A stretch of 64,000 nt of DNA, from positions 1-64,000 of the forward strand of contig CACMGP010000001.1 in assembly GCA_902613185.1 (NCBI GenBank). The letters are read 5' to 3'. The first letter of the stretch is position 1. Every line of letters begins with the position of its first letter. Below are positions 1-64,000 of this stretch, piece by piece. The position numbers and the translations under genes are program-made. The notes under the pieces are model-generated. The model was not told the origin of the DNA. It saw only the letters and a list, made by a program, of their open reading frames with translations, and did no database searches. The stretch comes from an uncultured Alphaproteobacteria bacterium. Its GTDB lineage: Bacteria; Pseudomonadota; Alphaproteobacteria; HIMB59.

Positions 1-2
1 TA

Positions 3-446
3 AATATTAATAGTCATTTTTATTTTACTAAATATGCAATACCCATGATTAAGAAATCTAAAAATGGCTCAATCATCAATATTTCCTCTACAGCTGGTAT
101 TGATGGTTTTCCTAATAGATCACCTTATGCGGCAAGCAAATGGGCCTTAGTTGGTATTACTAAAACTTTAGCAATGGAATTAGGTAAATTTAATATACGA
201 GTAAATGCAATATGCCCGGGTTCTGTTAAAGGTGCGAGAATGATGAGAGTCATAAAAGCGAAAGCAAAAATGTTAAAGCAATCTGTAAGATCAATTGAAA
301 AAGATTTTGTTTCTATGAGTTCTTTAAAACAATGGGTTTATGAAGATGATATAGCAAAAATGTGTTCCTTTTTAATTTCTCAAGACTCCCTTAGAGTCTC
401 AGGTCAAGTAATTTCTATTGATGGAAATACTGAGAGAATGGATTAA
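3..446 (+). CDS. SDR-family oxidoreductase, C-terminal part (5' end outside window)
   Basis: The reading frame is open from base 3, so the gene starts before the window; the ATG at 45 is internal. The visible part carries the short-chain dehydrogenase core: Asn in the NxxxxF segment, the G-x-I-I-N-I-S-S strand with catalytic Ser, then YAASK with the catalytic Tyr and Lys, and the N-A-I-C-P-G motif after it. It therefore reduces or oxidises an alcohol/ketone with NAD(P)H; the substrate cannot be read from sequence. It converges on the BKACE gene and the two stop codons overlap (443-446). A role making the beta-keto acid that BKACE cleaves is inference from position only. Confidence 0.9.
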   Translation, partial: NINSHFYFTKYAIPMIKKSKNGSIINISSTAGIDGFPNRSPYAASKWALVGITKTLAMELGKFNIRVNAICPGSVKGARMMRVIKAKAKMLKQSVRSIEKDFVSMSSLKQWVYEDDIAKMCSFLISQDSLRVSGQVISIDGNTERMD

Positions 447-1330
447 GTTTTTTTTAGCTTTAAATAATCTCTAGTCTCTTGGGGACTCATAATAGAGGAG
501 CCCAACTCATGAACTATTTTTATTGCCTTTTCAACTAATTGTGGATTAGTTGCAAGTTTTCCCTTTGATAAATATAAATTATCTTCAAGCCCAACTCTGG
601 GATTACCTCCAAGTAAAACTGTTTGTGCAACAAAGGGCATTTCATTTCTTGAAATTGCAAAGCCTGACCAAATAGCATTTTTAGGCATGACATCTAACAT
701 TGCAATCATAGCTGTAGTTTTTGCTGGAGCTCCCCAGGGAATTCCTAAACACATTTGATATAAGGGTGGGTTGCTAAGTAATCCTTCTTCATAAAGCTGA
801 GCACCAAACCACATATTACCTAAATCAAATGCTTCAACTTCAGGTTTAACCCCAATTTCTTTTAATCGTTTTGCTGCTTTTCTTAAATCATTTGGAGTAT
901 TGACTGCCAACACAGAACTATCACCAAAATTTAAAGTTCCAGCATCAAGTGTACAAATTTCCGGAAGTAATTCCTCTACATGAGATATTCTTTCCATAAT
1001 ATTAGCCATATCTGTATATGGACCAAAATCCATTGGGTTATCTCCTTCACCTATATCTAAATCACCTCCCATACCGGTTGTTAAATTAATAATTACATCA
1101 GTGTCACTAGATCTAATTATTTCAACTACTTCCTTATAAAATTCAAATTTTCGACTAGGCGTTCCATCTTCTTCTCTGACATGAATATGAACTACAGATG
1201 CACCTGCTTGAGCAGACTCTATTGCGGATTTAGCTATTTGTTTTGGAGTCTTTGGAAGATCTGGATGTTTTGATGCAGTGTCACCGGATCCATTAACAGC
1301 ACATGTAAGAAATACTTTATTTTTCATCAT
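443..1330 (-). CDS. Beta-keto acid cleavage enzyme (BKACE, DUF849 / Kce family)
   Basis: A 295-aa TIM-barrel protein of the DUF849 family. These enzymes condense a beta-keto acid with acetyl-CoA, releasing acetoacetate and a new CoA thioester. The zinc ligands are visible as H48-I-H50 followed by V-R-E, and the N-terminal strand has C-A-V-N-G-S-G-D-T, near the form I associate with carnitine-cluster members (3-dehydrocarnitine cleavage). Length is normal for the family. Two adjacent ATGs (1330, 1327) are possible starts. It is divergent from the betaine/carnitine-type binding protein at 1463, so the two share a 132-bp control region. Carnitine as substrate is inference; lysine fermentation (kce) is less likely because no kdd/kal neighbours are seen. 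Confidence 0.85.
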   Translation of the reverse strand: MMKNKVFLTCAVNGSGDTASKHPDLPKTPKQIAKSAIESAQAGASVVHIHVREEDGTPSRKFEFYKEVVEIIRSSDTDVIINLTTGMGGDLDIGEGDNPMDFGPYTDMANIMERISHVEELLPEICTLDAGTLNFGDSSVLAVNTPNDLRKAAKRLKEIGVKPEVEAFDLGNMWFGAQLYEEGLLSNPPLYQMCLGIPWGAPAKTTAMIAMLDVMPKNAIWSGFAISRNEMPFVAQTVLLGGNPRVGLEDNLYLSKGKLATNPQLVEKAIKIVHELGSSIMSPQETRDYLKLKKT

Positions 1331-1462
1331 TTTTAATAGTATTACACTTAATTAATTAATAAAAAACATATTTTATAGGATTTTGTTACCTATTAATGAA
1401 TAAATAGCATATGTACTTTGACTATTTTTTGCTAATATAAAACTTTATGGGAGGGATACTCT

Positions 1463-2464
1463 ATGAGAATATCTAAAACAATTATAACTTTTATTCTATC
1501 CTCTATTCTTTTTACTGCAACATTCAGTAAAGCTAATGCTGAAAAATTATTAGCAGCAATCGCTGACTGGACTGGTGGAGAGATTTCATGTCAAGTAGCT
1601 GTAAGCATACTTGAGGATGAGTTAGGATACGAAATTGATAGAATCGTATTTGCTTCAGGAACTGGCTTGTGGGAAGCCATTGCTGCAGGCGATATTGATT
1701 TTGCATGTGAGTCATGGCCTAGTTATGCTGAAGCTGATGACGTTATGTTAAGTGGCGACCTTATCCATGGTGGAGAAGTTAAAATGACTTACTCTGGTGA
1801 TGGAAGTGTAAAATTACTTGGAACTGTTGGTATTACTGGTATGTCAGATTATTATGTTCCAAAATATTGGGCTGATGCAAACCCAGATTTTTCTAGTTAT
1901 GCTGATTTAAATAAATTTAAAGAAGATTTTGCTACTATGGAGTCTGGTGGAAAAGGTCGATTAATTGGTTGTCCAGTTGCTGGTTGGAACTGTCATGATC
2001 AAAAAAGATTAGATTTACTTGGTTTAGACTTTGTTGCTGATGAATTGGGAACCGAAACTGCTGCTCTTGCTGAAGCGCAAGGTATGTACGACAGAGGCGA
2101 GCCTTTCTTAATGTACCTTTGGGAGCCTCATTGGTTCTTTGGTGTTAACGAATTAGTAGGTGTTAAATTAGCTCCAAACAAAACATGTGATACCTTTACA
2201 GAGGCTAACAACTGGGAAACTTGTGGCGCTGACTATTGGCCAGCTACTGGTTGGGCTGTTGATTATCCAATGAACTACGGTAATCCTGATACATTTGCTA
2301 AACCAGAAAACCAAAAAGCACTTGAGTTCTTTGGTAAAATGGCTTTATCAAATGCAGATCAAGCAGCGATGCTCGTTAAAGTTCGTGAAGGTGGAGAGCT
2401 TAATGATGTTGTTGCTGAATGGAAAGCAAACAATAAATCTACTTGGGAGAAGTGGTTACCATAA
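1463..2464 (+). CDS. Glycine betaine/choline/carnitine-type ABC substrate-binding protein (OpuAC family)
   Basis: A 333-aa periplasmic binding protein with a Sec signal peptide ending near residue 26 (...KANA). The mature part starts with W-T-G-G and has the G-x-G-L-W-E-A-I-A-A-G-D-I-D-F segment typical of OpuAC/ProX-type proteins (PF04069), plus several Trp/Tyr residues suited to a quaternary-ammonium cage. The start is fixed by a strong Shine-Dalgarno (GGGAGGG, 1449-1455). No permease or ATPase gene is adjacent, so it is an orphan binding protein within this window. Codon use looks cleaner and less extreme in A/T than neighbours, consistent with high expression. The ligand could be glycine betaine, carnitine, choline or a related compound. 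Confidence 0.87.
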   Translation: MRISKTIITFILSSILFTATFSKANAEKLLAAIADWTGGEISCQVAVSILEDELGYEIDRIVFASGTGLWEAIAAGDIDFACESWPSYAEADDVMLSGDLIHGGEVKMTYSGDGSVKLLGTVGITGMSDYYVPKYWADANPDFSSYADLNKFKEDFATMESGGKGRLIGCPVAGWNCHDQKRLDLLGLDFVADELGTETAALAEAQGMYDRGEPFLMYLWEPHWFFGVNELVGVKLAPNKTCDTFTEANNWETCGADYWPATGWAVDYPMNYGNPDTFAKPENQKALEFFGKMALSNADQAAMLVKVREGGELNDVVAEWKANNKSTWEKWLP

Positions 2465-2500
2465 TCCTAGAATAATCTAGATTTTTTATTTTATTTATTA

Positions 2501-2521
2501 GGCCCTGTATATTGCAGGGCC
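2501..2521. terminator. 7-bp perfect hairpin after the binding-protein gene
   Basis: GGCCCTG (2501-2507) and CAGGGCC (2515-2521) form a perfect GC-rich stem with a 7-nt loop, 37 bp downstream of the binding-protein stop codon. In such AT-rich DNA this stands out. No T-run follows on the + strand, so it may stabilise the mRNA 3' end or weaken read-through into the ligase gene instead of acting as a classical intrinsic terminator. Confidence 0.55.
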
Positions 2522-2546
2522 AACCTAATTACTCCGTTGATATACT

Positions 2547-4043
2547 TTGACAGACTCACTTTATTCAAATCTTATTGAAACTAATTTAGACAATAATAAA
2601 ACTTTTTTAATATTAGATGATGGATCCAAAATTACTTATAAAAATTTCATAATTCTTGCATCAAAAATTTCTCACAAATTATCAAAATTAGGTTTAAAAG
2701 CAGGAAGTCATATTCTTGTAAAGTCTGCCAAATGTAAAGAAACTTTAGCTCTTTATTTGTCATCTATTCTTACTGGATCAGTTTTTTTTCCACTTAATAC
2801 AAGTTATACAGTTAACGAAACAATCTATTTTATAAAAGACTCAAAACCTTCTTTTCTTATATGTGATAAATCAGAAATTGATAGCTTGAAACCAATTTGC
2901 GACGAAATTGGCTGTAAAATTTTATCTTTAAATGCAAACGGAATAGGTGAGATTACTGATGGTATAGAAAACCTTGATAGTTTTTTTGAACCATCAAAAA
3001 GAAGCCACAATGATCTAGCAGCACTTTTGTATACTTCTGGAACTACAGGAAAACCTAAAGGAGCTATGTTAACTGAACAAAATTTAGTTTCAAACGCACA
3101 AGAGCTAATAAATTTATGGAATATAAATCGCAATGATACTTTAATCCATTCACTTCCAATTTACCATACTCATGGATTGTTTGTTGCTATTAATACTTCT
3201 ATGATAAGTGGGGCTACTATTAGATTTATAAAAAATTTTAATACAGACTCAATTATTGAGGCATTTAATTATTCAACTCTGATGATGGGTGTTCCAACTT
3301 TTTATACGAGATTGTTGAATGACAAAAGACTAGATAAGAAATTAACACAAAATATGAGACTATTTATATCTGGAAGTGCTCCATTGTTAAATCAAACATT
3401 TATAAATTTTTATAGAGTAACCGGCCATCAAATATTAGAGAGATATGGTATGACTGAAACTAATATGAATGCTTCTAATCCTTGTGATGGAGAAAGAAAG
3501 GCAGGATCAGTTGGTAAACCTTTAAAAGATATTAAAATAAGAATAAATAATATTCAAAGTGATAATACAAAATCAGAAAATGATATTGGAACAATAGAAA
3601 TAAGTGGTCCTAATGTATTTAAAGGTTATCTAAATAATCCAAATAAGACAAAAGAGGCATTTACTAAAGATGGTTTTTTTATAACCGGTGATATTGGATA
3701 TTTTGATAATGATGGATATCTATTCATATCTGGAAGAAATAAAGATTTAATCATAAGTGGTGGATATAATGTTTATCCTAAAGAAATTGAAGATATTATT
3801 AATCAACACGAATTAGTTTTAGAGTCTGCTGTTTTTGGTATCCCTAATGACGATTTAGGTGAAGTACCTATTGCAGCAATAGTTATGAAGAATAAATTTA
3901 CAGATTTAAATGATCTTAAAAATTTTTTAAAAAAACACTTAGTGAAATATAAAATTCCAAATAAATATATATTGTTGGATGAACTTCCAAAAAACGTCAT
4001 GGGAAAAGTTCAAAAAAATACTTTAAAAGAAAAATATTCCTAA
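2547..4043 (+). CDS. matB: Malonyl-CoA synthetase-like AMP-binding acyl-CoA ligase
   Basis: A 498-aa ANL-superfamily ligase. Motifs in order: the phosphate loop Y-T-S-G-T-T-G-K-P-K-G (about residues 161-171), the segment I-Y-H-T-H-G-L-F-V-A, then M-M-G-V-P-T-F-Y-T-R-L-L, E-R-Y-G-M-T-E-T-N, and the C-terminal hinge and G-G-Y-N-V-Y-P-K-E-I-E. The HTHGLF and MGVPTFYTRLL segments match malonyl-CoA synthetases (MatB), which activate malonate or methylmalonate with ATP and CoA in the cytoplasm. The start codon appears to be TTG (2547), with no clear ribosome binding site. It lies 82 bp after the binding-protein gene in the same direction. The ligase family is certain; the exact dicarboxylate is less so. 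Confidence 0.8.
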   Translation: MTDSLYSNLIETNLDNNKTFLILDDGSKITYKNFIILASKISHKLSKLGLKAGSHILVKSAKCKETLALYLSSILTGSVFFPLNTSYTVNETIYFIKDSKPSFLICDKSEIDSLKPICDEIGCKILSLNANGIGEITDGIENLDSFFEPSKRSHNDLAALLYTSGTTGKPKGAMLTEQNLVSNAQELINLWNINRNDTLIHSLPIYHTHGLFVAINTSMISGATIRFIKNFNTDSIIEAFNYSTLMMGVPTFYTRLLNDKRLDKKLTQNMRLFISGSAPLLNQTFINFYRVTGHQILERYGMTETNMNASNPCDGERKAGSVGKPLKDIKIRINNIQSDNTKSENDIGTIEISGPNVFKGYLNNPNKTKEAFTKDGFFITGDIGYFDNDGYLFISGRNKDLIISGGYNVYPKEIEDIINQHELVLESAVFGIPNDDLGEVPIAAIVMKNKFTDLNDLKNFLKKHLVKYKIPNKYILLDELPKNVMGKVQKNTLKEKYS

Positions 4044-4091
4044 ATCCCAAAAATATTCTTTTTTTTAATAATTTTAATGTATAAGTTTTAT

Positions 4092-4748
4092 ATGTCTTCG
4101 GCAGTTATATTTGGTGCTACTGGTTTAGTTGGCAGTTATTTATTAAAAAATTTAATAAATGATGAATATTATACTAGCATTAAAATTTTTACTCGTTCAG
4201 AAGTTAATATAAAACATCCAAAATTAGAAATTATTAATACAGATTTAAATAATGTTGAGAATATTAAAGATCAGATTATTGCTGATTGTTGTTTTTTTTG
4301 TATTGGTACAACAAAGAAAAACTCTCCTGAAAGAAGTGAATATCAAAGGGTAGAGTTAGATTTACCCAAGGAAATAGCCCATATATGTAAATCTAACTCA
4401 ATAAAGTCCTTCGTCTATATCTCATCTGGTTTTGCTGATCCTAATAATAAAGGTGAATATTTAAGGTTTAAGGGCCTAGTTGAAGAGGAGTTGAAAAGAT
4501 TAAACTTTGATAACCTTGGTATTTTAAGACCATCTTTTTTACTTGGAAAAAGAAAACAGTTCAGACTTGCTGAGAAAATTGGAATACCCATTTTTAAGCT
4601 ATTAACACCATTATTTTTAGGCCCGCTAAAAAAAATGAGACCAATTCATGCAAAAAAAGTAGCTAATGCAATGTCAAATATTGTAAAGAAGAACTTAGAT
4701 CAAACTACATATGAGTCTGATGAAATAGTTACGATTAGCGAATATTAA
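4092..4748 (+). CDS. NAD(P)-binding Rossmann-fold protein, TIP30/HTATIP2-like atypical SDR
   Basis: About 218 aa. It opens with a nucleotide-binding turn (A-V-I-F-G-A-T-G-L-V-G), followed by a second strand with T-R-S and later F-C-I-G-T-T and Y-I-S-S-G-F. This matches the small NAD(P)H-binding oxidoreductases that include eukaryotic TIP30/CC3 and many bacterial proteins of unknown substrate. I chose ATG 4092 because the Rossmann strand begins directly after it; an in-frame ATG at 4077 would add five residues. It sits 48 bp after the ligase and 15 bp before the deacetylase-fold gene. The reaction is unknown. Confidence 0.7.
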   Translation: MSSAVIFGATGLVGSYLLKNLINDEYYTSIKIFTRSEVNIKHPKLEIINTDLNNVENIKDQIIADCCFFCIGTTKKNSPERSEYQRVELDLPKEIAHICKSNSIKSFVYISSGFADPNNKGEYLRFKGLVEEELKRLNFDNLGILRPSFLLGKRKQFRLAEKIGIPIFKLLTPLFLGPLKKMRPIHAKKVANAMSNIVKKNLDQTTYESDEIVTISEY

Positions 4749-4763
4749 AGAAAATTTATATTG

Positions 4764-5672
4764 ATGAAAAAACTAAATGTTGTTTACAATGATAACTATG
4801 ACATTCCTCTACCAGAGGGCCATAGATTTGTTGGTACTAAATTTTCTGATTTATATAATTTTATCAAAAACTCAAATTTATATACAAATTTAACAATTCA
4901 TCAAAGTAAGTCAGCTCCTATAAATGATGTACAAGTAGTACACAACCGTAATTATGTTATGAGTGTTAAAGAAGGTAATCTATCAAGAGATCAGGAAAGA
5001 AGAATTAATTTACCGTGGAGTGAAAAATTAGCTAAAAGATCTTTCCTAGCTATACAAGGCACACTACAAACATCTCAATTAGCGTTGGATTATGGTATTG
5101 CATGTCATTTAGCAGGTGGAACTCACCATGCATTTAAAGATTGTGGATCTGGTTTTTGTGTATTTAACGATTTAGCCTATGCCTCTATAACTTTACTTAA
5201 TCAAAAAAAAATAAATAAAATTTTAATATTAGATTTAGATGTTCATCAAGGTGATGGAACTGCTTCTATTTGTGAAAATATTGATAATATTTTTACATGT
5301 TCAATTCATTGTAAAAATAATTTTCCATTTGACAAAAAAAATAGCAATTTAGATGTACCAATAGATGATGAAGTAGATGATGTTAAATATATAAATATCC
5401 TCACAAAAACGCTTGATCAAATTGAGTCTCATTTTACACCAGATATTGTTTTTTATGATGCAGGAGTTGATGTTCACTCTAACGATGATCTAGGTAATTT
5501 AAACCTTACTGATGATGGCATTAAAAAAAGAGATGAAATTGTATGTGAGTATTTCAAAGAAAAAAAAATACCTCTTTGTACTGTTATAGGTGGAGGATAC
5601 AGTAAGAATAGACAAGAATTGGCATCTCGTCACTTTTCAATATTCGAAACTGTAAGTAAAACTTATTTATGA
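4764..5672 (+). CDS. Histone deacetylase-superfamily amidohydrolase
   Basis: A 302-aa protein with the arginase/deacetylase fold. Visible active-site parts: the His pair G-G-T-H121-H122-A, the zinc ligands in L-D-L-D159-V-H161-Q-G-D-G-T, and the third ligand in Y-D-A-G-V-D236-V-H, then a C-terminal G-G-G-Y. Bacterial members remove acetyl groups from acetylated amines (acetylpolyamines), acetyl-lysine or related amides. ATG 4764 is preferred over the in-frame TTG at 4761. It overlaps the convergent bioY gene by 6 bp (5667-5672). Histones are not the substrate here; the true one cannot be told from sequence. Confidence 0.85.
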   Translation: MKKLNVVYNDNYDIPLPEGHRFVGTKFSDLYNFIKNSNLYTNLTIHQSKSAPINDVQVVHNRNYVMSVKEGNLSRDQERRINLPWSEKLAKRSFLAIQGTLQTSQLALDYGIACHLAGGTHHAFKDCGSGFCVFNDLAYASITLLNQKKINKILILDLDVHQGDGTASICENIDNIFTCSIHCKNNFPFDKKNSNLDVPIDDEVDDVKYINILTKTLDQIESHFTPDIVFYDAGVDVHSNDDLGNLNLTDDGIKKRDEIVCEYFKEKKIPLCTVIGGGYSKNRQELASRHFSIFETVSKTYL

Positions 5673-6221
5673 ATTTTTTTGATTAACTCTTTGAATCAAC
5701 CCAAAAATTATAGCTATAGCCAATACAATCTTTAGAAATTCACTATACAAAAATGGCAATAAACCAAGATTTATTGCTTGTTCTAGACCTACAAAAAACG
5801 AAAGGTGACTAATACCACACAAAAATATAACAAATGCACCTGCAAGAATAGTAGCCGATAACTTGATTAAACCTGTTTTTACTTCAGATTTGAGAATATA
5901 TGCAATTATGAACGCAGAAATTACCATTCCGTATAAAAAACCAAATGTTGGAGAAAAAATGTAGCCAATTCCTCCACCATTAGCGAATAAAGGCAGTCCT
6001 AGCACACCTAAAACCACATAAATAAATGTTGAATAAAACCCAATCATGCCCATTGATGCAGCTATAAAGAAAACCACCAAAGTTTGTAATGTCATTGGAA
6101 CAGGGTAAAAGGGAATAGAAATTTTAGAAGATATAGTCAGTAAAATCACTCCTAGTATAGTTAGGTAATACTTGCTAAAGAAGTGTGTACCAAAAAGATT
6201 TTCAGTAATTGTTTTACTCAT
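5667..6221 (-). CDS. bioY: BioY family biotin transporter S component
   Basis: A 184-aa hydrophobic protein with about six membrane segments. It shows BioY hallmarks: the I-P-F-Y-P-V-P-M-T-L-Q-T-L motif in the first third, then G-x-x-G-L-P-L-F-A and the G-Y-I-F-S-P-T-F-G-F-L-Y-G loop. BioY binds biotin in the inner membrane, either with an ECF energising module (EcfA/EcfT) or alone. No ecfA/ecfT is seen here, so this fits the solitary BioY type common in marine bacteria. It is encoded 7 bp after a small conserved gene on the same strand. Its presence suggests reliance on external biotin, though I cannot see whether bio biosynthesis genes exist elsewhere. Confidence 0.92.
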   Translation of the reverse strand: MSKTITENLFGTHFFSKYYLTILGVILLTISSKISIPFYPVPMTLQTLVVFFIAASMGMIGFYSTFIYVVLGVLGLPLFANGGGIGYIFSPTFGFLYGMVISAFIIAYILKSEVKTGLIKLSATILAGAFVIFLCGISHLSFFVGLEQAINLGLLPFLYSEFLKIVLAIAIIFGLIQRVNQKNS

Positions 6222-6228
6222 CGTATGA

Positions 6229-6441
6229 TTATCTTACTTTATCTTCGTCCTTATAAAATCTTGGATCAAATTCATCTAATTTTATACCTCTAAATGTCTT
6301 ATAAAATGAGCCAAATTTATAGCTACCAAGTTGTTCTAATGGTGTATTTGTAAACTTTGCTTTTGCTGCTTCCTCCGACTCAGCCTCTATAGTTACCTGA
6401 AAGTCATACGACATAGTCATATCTATAATGAATTTTCTCAT
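6229..6441 (-). CDS. Small conserved protein of unknown function upstream of bioY
   Basis: A 70-aa soluble protein, not recognised. It begins with a beta strand and an alternating pattern (F-I-I-D-M-T..F-Q-V-T-I-E-A-E-S-E-E-A-A-K-A-K-F) that suggests a small beta-alpha-beta fold, and ends in a charged tail. The start is well supported by one of the strongest Shine-Dalgarno sequences in the window (AGGAGGT, complement of 6447-6453). It is only 7 bp upstream of bioY, so the pair is probably one transcript. Coding is supported by ribosome binding site, spacing and composition, not by a family match. Confidence 0.7.
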   Translation of the reverse strand: MRKFIIDMTMSYDFQVTIEAESEEAAKAKFTNTPLEQLGSYKFGSFYKTFRGIKLDEFDPRFYKDEDKVR

Positions 6442-6566
6442 AACTAACCTCCTATTAATAATTAACTAAATATCATAAATATAGTGATTTTAACTAAAAA
6501 AATATAAAAATATTTAAAATTATACCCATTGGGAATGATAAAATCTTTGATATAAGTTCAATAAAT

Positions 6567-7001
6567 ATGGACAATAAAATTTTAATTATTAATGGCCCTA
6601 ATCTAGAAATGTTAGGTAAACGCAAAGAGAGTGTTTATGGAAATTTCACATTAAAAGATTTGGAAAACGAGCTACTTAAGGAGTCTGAAACATTAGGATG
6701 TAAACTTGATTTTTTCCAAAGTAATATAGAAGGAGAGATCATCAATAAAATAAATGGCTTAGACGAGTCATACTTTGGTATCATAATCAATCCCGGTGGT
6801 TTGACTCATACTTCGGTTTCATTACACGATTCTCTTGAAATTAAAACAATATTTAAAATAGAAGTTCATTTATCCAATATATACTCTAGAGAGGACTTTC
6901 GAAGAAAGTCTCTCATAGCACCAGCTTGTAATTGTTCAATTATAGGTATGGGTAAAGATGGATTTATTTATGCATTAAGATATTTAATAAAAAACATATA
7001 A
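6567..7001 (+). CDS. aroQ: Type II 3-dehydroquinate dehydratase
   Basis: A 144-aa enzyme of normal family length catalysing the third shikimate step, 3-dehydroquinate to 3-dehydroshikimate. The N-terminal I-N-G-P-N-L-E-M-L-G-K-R holds the catalytic Arg, then the lid Tyr in S-V-Y-G; N-P-G-G-L-T-H-T-S and the catalytic His in E-V-H-L-S-N follow, and R-E-D-F-R-R closes the substrate site. The C-terminal part (A-C-N-C-S-I-I-G-M-G) is less conserved than usual but aligns. No ribosome binding site is evident. It stands alone between divergent small genes and the ugp operon. Confidence 0.93.
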   Translation: MDNKILIINGPNLEMLGKRKESVYGNFTLKDLENELLKESETLGCKLDFFQSNIEGEIINKINGLDESYFGIIINPGGLTHTSVSLHDSLEIKTIFKIEVHLSNIYSREDFRRKSLIAPACNCSIIGMGKDGFIYALRYLIKNI

Positions 7002-7076
7002 ATCAAAGCTTATTTTAAATTTCATAAATATTTAATATTTTTTTATTAAGTTATACACAATCAATCTATTCCCGAG

Positions 7077-7113
7077 ACTATTAAATAGTTATATAATAGT
7101 AATAGGAACGTTC
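7077..7113 (+). promoter_or_regulatory. ugp promoter region with two palindromes
   Basis: Upstream of ugpB lie a 13-bp palindrome ACTATT-A-AATAGT (7077-7089), a TATAAT hexamer (7092-7097) and an 8-bp palindrome GAACGTTC (7106-7113) with a central CG. The Shine-Dalgarno AGGAGG (about 7118-7123) follows directly. A CG-centred palindrome next to a -10 box fits the general shape of a LacI/PurR-type operator, but no regulator gene is adjacent, so its identity is inference. Confidence 0.4.
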
Positions 7114-7128
7114 TAATAGGAGGACATA

Positions 7129-8436
7129 ATGAAAAAACTAATTAGTATTTTTATACTTTTAGTTTCTTTTGCATTTACTTCAAACAGTTACAGTAAAACC
7201 GAAATTCATTGGTGGTATGGTAACAGTGGTTTTTTAGGTGATGTAATCATAGAAATAGCTAATCGATTTAATGAATCACAAGATGAGTATATGGTTATCC
7301 CTACTGGTAAAGGAAGCTATGAGGACAACATGGCAGCTACAATAGCTGCTTTTAGAGCAGGTGATCAACCTCATTATTCACAAGTCTATGATGCAGGTGC
7401 AGCTATCATGGTAGCACAAGTTAAAAATGGAGTTGTTATCGGCTTTGAAGAGATGGCCGAAAAATATGGTATTGATGTTGATGCTGATAACTACATTCCT
7501 GGTATAAAAAACTTTTATGCTGATGGTGATGGAAAAATGATCGGTGTTCCATTTAATAGTTCTACATGTCTCATGTATGCCAATATGGATATCTTAAATG
7601 AAGTTGGCATTGAAGAGGTTCCAAAAACTTACGAAGAATTTGAAGGTATGGCTCAAAAGATACTCGATGCCGGATATATTCCTCTTCTTCAAAGTCACAG
7701 TCCTTGGATTTGGACTGAAAATTTCTTCTCAAGGCATAATTTATTGATGACAGATGGCAATAATGGCTATGATGCTGTTCCTACAAAAACACTTTTTGCG
7801 GAAACAGAAGCTTTTGTTTATCACTGGACTAAAGTTAAAGAATGGTATGAAAAGGGTTACTATGGCTACAAGGGAAGAGCATGGGGAGATAACCAAGCAC
7901 CATTTACTAACGGTGAGGCTGCATTTTGGTTTGGATCTGCTGCATCTTTTGGAGGTATGAAAGGTGTACTTCCAAACTTTACAACTAACCCAATACCATA
8001 TTGGGACTCAGTAACAGGCGGTAAAGAATATCCAACATTTATTGGTGGTGCTGCTAATTGGATTTTAAACGGTCATACAGAAGAAGAGTATAAAGGGCTT
8101 GCAAAATTTATTGAATTTATGGGTTCACCAGAAATGGATTTATACTATCATAACATGACAGGTTATGCTGCTGTAACAAAAGGTGGTATCGAATTAGCTG
8201 AAACTATAAATTTTTATAGAGCTTCTCCTTATCATAAAGCTGTTGGTGATCAATTAGGTCTTGAAGGTTCAACTATTCCTGGTGGATATAGAGCAGGTAA
8301 CTGGCCTCAAATTCGTGAAGTAATATACGAAAATGTTGAGCCAATGCTTAATGGTGATATCACAGTTGAAAAAGCTCTAAGCAATATGGATAAGGGTGCA
8401 GCAAAACTATTAAAACAGTTTGCTAAAACCCTATAA
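7129..8436 (+). CDS. ugpB: sn-glycerol-3-phosphate ABC transporter substrate-binding protein
   Basis: A 435-aa family 1 solute-binding protein with a Sec signal peptide cut near residue 22 (...NSYSK). The UgpB pattern is clear: W-W-Y-G early in the mature protein, F-N-E-S-Q, K-G-S-Y-E-D-N-M-A-A-T-I-A-A-F-R-A-G, and G-V-P-F-N-S-S-T. It collects glycerol-3-phosphate or glycerophosphodiesters in the periplasm, a phosphorus and carbon source. It has a strong Shine-Dalgarno (AGGAGG) and heads the operon ugpB-A-E-E-C. A hairpin after its stop codon probably keeps its transcript more abundant than the permease part. Confidence 0.9.
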   Translation: MKKLISIFILLVSFAFTSNSYSKTEIHWWYGNSGFLGDVIIEIANRFNESQDEYMVIPTGKGSYEDNMAATIAAFRAGDQPHYSQVYDAGAAIMVAQVKNGVVIGFEEMAEKYGIDVDADNYIPGIKNFYADGDGKMIGVPFNSSTCLMYANMDILNEVGIEEVPKTYEEFEGMAQKILDAGYIPLLQSHSPWIWTENFFSRHNLLMTDGNNGYDAVPTKTLFAETEAFVYHWTKVKEWYEKGYYGYKGRAWGDNQAPFTNGEAAFWFGSAASFGGMKGVLPNFTTNPIPYWDSVTGGKEYPTFIGGAANWILNGHTEEEYKGLAKFIEFMGSPEMDLYYHNMTGYAAVTKGGIELAETINFYRASPYHKAVGDQLGLEGSTIPGGYRAGNWPQIREVIYENVEPMLNGDITVEKALSNMDKGAAKLLKQFAKTL

Positions 8437-8450
8437 TTAATATTATTTTA

Positions 8451-8481
8451 AAAAGGAGGGTATTTATAATATCCTCCTTTT
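8451..8481 (+). terminator. Strong hairpin between ugpB and ugpA (attenuator or mRNA stabiliser)
   Basis: AAAAGGAGG (8451-8459) pairs with CCTCCTTTT (8473-8481). The stem continues inward through one G-U and four A-U pairs to a 3-nt loop, about 14 bp in all. The last four bases of the 3' arm are U, so it may end part of the transcripts. It lies inside the operon, 15 bp after the ugpB stop and 7 bp before the ugpA start. This is typical of binding-protein genes expressed above their membrane partners. The 5' arm also contains a Shine-Dalgarno-like GGAGG. Confidence 0.75.
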
Positions 8482-8487
8482 AACTTT

Positions 8488-9366
8488 ATGAAAAAAGTTC
8501 AATTTAAATCAAATTATTCTCAATATTTTTTCTTAGCTCCTCAGCTATTAATCTTATTAATTTTTTTATATTGGCCGATTATTCAAACGTTTAAAGATGC
8601 CTTTACTATGCAAGATGCTTTTGGTTTTGGTTCTCAGTTTGCTGGCTTTGATAATTTTTTATTTATTTTTTCTGATCCCTCCTATTTTACTGCTTTCAAG
8701 TTTACAATTATCTATAGTTTCGTAATTACTCTTATTACAGGTTCAATTGGTTTATTGCTTGCTGTGCAAGCTAATAAAGTCATGCATGGAAAAAGTGCAT
8801 ATAAAACACTATTAATTTGGCCTTATGCTATAGCACCGGCTGTCGTTGGTGTTATGGCTAATTATTTCTTCAGTGAAAGATATGGTTTACTTCATCATTT
8901 ATTTAATAATTTATGGGGTTTTAATTGGTATGAAAATGTATTTGATGCATATATTTATGTAATTATTGCTGGTTCCTGGAAACAAATAAGTGCAAATTTT
9001 ATTTTCTTTTTAGCTGGACTTCAGGCTATTCAAAAAACAGTTATTGAAGCTTCTATTATTGATTGTAAAAGCAACATTCGAAGATTTTGGACAATTACTT
9101 TTCCTTTATTAATGCCGACTACTTTTTTCTTAATTATAATAAATATAACTTATGCCTTCTTTGATACATTTGGAATTATTGATACAACCACTATTGGAGC
9201 TCCTGGTAGCGAAACTAAAACTTTAGTTTATAAAGCCTACATTGATGGCTTCAAAGGTTTAGATCTTGGAAGTGCTGGTGCCCAATCAATTATGATGATG
9301 ATAATAGTTCTTGTTATCACAATTTTTCAATTCAGATACATAGAGGGTAAAATTCACTACAATTAA
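8488..9366 (+). CDS. ugpA: Glycerol-3-phosphate ABC transporter permease UgpA
   Basis: A 292-aa MalF/UgpA-type inner-membrane permease with about six transmembrane segments. The first helix follows F-L-A-P-Q-L-L, and a cytoplasmic coupling loop carries an EAA-like motif (E-A-S-I-I-D-C-K...F-P-L-L-M-P). That loop docks on the UgpC ATPase. Its stop overlaps the next start by one base (9366). It forms the channel together with one or both UgpE-type proteins that follow. Confidence 0.88.
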   Translation: MKKVQFKSNYSQYFFLAPQLLILLIFLYWPIIQTFKDAFTMQDAFGFGSQFAGFDNFLFIFSDPSYFTAFKFTIIYSFVITLITGSIGLLLAVQANKVMHGKSAYKTLLIWPYAIAPAVVGVMANYFFSERYGLLHHLFNNLWGFNWYENVFDAYIYVIIAGSWKQISANFIFFLAGLQAIQKTVIEASIIDCKSNIRRFWTITFPLLMPTTFFLIIINITYAFFDTFGIIDTTTIGAPGSETKTLVYKAYIDGFKGLDLGSAGAQSIMMMIIVLVITIFQFRYIEGKIHYN

Positions 9367-10187
9367 TGATAAAATACATATCTTCAACTATTAATCATCT
9401 TATTCTTTCAATTGGTTTAATTGTTATGGTTATTCCAATATGGATAATTTTTGCAAGCTCAACACATTCAAGCCTATTTATAAATACAAACGGTTTACAA
9501 TTCTTTTTAGGAGATAATTTTATTGATAATTATTCTAGGGTTTTATTTAAACAATCTGGTTTTTTTAATGAAATAACAGCTCTTAAAATGTTTTTAAATA
9601 GTTTTGTTATGGCAACAGGTATAGCAACTTTATCTGTAATAACATCACTTATGGCCGCATACGGTTTAGTTTATTTTAAAGTCAAATATGCAACTTTTAT
9701 ATTTTGGTTAATTTTTATTACTTTATTAGTTCCTTTGGAGCTTAGAATAATGCCCTCATACATAGTTATGTCAAAATTAAATCTTGTAAATACATTTGCT
9801 GGTTTAATTCTACCCATCTCTGCCTCTGCAATAGCAACCTTCTTTTTTAGACAATTTTATAAATCAATTCCTGATGAATTATTAGAAGCGGCTAAATTAG
9901 ATGGAACTAATAGTTGGAGATTTTTTATAGATTTTTTAATGCCTTTATCTAAAACGATGATTGCTGCTGTTTTTATATTTATGTTCGTATTTGGCTATAA
10001 TCAATATCTTTGGCCATTAATAATGACTACTAGTGAGCAATATTGGACTGTTGTAATGGGTCTTAAGACAATGTACGGATCTATTTCTGACCGCTTTGCT
10101 TTTGTAATTATGTCAATGATCCCACCAGTAATTATAATTATTTTTCTACAAAAATTATTTATTCAAGGAATATTTCAAAATAAATGA
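9366..10187 (+). CDS. ugpE: UgpE-type ABC permease, first copy
   Basis: A 273-aa MalG/UgpE-type permease with six predicted membrane helices. The EAA coupling loop reads E-L-L-E-A-A-K-L-D-G-T-N-S-W with F-L-M-P-L-S-K after it. Start and stop overlap neighbours (1 bp with ugpA, 4 bp ATGA with the second copy), so translation is coupled. It is closely similar along its whole length to the protein at 10184, for instance through F-W-L-I-F-I-T-L-L-V-P-L-E. Canonical ugp operons have only one such gene. Confidence 0.88.
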   Translation: MIKYISSTINHLILSIGLIVMVIPIWIIFASSTHSSLFINTNGLQFFLGDNFIDNYSRVLFKQSGFFNEITALKMFLNSFVMATGIATLSVITSLMAAYGLVYFKVKYATFIFWLIFITLLVPLELRIMPSYIVMSKLNLVNTFAGLILPISASAIATFFFRQFYKSIPDELLEAAKLDGTNSWRFFIDFLMPLSKTMIAAVFIFMFVFGYNQYLWPLIMTTSEQYWTVVMGLKTMYGSISDRFAFVIMSMIPPVIIIIFLQKLFIQGIFQNK

Positions 10188-11035
10188 AGTTCAAACCATT
10201 AGAAATACTAACACACATTATTCTCATACTTGGCGTTTTATTAATGGTATTACCAATTTGGTTTTCTTTTGCCACTTCAACTCATGATAATGTTTCAATA
10301 ATGACTGAGGGAATGAAATTTTTTTTAGGTGAGAGTTTTTCTCAAAATTACAATGAAGTTTTGAATGAAAAAGGGGGTTGGTCTGAGGAAGTTACTGCAG
10401 CAAGAATGTTTGTAAATAGTTTTATTATGGCTCTTGGTATCGCAACATTAAAAGTTGTCATCTCAGCTATGTCAGCTTACGCATTAGTTTATTTTAGATT
10501 TAAATTAGCTGTTCCAATATTTTGGCTAATCTTTATTACTCTTTTAGTTCCACTAGAAGTAAGAATCTTTCCAAGTTATAAAATTGTATCTGATCTTGGT
10601 CTAACAAATACATATACGGGACTTATACTCCCACTAGTTGCTTCTGCTACTGCAACATTTTTCTTTAGACAATTTTATAAAACAATCCCTGATGAATTGT
10701 TAGAGTCTGCAAAATTAGATGGTGCAAATAGTTGGAGATTTTTTATTGACTTCTTATTGCCACTATCAAAAACAATGTTAGCGGCTATGTTTATTTTCAT
10801 GTTTGTCTATGGATATAGCCAATATTTATGGCCTTTAATAATGACAACTGACGAAAAATATTGGACAGTAGTGATGGGAATGAAGATTATTTTTACAGAA
10901 AATTATGAGGGTGTTGCTTTACCTAGAACAGGCGAGAGATTTGCCTATATTATATTGTCAATGCTTCCACCTGTGTTAGTTGTTGTAATTCTTCAAAGAT
11001 GGTTTATCAAAGGATTAATTCAAACAGAAAAATAA
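10184..11035 (+). CDS. ugpE: UgpE-type ABC permease, second tandem copy
   Basis: A 283-aa MalG/UgpE-type permease, a tandem paralog of the preceding gene. The EAA loop is E-L-L-E-S-A-K-L-D-G-A-N-S-W, and the C-terminal half is nearly collinear with copy one. It differs by an extra segment of about ten residues before the last helix (around E-N-Y-E-G-V-A-L-P) and by divergence in the first periplasmic loop. Both copies keep intact coupling loops, so neither looks decayed. They may give alternative permease heterodimers with UgpA, or one may replace UgpA. Confidence 0.88.
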   Translation: MKFKPLEILTHIILILGVLLMVLPIWFSFATSTHDNVSIMTEGMKFFLGESFSQNYNEVLNEKGGWSEEVTAARMFVNSFIMALGIATLKVVISAMSAYALVYFRFKLAVPIFWLIFITLLVPLEVRIFPSYKIVSDLGLTNTYTGLILPLVASATATFFFRQFYKTIPDELLESAKLDGANSWRFFIDFLLPLSKTMLAAMFIFMFVYGYSQYLWPLIMTTDEKYWTVVMGMKIIFTENYEGVALPRTGERFAYIILSMLPPVLVVVILQRWFIKGLIQTEK

Positions 11036-11037
11036 AT

Positions 11038-12084
11038 ATGAGTTTTTTAGAATTACAAAATATTACTAAAATATATCCCAATGGCACTAAAGCTGTTAAT
11101 GAGACTTCTTTAAATATTGATAATGGAGAATTTGTTGTATTTGTTGGTCCTAGTGGGTGTGGTAAATCAACTTTATTAAGAATGATAGCCGGATTAGAGG
11201 ATATTACAAATGGGGAAATATCGCTAGATGGTAATGTTATTAATAATATTGATCCGTCTGAAAGAGATGTAGCAATGGTTTTTCAAAATTATGCACTTTA
11301 TCCTCACATGTCAGTATTTAATAACATGGCTTATGGTCTTAAAAATAGAGGAATATCTAAAGAAGAGATCAATAACAAAGTTAATGATGTTGCTAAACTC
11401 CTAGAAATAGATCAATTACTCACAAGAAAACCAAGTATGCTTTCAGGAGGCCAAAGACAACGAGTTGCAATGGGAAGAGCCATAGTTAGAAATCCAAAAA
11501 TATTTTTATTTGATGAACCACTATCTAACCTAGATGCAAAATTAAGAAATCAAATGCGTTTGGAAATCAAACGTCTTCAAAGACAAATGGGTGTAACAAG
11601 TATTTTTGTTACTCATGATCAAACAGAGGCGATGACACTAGGAGACAGGATAGTAGTAATTAACAATGGTATTGTTGAACAAGTTGGCACACCTAAAGAG
11701 ATATATTCTAAACCAAACACTAAATTTGTTGCTGAATTTATAGGATCCCCACAGATGAATTTATTTAATTGCAAAATCGAAAATGGCATAGCTCATATAG
11801 CTGATATGAGAATTAACCTTAATAATTCTGCAAACATCGATGATGCTAGTTTAGGTATAAGGCCAGACGATATCCTAATTTCAGATAATGGACAGCATAC
11901 TTGTGTAGCAAACCTAGTGGAATATTTAGGTTCAGATATGATCATTTATTCAAAAATTGGTGATCAAGAGTTTAGTTGTAAATTATCCTCCAAAATAAAT
12001 CTAAATGCAGGAGATACATTTAAATTTGATATATCTAATACATTAGTGCACCTTTTTGATAACACGAACGGTTCAAGAGTATAA
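11038..12084 (+). CDS. ugpC: Glycerol-3-phosphate ABC transporter ATP-binding protein
   Basis: A 348-aa MalK/UgpC-type ATPase. Walker A is G-P-S-G-C-G-K-S-T (about residues 38-46), the Q-loop sits in V-F-Q-N-Y-A-L-Y-P-H, the signature is L-S-G-G-Q-R-Q-R, Walker B is F-L-F-D-E-P-L-S-N-L-D-A, and the switch His lies in V-T-H-D-Q. A C-terminal TOBE-like region follows. I start at ATG 11038, where homologs begin (S-F-L-E-L-Q-N-I-T-K); a longer in-frame ORF from 10999 only runs through the end of ugpE. It is the last gene of the operon and converges on nadE. Confidence 0.92.
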   Translation: MSFLELQNITKIYPNGTKAVNETSLNIDNGEFVVFVGPSGCGKSTLLRMIAGLEDITNGEISLDGNVINNIDPSERDVAMVFQNYALYPHMSVFNNMAYGLKNRGISKEEINNKVNDVAKLLEIDQLLTRKPSMLSGGQRQRVAMGRAIVRNPKIFLFDEPLSNLDAKLRNQMRLEIKRLQRQMGVTSIFVTHDQTEAMTLGDRIVVINNGIVEQVGTPKEIYSKPNTKFVAEFIGSPQMNLFNCKIENGIAHIADMRINLNNSANIDDASLGIRPDDILISDNGQHTCVANLVEYLGSDMIIYSKIGDQEFSCKLSSKINLNAGDTFKFDISNTLVHLFDNTNGSRV

Positions 12085-12096
12085 GTTTTAAAAAGT

Positions 12097-12828
12097 CTAT
12101 TTTGGTAAAATACAAACAGGGATAGGGTTCATTTTATGAATATTATTTTTTCTAATCTCAAGATACTTTTGTCTATTTGATGATTCCTCATTAAGCATTG
12201 CCTCTTCAATTTCAGAGTAACTTAAACCAACTTGATCTTCATCAGATCTTCCATCAGTCCATAAACCATCTGTTGGGGCTGCATCTATTATGTCTTTGTT
12301 TATATTTAATTCCTTGCCCATATCCCATACTTCTGTTTTGAGACAATCTGCGATTGGAGAAATATCAACTCCTCCATCACCGTATTTTGTATAGAAACCT
12401 ATTCCAAAGTCTTCAACTTTATTTCCTGTGCCAACAACAATTCCGTTATTGCTAGCAGCTATTTGATACAAAGTCATCATCCTTAATCGAGCCTGTGAAT
12501 TTGCATAACCGTGTTCTGAGTCATTTTTATCGAGAGCTGACTTAAAACTTTCAAATACAAGAGAGAGATCTATTTTAAAGTCTGTTACATTACCGAAATT
12601 CTTTTTTAACCAGTCTATGTGATTTATACCTCTTTCATTAGTTGTTTTGTGATCAAGTATTGGCATGTTCGCAACAAACGTTCTCAAGCCTGTTTTTGCT
12701 GACAACGTACTTGTAACAGCAGAGTCAATGCCTCCTGAAATACCAATAACTAACGCATCAACATTATTTGAATGTGCATAATCTTTTATCCAATTTGATA
12801 TAAATTCAATTTTTTCTTTGGTATGCAT
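12097..12828 (-). CDS. nadE: NAD+ synthetase, ammonia-dependent type
   Basis: A 243-aa N-type ATP pyrophosphatase. The PP-loop S-G-G-I-D-S (residues 31-36) binds ATP pyrophosphate; G-T-G-N-K-V-E-D and the K-Y-G-D-G-G-V-D segment bind deamido-NAD and the adenylate. It makes NAD+ from deamido-NAD in the cytoplasm. The short length and absence of a nitrilase-type glutaminase domain indicate direct use of ammonia. It converges on ugpC (12-bp gap) and is divergent from cfa across 125 bp. Confidence 0.92.
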   Translation of the reverse strand: MHTKEKIEFISNWIKDYAHSNNVDALVIGISGGIDSAVTSTLSAKTGLRTFVANMPILDHKTTNERGINHIDWLKKNFGNVTDFKIDLSLVFESFKSALDKNDSEHGYANSQARLRMMTLYQIAASNNGIVVGTGNKVEDFGIGFYTKYGDGGVDISPIADCLKTEVWDMGKELNINKDIIDAAPTDGLWTDGRSDEDQVGLSYSEIEEAMLNEESSNRQKYLEIRKNNIHKMNPIPVCILPK

Positions 12829-12887
12829 ATTTTGTATTACGTTAGCTTAATATCAAAAGTTCAACTATTTAATTGATATTTTAATTC

Positions 12888-12914
12888 ATTTTATCAATCA
12901 ATATATGATAAAAT
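12888..12914. promoter_or_regulatory. Inverted repeat upstream of cfa
   Basis: ATTTTATCA (12888-12896) and TGATAAAAT (12906-12914) form a 9-bp perfect inverted repeat with a 9-bp spacer, about 40 bp upstream of cfa in the nadE/cfa divergent region. It could be an operator, but such all-AT repeats arise easily in this composition. Confidence 0.25.
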
Positions 12915-12953
12915 TTTATAAATTTTGTATATATAGATATTTATAAGAAAATT

Positions 12954-14141
12954 ATGTCTTTTAGGGTACTCAAATTTTTAATTAAACATTTAATTAAAAC
13001 AAGATCTGTTATTATAAAATTTGAGGGAAATGACCATCTTATTGACAACGGCACAGATCCATTAATTTTACAGATCAATAATAAGAAATTTTTAAATAAA
13101 ATTTTTTATGCACCTTCTCTCGTACTCACAGAAGGATATATGGATAAAGATTACGAGTTAAACAATTCGACTTTTTATGAGTTTTCTGAATTACTTATTG
13201 AAAATTATAATAAATACCTTGAAAAAATATCAAATACACTAATATTCAGAATTATTTTAATCATTAATCCACTATTTCAGTTAAATTTCGTAAAGAGTTC
13301 AAAAAGTAATGTCGCAAGTCACTATGACTTATCTGATAGGTTGTATGACTTATTTTTGGATGAAACTAGGCAATATTCATGCGCATACTTTGAAAATGAA
13401 AACGACTCATTGACACAAGCACAAACTAACAAAATGAGCAGATTAGCTGACAAATTATTATTAAATTCTAATGATAGAGTTTTAGACATAGGGTGTGGGT
13501 GGGGATCACTTAGTAGACACTTTGCAGATCATCATGATTGTAAAGTAAAGGGTGTTTCATTATCTGAAGAGCAAATTAAATACTGTAATGACCAACTTAA
13601 AAAGTCAGATAAAAAAGAAAATTTATCCTATTCTTTACAAGATTATAGAGATGAGGAGAATTCTTATTCAAAAATAGTTTCTGTAGGAATGTTTGAGCAT
13701 GTAGGAAAACCCTTCTACAAAACCTATTTTAAAAAAATATATAATTTATTATCTGATGATGGCATAGCGGTAGTACATACAATTGGTAACATTAGAGTTC
13801 CGAAAATGACACCTGCATTTATTAGAAAATATATTTTTCCTGGTGGCTATATACCATCTTTGTCTGAGGTAATGCCAGCTGTAGAAAAATCTGGACTTAT
13901 AATCTCAGATATAGAGGTTCTAAGATTACATTATGCTAAAACACTTTCTCATTGGTTTAAAAATTTTAAAAAAGAAGAAAAAGAAGTTCTTAAATTATAT
14001 GATGATAGATTTATAAGAATGTGGGAAGCTTATTTAAATTTAAGTGAATTATCTTTTACTAAAGGTGATAATGTGATTTTCCAACTAGTTTTAACTAAAA
14101 AAAGAGACTCATTTCCTTTGGTAAGAAAAAAAATTAGTTAA
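12954..14141 (+). CDS. cfa: Cyclopropane-fatty-acyl-phospholipid synthase family methyltransferase
   Basis: A 395-aa SAM-dependent methyltransferase. The middle has S-H-Y-D-L-S-D-R-L-Y-D-L-F-L-D and Y-S-C-A-Y-F, then the SAM-binding loop V-L-D-I-G-C-G-W-G-S, and V-G-M-F-E-H-V-G further on, all hallmarks of Cfa-type enzymes. These add a methylene bridge (or related methylation) to unsaturated membrane phospholipid chains. The N-terminal 110 residues form the lipid-binding domain. Length is normal. It precedes thiL on the same strand by 41 bp. Whether the product is a cyclopropane or a methyl-branched chain cannot be settled from motifs. Confidence 0.88.
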   Translation: MSFRVLKFLIKHLIKTRSVIIKFEGNDHLIDNGTDPLILQINNKKFLNKIFYAPSLVLTEGYMDKDYELNNSTFYEFSELLIENYNKYLEKISNTLIFRIILIINPLFQLNFVKSSKSNVASHYDLSDRLYDLFLDETRQYSCAYFENENDSLTQAQTNKMSRLADKLLLNSNDRVLDIGCGWGSLSRHFADHHDCKVKGVSLSEEQIKYCNDQLKKSDKKENLSYSLQDYRDEENSYSKIVSVGMFEHVGKPFYKTYFKKIYNLLSDDGIAVVHTIGNIRVPKMTPAFIRKYIFPGGYIPSLSEVMPAVEKSGLIISDIEVLRLHYAKTLSHWFKNFKKEEKEVLKLYDDRFIRMWEAYLNLSELSFTKGDNVIFQLVLTKKRDSFPLVRKKIS

Positions 14142-14182
14142 ATATCTCTGTTTTTGAATTCATATTCAATTATATTTACTAA

Positions 14183-15127
14183 ATGTCATATGAGCAAAAA
14201 ATTATTAATTATTTTGAAAAAAATTATAAGAAAATAGGTGATGATTGTGCTTATATAAACACAACAAAACAATTAATCTCCTCTGATACTTTAGTTGAAA
14301 ATAAGCATTTTGATCTAAAGCATTTTACTCCTCAAAACATAGCACATAGACTTTTTCTATCAAATTATAGTGATATTCAATCCTCAGGTGGCGTACCTAA
14401 ATATGTTCTACTAAATATTAGTTTCCCAAATAAAAACTATAAGTTTGTGCAACAAATAATAACTAATTTTCATAGAATATGCCTAAGAAATAAAATTGAG
14501 ATAATAGGCGGGGATACTACTTCTTCTGAAAAAATATTTTTATCTTTAACAATTATTAGCGATAAAATTAATAATACTAAAATAACAAAGAGATCTAATG
14601 CTAAGGTTGATGATAAAGTTTATACATTTTCAGGTATTGGATATTCAAAACTAGGATACCTAAGTTTATATAGTAAGTTTAAATTACCTAATAATTTAAA
14701 AAATTTATCAGTAAAACAATTTTTAAAACCTAAAATGTATATTTATCAAGATATATTTAGGAATCTAAATATTACAAGTTGTATGGATTTATCAGATAGT
14801 CTTTTATCAACTTTAGAAACTATCTCGTTCAAATCCAAAAAAAAAATTAAATTAAATAATCTTACCTCTGTTAATTCTAAGCTTTATAAGTTCTTTAAAG
14901 AGGAAAAATATATATCTCTTATTTTATCCAGTGGGGAAGAGTATGTTCCAGTTTTTACCTCACCTAAAAACTTATTATATTTAAATAAAAAAAAACTTTT
15001 AATTAAAAGGGGTATTAGAATTATATGTATTGGAAGTGTAGAAAAAGGAAAGGGTGTAAATCTAAAAAATTTTAATCTTGGCAAAGTGAAAAAATTTGAC
15101 CATTTTAAAAATAATTACTCTCTTTAA
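14183..15127 (+). CDS. thiL: Thiamine-monophosphate kinase, divergent
   Basis: A 314-aa protein of the ThiL/PurM-like superfamily. The metal/ATP-binding residues appear in I-G-D-D-C-A, S-S-D-T-L-V-E and I-I-G-G-D-T-T-S-S, and C-M-D-L-S-D-S-L-L matches the ThiL substrate loop. ThiL phosphorylates thiamine monophosphate to the diphosphate cofactor. The usual G-G-D-D-Y-E-L-L near the C-terminus is degraded to S-S-G-E-E-Y-V-P-V. SelD belongs to the same superfamily, but the N-terminal Cys/Sec-containing segment of SelD is missing. It overlaps the convergent mnmH by 23 bp. Confidence 0.8.
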   Translation: MSYEQKIINYFEKNYKKIGDDCAYINTTKQLISSDTLVENKHFDLKHFTPQNIAHRLFLSNYSDIQSSGGVPKYVLLNISFPNKNYKFVQQIITNFHRICLRNKIEIIGGDTTSSEKIFLSLTIISDKINNTKITKRSNAKVDDKVYTFSGIGYSKLGYLSLYSKFKLPNNLKNLSVKQFLKPKMYIYQDIFRNLNITSCMDLSDSLLSTLETISFKSKKKIKLNNLTSVNSKLYKFFKEEKYISLILSSGEEYVPVFTSPKNLLYLNKKKLLIKRGIRIICIGSVEKGKGVNLKNFNLGKVKKFDHFKNNYSL

Positions 15128-16145
15128 TAACTCTTTTAATATTTATTAAGTTGATTTTATTTAGATAAATCTCTTTATATATATTACTGTCATTTTCTGC
15201 TCGTGTCTTTCTATAAGCTCTATCATAATGATATTCAATTAATGATTTCACAAACTGAAAATATTCCTTTTTTTTTAAATTTATTTCAATAAGTTTAAAT
15301 TCTTCTTTTGGAATAATTTTTTTTAATACAATAAGTGCATTTTTCATTAAATCTGGTGAATTTGTAAAATATTTATAATCTTTTAAAATGAATTTTACTC
15401 TCTCGGTTAAATTACTCTTTATTTTTACATTTTTACCCAAAGGCATATTTTTCCAGATTTTACTTGGAATACTTAACTTTCCTACTTTGATACTTTCCGC
15501 TTCAACCCATATATTTTTTCTTGAATTGAAAGAGTGAAGTTTTTCATAAATTAATGTTTCAAATAATTTTTGTGATGGTTGAACAGTATTGGGTATATTT
15601 CCTAAAATAGAGCCTTTATGTTTTGCCAAACCTTCAAAATCGATCACTTGATATTTTTTCGATAATTCTTTGATAAAAAGTGTTTTTCCTACTCCTGTTA
15701 CACCCATAATTTGGTTAAATTTAAATTTATCAGTATTATTTTCAAAAAAATCTACTACATAACCTCTGTACGTCTTATATCCACCCTCTAATAATGTTAC
15801 GTCGTAGCCGATTTGTTTAAGAACTAAATATAAACTAAGTGATCTGAGACCACCTCTCCAACAATAAATTAATGTTTTATTTTTTTTATCAAATTTTATT
15901 TTATTAATAATTTTGGAAATATTTGCACTAATAATGCTTGCTCCTTCTTTTTTGGCTAAAAAAGAATTCTCTTTATATTTCAATCCTATTTCATGACGTT
16001 GTTTATTTGTTAATACAGGATAATTTACTGATCTTGGGATATGGTCTTCATCAAACTCTAATGGGGTTCTTACATCAATTATAGTATTATAATCATCGAT
16101 AGTAGTACTTTTATACGATGTTTTATTGATGCGCATATTTTTCAT
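15105..16145 (-). CDS. mnmH: tRNA 2-selenouridine / geranyl-2-thiouridine synthase MnmH
   Basis: A 346-aa two-domain protein. The rhodanese domain (residues 1-130) has the catalytic loop Y-C95-W-R-G-G-L-R-S; the P-loop domain has G-V-T-G-V-G-K-T (148-155). MnmH swaps sulfur for selenium at the wobble uridine of tRNAs, via a geranylated intermediate. The selenium step needs selenophosphate from SelD, and no selD is in the window. The start at 16145 overlaps the divergent DUF3108 gene by 17 bp; M4 (16136) is an alternative. Length is typical. Confidence 0.92.
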   Translation of the reverse strand: MKNMRINKTSYKSTTIDDYNTIIDVRTPLEFDEDHIPRSVNYPVLTNKQRHEIGLKYKENSFLAKKEGASIISANISKIINKIKFDKKNKTLIYCWRGGLRSLSLYLVLKQIGYDVTLLEGGYKTYRGYVVDFFENNTDKFKFNQIMGVTGVGKTLFIKELSKKYQVIDFEGLAKHKGSILGNIPNTVQPSQKLFETLIYEKLHSFNSRKNIWVEAESIKVGKLSIPSKIWKNMPLGKNVKIKSNLTERVKFILKDYKYFTNSPDLMKNALIVLKKIIPKEEFKLIEINLKKKEYFQFVKSLIEYHYDRAYRKTRAENDSNIYKEIYLNKINLINIKRVIKESNYF

Positions 16146-16878
16146 AATTTTTTTATTAATATATCCATATTACCTCAACTCTAAAGTAATAAATCTAAAA
16201 TATGAAATTGATTGGAAATCAATTCACCTAGCAGACTTATTCTGGAAAATTAAAATTGAAGATAATTTATACGAAATTGATTTCACAATTAAGAGTTATG
16301 GTGTGACTGACAAAATTTATAGGTATGAGTCAATTACAAAAGTTAGTGGGGAAATTAAAGATGATAGCTTCAATCCCATGATTTACAAAAGTAAAACAAA
16401 AAGCTCTAAACAGGATAGATTTGAAAATATTGTTTTTAACAAGAATGGCACTATATCAAATATTGAAATTTCAAAAGAACTCTCCAGTGATCAGATTAAT
16501 TTGCAAAATACTTTAATTAATGATTATCAATTTTTCACTGATCCGATATCACAATTAGTTCAATATTTTATTTTCCAAACAGATTCAAAAAGGTTAATTA
16601 TTGATGGAATTAACATTTATGAATTATCATCAGTTACAAAAAATACAGAAAACTTAAAATCTAATAATCCCTCAATATATAAGGGAAATGTTGAAGTTAT
16701 AGATATAGTATTTCCTTTTTTTAAAGGTCTTTACAAAGAGAATAAAAAAAATAATTTAGAAGTTATAACGGTTTATTCATTTGAAAAAGAAATAATTAAA
16801 ATTCCTGCTAAATTTAGAATTAATTCAAAAAAATTTAAAGCTAATCTTCATTTGAAAGAATATGAAATTCTTCAATAA
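16129..16878 (+). CDS. DUF3108-like secreted protein
   Basis: About 249 aa, with an N-terminal hydrophobic signal (R-I-F-F-I-I-F-L-L-I-Y) followed by a beta-rich domain. The start of the mature part (Y-E-I-D-W...I-H-L-A-D-L) and the pattern of amphipathic strands fit DUF3108, a periplasmic beta-barrel-like family of unknown function in Proteobacteria. ATG 16129 is preferred over the in-frame TTG at 16126. Its 5' end overlaps mnmH on the other strand, so its promoter must lie within mnmH coding sequence. Its stop codon abuts the next ATG (16878). Confidence 0.6.
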   Translation: MRIFFIIFLLIYPYYLNSKVINLKYEIDWKSIHLADLFWKIKIEDNLYEIDFTIKSYGVTDKIYRYESITKVSGEIKDDSFNPMIYKSKTKSSKQDRFENIVFNKNGTISNIEISKELSSDQINLQNTLINDYQFFTDPISQLVQYFIFQTDSKRLIIDGINIYELSSVTKNTENLKSNNPSIYKGNVEVIDIVFPFFKGLYKENKKNNLEVITVYSFEKEIIKIPAKFRINSKKFKANLHLKEYEILQ

Positions 16879-17150
16879 TGAAAGTAACAAAAAATAGATC
16901 AATCTTAAAAACTATAAGTTATAGAATAGTTGGTCTTATAAATACTTTTCTAATAATTTTTTTTGTTATTTCTTATGGTTCAGAAAACTTTGATGCAACT
17001 TCTCCTTTCTATGTAGCTTTAATTGTTTTCATTTTAAAAATGATTCCATACTATTTTCATGAAAGAGTATGGAATTTATACAAATATGGCAGATTTAATA
17101 AAAAAGTAATTAGACTCAGATCATTTTCAAGGCACTCACATGGAGATTAG
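16878..17150 (+). CDS. DUF2061 membrane protein, first domain
   Basis: A 90-aa protein with two membrane helices. It has the DUF2061 opening (R-S-I-L-K-T-I-S-Y-R-I-V-G...T-F-L-I) and closing motif (Y-Y-F-H-E-R-V-W-N). After the domain the frame runs on briefly (R-L-R-S-F-S-R-H-S-H) and stops at 17150. A second DUF2061 domain lies immediately downstream in the -1 frame. Two-domain DUF2061 proteins occur, so this may be half of a split or frameshifted gene. Function of the family is unknown. Confidence 0.75.
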   Translation: MKVTKNRSILKTISYRIVGLINTFLIIFFVISYGSENFDATSPFYVALIVFILKMIPYYFHERVWNLYKYGRFNKKVIRLRSFSRHSHGD

Positions 17151-17308
17151 CCGCATCTACAATAACATTTATTTCTGCTATGTTTATTACATCAAACTTA
17201 GATTGGACAAAATCCATTGTCATTTATGAAATAATGAACGGTATATTAATTTATTATATTCATGAAAGAGTCTGGAATAAAATTCAATGGGGAAGAATTA
17301 AAATATGA
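17123..17308 (+). CDS. DUF2061 membrane protein, second domain in a shifted frame
   Basis: Frame -1 relative to the preceding gene encodes about 61 residues ending at TGA 17306-17308. It contains K-A-L-T-W-R-L-A-A-S-T-I-T-F near the start and Y-I-H-E-R-V-W-N-K near the end, which is again a full DUF2061 domain. The frame is closed upstream by TAG at 17111 and holds no ATG, GTG or TTG before the domain; ATT 17123 or ATC 17120 would have to serve as start. Alternatively ribosomes reach it by a -1 shift from the first domain between 17114 and 17147, or the sequence has an indel. Its stop overlaps the next ATG (ATGA, 17305). Confidence 0.6.
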   Translation: MFKALTWRLAASTITFISAMFITSNLDWTKSIVIYEIMNGILIYYIHERVWNKIQWGRIKI

Positions 17309-17652
17309 ATTTCATATTTAAAATTGAAAATAACCTTATGGAGCTTTTTAAAGGTAATTTACCTCTATACAAAAGTTATTGGATTTATTACGTTCTTGTT
17401 AATTTCCTTATTTCGGCACCTCTTTTGCTCGTCACAAAAATACATATACAAAATTTTATTTATACTTTTTCATTATATCTTGTACTAAATTTAATTTATT
17501 ACTTTACATCTTGCATTGGTGTTTGGAGAAGTTCTCAAAAATATAAAGGCAATAAAATACTATCTTTTTTAGCTAGATTAATCGTAGTAATAGGCATATC
17601 TACAACTATCTTAGAATTGAAAACTATCCTAACTATCATTTATAGTTTTTGA
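17305..17652 (+). CDS. Small three-helix membrane protein, unknown
   Basis: A 115-aa protein with about three transmembrane segments (residues 25-45, 52-72, 85-110). A short cytoplasmic-looking loop G-V-W-R-S-S-Q-K-Y-K-G resembles a recurring motif of small proteobacterial membrane proteins with no assigned role. It is translationally coupled to the second DUF2061 frame through an ATGA overlap, so it probably belongs to the same transcript. No function is proposed. Confidence 0.6.
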   Translation: MNFIFKIENNLMELFKGNLPLYKSYWIYYVLVNFLISAPLLLVTKIHIQNFIYTFSLYLVLNLIYYFTSCIGVWRSSQKYKGNKILSFLARLIVVIGISTTILELKTILTIIYSF

Positions 17653-17700
17653 TTATTTAAAAGCCTTCAAATATTAAAAAAAATCCATATTATCAATTTC

Positions 17701-17880
17701 ATGGATGATGAAACACAATTAAAAGTTAGAAAATTTCTCAAAAGGTTAGGGATTAGCTCACAACAAGAACTTAATCAATTCATTGAAAATAACCCTGATG
17801 TAAAGGATCTATCGATAAAAGTATCTTTTGAAATTAATAATAAGAATGTTTTTGAGTTTGAAGATAAAATAAATAATTAA
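17701..17880 (+). CDS. DUF6494-like small protein
   Basis: A 59-codon ORF with ATG at 17701 and TAA at 17878-17880. The product starts M-D-D-E-T-Q-L-K-V-R-K-F-L-K-R-L-G-I-S-S-Q-Q-E-L and ends in two short strands. This resembles the DUF6494 family (small proteins starting M-D-E-x-x-L..R-K-F-L-K..G-V-T-S-Q-R-E-I), of unknown function. It sits 5 bp before the DUF502 gene and fills an otherwise empty gap. The family call is from memory of the motif and is moderate. Confidence 0.55.
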   Translation: MDDETQLKVRKFLKRLGISSQQELNQFIENNPDVKDLSIKVSFEINNKNVFEFEDKINN

Positions 17881-17885
17881 TATAA

Positions 17886-18533
17886 ATGAAAAAAATTCAA
17901 AATCATTTTATTAGCGGTATATTAATTGTTGCACCATTAGCTTTATCTATTTACGTTGCATGGGTAGTAGTTGGTATTGCAGATAAAATATTTAGACCTT
18001 TCATACCTCTAAATAAATTTGGTATTCCATCAGAAATACCTGGTGTTGGTTTAATAGTTGCTTTTTTATTTTTTACAATTTTAGGAGCCATAGCTGGAAG
18101 TTTTTTTGGAAAACTTTATCATCGAGTAGTTGATGCTGTTTTATCCAAAATACCTGGCTTAAACTCAATCTATAATACAGTAAAACAGATTATTGATACA
18201 TTTGCTACGACACAGTCTAATGCTTTTAAAGAGGTTGTTCTTATTGAATATCCTCAAAAAGATATTTTTGCTCTTGCATTTTTAACAAGTGAAACAAAAG
18301 GGGAAATAGCAAAAAGAAAAAATCAAAAGATGATAAATGTTTTCATGCCATCTACACCTAATCCAACTACAGGTTTCTTGATGTTTGTTCCATTATCAAA
18401 ATGTACCAAACTTAATATGTCTGTCGATCAAGCAATCAAATACATCATTTCTGCAGGACTAGTTACACCCAAAGCACCAGAAATTAAAAAAGCTCTTCCT
18501 AAAAAGAAAAAAATTAAAAAATTAACTAAATAA
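17886..18533 (+). CDS. DUF502 inner-membrane protein
   Basis: A 215-aa protein with two N-terminal membrane helices (about residues 10-30 and 52-75) and a soluble C-terminal domain. DUF502 marks seen: P-G-V-G-L-I-V-A, the I-P-G-L-N-S-I-Y-N-T-V-K-Q segment, and F-M-P-S-T-P-N-P-T-T-G-F-L-M-F-V-P. The family is widespread and of unknown function. The tail is very Lys-rich. It converges on recG with a 12-bp overlap. In many Alphaproteobacteria DUF502 genes lie next to recG, as here. Confidence 0.85.
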   Translation: MKKIQNHFISGILIVAPLALSIYVAWVVVGIADKIFRPFIPLNKFGIPSEIPGVGLIVAFLFFTILGAIAGSFFGKLYHRVVDAVLSKIPGLNSIYNTVKQIIDTFATTQSNAFKEVVLIEYPQKDIFALAFLTSETKGEIAKRKNQKMINVFMPSTPNPTTGFLMFVPLSKCTKLNMSVDQAIKYIISAGLVTPKAPEIKKALPKKKKIKKLTK

Positions 18534-20591
18534 TAGTTTTATTGCTTCTTGCTGCTTAAAAAACATAAGTAACTTATATATATCTTTTTTAAATTTTTCA
18601 TTTTCATACTCTTTTTTTTCAATCAATTTTTTTACATATTGAAGTGCATCAATTATTAGTTCTTGATCATGATAAACATTTACAAACTTGAATAATGAGT
18701 CACCACTTTGTCGATATCCTAATATGTCACCAGTGCCTCTAATTTCGAGATCTTTTTCGGATAATTTAAAACCATCTAAATTTTCTTTGAATATTTTTAG
18801 TCGATTTATCGTATTGTCAGGTAAATCCTTACCATATAATGCAAAACAATAGCCTTGATTGTTACCTCTTCCTACTCTTCCTCTTAACTGATGTAATTGA
18901 GATAAGCCAAATTTTTCTGCATTTTCAATTACAATATAATCTGCATTTTTATTATCTATACCTACCTCTACTACAGTAGTAGCAACTAATATTTTTGTAT
19001 TTCCTTTTTGAAAATTTTTAATAATTCTTTCTTTTTGATCACTCTTAATTTTACCATGTAACATTTCAACTTCTGAACCAAATATATTCTTCAATGACTT
19101 AAATCGTGTTTCTACATCTTTATACTTTTGAGTCTCTGATGCTTCAACTAAAGGACAAATCCAGTAAACTTGAGACACATTTGAAATTTTTTTCTTTAAC
19201 AAAATTTCTATATCTTTAATTTTGTCAATGTTCGATACTTTAGTTATTATAGGTTTTTGAAAAGCTGGCTTTTCTTTTAGTATTACCTGTTCTATTTCAC
19301 CATATTGAGCTAATGCAAGTGTTCTTGGAATAGGTGTGGCAGACATTAATAGAATATTTGTATTTACTCCTTTTTCAGCTAAATACAGTCTTTGTTGAAC
19401 ACCAAAACGATGTTGTTCATCGATTATTACATATGCCAAGGATGAGAAATTTAAATTTTCTTGAAAAATTGCATGAGTACCAATAATAAAATTAAAAATA
19501 CCTTTTTCTATTTTTTCATAAATTTTACTTTTATTTTTACTACTTCCAGTGAGCAATACAGGTTTAACTTCTTCACTATCTAAATGATTTAATACATTAC
19601 TGTAAATTTGATTAGCTAATATTTCTGTAGGAGCCATGTAGGCAACTTGTTTATGTTTTTGAATAAAAGGGATTGCTGTTAATAAGGATACAATAGTTTT
19701 GCCTGAACCTACATCACCTTGTAATAGTACTGTTTCTCGATATTGAGTATTATTATAATTATTTATATCATTTATGATTTTATATTGATTTTTTGTTAAC
19801 TCAAAAGAGAGCTTATTTATCAATTTTCCTTGTAAATCGAATTTAAGATTTAAACTTTCATTTTTCTTTTTTGTTTTTTCTTTTAAGTATCTAATTGCAA
19901 AATAATTTGATACTAATTCATCAATTGCCAACCTTTTTCTAAAATTCTCTCTATTTTCAATATCACCTTTCACAGTGGGAAAATGCATTTTTATTAATGA
20001 TTCATTGAAACTTGAAAAATTATATTTTTTAACAATATTTTCGTTTAACCATTCATCAAATTTATTTAAATGATTTTTTGCGTCATTTAAAACTATTCTG
20101 ATATCTTTTAATGTGATACCCCTTGTTAAAGGATAAATATTTTCAAAAGTTCTTAACTTATCCTCATTTTCTATCTCTTCTATGTAATCAGGATGTGCTA
20201 CACTAAGATTGCTTTTATAAAATGATACTTTTCCACTAATAATTAATTCTTTTTTTTCAGGATATTTTTTTCTAAGAAAATTCCCTCTTATTGAAAAATA
20301 AATTATGTTTATAATTAAAGATCCTTTTTCACATTCAATCACGTAGGGTAGTTTAGGATTGAAAGGAAAATGGTGTTTTTTTACCTTAACGAGAGTGGTA
20401 ATAGTTTGTCCTTTTTCAAGATTTTTAAAGTCAATATCCTGAGTACGATCTATTGATCTAGTCGGTAAATTATAAAATATATCAATAACTGTGTTTATAT
20501 TCAGATTTTTAAAATAGGACGCTTTCTTTGGACCTATTCCTTTAAGTTTTTCTACATTCTGATATAAAAAATCGAAACTATTGTCGTTCAT
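18522..20591 (-). CDS. recG: ATP-dependent DNA helicase RecG
   Basis: A 689-aa helicase that regresses stalled replication forks and processes Holliday junctions. The wedge (OB) domain occupies the first 150 residues, followed by superfamily 2 motifs: Walker A G-D-V-G-S-G-K-T, D-E-Q-H in motif II, S-A-T-P-I-P-R-T-L in motif III, and Q-L-R-G-R-V-G-R in motif VI, then the R-G-x-G-D-x-L-G C-terminal element. Length is normal. Its ATG interlocks with that of sdhE in one CATG (20589-20592). Confidence 0.96.
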   Translation of the reverse strand: MNDNSFDFLYQNVEKLKGIGPKKASYFKNLNINTVIDIFYNLPTRSIDRTQDIDFKNLEKGQTITTLVKVKKHHFPFNPKLPYVIECEKGSLIINIIYFSIRGNFLRKKYPEKKELIISGKVSFYKSNLSVAHPDYIEEIENEDKLRTFENIYPLTRGITLKDIRIVLNDAKNHLNKFDEWLNENIVKKYNFSSFNESLIKMHFPTVKGDIENRENFRKRLAIDELVSNYFAIRYLKEKTKKKNESLNLKFDLQGKLINKLSFELTKNQYKIINDINNYNNTQYRETVLLQGDVGSGKTIVSLLTAIPFIQKHKQVAYMAPTEILANQIYSNVLNHLDSEEVKPVLLTGSSKNKSKIYEKIEKGIFNFIIGTHAIFQENLNFSSLAYVIIDEQHRFGVQQRLYLAEKGVNTNILLMSATPIPRTLALAQYGEIEQVILKEKPAFQKPIITKVSNIDKIKDIEILLKKKISNVSQVYWICPLVEASETQKYKDVETRFKSLKNIFGSEVEMLHGKIKSDQKERIIKNFQKGNTKILVATTVVEVGIDNKNADYIVIENAEKFGLSQLHQLRGRVGRGNNQGYCFALYGKDLPDNTINRLKIFKENLDGFKLSEKDLEIRGTGDILGYRQSGDSLFKFVNVYHDQELIIDALQYVKKLIEKKEYENEKFKKDIYKLLMFFKQQEAIKLLFS

Positions 20592-20838
20592 GAATAATAA
20601 CTACAAAGATAAATTAAAAAAAATAAAATATCGATGTCAAACATTAGGTATAAAAGAATTAGATGTAATTTTTGAGAGAATTTATGCAAAGCTTGAAAAC
20701 ACTAATGATGAGGCTCTAATTGATCAATTAAATGATTTATTAAAAAATGAAACACAATACATATTTGACATATTTTTTAATGAGTCTTTCAAAGAAGATA
20801 GAAATAAGTACCTTAAAATTATAAATTTATCAAAATAA
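20590..20838 (+). CDS. sdhE: FAD assembly factor SdhE (DUF339)
   Basis: An 82-aa helical protein. K-Y-R-C-Q-T-L-G-I-K-E-L-D corresponds to the conserved SdhE motif (R-R-G...E-L-D), with the usual RG partly changed to L-G. SdhE helps insert FAD into succinate dehydrogenase and fumarate reductase. I choose ATG 20590 over the in-frame TTG 20581, as this matches homolog length. It lies between divergent recG and mfd (2-bp gap to mfd), an arrangement recurrent in Alphaproteobacteria that supports the call. The altered RGxxE motif is worth noting since the Gly/Arg pair is needed in E. coli SdhE. Confidence 0.8.
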   Translation: MNNNYKDKLKKIKYRCQTLGIKELDVIFERIYAKLENTNDEALIDQLNDLLKNETQYIFDIFFNESFKEDRNKYLKIINLSK

Positions 20839-20840
20839 TA

Positions 20841-23800
20841 TTGGAAAATCCTATTTCTAAATTTGGCAATAAATCAATTTTATTATGTGAAGATGATAAG
20901 ATAGCTCTAGACTATGAAAATATTCTAAATATACATTATCCCCATAAGAAAATATGTTATTTCCCAGCACATGACTCTTTACCATTCAGTTCTGAAAGTT
21001 CATCATCTGATATCTTACTTGATAGATCAGAAAAATTACAGACGTTAACTCATAATGATATAATAATAATAACTTGCAATAATCTTTTAAAAAAATTTCA
21101 AATAAAAAAAGATGCTAATCATTTTTTAACACTAACTAAAAATCAAACTATTGAAGCTAATACAATTTTAGAAAAATTAGTTGAATTTAATCACTCAAGC
21201 CAAGCAAATGCTTATAATAAACTCGAATTTTCACTTAGAGGTGATATTTTAGATATTTATAACAGTAATAATAATCCTTATAGAATTTCATTCTTTGATA
21301 ATGTGATTGAAACAATAAAAGAATTCAATCCACAAACACAACTTACTTTTAAAGATGAGATTGAGAGGATTGATATATTTAACCCTAATATTGAGTTATT
21401 AGAGGCAAGTAATAAAGATAGTTATTTTGAGGATATCGTTATGGAATATTCCATTTATACAATTAATAGAAGTGACATAATATTAAAAGAAAAGCTAAAT
21501 TTTCTTAAAACAATTTTTGATCAAGTCCAACCTGAGATCCCTTTTTCAAATTATTATTTAGAAGATAACAAAATAAAAAATTTTAAATTTACAAATATAT
21601 TATCTAGCTCACCTAAATCATTAAAAATTACATCAAATACCTCTTTAGATGAATTTTCCAAAATGAGTAATAAAATATATTTTCATAGTGGAAAAAATTC
21701 CTCATTAATAGAAAACGAATTTCTTCAAAAGAAAAATATTGAACCAAATTATGGTAATAATTTATATTTCTATAAAGCTGTAATCTCAAAAGACTATCTA
21801 TTTGATGGAATCGTACACCTCAATAAAAACACTCATACTACAAAAAAAACGAATTTAGACACTATAATCAATTTTAATGATCTTTCATTAGGAGATGCAG
21901 TTGTTCATCAAAAGCATGGTATTGGTAGATTTATATCCATTGATAATATTGAAATTAATAATCGAATTAGGGAGTTTATTAGATTAATTTACCGCGGCAA
22001 CGACAAGCTTTTACTACCAATTGAAAATTTAAACTATATTTCAAGATATGGGTTTGATGATAATAATCTACTTCTTGATAAATTAGGCACGAATGATTGG
22101 ATTCTAAGAAAATCTTCAGTTAAGAAGAAAATCCGTTTTCTAGCTAATAAACTTTTAAAAAATGCAGCAAAGAGATCTACTATAAACATCAAAGAGTTTC
22201 AATATAATAATTCTGACCTTGAAAAATTTAATCAACAATTTCCATTTGTTGAAACTGAGGACCAATTAAACTCAATTGAACAATCTTTAAATGATTTAAA
22301 ACAAGATAAACCATCTAATCGCCTTATATGCGGCGATGTAGGATTTGGCAAAACTGAAGTGGCTTTAAGAATTGCTTGTGCAACATATTTATCAGGTTTT
22401 CAATTTGTAATAGTCGTTCCCACCACATTATTAGCAATGCAACACACTAATACATTTAGTGAGAGATTTTCAGTTTTTAACATTAAGGTTGCATGTCTAT
22501 CTAGATTTACTTCGTCAAAACAAAAAAAAGAAATTTTAATTTCATTAAAGTCTGGTGATATTCAAATTCTTATTGCAACACATAGTCTTTTTAAAAAAGA
22601 CATAGAATTTAATAATTTAGGCACACTGGTAATTGATGAAGAACAAAAATTTGGTGTCGATCAAAAGGAATATTTAATCAACAAATACCCAAATATTCAT
22701 TTATTTTCATTGTCTGCCACACCTATTCCTAGAACACTTCAGATGTCTTTATTGGGCTTAAAAGATTTAAGTATTATTGGAACACCTCCATCAAATAGAA
22801 TTAGTATAAGAACTTATGTTCAAAAATATGAGTCTGTTGCCCTTATTTCAGCAATAAAGAATGAATTAGAGAGGAATGGACAAATTTTTATTGTTGTACC
22901 AAGAATAAGCCATATTCCTTTTGTCGAAAATGAAATTAAAAAATTAAATATAGATCTTTCTTACGGAGTAGGTCACAGTAAAATGAAAGAAAAAGATATT
23001 GAGGATGTGTTCATATCTTTTACAAAAGGTGAGATACAGTGCCTTATTTCTACAAATATTATTGAGTCTGGAATAGATATAAAAAATGCAAACACACTAA
23101 TAATATTTAATTCTAATTTATTTGGTTTATCTCAATTATATCAATTGCGAGGTAGGGTAGGTCGTTCAAATAAAAGAGCATATGCCTATTTATTTCATGA
23201 CAGTGAAAAATTAATCAATAAAACAGCTCTAAAGAAACTTCAAGTTTTAGCTAACTATGAAAATCTAGGATCAAACTTTCAGTTAGCAAATGAGGATTTA
23301 GAAATAAGAGGCGCAGGTAATTTACTTGGTGATGAGCAAAGTGGCCATGTGAAAGATATTGGAATAGAGCTTTACCAAAGTATGTTAAAAGATGAGGTGG
23401 AAAGACAAAAAAATAATAATGCAGAAATTGAAGATGATTATGATGAATTTGAATTCGATGCATTTTTTGAGTATTACATTCCAAAGAATTACATATCTGA
23501 TGATATTTCCAGGTTGATTATTTATCGTAAATTTACTAATTCAAAGAATATTCAAGAGCTTAAGAATGTTTTAAATGAGATATATGATCGATATGGTAAT
23601 TACCCAGTTGAAGTAACTAATTTATTTAATTTACTAACTATTAAAATTAAATCTCTTGCCCTTGGTATTTCAAAAATAAATATAAAGAGAAATTTTATTG
23701 ATATTACTTTTAAAAAAGCAAGTCAAAAAATACTAGATGATTTAATTCAAATGGCACAAGAAAATATTATAAAAATGCAAAGTTCTAGTTCTATTCAGAT

Positions 23801-23870
23801 CAAGAATAATGACAGTAAGGACTTATTTTACACTATAAATCTATTCTATAAAAAGTTAGGATTAAAATGA
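20841..23870 (+). CDS. mfd: Transcription-repair coupling factor Mfd
   Basis: A 1009-aa protein, shorter than the usual ~1150. The N-terminal UvrB-like module (F-P-A-H-D-S-L-P) is followed by the RNA-polymerase-interacting domain (D-A-V-V-H-Q-K-H-G-I-G-R-F), then a RecG-like translocase: Walker A G-D-V-G-F-G-K-T, D-E-E-Q motif II, S-A-T-P-I-P-R-T-L and L-R-G-R-V-G-R. The C-terminal TRCF domain closes it. Mfd strips stalled RNA polymerase and recruits UvrA. The start codon is TTG 20841, immediately after sdhE. The length loss is probably streamlining in the N-terminal half. Confidence 0.95.
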   Translation: MENPISKFGNKSILLCEDDKIALDYENILNIHYPHKKICYFPAHDSLPFSSESSSSDILLDRSEKLQTLTHNDIIIITCNNLLKKFQIKKDANHFLTLTKNQTIEANTILEKLVEFNHSSQANAYNKLEFSLRGDILDIYNSNNNPYRISFFDNVIETIKEFNPQTQLTFKDEIERIDIFNPNIELLEASNKDSYFEDIVMEYSIYTINRSDIILKEKLNFLKTIFDQVQPEIPFSNYYLEDNKIKNFKFTNILSSSPKSLKITSNTSLDEFSKMSNKIYFHSGKNSSLIENEFLQKKNIEPNYGNNLYFYKAVISKDYLFDGIVHLNKNTHTTKKTNLDTIINFNDLSLGDAVVHQKHGIGRFISIDNIEINNRIREFIRLIYRGNDKLLLPIENLNYISRYGFDDNNLLLDKLGTNDWILRKSSVKKKIRFLANKLLKNAAKRSTINIKEFQYNNSDLEKFNQQFPFVETEDQLNSIEQSLNDLKQDKPSNRLICGDVGFGKTEVALRIACATYLSGFQFVIVVPTTLLAMQHTNTFSERFSVFNIKVACLSRFTSSKQKKEILISLKSGDIQILIATHSLFKKDIEFNNLGTLVIDEEQKFGVDQKEYLINKYPNIHLFSLSATPIPRTLQMSLLGLKDLSIIGTPPSNRISIRTYVQKYESVALISAIKNELERNGQIFIVVPRISHIPFVENEIKKLNIDLSYGVGHSKMKEKDIEDVFISFTKGEIQCLISTNIIESGIDIKNANTLIIFNSNLFGLSQLYQLRGRVGRSNKRAYAYLFHDSEKLINKTALKKLQVLANYENLGSNFQLANEDLEIRGAGNLLGDEQSGHVKDIGIELYQSMLKDEVERQKNNNAEIEDDYDEFEFDAFFEYYIPKNYISDDISRLIIYRKFTNSKNIQELKNVLNEIYDRYGNYPVEVTNLFNLLTIKIKSLALGISKINIKRNFIDITFKKASQKILDDLIQMAQENIIKMQSSSSIQIKNNDSKDLFYTINLFYKKLGLK

Positions 23871-24061
23871 TGGAAGATCAACAACTCCCAAAAACTAATG
23901 CAGAGTGGGCAAACTATTATGAATCTATAATAGCCGAACTTACTGAAAATCAAAAAAAAATAGGTGAACCTATTTCAATAGATGAATTTTATGAACTTCC
24001 TATAAAAAGGAAACAGAAATATATCAAAAAACTTTATTTTAAAATCGGCGATGCAGAGTAA
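23867..24061 (+). CDS. Small hypothetical protein after mfd
   Basis: A 64-aa acidic/basic mixed soluble protein, not recognised. It overlaps the mfd stop by four bases (ATGA, 23867-23870) and the next gene by 11 bases, so it is translated as part of this operon if real. Its content (W-A-N-Y-Y-E-S-I-I-A-E-L, then K-R-K-Q-K-Y-I-K-K-L) suggests two helices. No family is proposed; coding is supported by coupling and by the absence of any other frame here. Confidence 0.55.
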   Translation: MMEDQQLPKTNAEWANYYESIIAELTENQKKIGEPISIDEFYELPIKRKQKYIKKLYFKIGDAE

Positions 24062-25028
24062 TTATATTCCAAATATAGATTTAGAGGATATTATTAATAA
24101 AGATCTTAATAGTGATGCCGCTGTACAAGTATCAAATAATATTAAAAAAGCATCTGAAGAAATTGGTTTTTTTACAGTTACAAATCATGGTATTCCAATT
24201 TCAAAAATTGATAATCTTTTAAAGACTTGTAAAAAATTTTTTTACTTAAATGAAGAAGAGAAACTTAAAATAGCTCCAAAAAAATGGAATCCCAATACAA
24301 ACACAGTTTACAGGGGTTATTTTCCTAGTTCTGTAAATGGTAAAGAGGGTTTAGACATAGGAGATCCACTTTTAAAGCAAGATATGGTTGATTTGTTAAA
24401 AAAGGAAAAATTTGAAGTTAATCATGATATGTCTTTTCTAGATCCAGACTGGCAAATTACGATAAATAATTATTTTGATGATCTTCATAACTTAGGAATT
24501 ACCATATTTAAATCTATCATATCTTCATTTTCTTCAGATTTATCTTTAGCTGAAAAGGCTTTTCAAAGACCCAAAACACTCTCTACTTTGAGATTTAATT
24601 ACTATCCCAAACAAGATAAACCTGTTGAAGTCTCTTCACAAGACGGTGTTGCTTTAGGTTGTGAAACCCATGTAGATAGTGGGATAATGACTATCTTATA
24701 TCAGGACAAAAAAGGTGGTTTGCAAGTTCAAAATAGACATTCTTTAGAGTGGTATGATGTTCCTCATGACCCTAATGCTTTCGTTATTAATACAGGTTTA
24801 GCTTTAGAGTGTTTAACAAATGGTAAAATGAAAGCAACTAATCACAGAGTATTATTTAATCAAGAGGAGCGAGTATCAATACCTTTCTTTTTTGAGCCAT
24901 CATTTGATTTCATATTAGATCCAAAATATTTGGATATTAATGAAAATATCAATTATAATATAGATAATTATGAAAATTTTCTCACCAATTCACTTAAAAA
25001 ATTTGTTGAATATGACAGACCTGCCTAA
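24051..25028 (+). CDS. 2-oxoglutarate/Fe(II)-dependent dioxygenase (isopenicillin N synthase-like)
   Basis: A 325-aa cytoplasmic non-haem iron oxygenase. The N-terminal DIOX_N-type region has G-F-F-T-V-T-N-H-G-I-P; the double-stranded beta-helix core carries the iron ligands H207-V-D209 and H265 (N-H-R-V), and the 2-oxoglutarate/substrate motif R274-V-S276. All three metal ligands are present, so it should be active. Family members act on amino acids, small metabolites or secondary products; the substrate is unknown. It overlaps the next lipoprotein gene by 17 bp. Confidence 0.88.
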   Translation: MQSNYIPNIDLEDIINKDLNSDAAVQVSNNIKKASEEIGFFTVTNHGIPISKIDNLLKTCKKFFYLNEEEKLKIAPKKWNPNTNTVYRGYFPSSVNGKEGLDIGDPLLKQDMVDLLKKEKFEVNHDMSFLDPDWQITINNYFDDLHNLGITIFKSIISSFSSDLSLAEKAFQRPKTLSTLRFNYYPKQDKPVEVSSQDGVALGCETHVDSGIMTILYQDKKGGLQVQNRHSLEWYDVPHDPNAFVINTGLALECLTNGKMKATNHRVLFNQEERVSIPFFFEPSFDFILDPKYLDINENINYNIDNYENFLTNSLKKFVEYDRPA

Positions 25029-25470
25029 ATTACCTTTTTTATTATTATTCGCATTGATAACAGCGTGTGGTGGTTTTAATACTGGGGTAAAAAAATCAGA
25101 TACTCAAAAAGTTAACACAGTTAAATATGGAACACTCGTTGCAGCTGAACCAGTCAAAATTACTGGTGAAAGCTCTGGCATTGGTGCTCTTACAGGAGGT
25201 TTAGTAGGTTTTGTTGTAGGATGTGGAGAGGGTATTTTTGACGATGACTGCAGAGATGCTGCAGCTGTAGTGGGAACTATAGGTGGTGCTATAGTAGGTT
25301 ATGTTGCTGGCTCGTCATTAGGGGATCATACAGGATTTCAATATGTTGTAGATGTTGATGACACAGATGATGATATTTCAATAGTTCAATCAGGTGCAGA
25401 ACAAATACCCATTGGTTCTAGAGTTACTATTGCAATAGGAACCAACACAAGAATTATAATTTCAGAATAG
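25012..25470 (+). CDS. Glycine-zipper lipoprotein
   Basis: A 152-aa lipoprotein. The signal peptide ends in the lipobox L-I-T-A-C19, then a stretch rich in Gly forms a glycine zipper (G-A-L-T-G-G-L-V-G-F-V-V-G and G-G-A-I-V-G-Y-V-A-G), as in SlyB/Pcp and 17-kDa surface antigen proteins. It is probably anchored in the outer membrane and involved in envelope integrity. A C-terminal beta domain with Asp-rich segment (V-D-V-D-D-T-D-D-D) follows. I start at ATG 25012 because the signal peptide begins there; an upstream ATG at 24970 only adds oxygenase-overlapping residues. Confidence 0.75.
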   Translation: MTDLPKLPFLLLFALITACGGFNTGVKKSDTQKVNTVKYGTLVAAEPVKITGESSGIGALTGGLVGFVVGCGEGIFDDDCRDAAAVVGTIGGAIVGYVAGSSLGDHTGFQYVVDVDDTDDDISIVQSGAEQIPIGSRVTIAIGTNTRIIISE

Positions 25471-25487
25471 CTCATAGGAGATAATAA

Positions 25488-25790
25488 ATGTTTATTGCAA
25501 TGAATAGATTCAAAGTAAAATTAGGAGAAGAGAAACATTTTGAAGATATTTGGAGGAATAGGGATACTCATTTAAACCAAGTCCCTGGTTTTAAGAAATT
25601 TAATTTAATTAAAAGTGAGTCTAATGAAGAATATACACTGTATGCATCGCATAGTGAGTGGGGGTCAAAACAAGATTTTATAAATTGGACTAAATCAGAA
25701 GCTTTTAGGATGGCTCATAAAAATGCTGGTGAACATAAAACAGTATATTTGGATCACCCACAGTTTGAAGGTTTTGAGGTAGTAATTTAA
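25488..25790 (+). CDS. Antibiotic biosynthesis monooxygenase-domain protein (HmoA/IsdG-like)
   Basis: A 100-aa dimeric alpha+beta-barrel protein. The sequence M-F-I-A-M-N-R-F-K-V, V-P-G-F-K-K-F, Y-A-S-H-S-E-W and W-T-K-S-E-A-F-R-M-A-H matches the ABM family branch annotated as haem-degrading monooxygenase. A role in haem breakdown for iron is possible but needs biochemical proof. It has a clear Shine-Dalgarno (AGGAG, 25476-25480), unusual for this window, implying good expression. It follows the lipoprotein gene by 17 bp. Confidence 0.8.
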   Translation: MFIAMNRFKVKLGEEKHFEDIWRNRDTHLNQVPGFKKFNLIKSESNEEYTLYASHSEWGSKQDFINWTKSEAFRMAHKNAGEHKTVYLDHPQFEGFEVVI

Positions 25791-25814
25791 GTAAATATCA
25801 CCTATTTTTTATCA

Positions 25815-26255
25815 ATGGACATAGTAAATCACGAGATATTATTAAGTAGTAATATGTTAGGGACAATGTTCTTTGCTTGCACTATTTATATAACATTGGT
25901 TATAGCGAGGTATGCAACTCTTGCAAAATTAATCAGAGACTCTCGATCTAATATTGAAACAAATAAATTAAAATTTAAAAGTCAAAGTGAATATTCTTTT
26001 CATATCTTGCATTATGAAAAAAGACTTAAATTATTACGTTACACACTTTACTTATCTCTTTTTGGAGGGATAGCATTGTGCACAAGCTTATTATTTTTGT
26101 TATTAAATTACAGCTTCATCTCTGCTATAAGTTTTGGTATTCATCTTTGTTTAGTGTTATTGGCATTAGTCACTCTTGTATATGAACTAGCTGTATCTTT
26201 CGAGGCGTTAACTGAGCATTTAGACATAATGAGAACTTTAAAAGATAAATTTTAA
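25815..26255 (+). CDS. DUF2721-like membrane protein
   Basis: A 146-aa protein with about three membrane helices: one near the N-terminus (residues 14-36) and two in the second half (78-100, 106-132), separated by a basic cytoplasmic loop with several Arg/Lys. The arrangement and A-R-Y-A-T-L-A-K-L-I-R-D-S-R resemble DUF2721 proteins. Function unknown. The family call is moderate. Confidence 0.5.
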   Translation: MDIVNHEILLSSNMLGTMFFACTIYITLVIARYATLAKLIRDSRSNIETNKLKFKSQSEYSFHILHYEKRLKLLRYTLYLSLFGGIALCTSLLFLLLNYSFISAISFGIHLCLVLLALVTLVYELAVSFEALTEHLDIMRTLKDKF

Positions 26256-26315
26256 CATATAAATAATATTCAAACTGTTCGACTATTTAATTTCTGTCTT
26301 TTTTTTCTTCCCTTT

Positions 26316-26678
26316 TTATCTTATAGAAACATATACACTACCACCCATACTTAAAACTTTTCCGTAGTCCTCTAACAACTTTGCAAAATCTGGGAAATAA
26401 TCATTTTTACTAGCATTTTCGACATGTCTTTGAACACTCTCCATAGATGCAAATTGTTCATTTATTGTAAATAATGTGTTTCCAGTTTCGCCCTTACTAG
26501 GATCGGTAGGGTCTTTAAACTCTGGTGCTTTAGTAAAGTAAGCATTTAATAAATGATCAGTTCCATCAGAATAAAATTCAGTCATCCATTTTCCATGGGT
26601 GCTGAAAATATTTTCAACTTCAGCAGCTTTATCATTTGGTACAGCATAGGAAAGATTTATACATACACGATCAGTCAT
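26316..26678 (-). CDS. Small soluble protein, possible alpha+beta-barrel (ABM-like)
   Basis: A 120-aa protein without a recognised family. It starts with a beta strand (R-V-C-I-N-L-S-Y-A-V-P) and a helix (D-K-A-A-E-V-E-N-I-F), and ends with another strand (S-V-Y-V-S-I-R), a layout seen in dimeric alpha+beta-barrel proteins that often handle small aromatic or reactive compounds. The start is supported by a good Shine-Dalgarno (AAAGGAG, complement of 26684-26690). It is transcribed towards the DUF2721-like gene. Confidence 0.6.
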   Translation of the reverse strand: MTDRVCINLSYAVPNDKAAEVENIFSTHGKWMTEFYSDGTDHLLNAYFTKAPEFKDPTDPSKGETGNTLFTINEQFASMESVQRHVENASKNDYFPDFAKLLEDYGKVLSMGGSVYVSIR

Positions 26679-26741
26679 TTTTTCTCCTTTAAAATAAAAT
26701 TAATAATAATTATACATTTTGAAAATTGAAAATAGATCAAA

Positions 26742-26831
26742 TGGCGGAAGGACTGGGATTCGAACCCAGGAAAGAGTTGCCCCTTTGCCGGTTTTCAAGA
26801 CCGGTGCTTTCAACCGCTCAGCCATCCTTCC
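26742..26831 (-). tRNA. tRNA-Ser (anticodon UGA)
   Basis: On the minus strand a 90-nt class II tRNA folds completely: acceptor arm GGAAGGA with TCCTTCC, D-arm GGCTGAGCGGTTGAAAGC, anticodon stem CCGGT/ACCGG around loop CTTGAAA (anticodon TGA), a long variable arm, the T-arm with GGTTCGAATCC, discriminator G and an encoded CCA (26742-26744). The long variable arm is the serine identity feature. It sits alone between the small gene at 26316 and the TSUP gene. Confidence 0.97.
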
Positions 26832-26936
26832 GATGTCATAAACGTCTAAAATGTATATATTACGTTATTTTTAAATCAATCGTAATTTTATATTATTAGT
26901 TGATATATTCTTTGGCCACTCATGTTATGTTTTTAA

Positions 26937-27692
26937 GTGATTTTAAGTAATCTTCCAACATTAACTTTTTTTTATATTTTATTAGCATATTTTATTGGCG
27001 GCATAACCCAAGGTATACTTGGTGTTGGATTAATCACTGTTGTAATTTCTTTACTCTCATTTGTTGTCGACGTTAAAGAAACAATAGCTCTTGTGATAAT
27101 ACCAACTATTATTACTGGTTTTTTTCAAATGATAAATGGCAGTAATTTAAAAGTCATAATTAAAGATACTAAATATTTTCTTGTTTTTTCAACACTAATC
27201 ATAGTACCAGGTGTCTTTTTACTAAATGTTCTTGATTCAGATCTAATCTTGATATTTATTGCGATTTTGCTTTTTATGAATTCCTCATTATCTCTATCAA
27301 ATAGAGTAGTAGCTATACCTAATCACCAAAATTCAATCATACAACTTTTAACTGGATCTCTAAATGGATTTATCATAGGCCTAACTAGTATTTATACAAT
27401 GCCTTTTGTTTTCTTATTACAATCACTTAAATATAATAAAGAAAAAACAGTGCAATTTATGGGATTAGCTTTTTTACTATATAGCAGTATGCAATTTATA
27501 TCATTTTCTTATATTAAGCTGATTAGTATAAATACAATCGTTCCCTCATTAATAGTTACTCTCCCAGTAATTATTGGATTCCTTTTAGGTAAAAAAATAA
27601 GAAGTTTTATCTCAGAAAAATTATTTAAAAAATTATTTTACTTAATGTTATTACTAATGAGTGGAATAATATTGATAAATGCCTTTTTATAA
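26937..27692 (+). CDS. TSUP family (TauE/SafE) membrane exporter
   Basis: A 251-aa membrane protein with about eight helices in two repeats. The repeat motif G-G-I-T-Q-G-I-L-G-V-G-L near the N-terminus and its partner after L-N-G-F-I-I-G-L mark the TauE/SafE (TSUP) family, which moves sulfite, sulfoacetate or other organic anions. The start is GTG 26937; no ribosome binding site is evident. Substrate cannot be assigned. It converges on the 128-aa membrane gene with a 1-bp gap. Confidence 0.8.
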   Translation: MILSNLPTLTFFYILLAYFIGGITQGILGVGLITVVISLLSFVVDVKETIALVIIPTIITGFFQMINGSNLKVIIKDTKYFLVFSTLIIVPGVFLLNVLDSDLILIFIAILLFMNSSLSLSNRVVAIPNHQNSIIQLLTGSLNGFIIGLTSIYTMPFVFLLQSLKYNKEKTVQFMGLAFLLYSSMQFISFSYIKLISINTIVPSLIVTLPVIIGFLLGKKIRSFISEKLFKKLFYLMLLLMSGIILINAFL

Positions 27693-27693
27693 T

Positions 27694-28080
27694 TTAATTA
27701 CTAGTGGTTCCATCAACTCGATTAACACTGTAAATAGCACCTAACATAAAAACAATTACAGATGATGGAAATAAAAAATAACCAATAGTGTAGGTATCTG
27801 GATAATATTGCATTCCCATGTACAAGACGATAGCGTTCATTAAACAAAGTAGTAAAAAAACAATATTTGTACCAATTTTAGATAATAACAAAGCTAATGG
27901 CTTTAAAACAACAATAGCCACAGCACATATAAATATAACAGCAGGAATAACATTCATGAGCAAACCCATTGACTCAGAATAAGTATAATCTTCCAGTGAA
28001 TCCCAAGGAAGGACCATTGAAAGTAGCATCATTATAACAGAGGCATATACAAATTTTTTTCCTGTATTTGTTAAAATCAT
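27694..28080 (-). CDS. Four-helix membrane protein, unknown
   Basis: A 128-aa protein with about four transmembrane segments (residues 9-26, 40-62, 68-90, 98-118) and short loops; the first loop is acidic (D-S-L-E-D-Y). No known family is recognised. It is bounded by the convergent TSUP gene and the divergent mltB gene. Coding is supported by a continuous hydrophobic pattern. Confidence 0.55.
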   Translation of the reverse strand: MILTNTGKKFVYASVIMMLLSMVLPWDSLEDYTYSESMGLLMNVIPAVIFICAVAIVVLKPLALLLSKIGTNIVFLLLCLMNAIVLYMGMQYYPDTYTIGYFLFPSSVIVFMLGAIYSVNRVDGTTSN

Positions 28081-28192
28081 TGAATATTTATAGCAAATAT
28101 CATCTTTTTTAACAGTAACTAATATAATTTGGTAAATTTTAAGAAATAACTATTAGATTATAATGGTTATATAATAGGGCAGGAATCAGAAT

Positions 28193-29245
28193 ATGATTAA
28201 AATTTTTCTCTATATAATCTTTAGTTTTTTTTTCATAAATAACCTTATTGCCCATGATCCCAAAAACTGTGATGTGCTTCAAAATTATGATTTTTCAGGA
28301 TTTAATGATTGGAAAGAAGAAATAGTAAATAAGTCTGGTGAATTTGGCCTAGATAAAAGCTTTGTTTCTGAATTAATTGCACCATATGAGGTCAATAAAA
28401 GAGTTATTGAAAATGATAAATGCCAGCCTGAATTTACATTGACTTTTTCTGAGTACATTGAAAAAACAATTTCAAATTTAAGGGTAAATAATGGATTAAA
28501 TAATTATAGTAAATACAACAATTTATTAAAAAAAATAGATAATTATTATAATGTGCAATCTAGATTTGTTCTCTCTATATGGGGTCTAGAAACAGCTTAT
28601 GGCGAAATAACAGGCAACTATCCTGTGCTAGAGAGTCTTTTAACCATGTCCTACGATGAGAGAAGAAGAAGATATTTCACAAAAGAGCTTTATAATGCAT
28701 TAGAAATACTTAAACAAGGTCACATTAATGTTGCTGATTTCAAAGGTTCATGGGCAGGTGCCATGGGTCAAAATCAATTTATGCCCTCTAGTTTTTTAAA
28801 TTACGCTCAAGACTTCAATAATGATGGTAAAAAAAATATTTGGACAGACACTGAAGACTCATTAGCCTCAATTGCAAGATACCTTCAAGGCGTAGGATCT
28901 AACAAATGGGATCCAAATTATACATGGGGTAGGGAAGTAATACCCCCAGTAAATATAAAATCTTTAGAACCGGAATTATTCATTAAAAGAGAAAAAGGTT
29001 GTTTAGCAATAAAAAAATTGTCTAAACAATTACCGTTAAGTAAATTTAGACTTATGAATTTTAAAAAGATGAATGGAAATTCATTGGATAATTTAGATAT
29101 TAATAGTTATTTATTAAGGATGGGTAGGGAAGAGGGAGATTTCAGGTATTTTATCGTATACGATAATTATTTAAATATTCTTTCTTACAACTGCTCAAAC
29201 TATTATGGTCTTTCAGTTGGATTATTAAGTGATAAATTTAAATAG
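28193..29245 (+). CDS. mltB: Lytic murein transglycosylase (MltB family)
   Basis: A 350-aa periplasmic enzyme that cuts peptidoglycan glycan strands, forming 1,6-anhydromuramic ends. A signal peptide occupies about residues 1-20 (ends ...NLIA). The catalytic Glu is E133 in W-G-L-E-T-A-Y-G; W-A-G-A-M-G-Q-N-Q-F-M-P-S and the D-x-N-x-D-G-K loop are typical of SLT_2/MltB. No lipobox is apparent, so it is probably soluble. It leads into the RlpA-like and D-Ala carboxypeptidase genes, a cell-wall cluster common in Alphaproteobacteria. Confidence 0.92.
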   Translation: MIKIFLYIIFSFFFINNLIAHDPKNCDVLQNYDFSGFNDWKEEIVNKSGEFGLDKSFVSELIAPYEVNKRVIENDKCQPEFTLTFSEYIEKTISNLRVNNGLNNYSKYNNLLKKIDNYYNVQSRFVLSIWGLETAYGEITGNYPVLESLLTMSYDERRRRYFTKELYNALEILKQGHINVADFKGSWAGAMGQNQFMPSSFLNYAQDFNNDGKKNIWTDTEDSLASIARYLQGVGSNKWDPNYTWGREVIPPVNIKSLEPELFIKREKGCLAIKKLSKQLPLSKFRLMNFKKMNGNSLDNLDINSYLLRMGREEGDFRYFIVYDNYLNILSYNCSNYYGLSVGLLSDKFK

Positions 29246-30002
29246 TTATTATAAAATACTGTTTTTACTGATTTTATCATCTTGTACAGTAACATCTATT
29301 GATACTTTGGATGATATAAAAAAAGAAGAAGAAGTCACAACTCAAGATTACTTTAAAAAATCGGATGTTATTATATCCCCACTTGATGATTATAATATTG
29401 AGTTAAGTGTTTTAGAAAAGTTTGTTACAGATGCAAGAATAGAGGGTAATAATATTCATCATTCTAATTTGCCTATACCCAGCGTTGTAAGATTATCAGA
29501 TCCAAATAACTTAGATAATAGTGTTATTGTCAGAAATATTAAGCTAGATACTGAAAATAGGCTTTCATTAAGTCAAGAGATAATTGATAAAATATCACTA
29601 AATACAAAAGTATATTTAGAATATTTAAAAGATGAATCAATAATTCTGAGAAATGTTGTCGACTCAAAAGAAGAGAGTAAGATAAAGATGGATGATACAG
29701 AAATTTCATTTGAACAGTTAAATCAAGATCAAACTGAAATCAGTGAAAAACTTGATTATGATAAAATTAAATCTCTAGATATTAAAAATTCTAAAAAACA
29801 AAACACTATATTAGTTGAAATTTATAAAGATATAAATCTAGCAAAGCTTAAAACTAATAAAATCAAGAATTTAGGATTGTTTTACGAAGAAAATGAAGAG
29901 GGGGTTAAGGTTTTTGCTGGCCCATTTCTAAAGAGTGATATAAATCTTAAGTTAGATTTTCTGATTAAAAATGGATATTTGAATGCAAAAAAAACCCCTT
30001 AA
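29229..30002 (+). CDS. SPOR-domain lipoprotein, degenerate RlpA-like
   Basis: A 257-aa lipoprotein (lipobox L-S-S-C19) starting at GTG 29229 inside the end of mltB. In the middle, N-L-P-I-P-S-V-V-R-L-S...N-S-V-I-V-R corresponds to the RlpA double-psi barrel (usually L-P-L-G-T-x-V-R-V-T-N...S-V-x-V-R-V-N-D-R-G-P), but the N-D-R-G-P catalytic segment and the N-terminal G-x-A-S-W-Y-G motif are gone. The last 65 residues form a SPOR domain that binds denuded glycans. It occupies the rlpA position between mltB and dac. It probably still localises to septal peptidoglycan but may not cut it. Confidence 0.65.
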   Translation: MINLNSYYKILFLLILSSCTVTSIDTLDDIKKEEEVTTQDYFKKSDVIISPLDDYNIELSVLEKFVTDARIEGNNIHHSNLPIPSVVRLSDPNNLDNSVIVRNIKLDTENRLSLSQEIIDKISLNTKVYLEYLKDESIILRNVVDSKEESKIKMDDTEISFEQLNQDQTEISEKLDYDKIKSLDIKNSKKQNTILVEIYKDINLAKLKTNKIKNLGLFYEENEEGVKVFAGPFLKSDINLKLDFLIKNGYLNAKKTP

Positions 30003-31110
30003 TTTATTATTTATAGCAATAATTATTCTATTTCCTAAACAATCTCTTACTATTGAAAGTTTGGCAAAAACGGCGCTTGTAATCGATTTATCAACAAACG
30101 AAGTTCTTTTAGAAAAAAACTCTAAAGCCAAAACATATCCATCAAGTATGACTAAGATGATGACCGCTCTTGTAGCCTTTGAAAAAATCAAAAATGGCAC
30201 TTTATCATTAGATCAAGAGTTTTTAGTAAGTAAAAAGGCATGGAAAATGGGCGGATCAAAGATGTTCATAGAGGTAGACAAAAGAGTAAAAGTTTATGAT
30301 TTGTTACTAGGAATTATTGTTCAGAGCGGAAATGATGCCTCGATTGCTTTAGCAGAGGGTATATCTGGCTCTGAGGAAATTTTTGCTATTGAAATGAATA
30401 ATTTAGGCAAAAAAATAGGACTCACAGAGACTAATTTTACAAATAGCAGTGGCTGGCCTGATGACAATCATTACACAACAGCTGAAGATCTTGCTAAAAT
30501 AGCTCAATACACGATTGAAAATCATTATGAATTATATCAAATGTACAAATTAAGTGATTTTACATACAGCGGGATCAAACAAGATAACAGAAATCCACTC
30601 CTATATACATTTGAGGGGTCTGATGGCTTTAAAACAGGTTATACAGAAGCAGCTGGCTACGGTTTGGTTGGATCTGCTGAAAGAGGGGATAGGCGCCTGA
30701 TTATTGTTCTAAATGGTCTAGACTCTTCCAAATCAAGAGCCCAGGAGTCACTAAGATTAATGGATTGGGGTTTCAACAATTTTCAATTAGTAGATTTTTA
30801 TAAAAAAAATGAAGTTATTCAAGAAGTTAATACTTGGCTAGGTAAAGACGACAAAGTAGACCTAGTTGCTTTAAACGATATAAGCGTGAGTATTCCAAAA
30901 GCACAATTATCTTCTGCTAAAGTTAATGTGATAGTAGAGGAGCCTATTACAACTCCAATTCAAAAAGGTGATAAAATAGCCAAACTTCAGATATCTTTTG
31001 CTGATAAGAGTTCTGAATTTCCTTTATTTTCAGGCGAGGACATTGAGCAAAAGAATTTCTTTTCAAGAATATTTTCAGCTATTTATTATATCATTCTTGG
31101 ATCTAACTAA
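29983..31110 (+). CDS. D-alanyl-D-alanine carboxypeptidase (PBP5/6 class)
   Basis: A 375-aa serine peptidase that trims the last D-Ala from peptidoglycan pentapeptides. Active-site motifs: S55-M-T-K58, S-G-N-D in the second motif, and K-T-G in F-K-T-G-Y-T. It has a signal peptide and a C-terminal amphipathic anchor (F-F-S-R-I-F-S-A-I-Y-Y), so it sits on the periplasmic face of the inner membrane. It overlaps the RlpA-like gene by 20 bp and precedes tmk by 15 bp. Known as dacC/dacF/dacA in relatives; I leave the exact symbol open. Confidence 0.93.
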   Translation: MQKKPLNLLFIAIIILFPKQSLTIESLAKTALVIDLSTNEVLLEKNSKAKTYPSSMTKMMTALVAFEKIKNGTLSLDQEFLVSKKAWKMGGSKMFIEVDKRVKVYDLLLGIIVQSGNDASIALAEGISGSEEIFAIEMNNLGKKIGLTETNFTNSSGWPDDNHYTTAEDLAKIAQYTIENHYELYQMYKLSDFTYSGIKQDNRNPLLYTFEGSDGFKTGYTEAAGYGLVGSAERGDRRLIIVLNGLDSSKSRAQESLRLMDWGFNNFQLVDFYKKNEVIQEVNTWLGKDDKVDLVALNDISVSIPKAQLSSAKVNVIVEEPITTPIQKGDKIAKLQISFADKSSEFPLFSGEDIEQKNFFSRIFSAIYYIILGSN

Positions 31111-31125
31111 ATATTATCATATAGA

Positions 31126-31725
31126 ATGAAAGTAATCAGTTTTGAAGGTTTCGAATATTCTGGTAAATCGACACAGATAAAACTTTTAAAAAAATATTTT
31201 ATAAAAAATAATATTAAATCTACTTTTACTAGAGAGCCTGGAGGTAATAAAGATTTAGAAAAGATAAGAAATGTAATTTTAAAATCTAATTTCGATAATT
31301 TAAGTTTAATAATGTTTTTTTTTGCATCTAGATTTTCATTATTATCTTCAATTAAAAAGAACGATTTCATTGTATTTGATAGATTTTTTGACTCTACTTA
31401 TGCTTATCAAAAATATAATTCTAAAGAAAAAAAACTTATTATCAGTTTAATTAAGTTAATTCATATGAAATTTATTCCAAATATAACTTTTTATTTGAAG
31501 TTAAATAAAAAAAATTTAATAAGTAGGAAAAACAAAAGATTATATTCAAATAAATTTGATAAAAAATATTTTGGACAATTCTCAAGAATTCAAAAAAATT
31601 ATGAAGAAATATCTAAAATAAAAATAGGTGAACGTAAGTTTGTTACTATTGATGCATCACTATCTGCTAATGAAGTACATGAAAATGTCATATTAAATCT
31701 GAAAAAATGCAAATTGATAAAGTAG
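31126..31725 (+). CDS. tmk: Thymidylate kinase
   Basis: A 199-aa P-loop kinase making dTDP from dTMP. The P-loop is G-F-E-Y-S-G-K-S-T (residues 7-15); T-R-E-P-G-G and D-R-F follow, with D-R-F-F-D-S-T-Y-A-Y-Q matching the thymidine-binding region. The LID region is Lys-rich. It overlaps holB by 19 bp, as in many Alphaproteobacteria. Confidence 0.93.
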   Translation: MKVISFEGFEYSGKSTQIKLLKKYFIKNNIKSTFTREPGGNKDLEKIRNVILKSNFDNLSLIMFFFASRFSLLSSIKKNDFIVFDRFFDSTYAYQKYNSKEKKLIISLIKLIHMKFIPNITFYLKLNKKNLISRKNKRLYSNKFDKKYFGQFSRIQKNYEEISKIKIGERKFVTIDASLSANEVHENVILNLKKCKLIK

Positions 31726-32495
31726 TAAATACCATAAAATCTGAGAGCAGTGGCTTTTACTTATTAGAGACTACTAATAGTGAGAGTATTTCACATTTAG
31801 AGGAGGAGATTTTAAAAAATTTCTATGAGAAACAATATGAAATAGATACAAGTTTTATTATTTTAGAGCCTGAAGAAAAATCAAAATTTATTACAATTGA
31901 TCAAATAAGAAAAATGAAAAAAGAGTTTCTACATACAAATGTATTAAACCTTAATAAAGTAATATTTGTTAGAGAGGTAAATTATTTAAATATTAATGCT
32001 TTAAATGGCCTTTTAAAAATTATTGAAGAAATACCATACAAAACCTATTTTATTTTTTGTTCTTCAAACTTAATAAGTTTACCTGAAACAATAATTTCAA
32101 GGGCCAGAGTTATCAGAGATCTGAATTCACAAATAAATTTTAGTGATTTCAATTTATTGAAAGAAGACATAGCTAGACAAAATCAAAATATTTCAGAGGA
32201 ATTAATACATTCTATTATTAACCCCTTCATTGATTTAAAAAGCACTGATTTTTTTGAAAAGATAAAACTTTTTAACAGAGATCAAATAAGTGTATGTTCA
32301 TTAATATTTTTAAAAATACTCAAATACTATTTAAGAAATAATTTAAATAATAAAAAACTTTATAAATACCTATTAAAGCTTCATTCAGATTATTTAACTG
32401 ATGTAGATGAGAGTTTAAAATTCAATACATTAACAAATGACCTAATTTCAATCTATTTTACAAGATTAAATTCTAATCTTATTAAGTATGTCTAA
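31707..32495 (+). CDS. holB: DNA polymerase III subunit delta'
   Basis: A 262-aa protein in the position of holB between tmk and metG. The best-kept part is N-A-L-N-G-L-L-K-I-I-E-E-I-P..T-Y-F-I-F-C-S-S, then I-I-S-R-A-R-V, equal to the delta' sensor-1 (usually N-A-L-L-K-x-L-E-E-P-P, S-R-C). The N-terminal P-loop is missing, as is normal for non-ATPase delta' subunits, and the protein is shorter than usual (about 330). It is part of the sliding-clamp loader. Confidence 0.82.
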   Translation: MQIDKVVNTIKSESSGFYLLETTNSESISHLEEEILKNFYEKQYEIDTSFIILEPEEKSKFITIDQIRKMKKEFLHTNVLNLNKVIFVREVNYLNINALNGLLKIIEEIPYKTYFIFCSSNLISLPETIISRARVIRDLNSQINFSDFNLLKEDIARQNQNISEELIHSIINPFIDLKSTDFFEKIKLFNRDQISVCSLIFLKILKYYLRNNLNNKKLYKYLLKLHSDYLTDVDESLKFNTLTNDLISIYFTRLNSNLIKYV

Positions 32496-34008
32496 AAATT
32501 ATTTTACAACTCCAATTTATTATGTGAACGATAAACCCCATATTGGACATGCTTATACCTCAATTGCTGTTGATATATTAAAAAGATTTTATAATTGTAG
32601 AGGTCTCGATTCTTATTTTCTAACAGGAACAGACGAGCATGGACAAAAAGTTGAAAGAGCTGCTCAAGAAAAAAATATTGATCCTCAAAAATTTACTGAC
32701 ATGGTTTCAGAAAATTTTAAAGATTTAAGTAATTTATTAAATTTATCTAATGATGATTTTATAAGAACAACAGAAGAAAGACATAAGAAGTCTGTTCAAA
32801 ATCTATGGAAAGTTCTGTTGGAAAAAGATGAAATTTATTTGTCCAAATATAGCGGATGGTATTCTGTAAGAGATGAAGCTTTTGTAGCTGATAATGAAAT
32901 AGTTGAAAAAAATGGTAAAAAATATAACAGTTTTGGATCTGAATTATCTTGGGTTGAAGAAGAGTCATATTTTTTTAGACTTTCTAAATGGCAAGACAAA
33001 CTGTTAAATTTTTATAAAAATAATCCAAATTTCATTGTCCCAAAATCAAGATCTAATGAAGTTATTAAATTTGTTGAGTCAGGGTTAAAAGATCTTTCCG
33101 TTTCTAGAACAACATTTAAATGGGGAATTGATGTCCCTACAGATGAAAAACATATTGTTTATGTTTGGTTAGATGCACTAACTAACTATATTTCAGCTTT
33201 AGATTATCCAAATAAAAATTCTGTTTTATATCAAAAATATTGGCCTGGGATACACGTAGTAGGGAAGGATATAATCAGATTTCATGCTATTTTCTGGCCT
33301 GCTTTTTTAATGGCTGCAGAGTTAGATCCACCAAAGCAGATCGTAGCGCATGGTTGGTGGACAAATGAGGGTCAAAAAATTAGTAAAAGTCTTGGTAATG
33401 TAATTGACCCTAAAGAATTGATTGATGAATATGGTCTAGACTCAGTAAGATATTTTCTTTTTAGAGAGGTTCCATTTGGCAATGACGGTGATTTTTCTAA
33501 GGTGGCTATCAAAAATAGAATTAATGGTGAGTTGGCGAATAACTATGGAAATTTAATACAAAGAATACTTAGTTTCATTTGTAAGAATTTAGAACAAAAT
33601 ATTGATTTAACAAAAGATAATTTTAATTTTGAAATTTTAAAACAAATTAACGACTCTGAAAAAGAATTGTTTGAGTATATGGAAAATTACAAATATGACG
33701 AATACCTTAAAAAATTATTCTCATTTATGAATGATTTAAATAATTATGTCGATAAATCTGCTCCTTGGGTATTAAAAAAAACAGATCCTGAACAAATGAA
33801 GAGAGTATTGGCTAATATTTGCCTATGTATTATAAGGGTTAGTCAATATTTAGTTCCTTTTATGCCTTTAAAAACCTCAGAAGTATTCAATTTATTCGAA
33901 AATACGAATAGTATTAAATTAGATATTTTTGATAATTTTAAAGAGGTAATTAACTTAAAATTTCTAAAAATACGACAACCTGAACCTTTATTTACTAAAA
34001 TTGAGTAA
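32488..34008 (+). CDS. metG: Methionyl-tRNA synthetase
   Basis: A 506-aa class I synthetase. The HIGH motif is H-I-G-H (K-P-H-I-G-H-A-Y-T), the KMSKS motif is K-I-S-K-S (Q-K-I-S-K-S-L-G-N-V), and the Met-binding Y-Y-V-N-D is at the N-terminus. The C-terminal anticodon-binding helical domain is present; there is no additional tRNA-binding domain, and the zinc-knuckle Cys residues of the MetG1 type are not seen. It loads Met on initiator and elongator tRNA. It overlaps holB by 8 bp and the TatD gene by 8 bp. Confidence 0.96.
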   Translation: MSKNYFTTPIYYVNDKPHIGHAYTSIAVDILKRFYNCRGLDSYFLTGTDEHGQKVERAAQEKNIDPQKFTDMVSENFKDLSNLLNLSNDDFIRTTEERHKKSVQNLWKVLLEKDEIYLSKYSGWYSVRDEAFVADNEIVEKNGKKYNSFGSELSWVEEESYFFRLSKWQDKLLNFYKNNPNFIVPKSRSNEVIKFVESGLKDLSVSRTTFKWGIDVPTDEKHIVYVWLDALTNYISALDYPNKNSVLYQKYWPGIHVVGKDIIRFHAIFWPAFLMAAELDPPKQIVAHGWWTNEGQKISKSLGNVIDPKELIDEYGLDSVRYFLFREVPFGNDGDFSKVAIKNRINGELANNYGNLIQRILSFICKNLEQNIDLTKDNFNFEILKQINDSEKELFEYMENYKYDEYLKKLFSFMNDLNNYVDKSAPWVLKKTDPEQMKRVLANICLCIIRVSQYLVPFMPLKTSEVFNLFENTNSIKLDIFDNFKEVINLKFLKIRQPEPLFTKIE

Positions 34009-34783
34009 TTTAATAGACAGTCATGTGAATTTTGGTCATGAATTACTTAAAAATTCAGTATCAGATATCTGTAAAGATGCTAAAGAAAATAGCATAGAGC
34101 GAATTTTAAGTATAAATTCTAATATATACGAGTTTCAAAAAGATATTAATTTAATTAAAGGTTTTAAATTTGTCGACATCACTTTAGGTCATCACCCAAA
34201 TAATACTCTTGATATCAAACCTGAGGAAATAAAGACTCTTTTAAATGAAAATATTAAAAAATTTAAAGATAGAATTGTTGGAATAGGGGAAACAGGCTTG
34301 GATTATCATTATGATATTCCTAAAAATAATCAAATAGAAAGCTTAGAGATACATTTAGATGCAGCTAGTTTTTATAATTTACCGTGTATAATTCATATGA
34401 GAGATGCTGAAGAGGATATGATTAAAATTTTAACTAAATACTCCAAAAAAATTGATGATATTCTTATACATTGTTTCACTGGAAGTGAAGAATTTGCAAA
34501 AAAATGTATTGATTTAGGTTGTTTTTTTTCTTTGTCAGGCATTATTACGTTCAAAAATGCAAATAAATTAAGAGATACAATTAAAATACTACCAATTAAA
34601 AAAATTATTTTTGAAACTGATAGTCCTTATCTTACTCCAGACCCTTTAAGAGGTAAAATTAATAAACCAAGTTATTTAAAAATTATAGTTGAAAAATATT
34701 GTGAAATTACTGGAAACGACTACATTAATACATGCGAAATTAGTACTTATAATTATAAAAAGCTTTTTAAAATAAATGACTGA
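34001..34783 (+). CDS. tatD: TatD family metal-dependent hydrolase with an altered metal site
   Basis: A 260-aa TIM-barrel hydrolase of the TatD family, known as DNases acting in DNA repair and RNA/protein quality control. The metal ligands E97 (G-I-G-E-T-G-L-D), H132 (I-H-M-R), H157 (H-C-F-T-G) and D207 (E-T-D-S-P-Y) are present. The opening motif, normally D-x-H-x-H, reads D6-S-H8-V-N10, so the second His is replaced by Asn. The start is TTG 34001, overlapping metG. Fold and family are certain; full activity is doubtful. Confidence 0.9.
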   Translation: MSNLIDSHVNFGHELLKNSVSDICKDAKENSIERILSINSNIYEFQKDINLIKGFKFVDITLGHHPNNTLDIKPEEIKTLLNENIKKFKDRIVGIGETGLDYHYDIPKNNQIESLEIHLDAASFYNLPCIIHMRDAEEDMIKILTKYSKKIDDILIHCFTGSEEFAKKCIDLGCFFSLSGIITFKNANKLRDTIKILPIKKIIFETDSPYLTPDPLRGKINKPSYLKIIVEKYCEITGNDYINTCEISTYNYKKLFKIND

Positions 34784-35558
34784 AAAAACTGAAATAAATG
34801 TATTAGGATGTGGTTCAAGTTTTGGAGTCCCTTTATCTCATAAAATATGGGGTAATTGTGATAAATCAAATCCTAAAAACCAAAGAACACGACCTTCAAT
34901 ACTTTTAAAAAAAGCAGGAAAATCAATACTAATTGATACTAGCCCTGATTTAAGAAAACAGTTAATCGACAATAAAATTGATAATGTTGGCTCAGTCATT
35001 TACACACATTCCCATGCTGATCACATACATGGAATTAATGATTTAAGGACTATTTCACTGATAAATAGAAAAAAAATACCAATTTATGCTGATAAAATAA
35101 CTTTAGAGACTCTTCAAAATAGCTTTTCTTATTTGTTTTCAAAGTCATCCACCCATGGTTATGAACCCATTTTAAATGCTAACGTTCTTAACGAAAATAA
35201 TTCTGAAATTGAGGGTTTTAAAATTGAAATTATTCGACAAAATCATGGAAATATAGACTCCTATGGTTTCATTTTTGATAATAAAATAGCTTATAATTTA
35301 GACATTAAGTATTTTTATGATGAGGATTATTTGGATAGAATCAAAGGCATTCAATGCTGGTTTCTTGGTTGTTTGAGATATGATGAACACCCATCTCATG
35401 CAAGTTATTCTGAAGTAATTGATTGGGCAAAAAAAGTTAACGCAAAACATACATTTCTTAGCCATATGACTGCCCATATTGATTATGAAACTGAATATAA
35501 AAAACTGTTTAATTATCATATATATCCAGCTTACGATGGACTTAAAATTACAATCTAG
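34776..35558 (+). CDS. MBL-fold metallohydrolase, PhnP-like
   Basis: A 260-aa metallo-beta-lactamase-fold phosphodiesterase. L-G-C-G-S-S-F-G-V-P near the start is typical for PhnP-like proteins in Alphaproteobacteria, followed by D-T-S-P-D-L-R-x-Q-L and the metal-binding H-S-H-A-D-H. Later His and Asp residues complete the site (S-H-M-T-A-H). PhnP hydrolyses cyclic phosphodiesters; the physiological role of these tatD-linked homologs is unclear. It overlaps tatD by 8 bp; the metG-tatD-MBL order is widely kept. Confidence 0.88.
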   Translation: MTEKTEINVLGCGSSFGVPLSHKIWGNCDKSNPKNQRTRPSILLKKAGKSILIDTSPDLRKQLIDNKIDNVGSVIYTHSHADHIHGINDLRTISLINRKKIPIYADKITLETLQNSFSYLFSKSSTHGYEPILNANVLNENNSEIEGFKIEIIRQNHGNIDSYGFIFDNKIAYNLDIKYFYDEDYLDRIKGIQCWFLGCLRYDEHPSHASYSEVIDWAKKVNAKHTFLSHMTAHIDYETEYKKLFNYHIYPAYDGLKITI

Positions 35559-35597
35559 ATTCTTATAATATATATTATGCAACAAATAAATGTGTAA

Positions 35598-36056
35598 ATG
35601 TCAATAAAATCAGTCAAAGATCATCTTAGTATTATAGCCCCTGACCTAGAGATATCAGAATTTAAAGAGTCTACAGCAACTGTTGAACAAGCTGCAAATG
35701 CTCATAATGTTGAGAAAGGACAAATAGTCAAAACAATTGCTTTAATTATAGAAAAACCAATTTTGTTAATGACTTCTGGAAATGTAAAAATCGATAATAA
35801 AAAATATAAGAATTTCTTCAAAAAAAAGGCAAAAATGTTGACTGCTGATGAGACATTGCAAATCACCTCTCACCCTATTGGAGGGGTTTGTCCCTTTGGA
35901 TTACCAAATAAATTAGATATATATTACGATAAGTCCTTAAATAACTTTGAAATCGTTATACCAGCAGCAGGATCTACTAATAGTTCTGTAAAAGTTCAAA
36001 CAAAAAGGCTTATAGAATTAACTAGAGCTTTTGAAGTTGATGTATGTAAAAAGTAA
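35598..36056 (+). CDS. YbaK/EbsC family aminoacyl-tRNA deacylase
   Basis: A 152-aa single-domain protein of the YbaK/ProX editing family. G-Q-I-V-K-T-I-A-L-I holds the catalytic-type Lys, and H-P-I-G-G-V-C-P-F-G matches the Gly-rich loop of the substrate pocket. Such free-standing domains remove misacylated amino acids from tRNAs in trans. The exact tRNA specificity cannot be told. A second relative occurs at 44741. It is 39 bp after the PhnP-like gene. Confidence 0.85.
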   Translation: MSIKSVKDHLSIIAPDLEISEFKESTATVEQAANAHNVEKGQIVKTIALIIEKPILLMTSGNVKIDNKKYKNFFKKKAKMLTADETLQITSHPIGGVCPFGLPNKLDIYYDKSLNNFEIVIPAAGSTNSSVKVQTKRLIELTRAFEVDVCKK

Positions 36057-36070
36057 GTAAAAACAGTATA

Positions 36071-36343
36071 TTATTTACTGTTATTATACTTAGATTTTAC
36101 AATTTTTGGAGCAGTTGCAAAAGTAGCCGCTGTCATAAAAGTTCCAAAAATAAGTAGAAAATGAGCACTAGCTGTGATGCCAAAAATCAAAAAAGAGCCA
36201 AAATATAGTGAAAAAATGATACACCACATCCATGCTAAAAGTTGCATAATGAGGTGTCTCAGAGCCACACTAGGTATTTTTCTTAGAGGATTCCAATCAG
36301 CGTCCATCACTCCACTGTAAATTTGCATAAACATGTTTTTCAT
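36071..36343 (-). CDS. Small two-helix membrane protein, unknown
   Basis: A 90-aa protein with two membrane helices (about residues 32-54 and 58-76). The N-terminus has D-A-D-W-N-P-L-R-K-I-P and L-R-H-L-I-M-Q-L-L-A-W-M-W, a distinctive pattern that I believe recurs in marine Proteobacteria, but without assigned function. Several Met codons near the start (M1, M4, M6) make the exact start uncertain. It is divergent from the DsbA-family gene at 36425. Confidence 0.6.
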   Translation of the reverse strand: MKNMFMQIYSGVMDADWNPLRKIPSVALRHLIMQLLAWMWCIIFSLYFGSFLIFGITASAHFLLIFGTFMTAATFATAPKIVKSKYNNSK

Positions 36344-36424
36344 GGCCTTTTATACATGCGACAGATGTGACCAGATCACTTATTTTTAATAATAATTTCA
36401 ATTATTTCAGTTAAAGTAGAACCT

Positions 36425-37018
36425 ATGAGAAAAATAGAATTCTGGTACTCAATTGGAAGTACATATACTTACCTCTCCACGCAAAGATTAGAGCAGATTG
36501 AGACTGAAAATGAAGTTGTATTTGAATGGTGTCCTTTCAGTGTGAGATCAAGAATGATTGAAATGGAGAATGTCCCTTTTATGGCTGAAAAAAAAAGAGA
36601 TAAGATTGATTATATGTGGCGGGATGTTCAGAGAAGAGCTAACTTCTATGGATTTGATGCAAAAGTACCTGCACCCTACCCACTTAAAGAGTTCGATTTA
36701 GCCAACAAAGTTGCAATTTTGGGAAAAGATCAAGGGTGGATCAAAGAATATACTATTTTAACTTATAAAAAGTGGTTTTTAGAGCATTTGGAGCCTGGAT
36801 TAGAACCAAATTTGAGTTCTACTCTTAAAGAAATTGGACTTGATTCAGATAGTTTAATAAAACAAGCTCAAACAGACGAAATTGAACAAAAATATTTAAA
36901 AAACACAGAAATGGCTAAAAATAAAGGCATTTTTGGAAGCCCCACATTTACCGTTGAAAATGAGGTTTTTTGGGGCGATGACAGATGTGAAGATGCCATA
37001 AAATGGCTTTCAAAATAA
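36425..37018 (+). CDS. DsbA-family 2-hydroxychromene-2-carboxylate isomerase-like protein
   Basis: A 197-aa thioredoxin-fold protein of the HCCA isomerase/kappa-GST group. It shows F-W-Y-S-I-G-S-T-Y-T-Y-L-S near the N-terminus, where the catalytic Ser replaces the Cys pair of DsbA, and G-I-F-G-S-P-T-F-T-V with the cis-Pro near the C-terminus, then the W-G-D-D-R motif. Family members use glutathione in aromatic catabolism or detoxification. Substrate unknown. It is the last gene before the long non-coding stretch. Confidence 0.82.
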   Translation: MRKIEFWYSIGSTYTYLSTQRLEQIETENEVVFEWCPFSVRSRMIEMENVPFMAEKKRDKIDYMWRDVQRRANFYGFDAKVPAPYPLKEFDLANKVAILGKDQGWIKEYTILTYKKWFLEHLEPGLEPNLSSTLKEIGLDSDSLIKQAQTDEIEQKYLKNTEMAKNKGIFGSPTFTVENEVFWGDDRCEDAIKWLSK

Positions 37019-37539
37019 TGTCTATTTTCAATTTTTTTGCGTTTTTAGGTATATTGAAATTTTATTAAGTATAAATCCTTAGGTAATTTTATGAATTTGA
37101 CTATTGATTTACTGAAAAAAATATTGATAATATTTCAACTCAAAATCCAAATATTTCCTAAATTTTGGTAGTGTCGCAATTTACATAAGGTCTTTAAGCT
37201 AAAAATGTCCGATTTTAATGTTTTTTTATAGTTTTTTTGAAATCATAGATTTGAATAACTGTCTTGATAGTTTTATTAGCAAGTAATGATAACTATCACT
37301 TAATTTAGAGCTCTAATTTCTATTTAATCAGATAAAAATGTGTGAATACTAGTTTAATTCCTCCAAAATTTAATTAATTCTCAATATTTATGCTTAATAT
37401 CTCATTTTATGTTTATTTTATTTTTGATTTAGTCAGATTATTTGTTTTTTTCTTTATAAATAGAATAAAGAATAAATTCAAATATAGGTAGTAAATACAA
37501 TATTTTATTATAAATATTTAATGTAAATTATAATACAGT
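37019..37539. other. 521-bp non-coding stretch between two convergent genes
   Basis: No gene is supported here; the longest ATG-led + strand ORF I noticed is 26 codons (37091-37171). Structures seen: an inverted repeat TGATAGTT/AACTATCA (37265-37272, 37291-37298), a 12-bp palindrome TTAGAGCTCTAA (37305-37316), and a 14-base stretch GGTAGTGTCGCAAT (37167-37180) that resembles an IS6-type terminal repeat. Both flanking genes end here, so it is not a promoter region for them. It could hold a decayed mobile element or a small RNA. In a genome with gaps mostly below 100 bp its survival is notable. Confidence 0.5.
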
Positions 37540-39357
37540 TTATAAATTTCCAACTTTAGAAAATTTTTTTCTCTCGTTTGGATCAAGATACCTTTTTCTT
37601 AATCTTAAATTTTTAGGAGTAACCTCCAATAATTCATCAGAATTGATATAAGTCATCATTTCCTCAAGTGACATCATCCTAGGAGCTGTTAAATTTACGG
37701 CCTCATCAGACCCAGATGCTCTGACGTTTGTTAATTGTTTACCTTTTAGAACATTTATCTCTAAATCATTATCTCTGGTATGCTCACCGACTACCATACC
37801 TTGATAAACAGGTGTTTGGTGTTTAACAAACATTACACCTCTATCTTGAAGCTTCCAAATGGCATAAGCTATTGCTTTACCGTTGCCTGTTGAAATTAAC
37901 GCTCCTGCCCTTCTTTCTGTAATCTCCCCTTTAAATGGTTTATACGAATGAAACACTCTGTTTAATACACCAGTTCCTCTTGTGTCCGTTAAAAACTTGC
38001 TTTGATAACCAATTAGTCCCCTAGAAGGCGCAATAAATAATAACCTAGTTTTATCAATTCCAGATTTTCTCATGTCTAACATATCAGCTTTTCTTTGATT
38101 CATGTTATCAATAACAATACTAGAAAACTCTTCATCTACATCTATTGTTACTTCTTCATAGGGTTCACACTTTGTCCCCTCTATATCTTTGTAAACCACT
38201 TTAGGTCTAGAAAGAGATAATTCAAAACCCTCTCGTCTCATCGTTTCTATTAAAACACCTAATTGCAATTCACCTCTTCCACCAATTTCAAATAAATCTT
38301 TATTTTGATTTTCTGAGAAGGTAATAGCAACGTTTGTCTCAGCCTCAGCTATTAATCTATTTCTTATTAAAGTTGATGTTACTTTTTTCCCTTCAGTCCC
38401 AGCTAATGGGGAGTCATTAACCATAATGTTTATTGACATAGTAGGAGGATCTATTGGTGTAGATTTTATAGGTGTTTCTATATCAGTTGAACAAATGGTG
38501 TCTGATACTGATGTAATTGACAAACCTGCTATGCAAACTATGTCTCCAGTATTCACTGAGTTGACAGTTATTTTTTTGGTTCCCTCAAATTTATAAAGTT
38601 TAGTAAGTCTTCTAGTTTCAATGATTTTACCTGATAAGTTTAAAGCATGAACGCTGTCGTTTATTTTTGCAGATCCCTGCTCTACTCTTCCAATTAGACA
38701 TCTTCCTAAGTATGGATCATAGTCTAAAAGTGTTGATAGCATTGCAAAAGGTCTGGTATTATCAACATCTGGCGATGGCACATGACTAATAATTTTATTT
38801 AACAGAGGTGTTAGGCTGGATCTATCATCTGATAAATCATTAACACACCATCCACTTCTTCCTGATGCGTATAAAACTGGAAAATCTAATTGTTGAGTAT
38901 TTGCATCAAGAGAGACAAATAAATCAAAAACTTCGTTTAACACATCGTCTGGTCTTGAATCAGATTTATCGATCTTATTGATTACTACTATCGGTTTAAG
39001 TCCTTGTTTTAAAGCTTTTCCTAGAACAAATTTTGTCTGAGGCATTGGACCTTCTGAAGAGTCAATAAGTAAGATAACACCATCAACCATTGATAAGACA
39101 CGTTCTACTTCACCACCAAAATCTGCATGTCCAGGTGTATCGATTATATTTATTCGAGTATCTTTAAAAATTATTGAAGTAGGCTTTGCTAAAATAGTAA
39201 TACCTCTCTCTTTTTCTAAATCATTAGAATCCATAATTCTTTCGGATATTTCTTGATTATCTCTAAAAATTCCACATTGCTTCAATAAATTATCAATAAG
39301 AGTAGTTTTCCCATGATCAACATGAGCAATAATTGCAAGATTCTTTATGTCATTCAT
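37540..39357 (-). CDS. typA: Ribosome-associated GTPase TypA/BipA
   Basis: A 605-aa translational GTPase of normal length. G1 is A-H-V-D-H-G-K-T-T, the switch region has R-G-I-T-I, G3 is D-T-P-G-H-A-D, G4 is N-K-I-D. The EF-G-like domains II, III and V and the BipA-specific C-terminal domain follow. It acts in ribosome assembly and stress or cold adaptation. It is divergent from a small gene across 150 bp that contain short repeats. Confidence 0.96.
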   Translation of the reverse strand: MNDIKNLAIIAHVDHGKTTLIDNLLKQCGIFRDNQEISERIMDSNDLEKERGITILAKPTSIIFKDTRINIIDTPGHADFGGEVERVLSMVDGVILLIDSSEGPMPQTKFVLGKALKQGLKPIVVINKIDKSDSRPDDVLNEVFDLFVSLDANTQQLDFPVLYASGRSGWCVNDLSDDRSSLTPLLNKIISHVPSPDVDNTRPFAMLSTLLDYDPYLGRCLIGRVEQGSAKINDSVHALNLSGKIIETRRLTKLYKFEGTKKITVNSVNTGDIVCIAGLSITSVSDTICSTDIETPIKSTPIDPPTMSINIMVNDSPLAGTEGKKVTSTLIRNRLIAEAETNVAITFSENQNKDLFEIGGRGELQLGVLIETMRREGFELSLSRPKVVYKDIEGTKCEPYEEVTIDVDEEFSSIVIDNMNQRKADMLDMRKSGIDKTRLLFIAPSRGLIGYQSKFLTDTRGTGVLNRVFHSYKPFKGEITERRAGALISTGNGKAIAYAIWKLQDRGVMFVKHQTPVYQGMVVGEHTRDNDLEINVLKGKQLTNVRASGSDEAVNLTAPRMMSLEEMMTYINSDELLEVTPKNLRLRKRYLDPNERKKFSKVGNL

Positions 39358-39408
39358 TGGGATAATTGTCTTATGATTTGATACTATTTTATAGACTATT
39401 AGTTTTTC

Positions 39409-39465
39409 AGTCTACACTGTAGTCTACAACTTTTTTTATAGATTAACTTTTATTCAAGCTATAAT
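39409..39465 (+). promoter_or_regulatory. Repeats and candidate -10 box between typA and the 94-aa gene
   Basis: AGTCTACA occurs twice, 12 bp apart (39409-39416, 39421-39428), and an 11-bp palindrome CTACA-C-TGTAG (39412-39422) lies across them. Downstream a TATAAT hexamer (39460-39465) could be the -10 box of the 94-aa gene, 43 bp before its ATG; no good -35 is seen at the right distance. The repeats could be an operator for either divergent gene. Confidence 0.35.
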
Positions 39466-39507
39466 TTTGATTACAATTAAAAGAAAATTTACATTAGGAG
39501 ATATAGA

Positions 39508-39792
39508 ATGGTAAATATGCTTGTTACAATTAATATTTCAAAAGGATGGGAAACTTGGTCTGAAATGGCTAAAGGTTTGGAGCCAAAAATGAATGAAGTT
39601 GGCTCTAAAATCCTTTGGGCTGGATGTAATGATGAAGAGAGTGCAGTCTATGTATTAGTCGAAATGAAAGATCCATCATTCATCAAGTCATTTGGCGAAA
39701 GAGAGGATATTGTGGCTATCAGAGAAGCTGCGGGAGCAGATGTTTCATCCACTACACCTTTAGCGCAAATAAGCAATTACTTTATGGGTTAA
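39508..39792 (+). CDS. Small alpha+beta protein, DUF3764-like
   Basis: A 94-aa soluble protein with a beta-alpha-beta layout: strand V-T-I-N-I-S, helix around W-S-E-M-A-K, strand K-I-L-W-A-G, and A-V-Y-V-L-V-E-M-K-D-P. It resembles small DUF3764-type or ABM-like proteins, of unknown function; the match is moderate. A clear Shine-Dalgarno (AGGAG, 39496-39500) at ideal spacing supports the start and suggests high expression. It is a single-gene unit. Confidence 0.55.
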   Translation: MVNMLVTINISKGWETWSEMAKGLEPKMNEVGSKILWAGCNDEESAVYVLVEMKDPSFIKSFGEREDIVAIREAAGADVSSTTPLAQISNYFMG

Positions 39793-39873
39793 GTCTTTAC
39801 GACCATAATAGAAGTCACTTTTGATGATAGGAAAATACATATCTAACACCCCTATTAAACTCATGGATTAAAT

Positions 39874-40533
39874 TTAGTTATTTAAGAGTTTATTTTTTGC
39901 TTCTGTTATTAAATTTGATAGATAATTATTTCCATCTTTGTCAGGATGAAACTTTTTCATTAAATCATAATATGATTTTTTAATATCCTCATCTGAAGCA
40001 CCTTTTTTTAGTCCTAAAACAGATAAGGCCTCCTCTTCTGTCATTTGAGACTTGTCTGAAGAAGATGTAGATTGTTTATTTTGACTAATAATTACATTTA
40101 AAATATTAAATCCACGTGGATCATTTATTTTTAGTTCCTCTAAGAGCTTCGATACCTCATTTTGAGATAGAGAGGAAAAAGAACGGCCTTTAAAAACACC
40201 CTCTATAATATTAATTTTAGCTTGACGTGATTGTAACACAATTTCAATTTGTAAATACTTCGTATTAATTTTTGGTTTGAACTTACTTCCAAAAGAAGAT
40301 CGCGAAAACAAGTTTAATATTGTTAATAATGATGAGATCCTTCGAAAAAAAAGTAAAGCAGGAGCTAAGGCAACAGGTAGAAAATTCAATTTTCCTGAAA
40401 AAATTAAAAAACATCCTAAAATTATTATTAATGAAATAATTAAATATTTTTTATAACGAGGCGATAATTGATTACCAAAGAAAACAAAGATACATATAGC
40501 TACAATTGAAAATAATAATAAGAGTTTAATCAT
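39874..40533 (-). CDS. Membrane-anchored DnaJ-domain protein
   Basis: A 219-aa protein with two or three N-terminal membrane helices (residues 1-75) and a C-terminal J-domain (about 160-219) carrying the H-P-D motif (K-K-F-H-P-D-K-D-G) that stimulates DnaK. The layout resembles DjlC-type or Tim14-like J-proteins of Alphaproteobacteria. The J-domain faces the cytoplasm by prediction. It overlaps msrA by 4 bp. Confidence 0.8.
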   Translation of the reverse strand: MIKLLLLFSIVAICIFVFFGNQLSPRYKKYLIISLIIILGCFLIFSGKLNFLPVALAPALLFFRRISSLLTILNLFSRSSFGSKFKPKINTKYLQIEIVLQSRQAKINIIEGVFKGRSFSSLSQNEVSKLLEELKINDPRGFNILNVIISQNKQSTSSSDKSQMTEEEALSVLGLKKGASDEDIKKSYYDLMKKFHPDKDGNNYLSNLITEAKNKLLNN

Positions 40534-41105
40534 CCTAAATTAATTTTTAATTGTTTAATCCTCTGCTCTCTTCCGCAATTGTACTTGTAATATGTATATC
40601 TTATTGGATTTTTTTTGTAATAATCCTGATGATACTCCTCTGCAACGTAAAAATTTTTAAAAGGTAAGATCAATGTTTCCACCTTCTGTTTGTGATTTTC
40701 CTGAATTTTATCTATGTAAAAGTTAAATCTATCTATAACAATTTGGTCATTGCTGAAAAGAGCACTTTTATATGAATAACCTTTATCACAAAATTGACCA
40801 GCACTATCAAAAGGATCAATATTTACAAAAAAAACCCTAATGATCTTATCTAAACTAACAATATCTGAGTCAAAAATAATTTCAGCCGCTTCTATATGGC
40901 CTGTATCACCCTTGACAACTTCTTGATAAGTTGGATTTTCAACATGACCTCCTGAATAACCAGATCGAACATCAATTACACCTTTTAATTTTTCATAAAC
41001 TTCCTCAACACACCAGAAACACCCACCAGCTAAATAAATTGTATTAATTTTTGCGAAAGCTGTAATAGGTAACAAAAATAATAAAAGGAAAAGTCTAAAG
41101 ATCAT
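40530..41105 (-). CDS. msrA: Exported peptide-methionine (S)-S-oxide reductase
   Basis: A 191-aa MsrA. The catalytic Cys is C29 in G-G-C-F-W-C; G-Y-S-G-G follows, and a C-terminal Cys in Y-N-C-G-R likely recycles the enzyme. The first 18 residues form a signal peptide (F-R-L-F-L-L-L-F-L-L-P), so it repairs oxidised Met in the periplasm, unlike the cytoplasmic E. coli enzyme. It overlaps both neighbours by 4 bp and is probably in an operon with the aminotransferase and DnaJ-like gene. Confidence 0.92.
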   Translation of the reverse strand: MIFRLFLLLFLLPITAFAKINTIYLAGGCFWCVEEVYEKLKGVIDVRSGYSGGHVENPTYQEVVKGDTGHIEAAEIIFDSDIVSLDKIIRVFFVNIDPFDSAGQFCDKGYSYKSALFSNDQIVIDRFNFYIDKIQENHKQKVETLILPFKNFYVAEEYHQDYYKKNPIRYTYYKYNCGREQRIKQLKINLG

Positions 41106-41944
41106 ATTGCGTTGATAAATAAATTACGAAACTTCAATGTATTTAGACCGGGCTTACCGTTTGAAATAGTAAATTTATCAACTTTAACTATGGGCATTAT
41201 AAAATTAGTAGCACTTGTCATGAATGCTTCATCTGCATCAAGAAGGGATTTAATGGAAAATTTTTTTTCCTCAAATTTAAATTTATTTTTTTTTAAAATT
41301 GATATTAATTTATGCCTTGTACATCCCTTTAGAATTCTAAAGTTAAGTGGGTGCGTAATACATTTATTTTTTTTTATAATCCAAATACTTGAAGAATTAC
41401 CCTCAGTTATCATATTTCTATTATCAAATAATACTGCTTCATGTGATTTATTCTCTTTTGCATGATTTGCAGCTAGAACATTACCTAATAGAGAAATACT
41501 TTTAATATCTGACCTATGCCACCTTATATCTGGATAAAGAGATGTTTTTACACCTTTTAGTGCTAACTTATTTAAATATTCAAAGTTTTTATTAATTGAG
41601 TAAATAATAATATTAGGCTTTAGTTTATCAGGGTATTTATGTTCCCTTGGGTTTTGATCCCCTCTTGTAATTTGGATGTAAATTATACCCATTTTCAATT
41701 TATTTAATTTTTTGATTTTATTGGTGATATTAATTATTTGATTTCTATTGAATTTAATTTTTATGTTCATTTTTTTTAAAGAAACAAACAATCTGTTTAT
41801 ATGAAGATTTAAATCTACTAATTCACCTCTGAATACAGCAATGACTTCATAAACCCCATCAGAGAATTGAAAACCTCTATCTGTTACACTGATATACGAT
41901 TGATTTAGAGGTTTGTATTTTCCATTAATATAACAGGTTGTCAT
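41102..41944 (-). CDS. Class IV aminotransferase, probably D-amino acid transaminase
   Basis: A 280-aa PLP enzyme of fold type IV. Early residues S-V-T-D-R-G-F-Q-F-S-D-G-V-Y-E and the R-G-D-Q-N-P-R-E-H segment match D-alanine aminotransferases; the catalytic Lys is K148 in S-D-I-K-S-I-S-L-L-G-N-V-L-A. E178 in T-E-G-N-S-S-S is the usual coenzyme contact. It would make D-Ala/D-Glu for peptidoglycan or scavenge D-amino acids. Branched-chain transaminase (IlvE) is the alternative but lacks support from these motifs. Confidence 0.82.
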   Translation of the reverse strand: MTTCYINGKYKPLNQSYISVTDRGFQFSDGVYEVIAVFRGELVDLNLHINRLFVSLKKMNIKIKFNRNQIINITNKIKKLNKLKMGIIYIQITRGDQNPREHKYPDKLKPNIIIYSINKNFEYLNKLALKGVKTSLYPDIRWHRSDIKSISLLGNVLAANHAKENKSHEAVLFDNRNMITEGNSSSIWIIKKNKCITHPLNFRILKGCTRHKLISILKKNKFKFEEKKFSIKSLLDADEAFMTSATNFIMPIVKVDKFTISNGKPGLNTLKFRNLFINAI

Positions 41945-41973
41945 AAGAATATCTTTTTGATTATATTAATACC

Positions 41974-42777
41974 ATGAATCTTAAAAGACGAGATTTTATT
42001 AAAAAATTATCATGTGCTTGTTGTGCACCTTTATTTTTACCTTCTTGTACTGAGGTAGCTATTACAAATCGTAAACAACTCTCTATTATTTCAGATGAAA
42101 GTATCAATAAACAAGCTCTTGAAGCCTACGAACAAGTCAAAAAACAAGAAAATTTAATAGAGTCCGGGCAAAATTTTAGATCAGTAAAAGAGGTTGGTCT
42201 CAGAGTTACAGAGTCAGTAGAGGAGTATTTTTTAAAAATGGGTCAATCACACTCTATAAAAAATTATAATTGGGAATTCATATTAATTAATGACAAGGAC
42301 ACACTTAATGCTTGGTGTATGCCTGGTGGTAAAATAGCTTTTTACACAGGGATCTTAGATGTTGCTGCAAATAATGATGGTTTGGCCTCAATAATGGGAC
42401 ATGAAATTGCTCACGCGGTTGCTCGCCATAGTGTTGAAAGGGCCAGTCAAGCATTAGCAATAAATGTTGGCACTACTATCTTGGATATTGCTTTGGAAGG
42501 TGCCCTTTCGAATACCTCAGCTGATGATTATTTAGTAAATTTAGGTCTATCTTTACCTTTTAACAGATTACAAGAATCGGAGGCTGATTATTTAGGCTTG
42601 GCCTTTATGACAATGGCCAAATACGATAATCATGAGTCATATAAAGTTTGGCAGCGAATGGCTGAAGCGCAGAAAGGAAATGCACCACCAGAGTTTCTAT
42701 CTACGCACCCCTCCCCCAAAAATCGTATTGAAAAGCTTAAAAACTGGATACCTGAAGTTGATTTAAGATTTACCTAA
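41974..42777 (+). CDS. M48-family metallopeptidase lipoprotein
   Basis: A 267-aa envelope protease of the LoiP/BepA-like M48 group. Zinc-site H143-E144-x-x-H147 lies in G-H-E-I-A-H-A-V-A-R-H and the third ligand in E-S-E203-A-D. The N-terminus has a twin-Arg-like K-R-R-D-F and then a lipobox L-P-S-C25, so it is probably lipidated, perhaps by a Tat route. It degrades misfolded envelope proteins in relatives. It is divergent from the aminotransferase gene with a 29-bp gap. Confidence 0.9.
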   Translation: MNLKRRDFIKKLSCACCAPLFLPSCTEVAITNRKQLSIISDESINKQALEAYEQVKKQENLIESGQNFRSVKEVGLRVTESVEEYFLKMGQSHSIKNYNWEFILINDKDTLNAWCMPGGKIAFYTGILDVAANNDGLASIMGHEIAHAVARHSVERASQALAINVGTTILDIALEGALSNTSADDYLVNLGLSLPFNRLQESEADYLGLAFMTMAKYDNHESYKVWQRMAEAQKGNAPPEFLSTHPSPKNRIEKLKNWIPEVDLRFT

Positions 42778-42829
42778 AGCGTTGTTTTGTCATACTTTAA
42801 ACAAATCAGAAATTTAATATATTTTTAAT

Positions 42830-43048
42830 ATGAATAAAGTTATTAAGTTAAAAAAGCAGTCAAAAACAAGCGACTCCGATAGCATAAAACAGCTAAACAG
42901 TAAGCTAAACAAACTTGATAAGAAAATCGATAACCTCTATGAAAGATTAGACGGTCATATTAACAAAATAGATAAAGTTTATTCTAGACTAGAGGAACAC
43001 TTCTCTGGTATCGAAAAGCTTTTATCCTTCTTTAAATTTAGAAAATAA
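42830..43048 (+). CDS. Small coiled-coil protein, unknown
   Basis: A 72-aa highly charged protein. Residues 20-64 show heptad spacing of Leu/Ile (L-N-S-K-L-N-K-L-D-K-K-I-D-N-L-Y-E-R-L), so a coiled coil is likely. No family is recognised. It ends one base before the stop of the convergent SRAP gene. Low complexity makes homology hard to judge; coding is plausible. Confidence 0.5.
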   Translation: MNKVIKLKKQSKTSDSDSIKQLNSKLNKLDKKIDNLYERLDGHINKIDKVYSRLEEHFSGIEKLLSFFKFRK

Positions 43049-43618
43049 CTATTTCGATAACTCATAATTTATGACATCTGAAGATCTTAGTAGTTCTTCA
43101 TAACTATCCGTAAACCATTTTCTTACATTATTTTTATTAATAATGACTGGATTTCTATTGTGAATAAATTCTATATTTTCTAAAGAGGATTTAGTTAAAA
43201 TTGAATAATAAACAGTATCTTCTATTAATTTATATACACCTGCAAAAAAACTGACAGGAGTTAAGGTAAATAGTTTATATTTTTCTTTCAATTCTTGGGT
43301 TTTCAACCATTCAAAATAACTACTAAAAGGTACCAAACAGCGATTATTTGCAATGAGGCTATTACTAAAAGATTTCTCGTGTACTGTCTCTGATCGAATA
43401 TTGAAAAGTGTTTTTCCTTTCGGAAGCCAATCAAATGACAAACCCCAACTTGATTGTTTAAATACAAATTTAGAGTTTAGATTAAAGACAATAGGTGCTT
43501 TATTGGTAGGGCAAATATCTTCATTTTTATAATCAAATATTGATTTGAAGTTATTTATAGTTTCCTTCTTAAAAGAGGAGTGATTATCTTTAAGATTTAG
43601 CGAATATCTTCCGCACAC
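43049..43618 (-). CDS. SOS response-associated peptidase (SRAP/YedK/HMCES)
   Basis: A 189-aa SRAP protein. The N-terminal M-C2-G-R-Y-S gives the catalytic Cys that forms a thiazolidine link with abasic sites in single-stranded DNA; N-I-R-S-E-T, Y-F-E-W with the conserved Glu, and I-H-N-R-N-P with the conserved His complete the site. It shields abasic sites from breakage at replication forks. The protein is a little shorter than E. coli YedK. It is 2 bp downstream of the DctP gene on the same strand. Confidence 0.9.
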   Translation of the reverse strand: MCGRYSLNLKDNHSSFKKETINNFKSIFDYKNEDICPTNKAPIVFNLNSKFVFKQSSWGLSFDWLPKGKTLFNIRSETVHEKSFSNSLIANNRCLVPFSSYFEWLKTQELKEKYKLFTLTPVSFFAGVYKLIEDTVYYSILTKSSLENIEFIHNRNPVIINKNNVRKWFTDSYEELLRSSDVINYELSK

Positions 43619-43620
43619 TA

Positions 43621-44703
43621 TTAAATTTTTCTAAAGTTCAAGTAGTTAGAAATATCAAAGTCCTTATATGAAGTTCTTAAACCTAAAAATTGAAAATAAT
43701 CATCTCTAATTTTTTTCCCAAGAGAGGTATCAGTATAATTATCTAAAACACCATTGATATTTTTTTTGGCTTCAATGACAATATCGTTAGGTAGTTGCCT
43801 GAATTCTACACCAAGTGACCTCAATTTTTCTATAGCCACAACCTCTTTATACATAAAATCAGACAACATTTCTTGATTTTCTGACTGACAAGCATACTCG
43901 ATGATGCTCTTAGCTTCATTATCAAAAGAGTTCCATTTATCTAAATTCATTCCTAATGAAATAGAAACTGTAGGTTTTTTAAAATCTGGATAATAACAGT
44001 AATTTGTTACTTTATAAAAACCAAAAGCTAAATCCATAACTGGATTAGACCAATCTGCAGCGTCTATAGCCCCACTTGCTAAAGACTGAAGAATTTCACC
44101 TCCTGGTATATTTATAGAAGTTGCCCCCATAGTCTTTAATAGATCTCCTCCCATACCAGGGCTTCTTATTTTAAGTTTAGAAACATCCTCGAGACTATTT
44201 AATTCGTTTTTGAACCAACCAAATAATGTAGATCCAGTATTACCAACTAAAAAATGTTTAATGTTAAAATTAGAACCTAATTCATCCCATAATGATTGAC
44301 CATTGCCAGAATATATCCATGAATTAAATTCCTCGGCAGTCATTCCAAAAGGAACAGCAGCAAAAAAAGGATAGGCTTTGTTCTTTCCTCCCCAATAAAA
44401 CTCTGCTGAGTGATATAAATCAGCTGTTCCAGATGACACGGCATCAAACACTCCAAACGGTGGGACTAGTTCACCAGCTGAGTAAACATTAACTTTTATT
44501 CTTTTATTAGATAAGTTCTCAATTCGCTGAGCCAACCTGTTTGCACCTAAACCTATACCAGGAAAATTCTCTGGCCATGATGTAACCATATTCAACTCTG
44601 TTATGGTGCTTGCGTGTACATTAAAACTAGAGAGTGCAGCTGCACCGAGTACAGGAATTGAGGCTTTTTTAATAAAATTTCTTCTGTTAATTTTCTTTTT
44701 CAT
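43621..44703 (-). CDS. TRAP transporter substrate-binding protein DctP, orphan
   Basis: A 360-aa DctP-family protein (TakP-like subgroup). The N-terminus has a twin-arginine-type signal (N-R-R-N-F-I-K-K) with a hydrophobic stretch and a cut near residue 30. The mature protein shows the binding-site Arg in K-I-R-S-P-G-M-G-G and the G-E-I-L-Q-S-L-A-S-G-A-I-D-A-A-D-W segment. I start at ATG 44703; a 67-residue in-frame extension upstream overlaps the divergent ProXp gene and looks like its antisense. No DctQ/DctM membrane genes are nearby, so its partner must lie elsewhere. Ligand is likely an organic acid. Confidence 0.87.
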   Translation of the reverse strand: MKKKINRRNFIKKASIPVLGAAALSSFNVHASTITELNMVTSWPENFPGIGLGANRLAQRIENLSNKRIKVNVYSAGELVPPFGVFDAVSSGTADLYHSAEFYWGGKNKAYPFFAAVPFGMTAEEFNSWIYSGNGQSLWDELGSNFNIKHFLVGNTGSTLFGWFKNELNSLEDVSKLKIRSPGMGGDLLKTMGATSINIPGGEILQSLASGAIDAADWSNPVMDLAFGFYKVTNYCYYPDFKKPTVSISLGMNLDKWNSFDNEAKSIIEYACQSENQEMLSDFMYKEVVAIEKLRSLGVEFRQLPNDIVIEAKKNINGVLDNYTDTSLGKKIRDDYFQFLGLRTSYKDFDISNYLNFRKI

Positions 44704-44740
44704 ATTTTTATATAAATAAGATAACACTTTATAAATAAAA

Positions 44741-45259
44741 ATGAAATTAGAAGCAAAAAGTTTATTAGCCGCACTTAATGAACAAAAAGTTGAATATAAA
44801 CTTTTTGAACACGAGGCTTTTTTTACTGTCGAGGAGTCTAGCAAATTAAAATCAGATTTGAATATGCAAGGTGCGCATACAAAAAATCTTTTTTTAAGGG
44901 ACAAAAAGAGAAATTTTTACTTACTCTCATGCTTAGATAGCACTGAAGTAGACCTAAAAATTATTAAAAACACTATACAGTGCCAAGGAAATCTCTCTTT
45001 TGGAAGTGCAGAATATTTATATGATAAACTTGGAGTCAAACCAGGCTCAGTTAGTCCCTACTCTTTAATCAATAATGTAGATAAGGATGTAAGTTTTTAT
45101 TTAGATAAAAAAATAAATGATTATGAATTATGCAATTTTCACCCACTAGACAACACTAAAACAATTCAAGTAAAAACAGAAGATTGTATTAAATTTCTAA
45201 AAACAATTACGACTGTGCGATTAATTGATTTTACGACTATGGAAGTAATTAATCTCTGA
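44741..45259 (+). CDS. Prolyl-tRNA deacylase-like protein (ProXp/PrdX group)
   Basis: A 172-aa trans-editing domain. The start (L-L-A-A-L-N-E-Q-K-V-E-Y-K-L-F-E-H) and A-H-T-K-N-L-F-L-R-D-K-K with the active Lys are typical for Ala-tRNAPro deacylases; G-V-K-P-G-S-V-S-P-Y follows. It clears mischarged Ala-tRNAPro in trans. It is divergent from the TRAP binding protein (37-bp gap) and overlaps the convergent yajQ stop by 11 bp. Confidence 0.88.
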   Translation: MKLEAKSLLAALNEQKVEYKLFEHEAFFTVEESSKLKSDLNMQGAHTKNLFLRDKKRNFYLLSCLDSTEVDLKIIKNTIQCQGNLSFGSAEYLYDKLGVKPGSVSPYSLINNVDKDVSFYLDKKINDYELCNFHPLDNTKTIQVKTEDCIKFLKTITTVRLIDFTTMEVINL

Positions 45260-45734
45260 AATTTTGAAACTGTAAAGGAATTTTAATATCACTTGATTTT
45301 AATAATTCGATCATTGATTGTAGATCGTCTCTTTTCTTTCCCGTAATTCTTACTTCATCTCCGTTAATTGAAGCTTGAACCTTTGCTTTCGATGATTTAA
45401 CAAGATTTGTTATTTTTTTTGAGTCCTCTTTTGATATTCCATTCAAAATATCAATAAATTGTCTTACTCTGTTTCCAGAGGCATTTTCAGTTGATTTAAG
45501 GTGTATAAATTTTGGATCTATTTTTCTTCTTACAATATTATTTTTTAAAATATCATTAAATTGAGTTAGTTTAGTATTGTCGGTTGTCTCTATTGTAATA
45601 GAAAAATCGTTTCGTTCGATTGTTGAATTAGTATTCTTAAAGTCAAATCTATTATCAACTTCTCTTTTAGTATTATTGATGGCATTATCAATTTCTTGAA
45701 TATCTGGTGACGAGACAACATCAAAAGAAGGCAT
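45249..45734 (-). CDS. yajQ: YajQ family nucleotide/RNA-binding protein
   Basis: A 161-aa protein of the DUF520 family. The N-terminal M-P-S-F-D-V-V-S and the repeats (two ferredoxin-like domains) match YajQ; D-N-R-F-D-F-K and the end I-P-L-Q-F-Q-N-F-R are well conserved. Members bind tRNA or cyclic-di-GMP. I start at M-P-S-F (ATG 45734); five upstream codons in frame are not conserved. The start is only 2 bp away from the divergent GTG of the EamA gene. Confidence 0.93.
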   Translation of the reverse strand: MPSFDVVSSPDIQEIDNAINNTKREVDNRFDFKNTNSTIERNDFSITIETTDNTKLTQFNDILKNNIVRRKIDPKFIHLKSTENASGNRVRQFIDILNGISKEDSKKITNLVKSSKAKVQASINGDEVRITGKKRDDLQSMIELLKSSDIKIPLQFQNFRD

Positions 45735-45736
45735 AA

Positions 45737-46609
45737 GTGAACAATACAATATTTTTATTTATTTCAACACTAATAGTTTGGGGGCCTACCTGGTATATAA
45801 TTAAATTTCAACTTGGTATTGTTGATCCAATGACATCAGTTTTTTACCGTTTTTTTTTATCATCAATAATAATTTTAATATTTTGTGTGCTAAAAAAAAT
45901 AAATCTTAAATTTTCTCTTAAGGAGCACTTTTTTATAGCTGCTCTGGGTATATCATTATTTAATATAAATTATGTGCTGTTTTATCTATCTACAGTTCAT
46001 TTAATAAGTGGGTTTGTTGCTTTATGTTTTTCATCAATTTTATTTATGAATGTTGTCAATAATATTATTTTTAAAGGTAAATTTCCAAAAATTATGACAT
46101 TAGTTGGAGGTTTTATAGGAACGTTAGGATTACTTTTCATATTCTATGATGAAATTATTAATTTTGAATTATCAAAGAGCACAAGTATTGGGATTTTACT
46201 TGGTGTATTGGCAACATATTTTGCATCTATTGGTAACTTAATTTCAGAGTATACCTCTAAAATTAAATTGAATGTTGTTGCTGTTACAGGATATGGGATG
46301 TTGTATGGCTCAATAACACTATTAATTTATCTTTTAATAACTGGTACTGAATTAAATTTTGATTTTAGTTACAGATATATTATATCGTTACTTTATTTAT
46401 CTGTTTTTGGAAGTGTATTCGGTTTTATTCTTTATCTTTCAGTAATAAAAAATATAGGTGCCAATGATGCAGCATACATCGCAATAATAATGCCACTTAT
46501 AGCACTAATTATTTCTACAATATTTGAAGGTATGATATGGAACTTATATTTATACATTGGGTCGTTCCTTGTGCTATTTGGAAATATATTAATTTTAAAA
46601 AAAAATTAG
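45737..46609 (+). CDS. EamA-family DMT transporter
   Basis: A 290-aa membrane protein with ten predicted helices in two EamA repeats. W-G-P-T-W-Y-I-I-K near the start and the D-P-M-T-S-V-F-Y-R segment are typical for the family (drug/metabolite transporters, often amino acid or metabolite exporters). The start is GTG 45737 without a visible ribosome binding site. It overlaps the convergent MFS gene by 4 bp. Substrate unknown. Confidence 0.85.
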   Translation: MNNTIFLFISTLIVWGPTWYIIKFQLGIVDPMTSVFYRFFLSSIIILIFCVLKKINLKFSLKEHFFIAALGISLFNINYVLFYLSTVHLISGFVALCFSSILFMNVVNNIIFKGKFPKIMTLVGGFIGTLGLLFIFYDEIINFELSKSTSIGILLGVLATYFASIGNLISEYTSKIKLNVVAVTGYGMLYGSITLLIYLLITGTELNFDFSYRYIISLLYLSVFGSVFGFILYLSVIKNIGANDAAYIAIIMPLIALIISTIFEGMIWNLYLYIGSFLVLFGNILILKKN

Positions 46610-47748
46610 TTTTTGAATAATTTCTTTTGTAAAATTACGATTATGCTTACTATGAAAAAAAGTATAAACATAGGTGTGTATACAAATTCTATACCTATCA
46701 TATCTGCAACATAGCCTAAGGTAGGAGGTGCTATCATGAAAACCCCATATGTGCCTATTGTAATAATTGAAATACCAACAGTGGGGTCAACACCCTTAAT
46801 AGAGGACCCATACGTGTAACAAATTGGAATAACAGAAGAAACACAAAAACCAGCTATGATAAATCCAATTATAGCAAAAAATAAAGAACTGCTAAATGCA
46901 ATTACTAACGAACCAACTAATGAACCTAAAATTGAGAAAACAAGAAAATTATAAATCCCAAATATTTGTTTTAATTTATCTCCTATTAGTCTTCCAAGAA
47001 CCATACTTCCATTAAATGCTATTGCAGCAAGTCCAATATTGAAACCGTCTGCATTAATGTAATCTCTCATGTATAAAGACCCCCAGGAGTCGGTCCCCCC
47101 TTCCAAAAAAACTGCTGTGATAGCTAATACAACCAAAATTATAAGAAATAAGGGCCAACTAAAAAAAATTGAAAAAAAAGATAAGGGATCTGATTTATTA
47201 TTTTCTATAGTTAAACTACTAATAAAAATTAAAGGAGCTAAAAATATAATATAAACAAGAGAATTTATAAAAAAACTAATTTTAAATTCTAAGAATAAAC
47301 TTGTTAACAACGATCCAGATAATAGTCCAATACTCCAAAATGCGTGAAAGCCTGACATCATTGGTTTATTAAGTTTTTTTTCTAAAGAAGTGGCTTGAAC
47401 ATTAAGAATTACTTCAAAAAGTCCATAACTAACACCAAAGATAAGACTGAGTATTGCCATTAATTTGAATGAATGGGCAAAAGGTATAAACAACCATAAA
47501 ATACAAATTAGAAATCCAGATAAAAGAGATATTTTTTTTGATGGATAGAGTTGCATTATTTTTGGCATCGCTATCATTGTCAGCACAGAGCCAATTGAAA
47601 AAATTACAAAAAGATATCCCATGCCACTATAGTCAACATTTATTTGATCTTTTATATCGGGGATTCTAATAGCCCAAAGGCCTACAAAAAAAGAAATAGA
47701 GAAAAAAAGTGCCTTACATGCATTAATTTCTGATATCTGTATTTTCAA
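46606..47748 (-). CDS. MFS transporter, YbjJ-like
   Basis: A 380-aa major facilitator with about twelve helices. F-F-V-G-L-W-A-I-R-I-P-D-I-K and L-N-V-Q-A-T-S-L-E..M-M-S-G-F-H-A-F-W-S-I-G match the YbjJ group of MFS proteins, whose natural substrates are unknown. It lies in the same direction as the thioesterase gene, with a 24-bp gap upstream, so the two may be co-transcribed. Confidence 0.82.
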   Translation of the reverse strand: MKIQISEINACKALFFSISFFVGLWAIRIPDIKDQINVDYSGMGYLFVIFSIGSVLTMIAMPKIMQLYPSKKISLLSGFLICILWLFIPFAHSFKLMAILSLIFGVSYGLFEVILNVQATSLEKKLNKPMMSGFHAFWSIGLLSGSLLTSLFLEFKISFFINSLVYIIFLAPLIFISSLTIENNKSDPLSFFSIFFSWPLFLIILVVLAITAVFLEGGTDSWGSLYMRDYINADGFNIGLAAIAFNGSMVLGRLIGDKLKQIFGIYNFLVFSILGSLVGSLVIAFSSSLFFAIIGFIIAGFCVSSVIPICYTYGSSIKGVDPTVGISIITIGTYGVFMIAPPTLGYVADMIGIEFVYTPMFILFFIVSIIVILQKKLFKN

Positions 47749-47772
47749 TATTAATTCTAATTAATTAAATTA

Positions 47773-48210
47773 TTACCAACCACCATCATCATCTAATTTT
47801 TTGTCTTTTACAGTTTTCATAGATGATGTTTTAACTAACTTCCAAATACCGTTTCCTGAAACAATAATTTCATTTTTTGAAAATACTTGGCATTTAACAA
47901 AACAAAGTGTTTTTGTCATTCTCTCTATAGATGGAATTCCAATTAGCTCATCTCCTTTTTGCGCAGAAAAAGTAAAGTGAGTATTCATTGATATTGTTAC
48001 ACATGGTCTATTACCAAACGACTTATATGCAGCATTGCCCATAACATTATCCAAAAAAGACATTAAAAAGCCACCATGGGCAAAGTTTCCAGAATTTAAA
48101 TGTTTCTCAGAAACTGTCATTCTATACTTGTGTTGATTATTTTCTAATTTTGTTTCTAACTCTCCAAGTAGTTGTGAGTATGAAGATTTTGATATTAACT
48201 TCCAGGTCAT
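47773..48210 (-). CDS. PaaI-family hotdog thioesterase
   Basis: A 145-aa hotdog-fold protein. N-F-A-H-G-G-F-L-M-S-F-L-D is the family motif, the His-Gly-Gly turn binding the CoA thioester and D the catalytic residue position. Such proteins hydrolyse acyl- or aryl-CoA. The C-terminal tail is Lys/Asp-rich. It is divergent from the gamma-glutamyltransferase-like gene across 69 bp. Confidence 0.83.
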   Translation of the reverse strand: MTWKLISKSSYSQLLGELETKLENNQHKYRMTVSEKHLNSGNFAHGGFLMSFLDNVMGNAAYKSFGNRPCVTISMNTHFTFSAQKGDELIGIPSIERMTKTLCFVKCQVFSKNEIIVSGNGIWKLVKTSSMKTVKDKKLDDDGGW

Positions 48211-48279
48211 ATATAACTTTATAATGCAATCTTTTAAAAAAGAAATAATTTATGGGATGTCGTAAAATTATTATTTGTA

Positions 48280-50031
48280 ATGAATAGATCTTATAGAATA
48301 GAAGATAATAGCTCTAACAGTTTTATACCGAATTATTCTGGAACAAACGGTGCTATAGCAACTCATTCAAATTTATCATCAATTACTGCACATAATATTT
48401 TAAATGATGATAAAGGTAATGCTTTTGATGCTGCAGCTGGAGCTATGTTAGTTGAAGGCCTCGTAAATCCTCAAATGTTTGGTATGGGAGGAGAAGGAGT
48501 AATGATTTTAAAGCCCAAAGGCCAAAGTCCTCTTGTCTTAAATGGAAATACTATATCTCCGAAAAAATTTAATTTTTTAAATTTAGTTACAAGAGGATAC
48601 ACAGAAGTTCCTGATGAAGGAATTTTATGTGCTGGAGTTCCAGCAGCATTTTCCAGTATTTTTAGAATGTTACAATTATATGGAACGCTAGATTTTTGGA
48701 CTATTTCTAAATATGCAAAAGAATACGCAAAAGAAGGATATCCTTTACACACTGGAATAATAAACCAAAATAAATTTGGGTTAAAAAGTCTAAAAGGTAA
48801 ATTTATAAAAGAGTGGAAAAATTCTGCAAAGTTATATTTAAAAAATGATAAAATTCCAAAAGTAGGAAGTTTATTTAGAAATTCAGCTTACGCAAACTTA
48901 ATTGATTATCTTGGTAATTACGAAAAAAAGATTACAGGATCTCGGAATAGCAAATTTAATAAATTACATGATGCTTTTTATAAAGGTGATGTTGCAAACT
49001 CAATTTTAAAATATTCACAAAAAAATGAAGGGCTTCTCTCAAAAGAGGATTTTGAAAATTTTAATGTAAAATTTGAAAAAACAATCTCAGAAAAATATGG
49101 TGATTATCAAGTTCATAAAACTAATTTCTGGGGACAAGGATTAACTAGTTTAATGATGTTGAAAATGCTCAACAAACAAAAAATTAGATCTCTTAATTCA
49201 GCTAATAATATTCATAAATTTACAGAAATTTTAAAATTAACTTTTGCTGACAGAGAGATGTATTTCACTGGAAAGTACAACACAAAACTCAAAGCCTATC
49301 ACCTGTTAAATGACTCTTACCTTAATAAAAGAATGCAATTAATCAGAGAGAAGGCAATTGACTCTATAATTCCAGGAAACCCCCTATCCAAGAAATCATT
49401 GCTTCCAATTGAAAATGATATTAAACCATGGGGAGCTGGCACTGTTCATATAAGTATTATAGATAAAGATAATAATGCTATTTCATGTACACCGAGTGGT
49501 GGATGGATAAGATCTAATGAAGTGATCAATGAATTAGGATTTCCCCTAGGTAATAGATTAATGACGTTTTATTTATCAAAACCTGGTCACGTAAATTTTA
49601 TAGAACCTGTACAACAACCAAGGACAACATTGAGTCCTACTTTGATTATCAATCAAAAAAAGAGAGAAATTTTAAGTTGTGGTACTATGGGCGGTGACGC
49701 TCAAGATCAATGGCAAGCACAATTTTTAATGAATTATATATTTTCAAATATGCCTATTGACCAAGCTTTAAATGAACCAAGAGTTTCATCAGAGCATTTA
49801 CCTGCTTTTTTTCACCCACATGATCCAAATTTGAAACAATTATTATTAGAAGAGCGACTTTCTCCCTTTATTTCTCAATTAAATAAAAAAGGACATAAAT
49901 GCCTTAAAACTACAGACTGGAGCGAGGGTTTTATTTTATGCGCCAGAAAACAAGATAAAATTTATGATGCATATGCAGATATTAGAAGTTATAAGAGTCA
50001 AATATTTCAAGCACAGGCATTAGCATGGTAA
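48280..50031 (+). CDS. ggt: Gamma-glutamyltransferase family protein
   Basis: A 583-aa Ntn-hydrolase of the GGT family (peptidase T3). The large-subunit start N-G-A-I-A-T-H-S and G-G-E-G-V-M-I are conserved. The processing site lies at about T388 in G-A-G-T-V-H-I-S-I-I-D-K-D-N-N-A, normally T-T-H, and the Gly-rich oxyanion part T-M-G-G-D-A follows. No signal peptide is seen, so it is probably cytoplasmic, unlike the periplasmic E. coli GGT. It could cleave gamma-glutamyl amides or a related compound. It overlaps mazG by 7 bp. Confidence 0.85.
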   Translation: MNRSYRIEDNSSNSFIPNYSGTNGAIATHSNLSSITAHNILNDDKGNAFDAAAGAMLVEGLVNPQMFGMGGEGVMILKPKGQSPLVLNGNTISPKKFNFLNLVTRGYTEVPDEGILCAGVPAAFSSIFRMLQLYGTLDFWTISKYAKEYAKEGYPLHTGIINQNKFGLKSLKGKFIKEWKNSAKLYLKNDKIPKVGSLFRNSAYANLIDYLGNYEKKITGSRNSKFNKLHDAFYKGDVANSILKYSQKNEGLLSKEDFENFNVKFEKTISEKYGDYQVHKTNFWGQGLTSLMMLKMLNKQKIRSLNSANNIHKFTEILKLTFADREMYFTGKYNTKLKAYHLLNDSYLNKRMQLIREKAIDSIIPGNPLSKKSLLPIENDIKPWGAGTVHISIIDKDNNAISCTPSGGWIRSNEVINELGFPLGNRLMTFYLSKPGHVNFIEPVQQPRTTLSPTLIINQKKREILSCGTMGGDAQDQWQAQFLMNYIFSNMPIDQALNEPRVSSEHLPAFFHPHDPNLKQLLLEERLSPFISQLNKKGHKCLKTTDWSEGFILCARKQDKIYDAYADIRSYKSQIFQAQALAW

Positions 50032-50798
50032 AAAAGAAGAACAAATTAAATGATTTAATTGATGTAGTTAAGAGACTGAGAAATCCAAAAAATGGATGTC
50101 CTTGGGATATACAACAAACTTCCAAATCATTAGCAAAGTATACTTTAGAGGAAGCTTATGAGGTTATCGAAGCGATTGAGTCAAATAATAACAAAGAACT
50201 AGAAGGAGAACTTGGCGATTTATTACTACAAGTTATTTATCACTCAGTTATTGCTGCTGAAAAAAAGAAATTTTCTATTGATGATGTAATTGATACAAGT
50301 GTAAAAAAAATGAAATCTCGTCATCCTCATATTTTTATGCGTGATGAGTCAATCAAAACTGTTCAAGATGTTAATGATTTTTGGGAAACACAAAAAAAAT
50401 TTGAAAGAAAAAAGAAAGGTGCTAAGTCTGTTTTAGATGGTGTAAGTGTAAACCTGCCTGCTGTTACTCGTTCACTTAAACTTCAAAAAAGAGCCGCAAA
50501 AGAGGGATTTGATTGGAAAAATGCAAATGGAACGTTAAAGAAAGTGAAAGAGGAATTAAATGAACTTTCAAATGAAATGAAAATTAATAATAAGAGAAAA
50601 ATTAAAGAGGAATTAGGAGATTTATTATTTTCATGTATTAATTTATCAAGAAAATTAGGCCTAGATACTGAAACAGTTATTAGGGACTCTAATAAAAAAT
50701 TTGAGAAAAGATTTAAAAAAATGGAAAAAACAATGAATAAAAAAAAATTGAAATGGAATTTGGTTAATTTGGAGAGAGAATGGCAAAAATCAAAATAA
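50025..50798 (+). CDS. mazG: Nucleoside triphosphate pyrophosphohydrolase MazG
   Basis: A 257-aa protein with two MazG domains. The first has C-P-W-D-I-Q-Q-T with T-L-E-E-A-Y-E-V-I-E-A-I and E-L-G-D-L-L-L-Q-V; the second repeats E-E-L-G-D-L-L-F-S. These E-x-x-E and E-x-x-D metal sites hydrolyse NTPs/dNTPs to monophosphates, a house-cleaning role. It overlaps both ggt and the TolC-like gene, so ggt-mazG-tolC-lysR form one compact unit. Confidence 0.93.
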   Translation: MVKKKNKLNDLIDVVKRLRNPKNGCPWDIQQTSKSLAKYTLEEAYEVIEAIESNNNKELEGELGDLLLQVIYHSVIAAEKKKFSIDDVIDTSVKKMKSRHPHIFMRDESIKTVQDVNDFWETQKKFERKKKGAKSVLDGVSVNLPAVTRSLKLQKRAAKEGFDWKNANGTLKKVKEELNELSNEMKINNKRKIKEELGDLLFSCINLSRKLGLDTETVIRDSNKKFEKRFKKMEKTMNKKKLKWNLVNLEREWQKSK

Positions 50799-52054
50799 TT
50801 TTTTTAAGCGCATTCTTTTTATTTTTTTCAAAGAGTATTTTATCCTATGAAATAACTGATTTAATAAAAATTCTTGTCGAAAAAAATGAAACAAATTCTA
50901 AGTTTAGGTATGACAATTTAATTGACGATAAAAATTTAGAATTAGCTGATACTCTCTATATACCAGAAATTGATTATTCATTTAATGTTTCTAACAGTAC
51001 TACTAGTACTAATACTACTTCTACACTTAACTCAAATACTCATACATTAAGTGCCACAGTCAACCTTTACAACGGTGGTTTTAGTCAGTTAAATTTAATT
51101 ACTACGCAAACTAGAAATCAAGCGTTTGACTATCTTAGAGAGTATCAAAAAGAGTTATTAATCAAAGAACTCCTAAACGGTTATAGTAATTTACAGACAT
51201 TGATCTTTAAAAAGAAAAATCAACAACTGAATTTAGAATTTTATAGAAAAAAAGTCTTAGAAGCTGAAATATTATTTAAGGCAAATAGAATCACAAAAAC
51301 AGAGGTATTAGATTTAGAAAATGAGCTTTTAGAGGCACAATCTGTGTCTTTAGATTATGATAGAAAAATAGATAATTTAATGCTTCAAGTTAGTAAGTTA
51401 CTTGATCTAGAAATTTATGATGAAGATGTAAATTTTGATTATGTGATAGACGTATCTAACTCACAAATTACTAAAAAATTATTTTCAGAATTGATGAATT
51501 CCTCTTATGGTCAATATCTCTCTTTTATTGAAAATACATATTTACCTGAATTAGAAATGAGCAAAAAAGATTTGAGACCTTCTGTTGACCTTACATATTC
51601 CCTAAGTGAAAGTGATAATTATTCTGCAGTAATTGATCATAGAAGATCCTCATCTTTGTCACTATCTCTTAGCGTCCCTATTTATGATGGCTATAAAGAT
51701 GAAAATAATTTTAATATTGAGGAATATAATTACCAGAAAAAATTATTAGAACATAAAGACTTAAAGAGAGACTTACTTAATACTTACTCAGAGTCTTGGA
51801 ACAATTATGATTTTTATTTAAATAAAATAAACAACCAAGAAAAAATAATTGATAGCTTAGAATTAAAATTACAAGGAAACGAAATATTATATAAAGCCCA
51901 AAAAATAGATATTACACAACTTATTGAAAGTAAGAATGAATTAAATGATGCACACAATATTTTATTGGATTTGAAATCCTCAAAAAAATATTATTTAATA
52001 GACATTCTAATATTAAACGGGGATTTGAATACAATTATTAATGGATTGGGATAG
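50780..52054 (+). CDS. TolC-like outer-membrane efflux protein
   Basis: A 424-aa outer-membrane factor with a signal peptide (residues 1-22). Two repeated OEP halves with long helices are visible; Y-N-G-G-F at the end of the first strand pair and the helix starting V-L-E-A-E, then in the second half V-P-I-Y-D-G-Y and a helix with A-Q-K-I-D-I-T-Q-L, are TolC features. It forms a trimeric exit duct. No membrane-fusion or inner pump gene adjoins it, so its partners lie elsewhere. Confidence 0.87.
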   Translation: MAKIKIIFLSAFFLFFSKSILSYEITDLIKILVEKNETNSKFRYDNLIDDKNLELADTLYIPEIDYSFNVSNSTTSTNTTSTLNSNTHTLSATVNLYNGGFSQLNLITTQTRNQAFDYLREYQKELLIKELLNGYSNLQTLIFKKKNQQLNLEFYRKKVLEAEILFKANRITKTEVLDLENELLEAQSVSLDYDRKIDNLMLQVSKLLDLEIYDEDVNFDYVIDVSNSQITKKLFSELMNSSYGQYLSFIENTYLPELEMSKKDLRPSVDLTYSLSESDNYSAVIDHRRSSSLSLSLSVPIYDGYKDENNFNIEEYNYQKKLLEHKDLKRDLLNTYSESWNNYDFYLNKINNQEKIIDSLELKLQGNEILYKAQKIDITQLIESKNELNDAHNILLDLKSSKKYYLIDILILNGDLNTIINGLG

Positions 52055-52934
52055 ACTTAAAACATTTTATCACGTAGCTACAGCTGGTAGCATCTCTAGA
52101 GCTATGGATACTATTCACCTCAGTCAATCTGCTATTACTAGACAAATTCAATCTCTTGAGCATAGTTTAAAAACCAAACTATTTAAAAGACACACAAAAG
52201 GTATAACTCTAACAGAGCAAGGTTCTTATCTCTTTGAAGAAACTGAAAAAATATTTGCTGATTTAAATTCTATTGAAAAGAAGATAGTTGAATATAAGTC
52301 AGTTCCCACTGGTAACCTCTCCATTAATACTACAGTTGCTTTTGGATCGATGTGGCTTAGCCCAAGAATCAATGAATTTATTCATGAATACCCAGAAATT
52401 AATCTTAAACTAAACTATTCTGAGGATGAGCAAGATATGCTTCGCCAAGATTATGACATTGGTTTATGGATGAGAAAACCAAGACATTTAGATTTAGTTT
52501 CAAAGCACATAGCAACAATCAAATACCATATTTATGGATCAGCGAATTACATAAATGAAATGGGTATGCCTTTGAGAAGATCAGAGCTTAATAGCCATAG
52601 ATTAATTACATATGGAATAGGAAAACCATCCCCACTTTCTGACACCAATTGGATACTGAAAACTGGTGTTAAAAAAAACCAAAAAAATAGAAGACCTCAT
52701 ATTACAATCAATAATCTATATGGTTTATTAGTAGCTGTTGAAACTGGTGCAGGATTAGCTGCATTACCTGACTATATGGCTCAACATAAAGCCCATCTTG
52801 TTAAAGTATTACCAGATATTGAAGGACCAAGTTACGATGTTCATATGGTTTATCATGAAAATCTAAAAGGAAGTCTAAAATTAATATCTTTTAGAGATTT
52901 TCTTATGAATAAAATAAGCCAGTGGAGATTTTGA
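52041..52934 (+). CDS. LysR-family transcriptional regulator
   Basis: A 297-aa LysR-type regulator. The N-terminal helix-turn-helix reads T-F-Y-H-V-A-T-A-G-S-I-S-R-A...L-S-Q-S-A-I-T-R-Q-I-Q-S-L-E; a periplasmic-binding-like effector domain follows (residues 92-295). It overlaps the TolC-like gene by 14 bp and is followed 45 bp later by argD. The effector and targets are unknown; an autoregulated or argD-linked role is inference. Confidence 0.9.
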   Translation: MDWDRLKTFYHVATAGSISRAMDTIHLSQSAITRQIQSLEHSLKTKLFKRHTKGITLTEQGSYLFEETEKIFADLNSIEKKIVEYKSVPTGNLSINTTVAFGSMWLSPRINEFIHEYPEINLKLNYSEDEQDMLRQDYDIGLWMRKPRHLDLVSKHIATIKYHIYGSANYINEMGMPLRRSELNSHRLITYGIGKPSPLSDTNWILKTGVKKNQKNRRPHITINNLYGLLVAVETGAGLAALPDYMAQHKAHLVKVLPDIEGPSYDVHMVYHENLKGSLKLISFRDFLMNKISQWRF

Positions 52935-52979
52935 CTATCAAAATTTTCTTTTTTTATTAAAAATATACATAAAAAAAAC

Positions 52980-54134
52980 ATGAATAACTTATTAAAAACA
53001 TACAAATTTAGTAATTTTAGAGTGGTAAAGGGTAATGGATGTTATTTATACACCTCTGATAAAAGAAAATTATTAGATTTCTCAGCAGGGGTTGCTGTAA
53101 ATTCTCTTGGATATAATCATCCAGTAATTAAAAATAGCCTTAAAGCTCAACTTAAAACAGGAATTACTCATCTGTCAGGATCACAAATACATGAATTTAA
53201 AACTAAATTATCTAAGTTACTATCTGATAATTCCAATAAAGGGGATGTATTCTTTTCTAACTCTGGTGCCGAGAGTATTGAGGCTGCTCTAAAAATTGCG
53301 AGAAATTACGGTAGTAAAAATGGTAAGGATGAGATTATAGCAATGACCTCCTCTTTTCATGGGAGAACAATTGGGGCTTTATCCGTCGGTAGTAATAAAA
53401 AATATAAATCGAATATTGGTCCTGTTCCTGGGAAAGTAAAGTTTTGCAAGTTTAATGATGTCTCTCATCTCAAAAAATTAGTAAATAAAAAAACGGTAGC
53501 AATCATAATTGAATTTGTTCAGGGAGACGGAGGTATAAATATTTGCAGTAAGAATTTTGCAAAAGCTATAAAAGGAATATGTAAAAATAAGAAAATTTTG
53601 CTTATTGGGGATGAAATACAAGGTGGTATAGGTCGAACTGGTAAAATATTTGCTTACAAACATTACGGTGTCAATCCAGATATCATAACCTCTGCAAAAG
53701 GCCTAGGTTCAGGCATCCCCATAGGAGCTACTATAGTTAAAAAATATATATCCAAAATTATTTCTACTGGTTTTCATGGCTCAACTTTTGGAGGTGGTAT
53801 GCTTCAGACAAGAGTTTCATATAATGTTTTTAGAACCATAAATAATAAAAGTTTTTTAAATAAAGTACTGATTAATGGTAATTTATTATCTTCTCTAATA
53901 AAAAAAATGCACCTCTTACACAAAGATAAAATAGTTGATACAAGATGTTTAGGTCTTATGGCTGGTGTAGAGTTTAAGACTAATGAAATTGCTTCAAAAA
54001 TATATGAGAAGATTGCTAAAAATGGTCTTATTACTACTCTTATACAAGGAAATATAATCCGACTTACACCTCCATTAATTGTTTCTAAAAAAGAAATAAA
54101 TAAAGCTATAAATATTATTTCAGAGTCACTATAG
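52980..54134 (+). CDS. argD: Acetylornithine aminotransferase
   Basis: A 384-aa class III PLP aminotransferase. F-S-N-S-G-A-E-S-I-E-A-A-L-K, S-F-H-G-R-T-I-G-A-L, I-G-D-E-I-Q-G-G-I-G-R-T-G and the PLP-binding K240 in S-A-K-G-L-G-S-G-I-P-I-G-A are ArgD marks. It makes N-acetylornithine from the semialdehyde using Glu. The argC/argB genes lie about 2 kb away on the other strand. The identity as ArgD, not another omega-transaminase, is supported by short length and by R-L-T-P-P-L near the end. Confidence 0.88.
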   Translation: MNNLLKTYKFSNFRVVKGNGCYLYTSDKRKLLDFSAGVAVNSLGYNHPVIKNSLKAQLKTGITHLSGSQIHEFKTKLSKLLSDNSNKGDVFFSNSGAESIEAALKIARNYGSKNGKDEIIAMTSSFHGRTIGALSVGSNKKYKSNIGPVPGKVKFCKFNDVSHLKKLVNKKTVAIIIEFVQGDGGINICSKNFAKAIKGICKNKKILLIGDEIQGGIGRTGKIFAYKHYGVNPDIITSAKGLGSGIPIGATIVKKYISKIISTGFHGSTFGGGMLQTRVSYNVFRTINNKSFLNKVLINGNLLSSLIKKMHLLHKDKIVDTRCLGLMAGVEFKTNEIASKIYEKIAKNGLITTLIQGNIIRLTPPLIVSKKEINKAINIISESL

Positions 54135-54153
54135 GGAAATTAATTTATTGCAC

Positions 54154-54181
54154 ATAAGGGTGATTTTATGATCACCCTTAT
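54154..54181. terminator. Bidirectional terminator between argD and the DsrE gene
   Basis: ATAAGGGTGAT (54154-54164) and ATCACCCTTAT (54171-54181) form a perfect 11-bp stem with a 6-nt loop (TTTATG). Convergent genes end at 54134 and 54192, so the hairpin can serve both strands. T-rich runs follow on the + side. Confidence 0.85.
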
Positions 54182-54191
54182 ATTTATAATT

Positions 54192-54569
54192 TTATAGAGT
54201 GATTACTTGATCTGGAGGATTACCACCAAGTGCATTGTATAATTGAGGAAAACATCCTGCCACTACACCATCAACCAAACCCTTAGCTTTTACATCACCA
54301 CTTCCGCATTGTTCAAGTGTTCCTTCAGCTAAATTTCTTCTAACTGCACAGGCATCGCAAACCATTAATAACATATTTTTTTCAATTGCAATTTTCGATA
54401 GTTTTTCACCAATAGGATCAGCCTTTTTTAAACAAAATATGTTGTCATCAAAGAAAAACATTCCTGCAACATCAACACCGTGAGAATTTGTCTCCAATTG
54501 TGGTAAAATCATTGTTCCTAGTTGGAATGTGCTCGACATACTTGTTTTAAAAACATAAGCAATTTTCAT
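54192..54569 (-). CDS. DsrE-family sulfur-relay-like protein
   Basis: A 125-aa small protein of the DsrE/DsrF-like fold (residues 1-70 alternate beta and alpha). It has Cys46, C71-D-A-C74-A, C88 and C106 (A-G-C-F-P-Q-L-Y), so several candidate persulfide carriers. The pattern resembles the DsrE-related group that I recall as SaoD in sulfur-oxidoreductase-linked clusters; that name is from memory and unverified. It has a strong Shine-Dalgarno (AAGGAG, complement of 54575-54580) and stands as a single-gene unit behind a two-copy operator. Confidence 0.75.
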   Translation of the reverse strand: MKIAYVFKTSMSSTFQLGTMILPQLETNSHGVDVAGMFFFDDNIFCLKKADPIGEKLSKIAIEKNMLLMVCDACAVRRNLAEGTLEQCGSGDVKAKGLVDGVVAGCFPQLYNALGGNPPDQVITL

Positions 54570-54598
54570 AATATCTCCTTATTTTATATTTAAAATAA

Positions 54599-54650
54599 AT
54601 GTAATAATATTACATATATATGTAATAATATTACATAAATAAAAAGTCAA
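54599..54650 (-). promoter_or_regulatory. Promoter and tandem palindromic operators of the DsrE gene
   Basis: ATGTAATAATATTACAT, a perfect 17-bp palindrome around a central A, occurs twice (54599-54615 and 54620-54636) with an ATAT spacer. Centres are 21 bp apart, two helical turns, so two dimers could sit on the same face of the DNA. On the minus strand a -35 TTGACT (54650-54645) and a -10 TATTAC (54627-54622) are 17 bp apart, so the -10 box is inside the second palindrome. This is the layout of a repressor site; the length and A/T-type palindrome fit ArsR-type (SqrR/BigR) sulfide sensors, by inference. Confidence 0.75.
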
Positions 54651-54757
54651 GACTTGGTATTGAAAATTTTACCCATACCGTTTTCTGTCTCTGATACATT
54701 TGAAAGAGTAACTCATACTCAAATGATTAAAAGAGAGATTTAAAAAAACAGTTTAGA

Positions 54758-54763
54758 TATAAT
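54758..54763 (+). promoter_or_regulatory. Candidate -10 box for the lyase-like gene
   Basis: A consensus TATAAT hexamer lies 58 bp before the ATG of the polysaccharide-lyase-like gene; no good -35 is seen 16-18 bp upstream. A run of 11 T (54779-54789) lies between it and the start codon. Confidence 0.35.
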
Positions 54764-54821
54764 CAAAAATCATTGTAATTTTTTTTTTTAATAATAGGAT
54801 ATTTCAAAAAATATTAGTTTA

Positions 54822-56342
54822 ATGATTAAGCTATTCATTTTAATTTTATTTTTATTTCCAAAAATCTTATTAGGACTAACTATTGGCGATGATGGAAAAA
54901 TTTCTAGTTCCTCAGAAGAGTCAACATCTAATTTAACAAGTTCTAATAATGGTGATGTTTTCCTTTTAAAGAATGCAGGACTTTCAAATCAAGATACAAC
55001 TTTAAACATTCCAAGTGGCTCAGAACTTAATAAAAAAAAATTAAAAAATAGATACTCAATTTATAAAAATATAATGAAAAAGCTAGATTATAATATTTTA
55101 TCAGTCATAACTGATGATACTAGGTTTGGTGAAACAGCGCTTATTTTTAGATTGGGAAAAGATTGTATTGGTATAAAAGGAGATTGTGAAAGATTAGAAG
55201 GTGCTTATACTAGAGCAGAATTTTCTCCAATAGACTATTATGGTAGATTTAAAGATAATGTTTGGACGTCTTTCTCTATAAAAATAGTAAGTGAACCAGA
55301 AGAATGGTCTCCTGAATTTGTAGCTATTCAGCAATGGCACACAAGAAATGAATTTACGCCGCCAATGTTTATGTTTGGTGTTAGGAAGGAGTTTGGACTT
55401 GTTATGAGAAGTGAGGCTAGTATGGGTCTGCAAATTTTTAATGATAGCAACACTTATTGTATTGGTGATAGGTTTGGAGGTAAAAGTTATTGCCAAGTTA
55501 GAGACTTTGAACTTTTAGCTCTAGAATGGAATGAATTCAAAAAGGGTGAATGGATTGATGTAATTCAAAATATTAACTTCGATGACAATCCTGAGAAAGG
55601 ATATTTTAAAGTTTGGATTAATGGTAATTTAATAATTGATCATAGGGGTACTACAAACTGGACCAAACTCAAAGGTTTTAATACTAATGAAGATTTGGTT
55701 TGGGATTATAAATATGGGTTATATACAAAATCTAAGGGTCATGAAATGGCTGTCGCATATGATGAATTAAGTTTAGCGAGGTCTTGCGATAAGCTTAATA
55801 TTGAGAATTTAGGATATAATTGCAATGAGTTAACAAAACAAACAGCACCTAAAGCATTAGCTGTTGTTGATATAGAATGGGATTATTCAAACAATACAAA
55901 AGTTAGTATAGCTAATAATTCTCAAGTATTGATAGACAAATCAAAGTATAAATCAATCGCATCAAATGAAAATTTTGAAGATGGAGATTATGAATTAATG
56001 TGGCATTGGAAAATATATGATGATGATGGAAAACTTGAAGAAGATAAATATTTGGGATCAGATCAAGCCACTATTAAAAATGGATTACTCACTTTTACTA
56101 AATTAAATAAATCTTTTGAAATGGAAAATGATATACAAAGTAAAAATAGAGAAAAAATAAATTTCAAATTAGAAGATGGTTTGATTTTAATAAGTGCAAA
56201 CTTAGACCTAGCTTCAGATGGGCAAACTGAACCAATGGCTATTGTTGGCTCAACATCAAAGGATAAAGACGGAAATTATTATGCTGAAGGTGTTTGGGTT
56301 GATAATGAAAATATTGCAATAGTATTTAAAATGAAAAACTAA
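54822..56342 (+). CDS. Secreted polysaccharide lyase-like protein (heparin-lyase/jelly-roll type)
   Basis: A 506-aa exported protein with a signal peptide (residues 1-19) and a low-complexity Ser/Thr linker. Residues about 85-320 resemble the heparin-lyase-like family PF14099: Y-T-R-A-E-F-S at the first sheet, W-T-S-F-S-I-K-I, I-Q-Q-W-H with a likely catalytic-area His, then G-E-W-I-D-V-I-Q-N-I and K-V-W-I-N-G-N-L-I-I-D. Cys pairs suggest disulfides. The C-terminal 160 residues are a separate beta-rich, Asp-rich domain that I do not recognise. It would cut acidic polysaccharides outside the cell; the substrate is unknown. Confidence 0.7.
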   Translation: MIKLFILILFLFPKILLGLTIGDDGKISSSSEESTSNLTSSNNGDVFLLKNAGLSNQDTTLNIPSGSELNKKKLKNRYSIYKNIMKKLDYNILSVITDDTRFGETALIFRLGKDCIGIKGDCERLEGAYTRAEFSPIDYYGRFKDNVWTSFSIKIVSEPEEWSPEFVAIQQWHTRNEFTPPMFMFGVRKEFGLVMRSEASMGLQIFNDSNTYCIGDRFGGKSYCQVRDFELLALEWNEFKKGEWIDVIQNINFDDNPEKGYFKVWINGNLIIDHRGTTNWTKLKGFNTNEDLVWDYKYGLYTKSKGHEMAVAYDELSLARSCDKLNIENLGYNCNELTKQTAPKALAVVDIEWDYSNNTKVSIANNSQVLIDKSKYKSIASNENFEDGDYELMWHWKIYDDDGKLEEDKYLGSDQATIKNGLLTFTKLNKSFEMENDIQSKNREKINFKLEDGLILISANLDLASDGQTEPMAIVGSTSKDKDGNYYAEGVWVDNENIAIVFKMKN

Positions 56343-57190
56343 TATTCAAGTTCATTTTTTTGAAATACAGTACCTATACCCTCTTCAGTCTCAAGTTCAT
56401 TTAATAAGGCATTTTTAATTTCCCCACTAATAATGTGAATCTTTTGAACACCTTGATTTAAAGCTTTTAATGAACTTTCAACTTTGACAATCATACCATT
56501 AGATATAATTTTCTCATCAAAAAGCTTTTTTGCTACGTTTTCATCAACTGCAGAAATTCTTTTTCCTTCAGTATCCTTTATAAATGGAACGTCTGATATA
56601 AAAATAAGTTTACTTGCAGACAAATTAATTGCTAGTTCAGTAGCGATAGTATCTGCATTAACATTTAATACTTCAGAAGTATTTTTATCTAAAACTAAAC
56701 TTGGCATAATAATCATGTCATGTTCTTTAAGTAAGTTTTTAATTTGTAATGCATCTACAGATACAACGTCCCCTACTTGACCATAATCAATTTGATCGAC
56801 TACTTTTCTTTTCTTTGCCGCTATAAAGTCTTTTTTGGAAATAGGAATTGGAAAATTTCTAATATTATAACGCGAACTTAAACTAAAAATATCTATTAAA
56901 ATTTGGCCAGATATTTTTTTAGCAGCCTCTATATCTTTAGAAGAAGTTATTCTTCTGCCATTTATTTTTTTTGGTTCAATACCGTGAACATTGATCATAT
57001 AGTTATCCAGTTGTCGACCAAATCCAAAGACCAATACTACTTTTAATTTAGAAATGGAGTTTAATAACTTTTTAATGTCACTAATAACATTATCGATATT
57101 ATCTTGATTATCACAAATCTTACCACTTACTTTTATAACAAGAGTAGAATTTTGTAATATTGACTGATAAAAATTTTGATTTTTGATCAT
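56339..57190 (-). CDS. argB: Divergent N-acetylglutamate kinase (ArgB-like amino acid kinase)
   Basis: A 283-aa amino acid kinase. The Lys of the phosphate site is K20 (V-I-K-V-S-G-K), N-G-R-R-I-T holds the substrate Arg, L-N-V-N-A-D180 and G-M-I-V-K236-V complete the site. The Gly-rich loop, normally H-G-G-G, reads F55-G-F-G58, followed by R-Q-L-D; the Q-L-D part looks more like kinase domains of the fused NAGS-K class than like E. coli ArgB. It phosphorylates N-acetylglutamate in arginine synthesis, or an altered N-acyl substrate. It overlaps argC by 4 bp. Confidence 0.82.
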   Translation of the reverse strand: MIKNQNFYQSILQNSTLVIKVSGKICDNQDNIDNVISDIKKLLNSISKLKVVLVFGFGRQLDNYMINVHGIEPKKINGRRITSSKDIEAAKKISGQILIDIFSLSSRYNIRNFPIPISKKDFIAAKKRKVVDQIDYGQVGDVVSVDALQIKNLLKEHDMIIMPSLVLDKNTSEVLNVNADTIATELAINLSASKLIFISDVPFIKDTEGKRISAVDENVAKKLFDEKIISNGMIVKVESSLKALNQGVQKIHIISGEIKNALLNELETEEGIGTVFQKNELEY

Positions 57191-58179
57191 AGATATAGTG
57201 GGATCATTTGTTCCAATCCTAATTTTTGATCAAGATCAAAAATAATATTCATACACTCTACAGCATTACCTGAGGCACCTTTAACTAAATTATCTAAACA
57301 AGCCTCTACAACGAAGTGTCTATTATCTTTGAATGATAATGAAATATCACAATAGTTTGAACCTACTACATTAGAAAGCTTAGTATTATTTTGTATTCTA
57401 ATGAAGGGAGAGGATTTAAAACAATCAACTAAACTGGAATTTAAGGACTCATAAGTTGTATCTTCAATTGTTTCTATGTGACTTGTTAGATATATCCCTC
57501 TTGAAAAAGGACCTGATAGTGGAACAAATGAGAGAGATTCCTTTAAATTGGGAAAGGATTGATAAATTTCTCCTAAGTGTCGATGTGAATTTATGTTGTA
57601 TGAAAAAATATCTTTTGATCTTGTAGAATGATGATTTTTCATAGAAGGATTTTTACCACCACCACTTGATCCAGTAATGGCAGTAATAGATACTTCTTTA
57701 ATTATAGTTTGAAATGGTAATAAAGATAGTTGAGCCGTTAGTGCAAAGCAACCAGGATTGGATATGTTAGAAGACTTTTTTATGTCATCGATTGATTTTT
57801 CAATAAATCCGTATTGAAACTTACTTTGAATTTCAGCATCAAAATTTGTTTTGTAATATTTGTTATAATCCTCTTGATTAGAAATTCTAAAATCAGAACT
57901 TAGGTCTATGATTTTAACTTTTGATAATAATTCTTTGACATATTCATGGGCTGAACCATGAGGTAATGATAAAAAAACACAATCAAGATTTTTAAAATCA
58001 TCAAGATTAGATGTCTGTAAATCTTTCAAATTTAGTGACTGTAAATGTGGAAATTCCTCATCTATTTCCATTTCTCTTTGAAATATTTTTGATAATTTAA
58101 CTTCAGGATGCAAAGAGAGAATTCTAATTAGCTCGATACCTAAATAACCATTTGCTCCAATTATTCCTACTTTAATCAT
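57187..58179 (-). CDS. argC: N-acetyl-gamma-glutamyl-phosphate reductase
   Basis: A 330-aa NADPH-dependent reductase of the arginine pathway. The Rossmann start is G-I-I-G-A-N-G-Y-L-G; the catalytic Cys is C144 in N-P-G-C-F-A; the active-site His lies in S-H-R-H-L-G-E-I. The segment G-S-S-G-G-G-K-N-P..K-N-H-H-S-T-R differs from the E. coli form and is nearer to the H-x-H variants of Bacteroidetes-type enzymes, by eye. Together with the odd ArgB this suggests a co-adapted pair. It overlaps argB by 4 bp and the P-loop gene by 8 bp. Confidence 0.9.
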   Translation of the reverse strand: MIKVGIIGANGYLGIELIRILSLHPEVKLSKIFQREMEIDEEFPHLQSLNLKDLQTSNLDDFKNLDCVFLSLPHGSAHEYVKELLSKVKIIDLSSDFRISNQEDYNKYYKTNFDAEIQSKFQYGFIEKSIDDIKKSSNISNPGCFALTAQLSLLPFQTIIKEVSITAITGSSGGGKNPSMKNHHSTRSKDIFSYNINSHRHLGEIYQSFPNLKESLSFVPLSGPFSRGIYLTSHIETIEDTTYESLNSSLVDCFKSSPFIRIQNNTKLSNVVGSNYCDISLSFKDNRHFVVEACLDNLVKGASGNAVECMNIIFDLDQKLGLEQMIPLYL

Positions 58180-59218
58180 TGTTAATCCTATTAATTATCT
58201 TAGCGAAAACATTGACATGGTTAGTTGAATTATAAATATTTAAAAAATCTGAATTAGGTATAGAAAATTTATCAATTGATTGCTTATAAGCAGATACATT
58301 ATTAGTTACAGGGCCACTTATTATCAGTAATTTGCTGTCTAAATTATTTGATTTTAAATTTTCTATAATATTTACTGCTCCTGATACGTCATAAGCGCAA
58401 ATTACAATTACTTCAATTGACTCTGTAATATCAGTATTTTGAATTATTTCTTTAGTTCCATAATCGCCATGATAACCATCACCTAATTCCATTAGAATTA
58501 TCTCAGCGTCCTCAGACATATTGCTAATAATTGATGCTGAACAACTTTGTATGGTTTTTTTATCATTCATACAGGTACTCGGCAGACCGTAATCTACAAA
58601 ATCTGATGTTTTATAGGCACCATTATCCTCATAAGAATATAAGTCTTTTTGTGAAGCGGTACCTGCTAATTTACATGCATTAATTTTCTTAAAATAATTA
58701 CTTAGAGTTTTGATTATAAAGGATGTGACAGTAGTTTTACCAGAGTCAATACCTGTTCCGATGACTGCAATAGATGGTACTTTATTGTTAATTTTCATTT
58801 CTTTGATTTTTGAATAATCAACTAGATTCAATTGTTTGTTACTATTATCTACAATCGATCCGAGGACTTCACATTCTGTAGCTGGTCCCAGAAGAATATT
58901 AAAATCTTTACAATTACCAATAACACCTCCTAAATTTAAAATATGAATTTTGTCGTGTTTATTTAATTCAGTTGGAACAGAACCTGTCATTCCTGAGGAA
59001 GCAATTCTATTACCCAAGGCACCAACGATAATATCTCCCTCAGTTAATTCAGTAATTCTTCCAGAGACTAACTCCAATTTATTATAATTTGGATTGACTG
59101 AAATTACTTTAACAGCAATTAATTGACCTTGATTACAATCAATCTCATCTGAAAAGCTCAATTCATCAATATTATTGATGTTTTTGAGAACAGAACCTAT
59201 TTTTTTTGTGTTAATCAT
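58172..59218 (-). CDS. Unrecognised P-loop protein of the arginine operon
   Basis: A 348-aa two-part protein. Residues 20-130 are beta-rich, with G-R-I-T-E-L-T-E-G-D-I-I-V-G-A-L-G and I-H-I-L-N-L-G-G-V-I-G; residues 148-348 form a P-loop NTPase domain with Walker A G154-T-G-I-D-S-G-K-T162, a second motif A-C-K-L-A-G-T-A-S, and E244-L-G-D-G-Y-H-G as a possible Walker B/active-site loop. Size and layout recall DUF1611 proteins (one of which, DgcN, is reported as a D-glutamate N-acetyltransferase), but I cannot confirm membership. It is the first gene of the argC-argB unit and overlaps argC by 8 bp, so a function in the arginine pathway is likely. Confidence 0.7.
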   Translation of the reverse strand: MINTKKIGSVLKNINNIDELSFSDEIDCNQGQLIAVKVISVNPNYNKLELVSGRITELTEGDIIVGALGNRIASSGMTGSVPTELNKHDKIHILNLGGVIGNCKDFNILLGPATECEVLGSIVDNSNKQLNLVDYSKIKEMKINNKVPSIAVIGTGIDSGKTTVTSFIIKTLSNYFKKINACKLAGTASQKDLYSYEDNGAYKTSDFVDYGLPSTCMNDKKTIQSCSASIISNMSEDAEIILMELGDGYHGDYGTKEIIQNTDITESIEVIVICAYDVSGAVNIIENLKSNNLDSKLLIISGPVTNNVSAYKQSIDKFSIPNSDFLNIYNSTNHVNVFAKIINRINND

Positions 59219-59294
59219 CTTAAGGTTGGTTTTATATAATTATCAAGAATATAAGCAATATTTTATTTAATTTGAAATATGAGTAATTATTAAA

Positions 59295-60482
59295 CTAAAG
59301 GCTAAGATTACGTACATTTTTAGCTGCTTGTCGAATTCTTTGCTCGTTTTCAACAAGTCCTATGCGAACAAAACCTTCACCATATTCCCCAAAAGCAATA
59401 CCTGGAGAAACTGCTACATTAGCTTTAATCATTAAATCTTTTGCAAATTTTAAAGATCCTTTATTTTGGTACTTTTTAGGGATTGGTGCCCATGCAAACA
59501 TACTAGCTGAAGGACTGGGTATATCCCATCCAGACCTTGACATAGACTCTACTAAAACATCTCGTCTACTCTCGTAAGTTGCCCGAATGCTTGAGACACA
59601 GGTTTGAGGACCATTAAGTGCTGTTGCTGCTGCAACTTGTACTGGTGTATAAGCACCATAGTCTAAGTAAGATTTAATTTTTGTTAAGGCTTCAATTAGT
59701 TTTTTATTTCCAACTGCAAAACCTATTCTCCAACCAGCCATAGCATAAGTTTTTGACATAGAAGTAAATTCAACAGCAATTTCTTTAGCTCTATTTACTT
59801 GGAGAATTGACGGAGGTGGTTTCTTATCAAAATATATCTCTGCATAAGCAAGGTCTGATAAAACATAAACATTATACTTCAAGGCCATCTTAACTATTTC
59901 TTTATAAAAATGTAAATCAACTACTTGAGCTGTTGGATTAGATGGAAATGATACAATTAGAGCTACTGGAGATGGAGTGCTATTTCTTATAGATCGATCT
60001 AATCTTTCAAGATAAGTTTCTGGATCAAAAACTCCATCTTTCATTGTCTGTAAATGTCTTAATGATGCACCTGCAATAATAAATCCATAAGGGTGTATAG
60101 GGTATGAGGGGTTGGGAGAAATAATAATGTCTCCAGGTGTTGAAATTGCTTGAGCTAAGTTAGCTAAGCCCTCTTTTGAGCCCAAAGTTACTATAACTTC
60201 ACTATCAGGATTTAATTTTACACCAAATCTTTTCTGGTAATATTTTGCTTGAGCTTTTCTTAGTCCGGGTATTCCTTTACTTACAGAATATCTCCCAGTT
60301 CCAGGTTTATCAGTGACTTCTTTTAATTTATCTCTTATATGTTTAGGTGTTGGCATATCTGGATTTCCCATGCCAAAATCTATAATGTCTTTACCGTTTT
60401 TTCTAAGTTTTGCTTTAAGTTTATTTATCTCTCCAAATATATAGGGAGGTAAACGATCAATTCTGTTAAAATCATGCTTCAC
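59295..60482 (-). CDS. Class I aminotransferase, AlaC/LL-DAP aminotransferase-like
   Basis: A 395-aa fold-type I PLP enzyme. The start F-N-R-I-D-R-L-P-P-Y-I-F-G-E-I and D-F-G-M-G-N-P-D-M-P-T-P are typical of AlaC-type enzymes in Alphaproteobacteria; S-F-P-S-N-P-T-A-Q, S-D-L-A-Y-A-E and S-M-S-K-T-Y-A-M-A-G-W-R with the PLP Lys follow, and R-I-G-L-V-E near the end binds the substrate carboxylate. It moves amino groups between pyruvate/alanine and glutamate or related acids. It lies 76 bp upstream of the P-loop gene, same strand; it could be part of that transcript. Confidence 0.87.
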   Translation of the reverse strand: MKHDFNRIDRLPPYIFGEINKLKAKLRKNGKDIIDFGMGNPDMPTPKHIRDKLKEVTDKPGTGRYSVSKGIPGLRKAQAKYYQKRFGVKLNPDSEVIVTLGSKEGLANLAQAISTPGDIIISPNPSYPIHPYGFIIAGASLRHLQTMKDGVFDPETYLERLDRSIRNSTPSPVALIVSFPSNPTAQVVDLHFYKEIVKMALKYNVYVLSDLAYAEIYFDKKPPPSILQVNRAKEIAVEFTSMSKTYAMAGWRIGFAVGNKKLIEALTKIKSYLDYGAYTPVQVAAATALNGPQTCVSSIRATYESRRDVLVESMSRSGWDIPSPSASMFAWAPIPKKYQNKGSLKFAKDLMIKANVAVSPGIAFGEYGEGFVRIGLVENEQRIRQAAKNVRNLSL

Positions 60483-60558
60483 AATAATTAAAATAGATTT
60501 TTTTAAAAATATCTAAAGTATTAAATTGTTACAATTACCATTTATTTAAAAAATTTAA

Positions 60559-60864
60559 TTAGGATATTATTTTATTTTTTTCGTTATCCACTATTACTGG
60601 ACTCTCATAATATGTAATTTCTGGTTCAGAGTAACGTTCTGTAATCCACTTAATTCTATCTTCACAAAACCATGTTTTAGCATTTTCTATTGTTAAAAAA
60701 GTGTAGACTCCCCCAGCAAATCCATTTTCAATATCTGCAATATAATTTTTTCTCAGAAGTCCCTCTACATCTATATATATTTCAGAAGTTTCAATAAATT
60801 TTTCTTTAAGAGTTTTTAAATTAAGATCATCAGATATTTTAAATTTAACTAGGACTGTAATCAT
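60559..60864 (-). CDS. YdhR-like monooxygenase-family small protein
   Basis: A 101-aa dimeric alpha+beta-barrel protein. V-L-V-K-F-K-I at the start, G-L-L-R-K-N-Y-I-A, G-F-A-G-G-V-Y-T-F-L and the end Y-E-S-P-V-I-V-D-N match the YdhR/putative mono-oxygenase family. Role unknown; aromatic or quinone oxidation has been suggested for relatives. It stands between guaA and the aminotransferase on the same strand with small gaps. Confidence 0.75.
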   Translation of the reverse strand: MITVLVKFKISDDLNLKTLKEKFIETSEIYIDVEGLLRKNYIADIENGFAGGVYTFLTIENAKTWFCEDRIKWITERYSEPEITYYESPVIVDNEKNKIIS

Positions 60865-60916
60865 AGGTTTCTAATAATACTAAAAATTAAATATTTAATT
60901 ACAATATTTCTTTTTT

Positions 60917-63939
<3,023 letters not shown>

Positions 63940-63961
63940 TTATATTAAAATCAAGATCTGA

Positions 63962-64000
63962 CTAGGATAGTTTTCTTCCGTCATTGAGACCAGCTTCATA
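63962..64000 (-). CDS. Possible C-terminal end of an upstream gene
   Basis: The last 39 bases of the window, read on the minus strand, give an open frame of 12 codons ending in TAG (63964-63962): Y-E-A-G-L-N-D-G-R-K-L-S. It could be the C-terminus of a gene upstream of guaB, 40 bp away. Too short to identify; it may also be chance. Confidence 0.3.
   Translation of the reverse strand, partial: YEAGLNDGRKLS

Follow-up and report, generated by a model that had tools for sequence, protein, structure and literature searches.

A pair of identical 17-bp palindromes upstream of a dsrE-family gene in an uncultured alphaproteobacterium (HIMB59 lineage) is very probably a double Zur operator, which would make dsrE a Zur-repressed zinc-starvation gene. 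The computed basis of this reading is a shared motif, conservation, the genes around dsrE and a Zur encoded in the genome; from these we infer physical binding of Zur, cooperativity and induction at dsrE. Taken as an operator, the pair belongs to a known class and is unremarkable within it; the interest lies in its target, a DsrE-family gene that sequence comparisons mark as a zinc-starvation gene in several phyla.

Palindrome pair and promoter upstream of dsrE

The window (the whole stretch of DNA analysed, 64,000 nucleotides) contained the following features around dsrE:

54154..54181, no strand assigned: terminator-like stem-loop where the argD-like and dsrE genes converge
54192..54569, minus strand: SaoD/DsrE-family gene (NCBIfam NF040913), 125 aa
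54573..54580, minus strand: Shine-Dalgarno sequence AAGGAGAT, read from sequence
54599..54615, no strand assigned: putative Zur box 1, ATGTAATAATATTACAT, promoter-distal; exact palindrome, motif common to znuA promoters
54620..54636, no strand assigned: putative Zur box 2, identical copy, overlapping the putative -10
54622..54627, minus strand: putative -10, TATTAC, within Zur box 2, 17 bp from TTGACT
54642..54700, minus strand: decayed copy of the argB 3' end upstream of dsrE, spanning the -35 and aligning with an argB-dsrE junction in a relative (L055)
54645..54650, minus strand: -35-like TTGACT

The two copies of ATGTAATAATATTACAT, at 54599-54615 and 54620-54636, are exact, as described in the earlier note, and their centres lie 21 bp, or two helical turns, apart. 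The sequence is a perfect odd palindrome of 17 bp, with a central A flanked by 8-bp arms; no other odd 17-bp palindrome of the window recurs within 60 bp. The region is very AT-rich and neighbouring palindromes could fold, as would suit repeats that arose by chance or form a hairpin in the transcript, with no operator in the DNA; but a comparable close pair was found in 0 of 60 simulated windows (second-order Markov), and the pair is conserved before orthologs in unlike contexts and common to znuA. The conservation refutes this explanation, which is left with almost no probability.

The -10 box that had been proposed 17 bp from TTGACT, inside one of the copies, was found in that position (TATTAC, 54627-54622, in the upstream box), but the hexamer is weak, with 4 of 6 consensus positions, and was absent from the list of the consensus scanner; it is at most a probable dsrE -10. 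TTGACA or TTGACT also precedes the boxes in four congeners and in many SAR11 orthologs, and promoter overlap recurs with another geometry in six loci (L104, L106-L108, L110 and L111), where TTGACA and TATGAT are separated by 17 bp that the box occupies exactly. Zur box 1 likely covers the transcription start region. The Shine-Dalgarno sequence claimed for the gene was present (AAGGAGAT at 54580-54573). In L055, dsrE comes immediately after argB, whose final codons (CTTGACTATTAA) include the -35; in the window the two genes are separated by one resembling polysaccharide lyases (PF14099, 54822-56342).

The same palindrome at znuA and zur

Exact ATGTAATAATATTACAT had no copy outside the dsrE upstream region in the 1.35-Mb genome (92% complete), so that the scatter which would have spoken against an operator was not seen. 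A search of the whole genome returned one other tandem pair at two mismatches or fewer (C1:538585-538618), which was intergenic, between the divergent znuA and the znuC-znuB-zur operon. Because this sole other close tandem pair sits there, the palindrome was read as a Zur box. Weak matches to the 17-mer at C1:138960 and C5:29452 were taken as chance, as they had no tandem partner and a reversed-pattern control gave three.

The regulator was expected to be encoded elsewhere in the genome, and a zur gene was indeed located at G000:C1:540216-540629 (L007 10217-10630). Solved Zur proteins were the best matches to its product, ahead of Fur: 7dh7 (1.7e-18), which we take to be the Xanthomonas Zur, and 4mtd, the E. 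coli Zur (4.4e-16). Its score of 79.8 is under the strict NCBIfam Zur cutoff of 167, although this was still its best-scoring model. In the alignment, E. coli Zur His96, one of four ligands of the sensory site (the numbering is our assumption), had no aligned counterpart, and a Cys lies nearby. A Zur-like protein was also present in all nine of the dsrE-carrying close genomes checked. In G016 (92% complete), dsrE is accompanied by zur, whereas a search for znuA gave no match.

The earlier note had placed the pair under an ArsR-type (SqrR/BigR) sensor of reactive sulfur. Sulfur transfer is a known association of DsrE proteins, and L112 and L125 each have an ArsR-family gene close to dsrE; these are, however, distant genomes in which dsrE does not have this box. 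ArsR (PF01022) gave no match in the window's genome (92% complete, so that about 8% may be missing), with 14 of 14 positive controls matched, although PF01022 does not span every ArsR-like family. The same box at znuA and zur also argues against such a sensor, whose involvement we regard as extremely unlikely. Since znuA and znuCB-zur stand under this palindrome as well, the inducing signal is more consistent with zinc shortage than with the reactive sulfur first suggested, and the protein is most likely made under zinc shortage rather than on meeting reactive sulfur; sulfur chemistry is possible as the function of the protein, not as the inducing signal.

Only two Fur-family proteins were found in the genome, Zur and an Irr-like one (G000:C1:536822-537100), and the gene of the latter is also near the znu cluster, so that it too could be proposed to bind the pair. 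The box, however, is found at znuA and before znuCB-zur and tracks zur across genomes, and G016, G129 and G147 have dsrE, the box and a Zur-like protein with no Irr-like match (G129 and G147 being incomplete); binding by the Irr-like protein is therefore considered very unlikely.

Within the dsrE motif lies the proteobacterial Zur core GT[TA]A-N5-T[TA]AC (also given as GTTA-N5-TAAC), as at znuA/zur promoters (PMC4176598), and the motif resembles the Paracoccus znuA/zur sites tested by EMSA, where two boxes are also present at the zur/znuA region (PMC5387054). It differs from the alphaproteobacterial Zur operators (Paracoccus, Caulobacter) in its AT-pure ATGTAATANTATTACAT form, its 21-bp tandem spacing and its DsrE-family target. 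Cooperative binding of two Zur dimers is known from E. coli, and the arrangement proposed here is like Zur2-znuABC in having two dimers per operator and a homologous Zur, but in E. coli the dimers occupy adjacent faces of one core element, whereas dsrE has two separate boxes two helical turns apart (PMC4219657). Multiple Zur boxes in a single promoter have precedents in other systems (PMC6103462).

Conservation of the box and gene neighbourhoods

In the four congeners with the gene, both boxes were exact and the 21-bp spacing was kept, while the 4-nt spacer and the flanks had drifted; the comparison of upstream regions in relatives thus bore out a real operator overlapping the promoter. The znuA genes of the window's order carry ATGTAATANTATAACAT or near variants. 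A matrix was built from 23 distinct znuA sites and no dsrE sites, and was applied to 80 NF040913 loci from named genomes. A score of at least 14 was reached by 50 of the 80 dsrE upstream regions versus 8 of 668 control regions, taken upstream of the other genes of these contigs; many of the 80 loci are close SAR11 relatives and not independent of one another, with about 35 distinct at 95% identity. Each of the 21 control sites with a score of at least 8 was at a znu/zur locus. A box of any described type and/or nearby zinc genes were seen at 72 of the 80 loci, and the remaining eight include L121, whose box is imperfect, and the locus from Prochlorococcus. Neither box nor zinc genes were seen at about six loci (L075, L105, L113, L120, L123 and L126), some of them on short contigs. 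Of the properties by which a Zur-regulated promoter was judged, dsrE showed a motif shared with the znuA/zur promoters of its own genome, boxes overlapping the core promoter elements, a Zur gene in the genome and conservation before orthologs.

Where it was checked, the dsrE box matched the znuA box of the same genome, in two genera of the order (g1 and g2), in SAR116 and in Prochlorococcus. Both promoters have a GTTATAACATTAC-like form in SAR116, and in Prochlorococcus AG-363-M17 both have an entirely different motif, TGAAAATGAT[AT]ATCATT, which is taken to be the cyanobacterial Zur type. This co-variation argues that dsrE follows Zur and not one fixed DNA word. In some lineages, ATGCAATANTATTGCAT or TTGCAA-N5-TTGCAA palindromes were present at dsrE; these are probable lineage variants with no established link to znuA, which was not found in six of these genomes. 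The TTGCAA-N5-TTGCAA form was seen upstream of dsrE in L077, L085, L086 and L090 (single-amplified genomes labelled Marinimicrobia or Verrucomicrobia), where it is possibly the Zur box of another lineage.

The gene itself is patchy, being found in 8 of 150 genomes drawn from the order, versus 110 of 150 with a ZnuA-family gene. In one case (G388:C2:165156-165530) the dsrE frame has one internal TAA and a Zur-like box is still upstream. No viral or phage carriers of the gene were found.

In 11 SAR11 loci (L094, L097, L098, L101, L103, L104, L106-L108, L110 and L111), dsrE lies within or beside a znuA-znuCB-zur cluster. In Nitrosomonas HPC101, dsrE and zur are divergent with a box between them, and in Thermomicrobium roseum dsrE comes after a gene of the Fur family and an ABC transporter for metal; as a counterpoint, these T. 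roseum neighbours may serve either zinc or manganese. A COG0523 GTPase is near dsrE in 16 loci (the sole one tested, in L109, scored 592 versus the ZigA cutoff of 600), and a HisI paralog in 8. COG0523 proteins and HisI paralogs are established members of Zur regulons, and dsrE neighbours such genes in several phyla, but the paper describing these clusters does not mention DsrE, and dsrE of the window's genome stands alone (PMC2770081). Only two weak cobW-type matches to COG0523, neither convincing, were obtained in that genome.

Several further genes accompany dsrE in relatives. In SAR11 loci (L078:5410-6549, and also L080, L083 and L102), dsrE is followed on its own strand by a gene of about 380-410 aa that matched neither Pfam nor NCBIfam. 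In L084 and L095, the genes after dsrE are related to each other; that of L084 is DUF1636 (PF07845) and a possible further zinc-starvation gene. A DUF1826 gene (PF08856) is divergent from the dsrE-COG0523 pair in L099, and its relatives are near dsrE in L100, L116, L117 and L121. In L017, a MerB-like gene (PF03243), a HisI paralog and COG0523 surround dsrE, which recalls the Sao genes among which SaoD was named. The MerB profile gave no match in the window's genome, nor did its positive control.

The DsrE-family protein and its probable place in zinc starvation

The protein matched NF040913 over its full length (1-125 of 125) with 195 bits versus a cutoff of 152. The sister model SaoD (NF040732) gave 114.7 bits, below its cutoff of 169, and the MerB gene that would add to the likeness to SaoD was seen in one relative only (L017). 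An AF2 model had a confident DsrE-type fold (pLDDT 94), and its best Foldseek match was TusD (2d1p_A, E 2.1e-5, TM 0.69), while a single-sequence search of the PDB gave no match and a profile search only weak ones. Cys71 aligns with a residue of DsrE 2hy5 (weak profile match, E 1.3) that we take to be Cys78, the known sulfur-carrying cysteine of that protein. The fold and the position of this cysteine are thus common to the TusD/DsrE carriers (2d1p, 2hy5); the protein differs from them in its roughly 17% identity, in the extra invariant Cys74, Cys88 and Cys106, and in its zinc-gene neighbourhood. In 32 aligned bacterial members, Cys71-x2-Cys74, Cys88, Cys106 and His30 were invariant.

Two functions were considered. 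A zinc-binding thiol protein (metallochaperone, scavenger or buffer) acting with ZnuABC/ZigA has a nearly even chance of being correct, given the invariant cysteines and histidine and the ZigA-type GTPase and znu genes adjoining dsrE, but the haloarchaeal homologue has no Cys88 and this function presumes that the cysteines are close in space. A persulfide sulfur carrier feeding a zinc-sparing or repair reaction in zinc starvation is a possible, less probable function. It would suit the nearest folds, TusD and DsrE, and the alignment of Cys71, as well as this haloarchaeal homologue, plasmid-borne (L195), which lies among TusA, rhodanese, YeeE/YedE, MoeB and MoaD/ThiS genes, a setting that is also a counterpoint to regulation by Zur. 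No TusA or TusBCE partners, however, were seen near bacterial members, and three more cysteines are invariant there that a simple carrier would not need. The balance tips slightly towards zinc or thiol handling beside ZnuABC/ZigA and away from sulfur transfer.

Regulation by Zur could then proceed as follows. When zinc is sufficient, two Zur dimers would bind the pair of boxes, sitting 21 bp from each other on the same side of the helix and covering the -10 and the start region and shutting off the one-gene dsrE unit. When zinc is short, Zur would lose its zinc and leave the DNA, and dsrE would be transcribed together with znuA and znuCB-zur. The product would be a small thiol protein of the cytoplasm with a DsrE/TusD fold, working beside ZnuABC and, where present, a ZigA-type COG0523 GTPase, and its cysteines may bind or transfer zinc, or serve as persulfide carriers in a step that spares zinc.

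No link of DsrE to Zur or to zinc starvation, and no testable connection between a sulfur-carrier fold and zinc homeostasis, was found in the searchable literature, where co-mentions of zinc were incidental. Zinc uptake genes have been described as a unique exception to the loss of metal genes in SAR11 (PMC4771312). The Zur regulon of the streamlined marine genome studied here appears to consist only of zinc uptake and one DsrE-family protein, and this small regulon suggests that the protein matters where zinc is scarce in the surface ocean. An uncharacterised gene family would thereby gain a function class, zinc starvation, in a reading that spans several phyla, including SAR11 and Prochlorococcus. 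It is reasonably likely that the DsrE-fold family is a widespread, unrecognised part of bacterial zinc-starvation physiology, as a new type of zinc chaperone or as a step of sulfur transfer taking the place of a zinc-dependent one.
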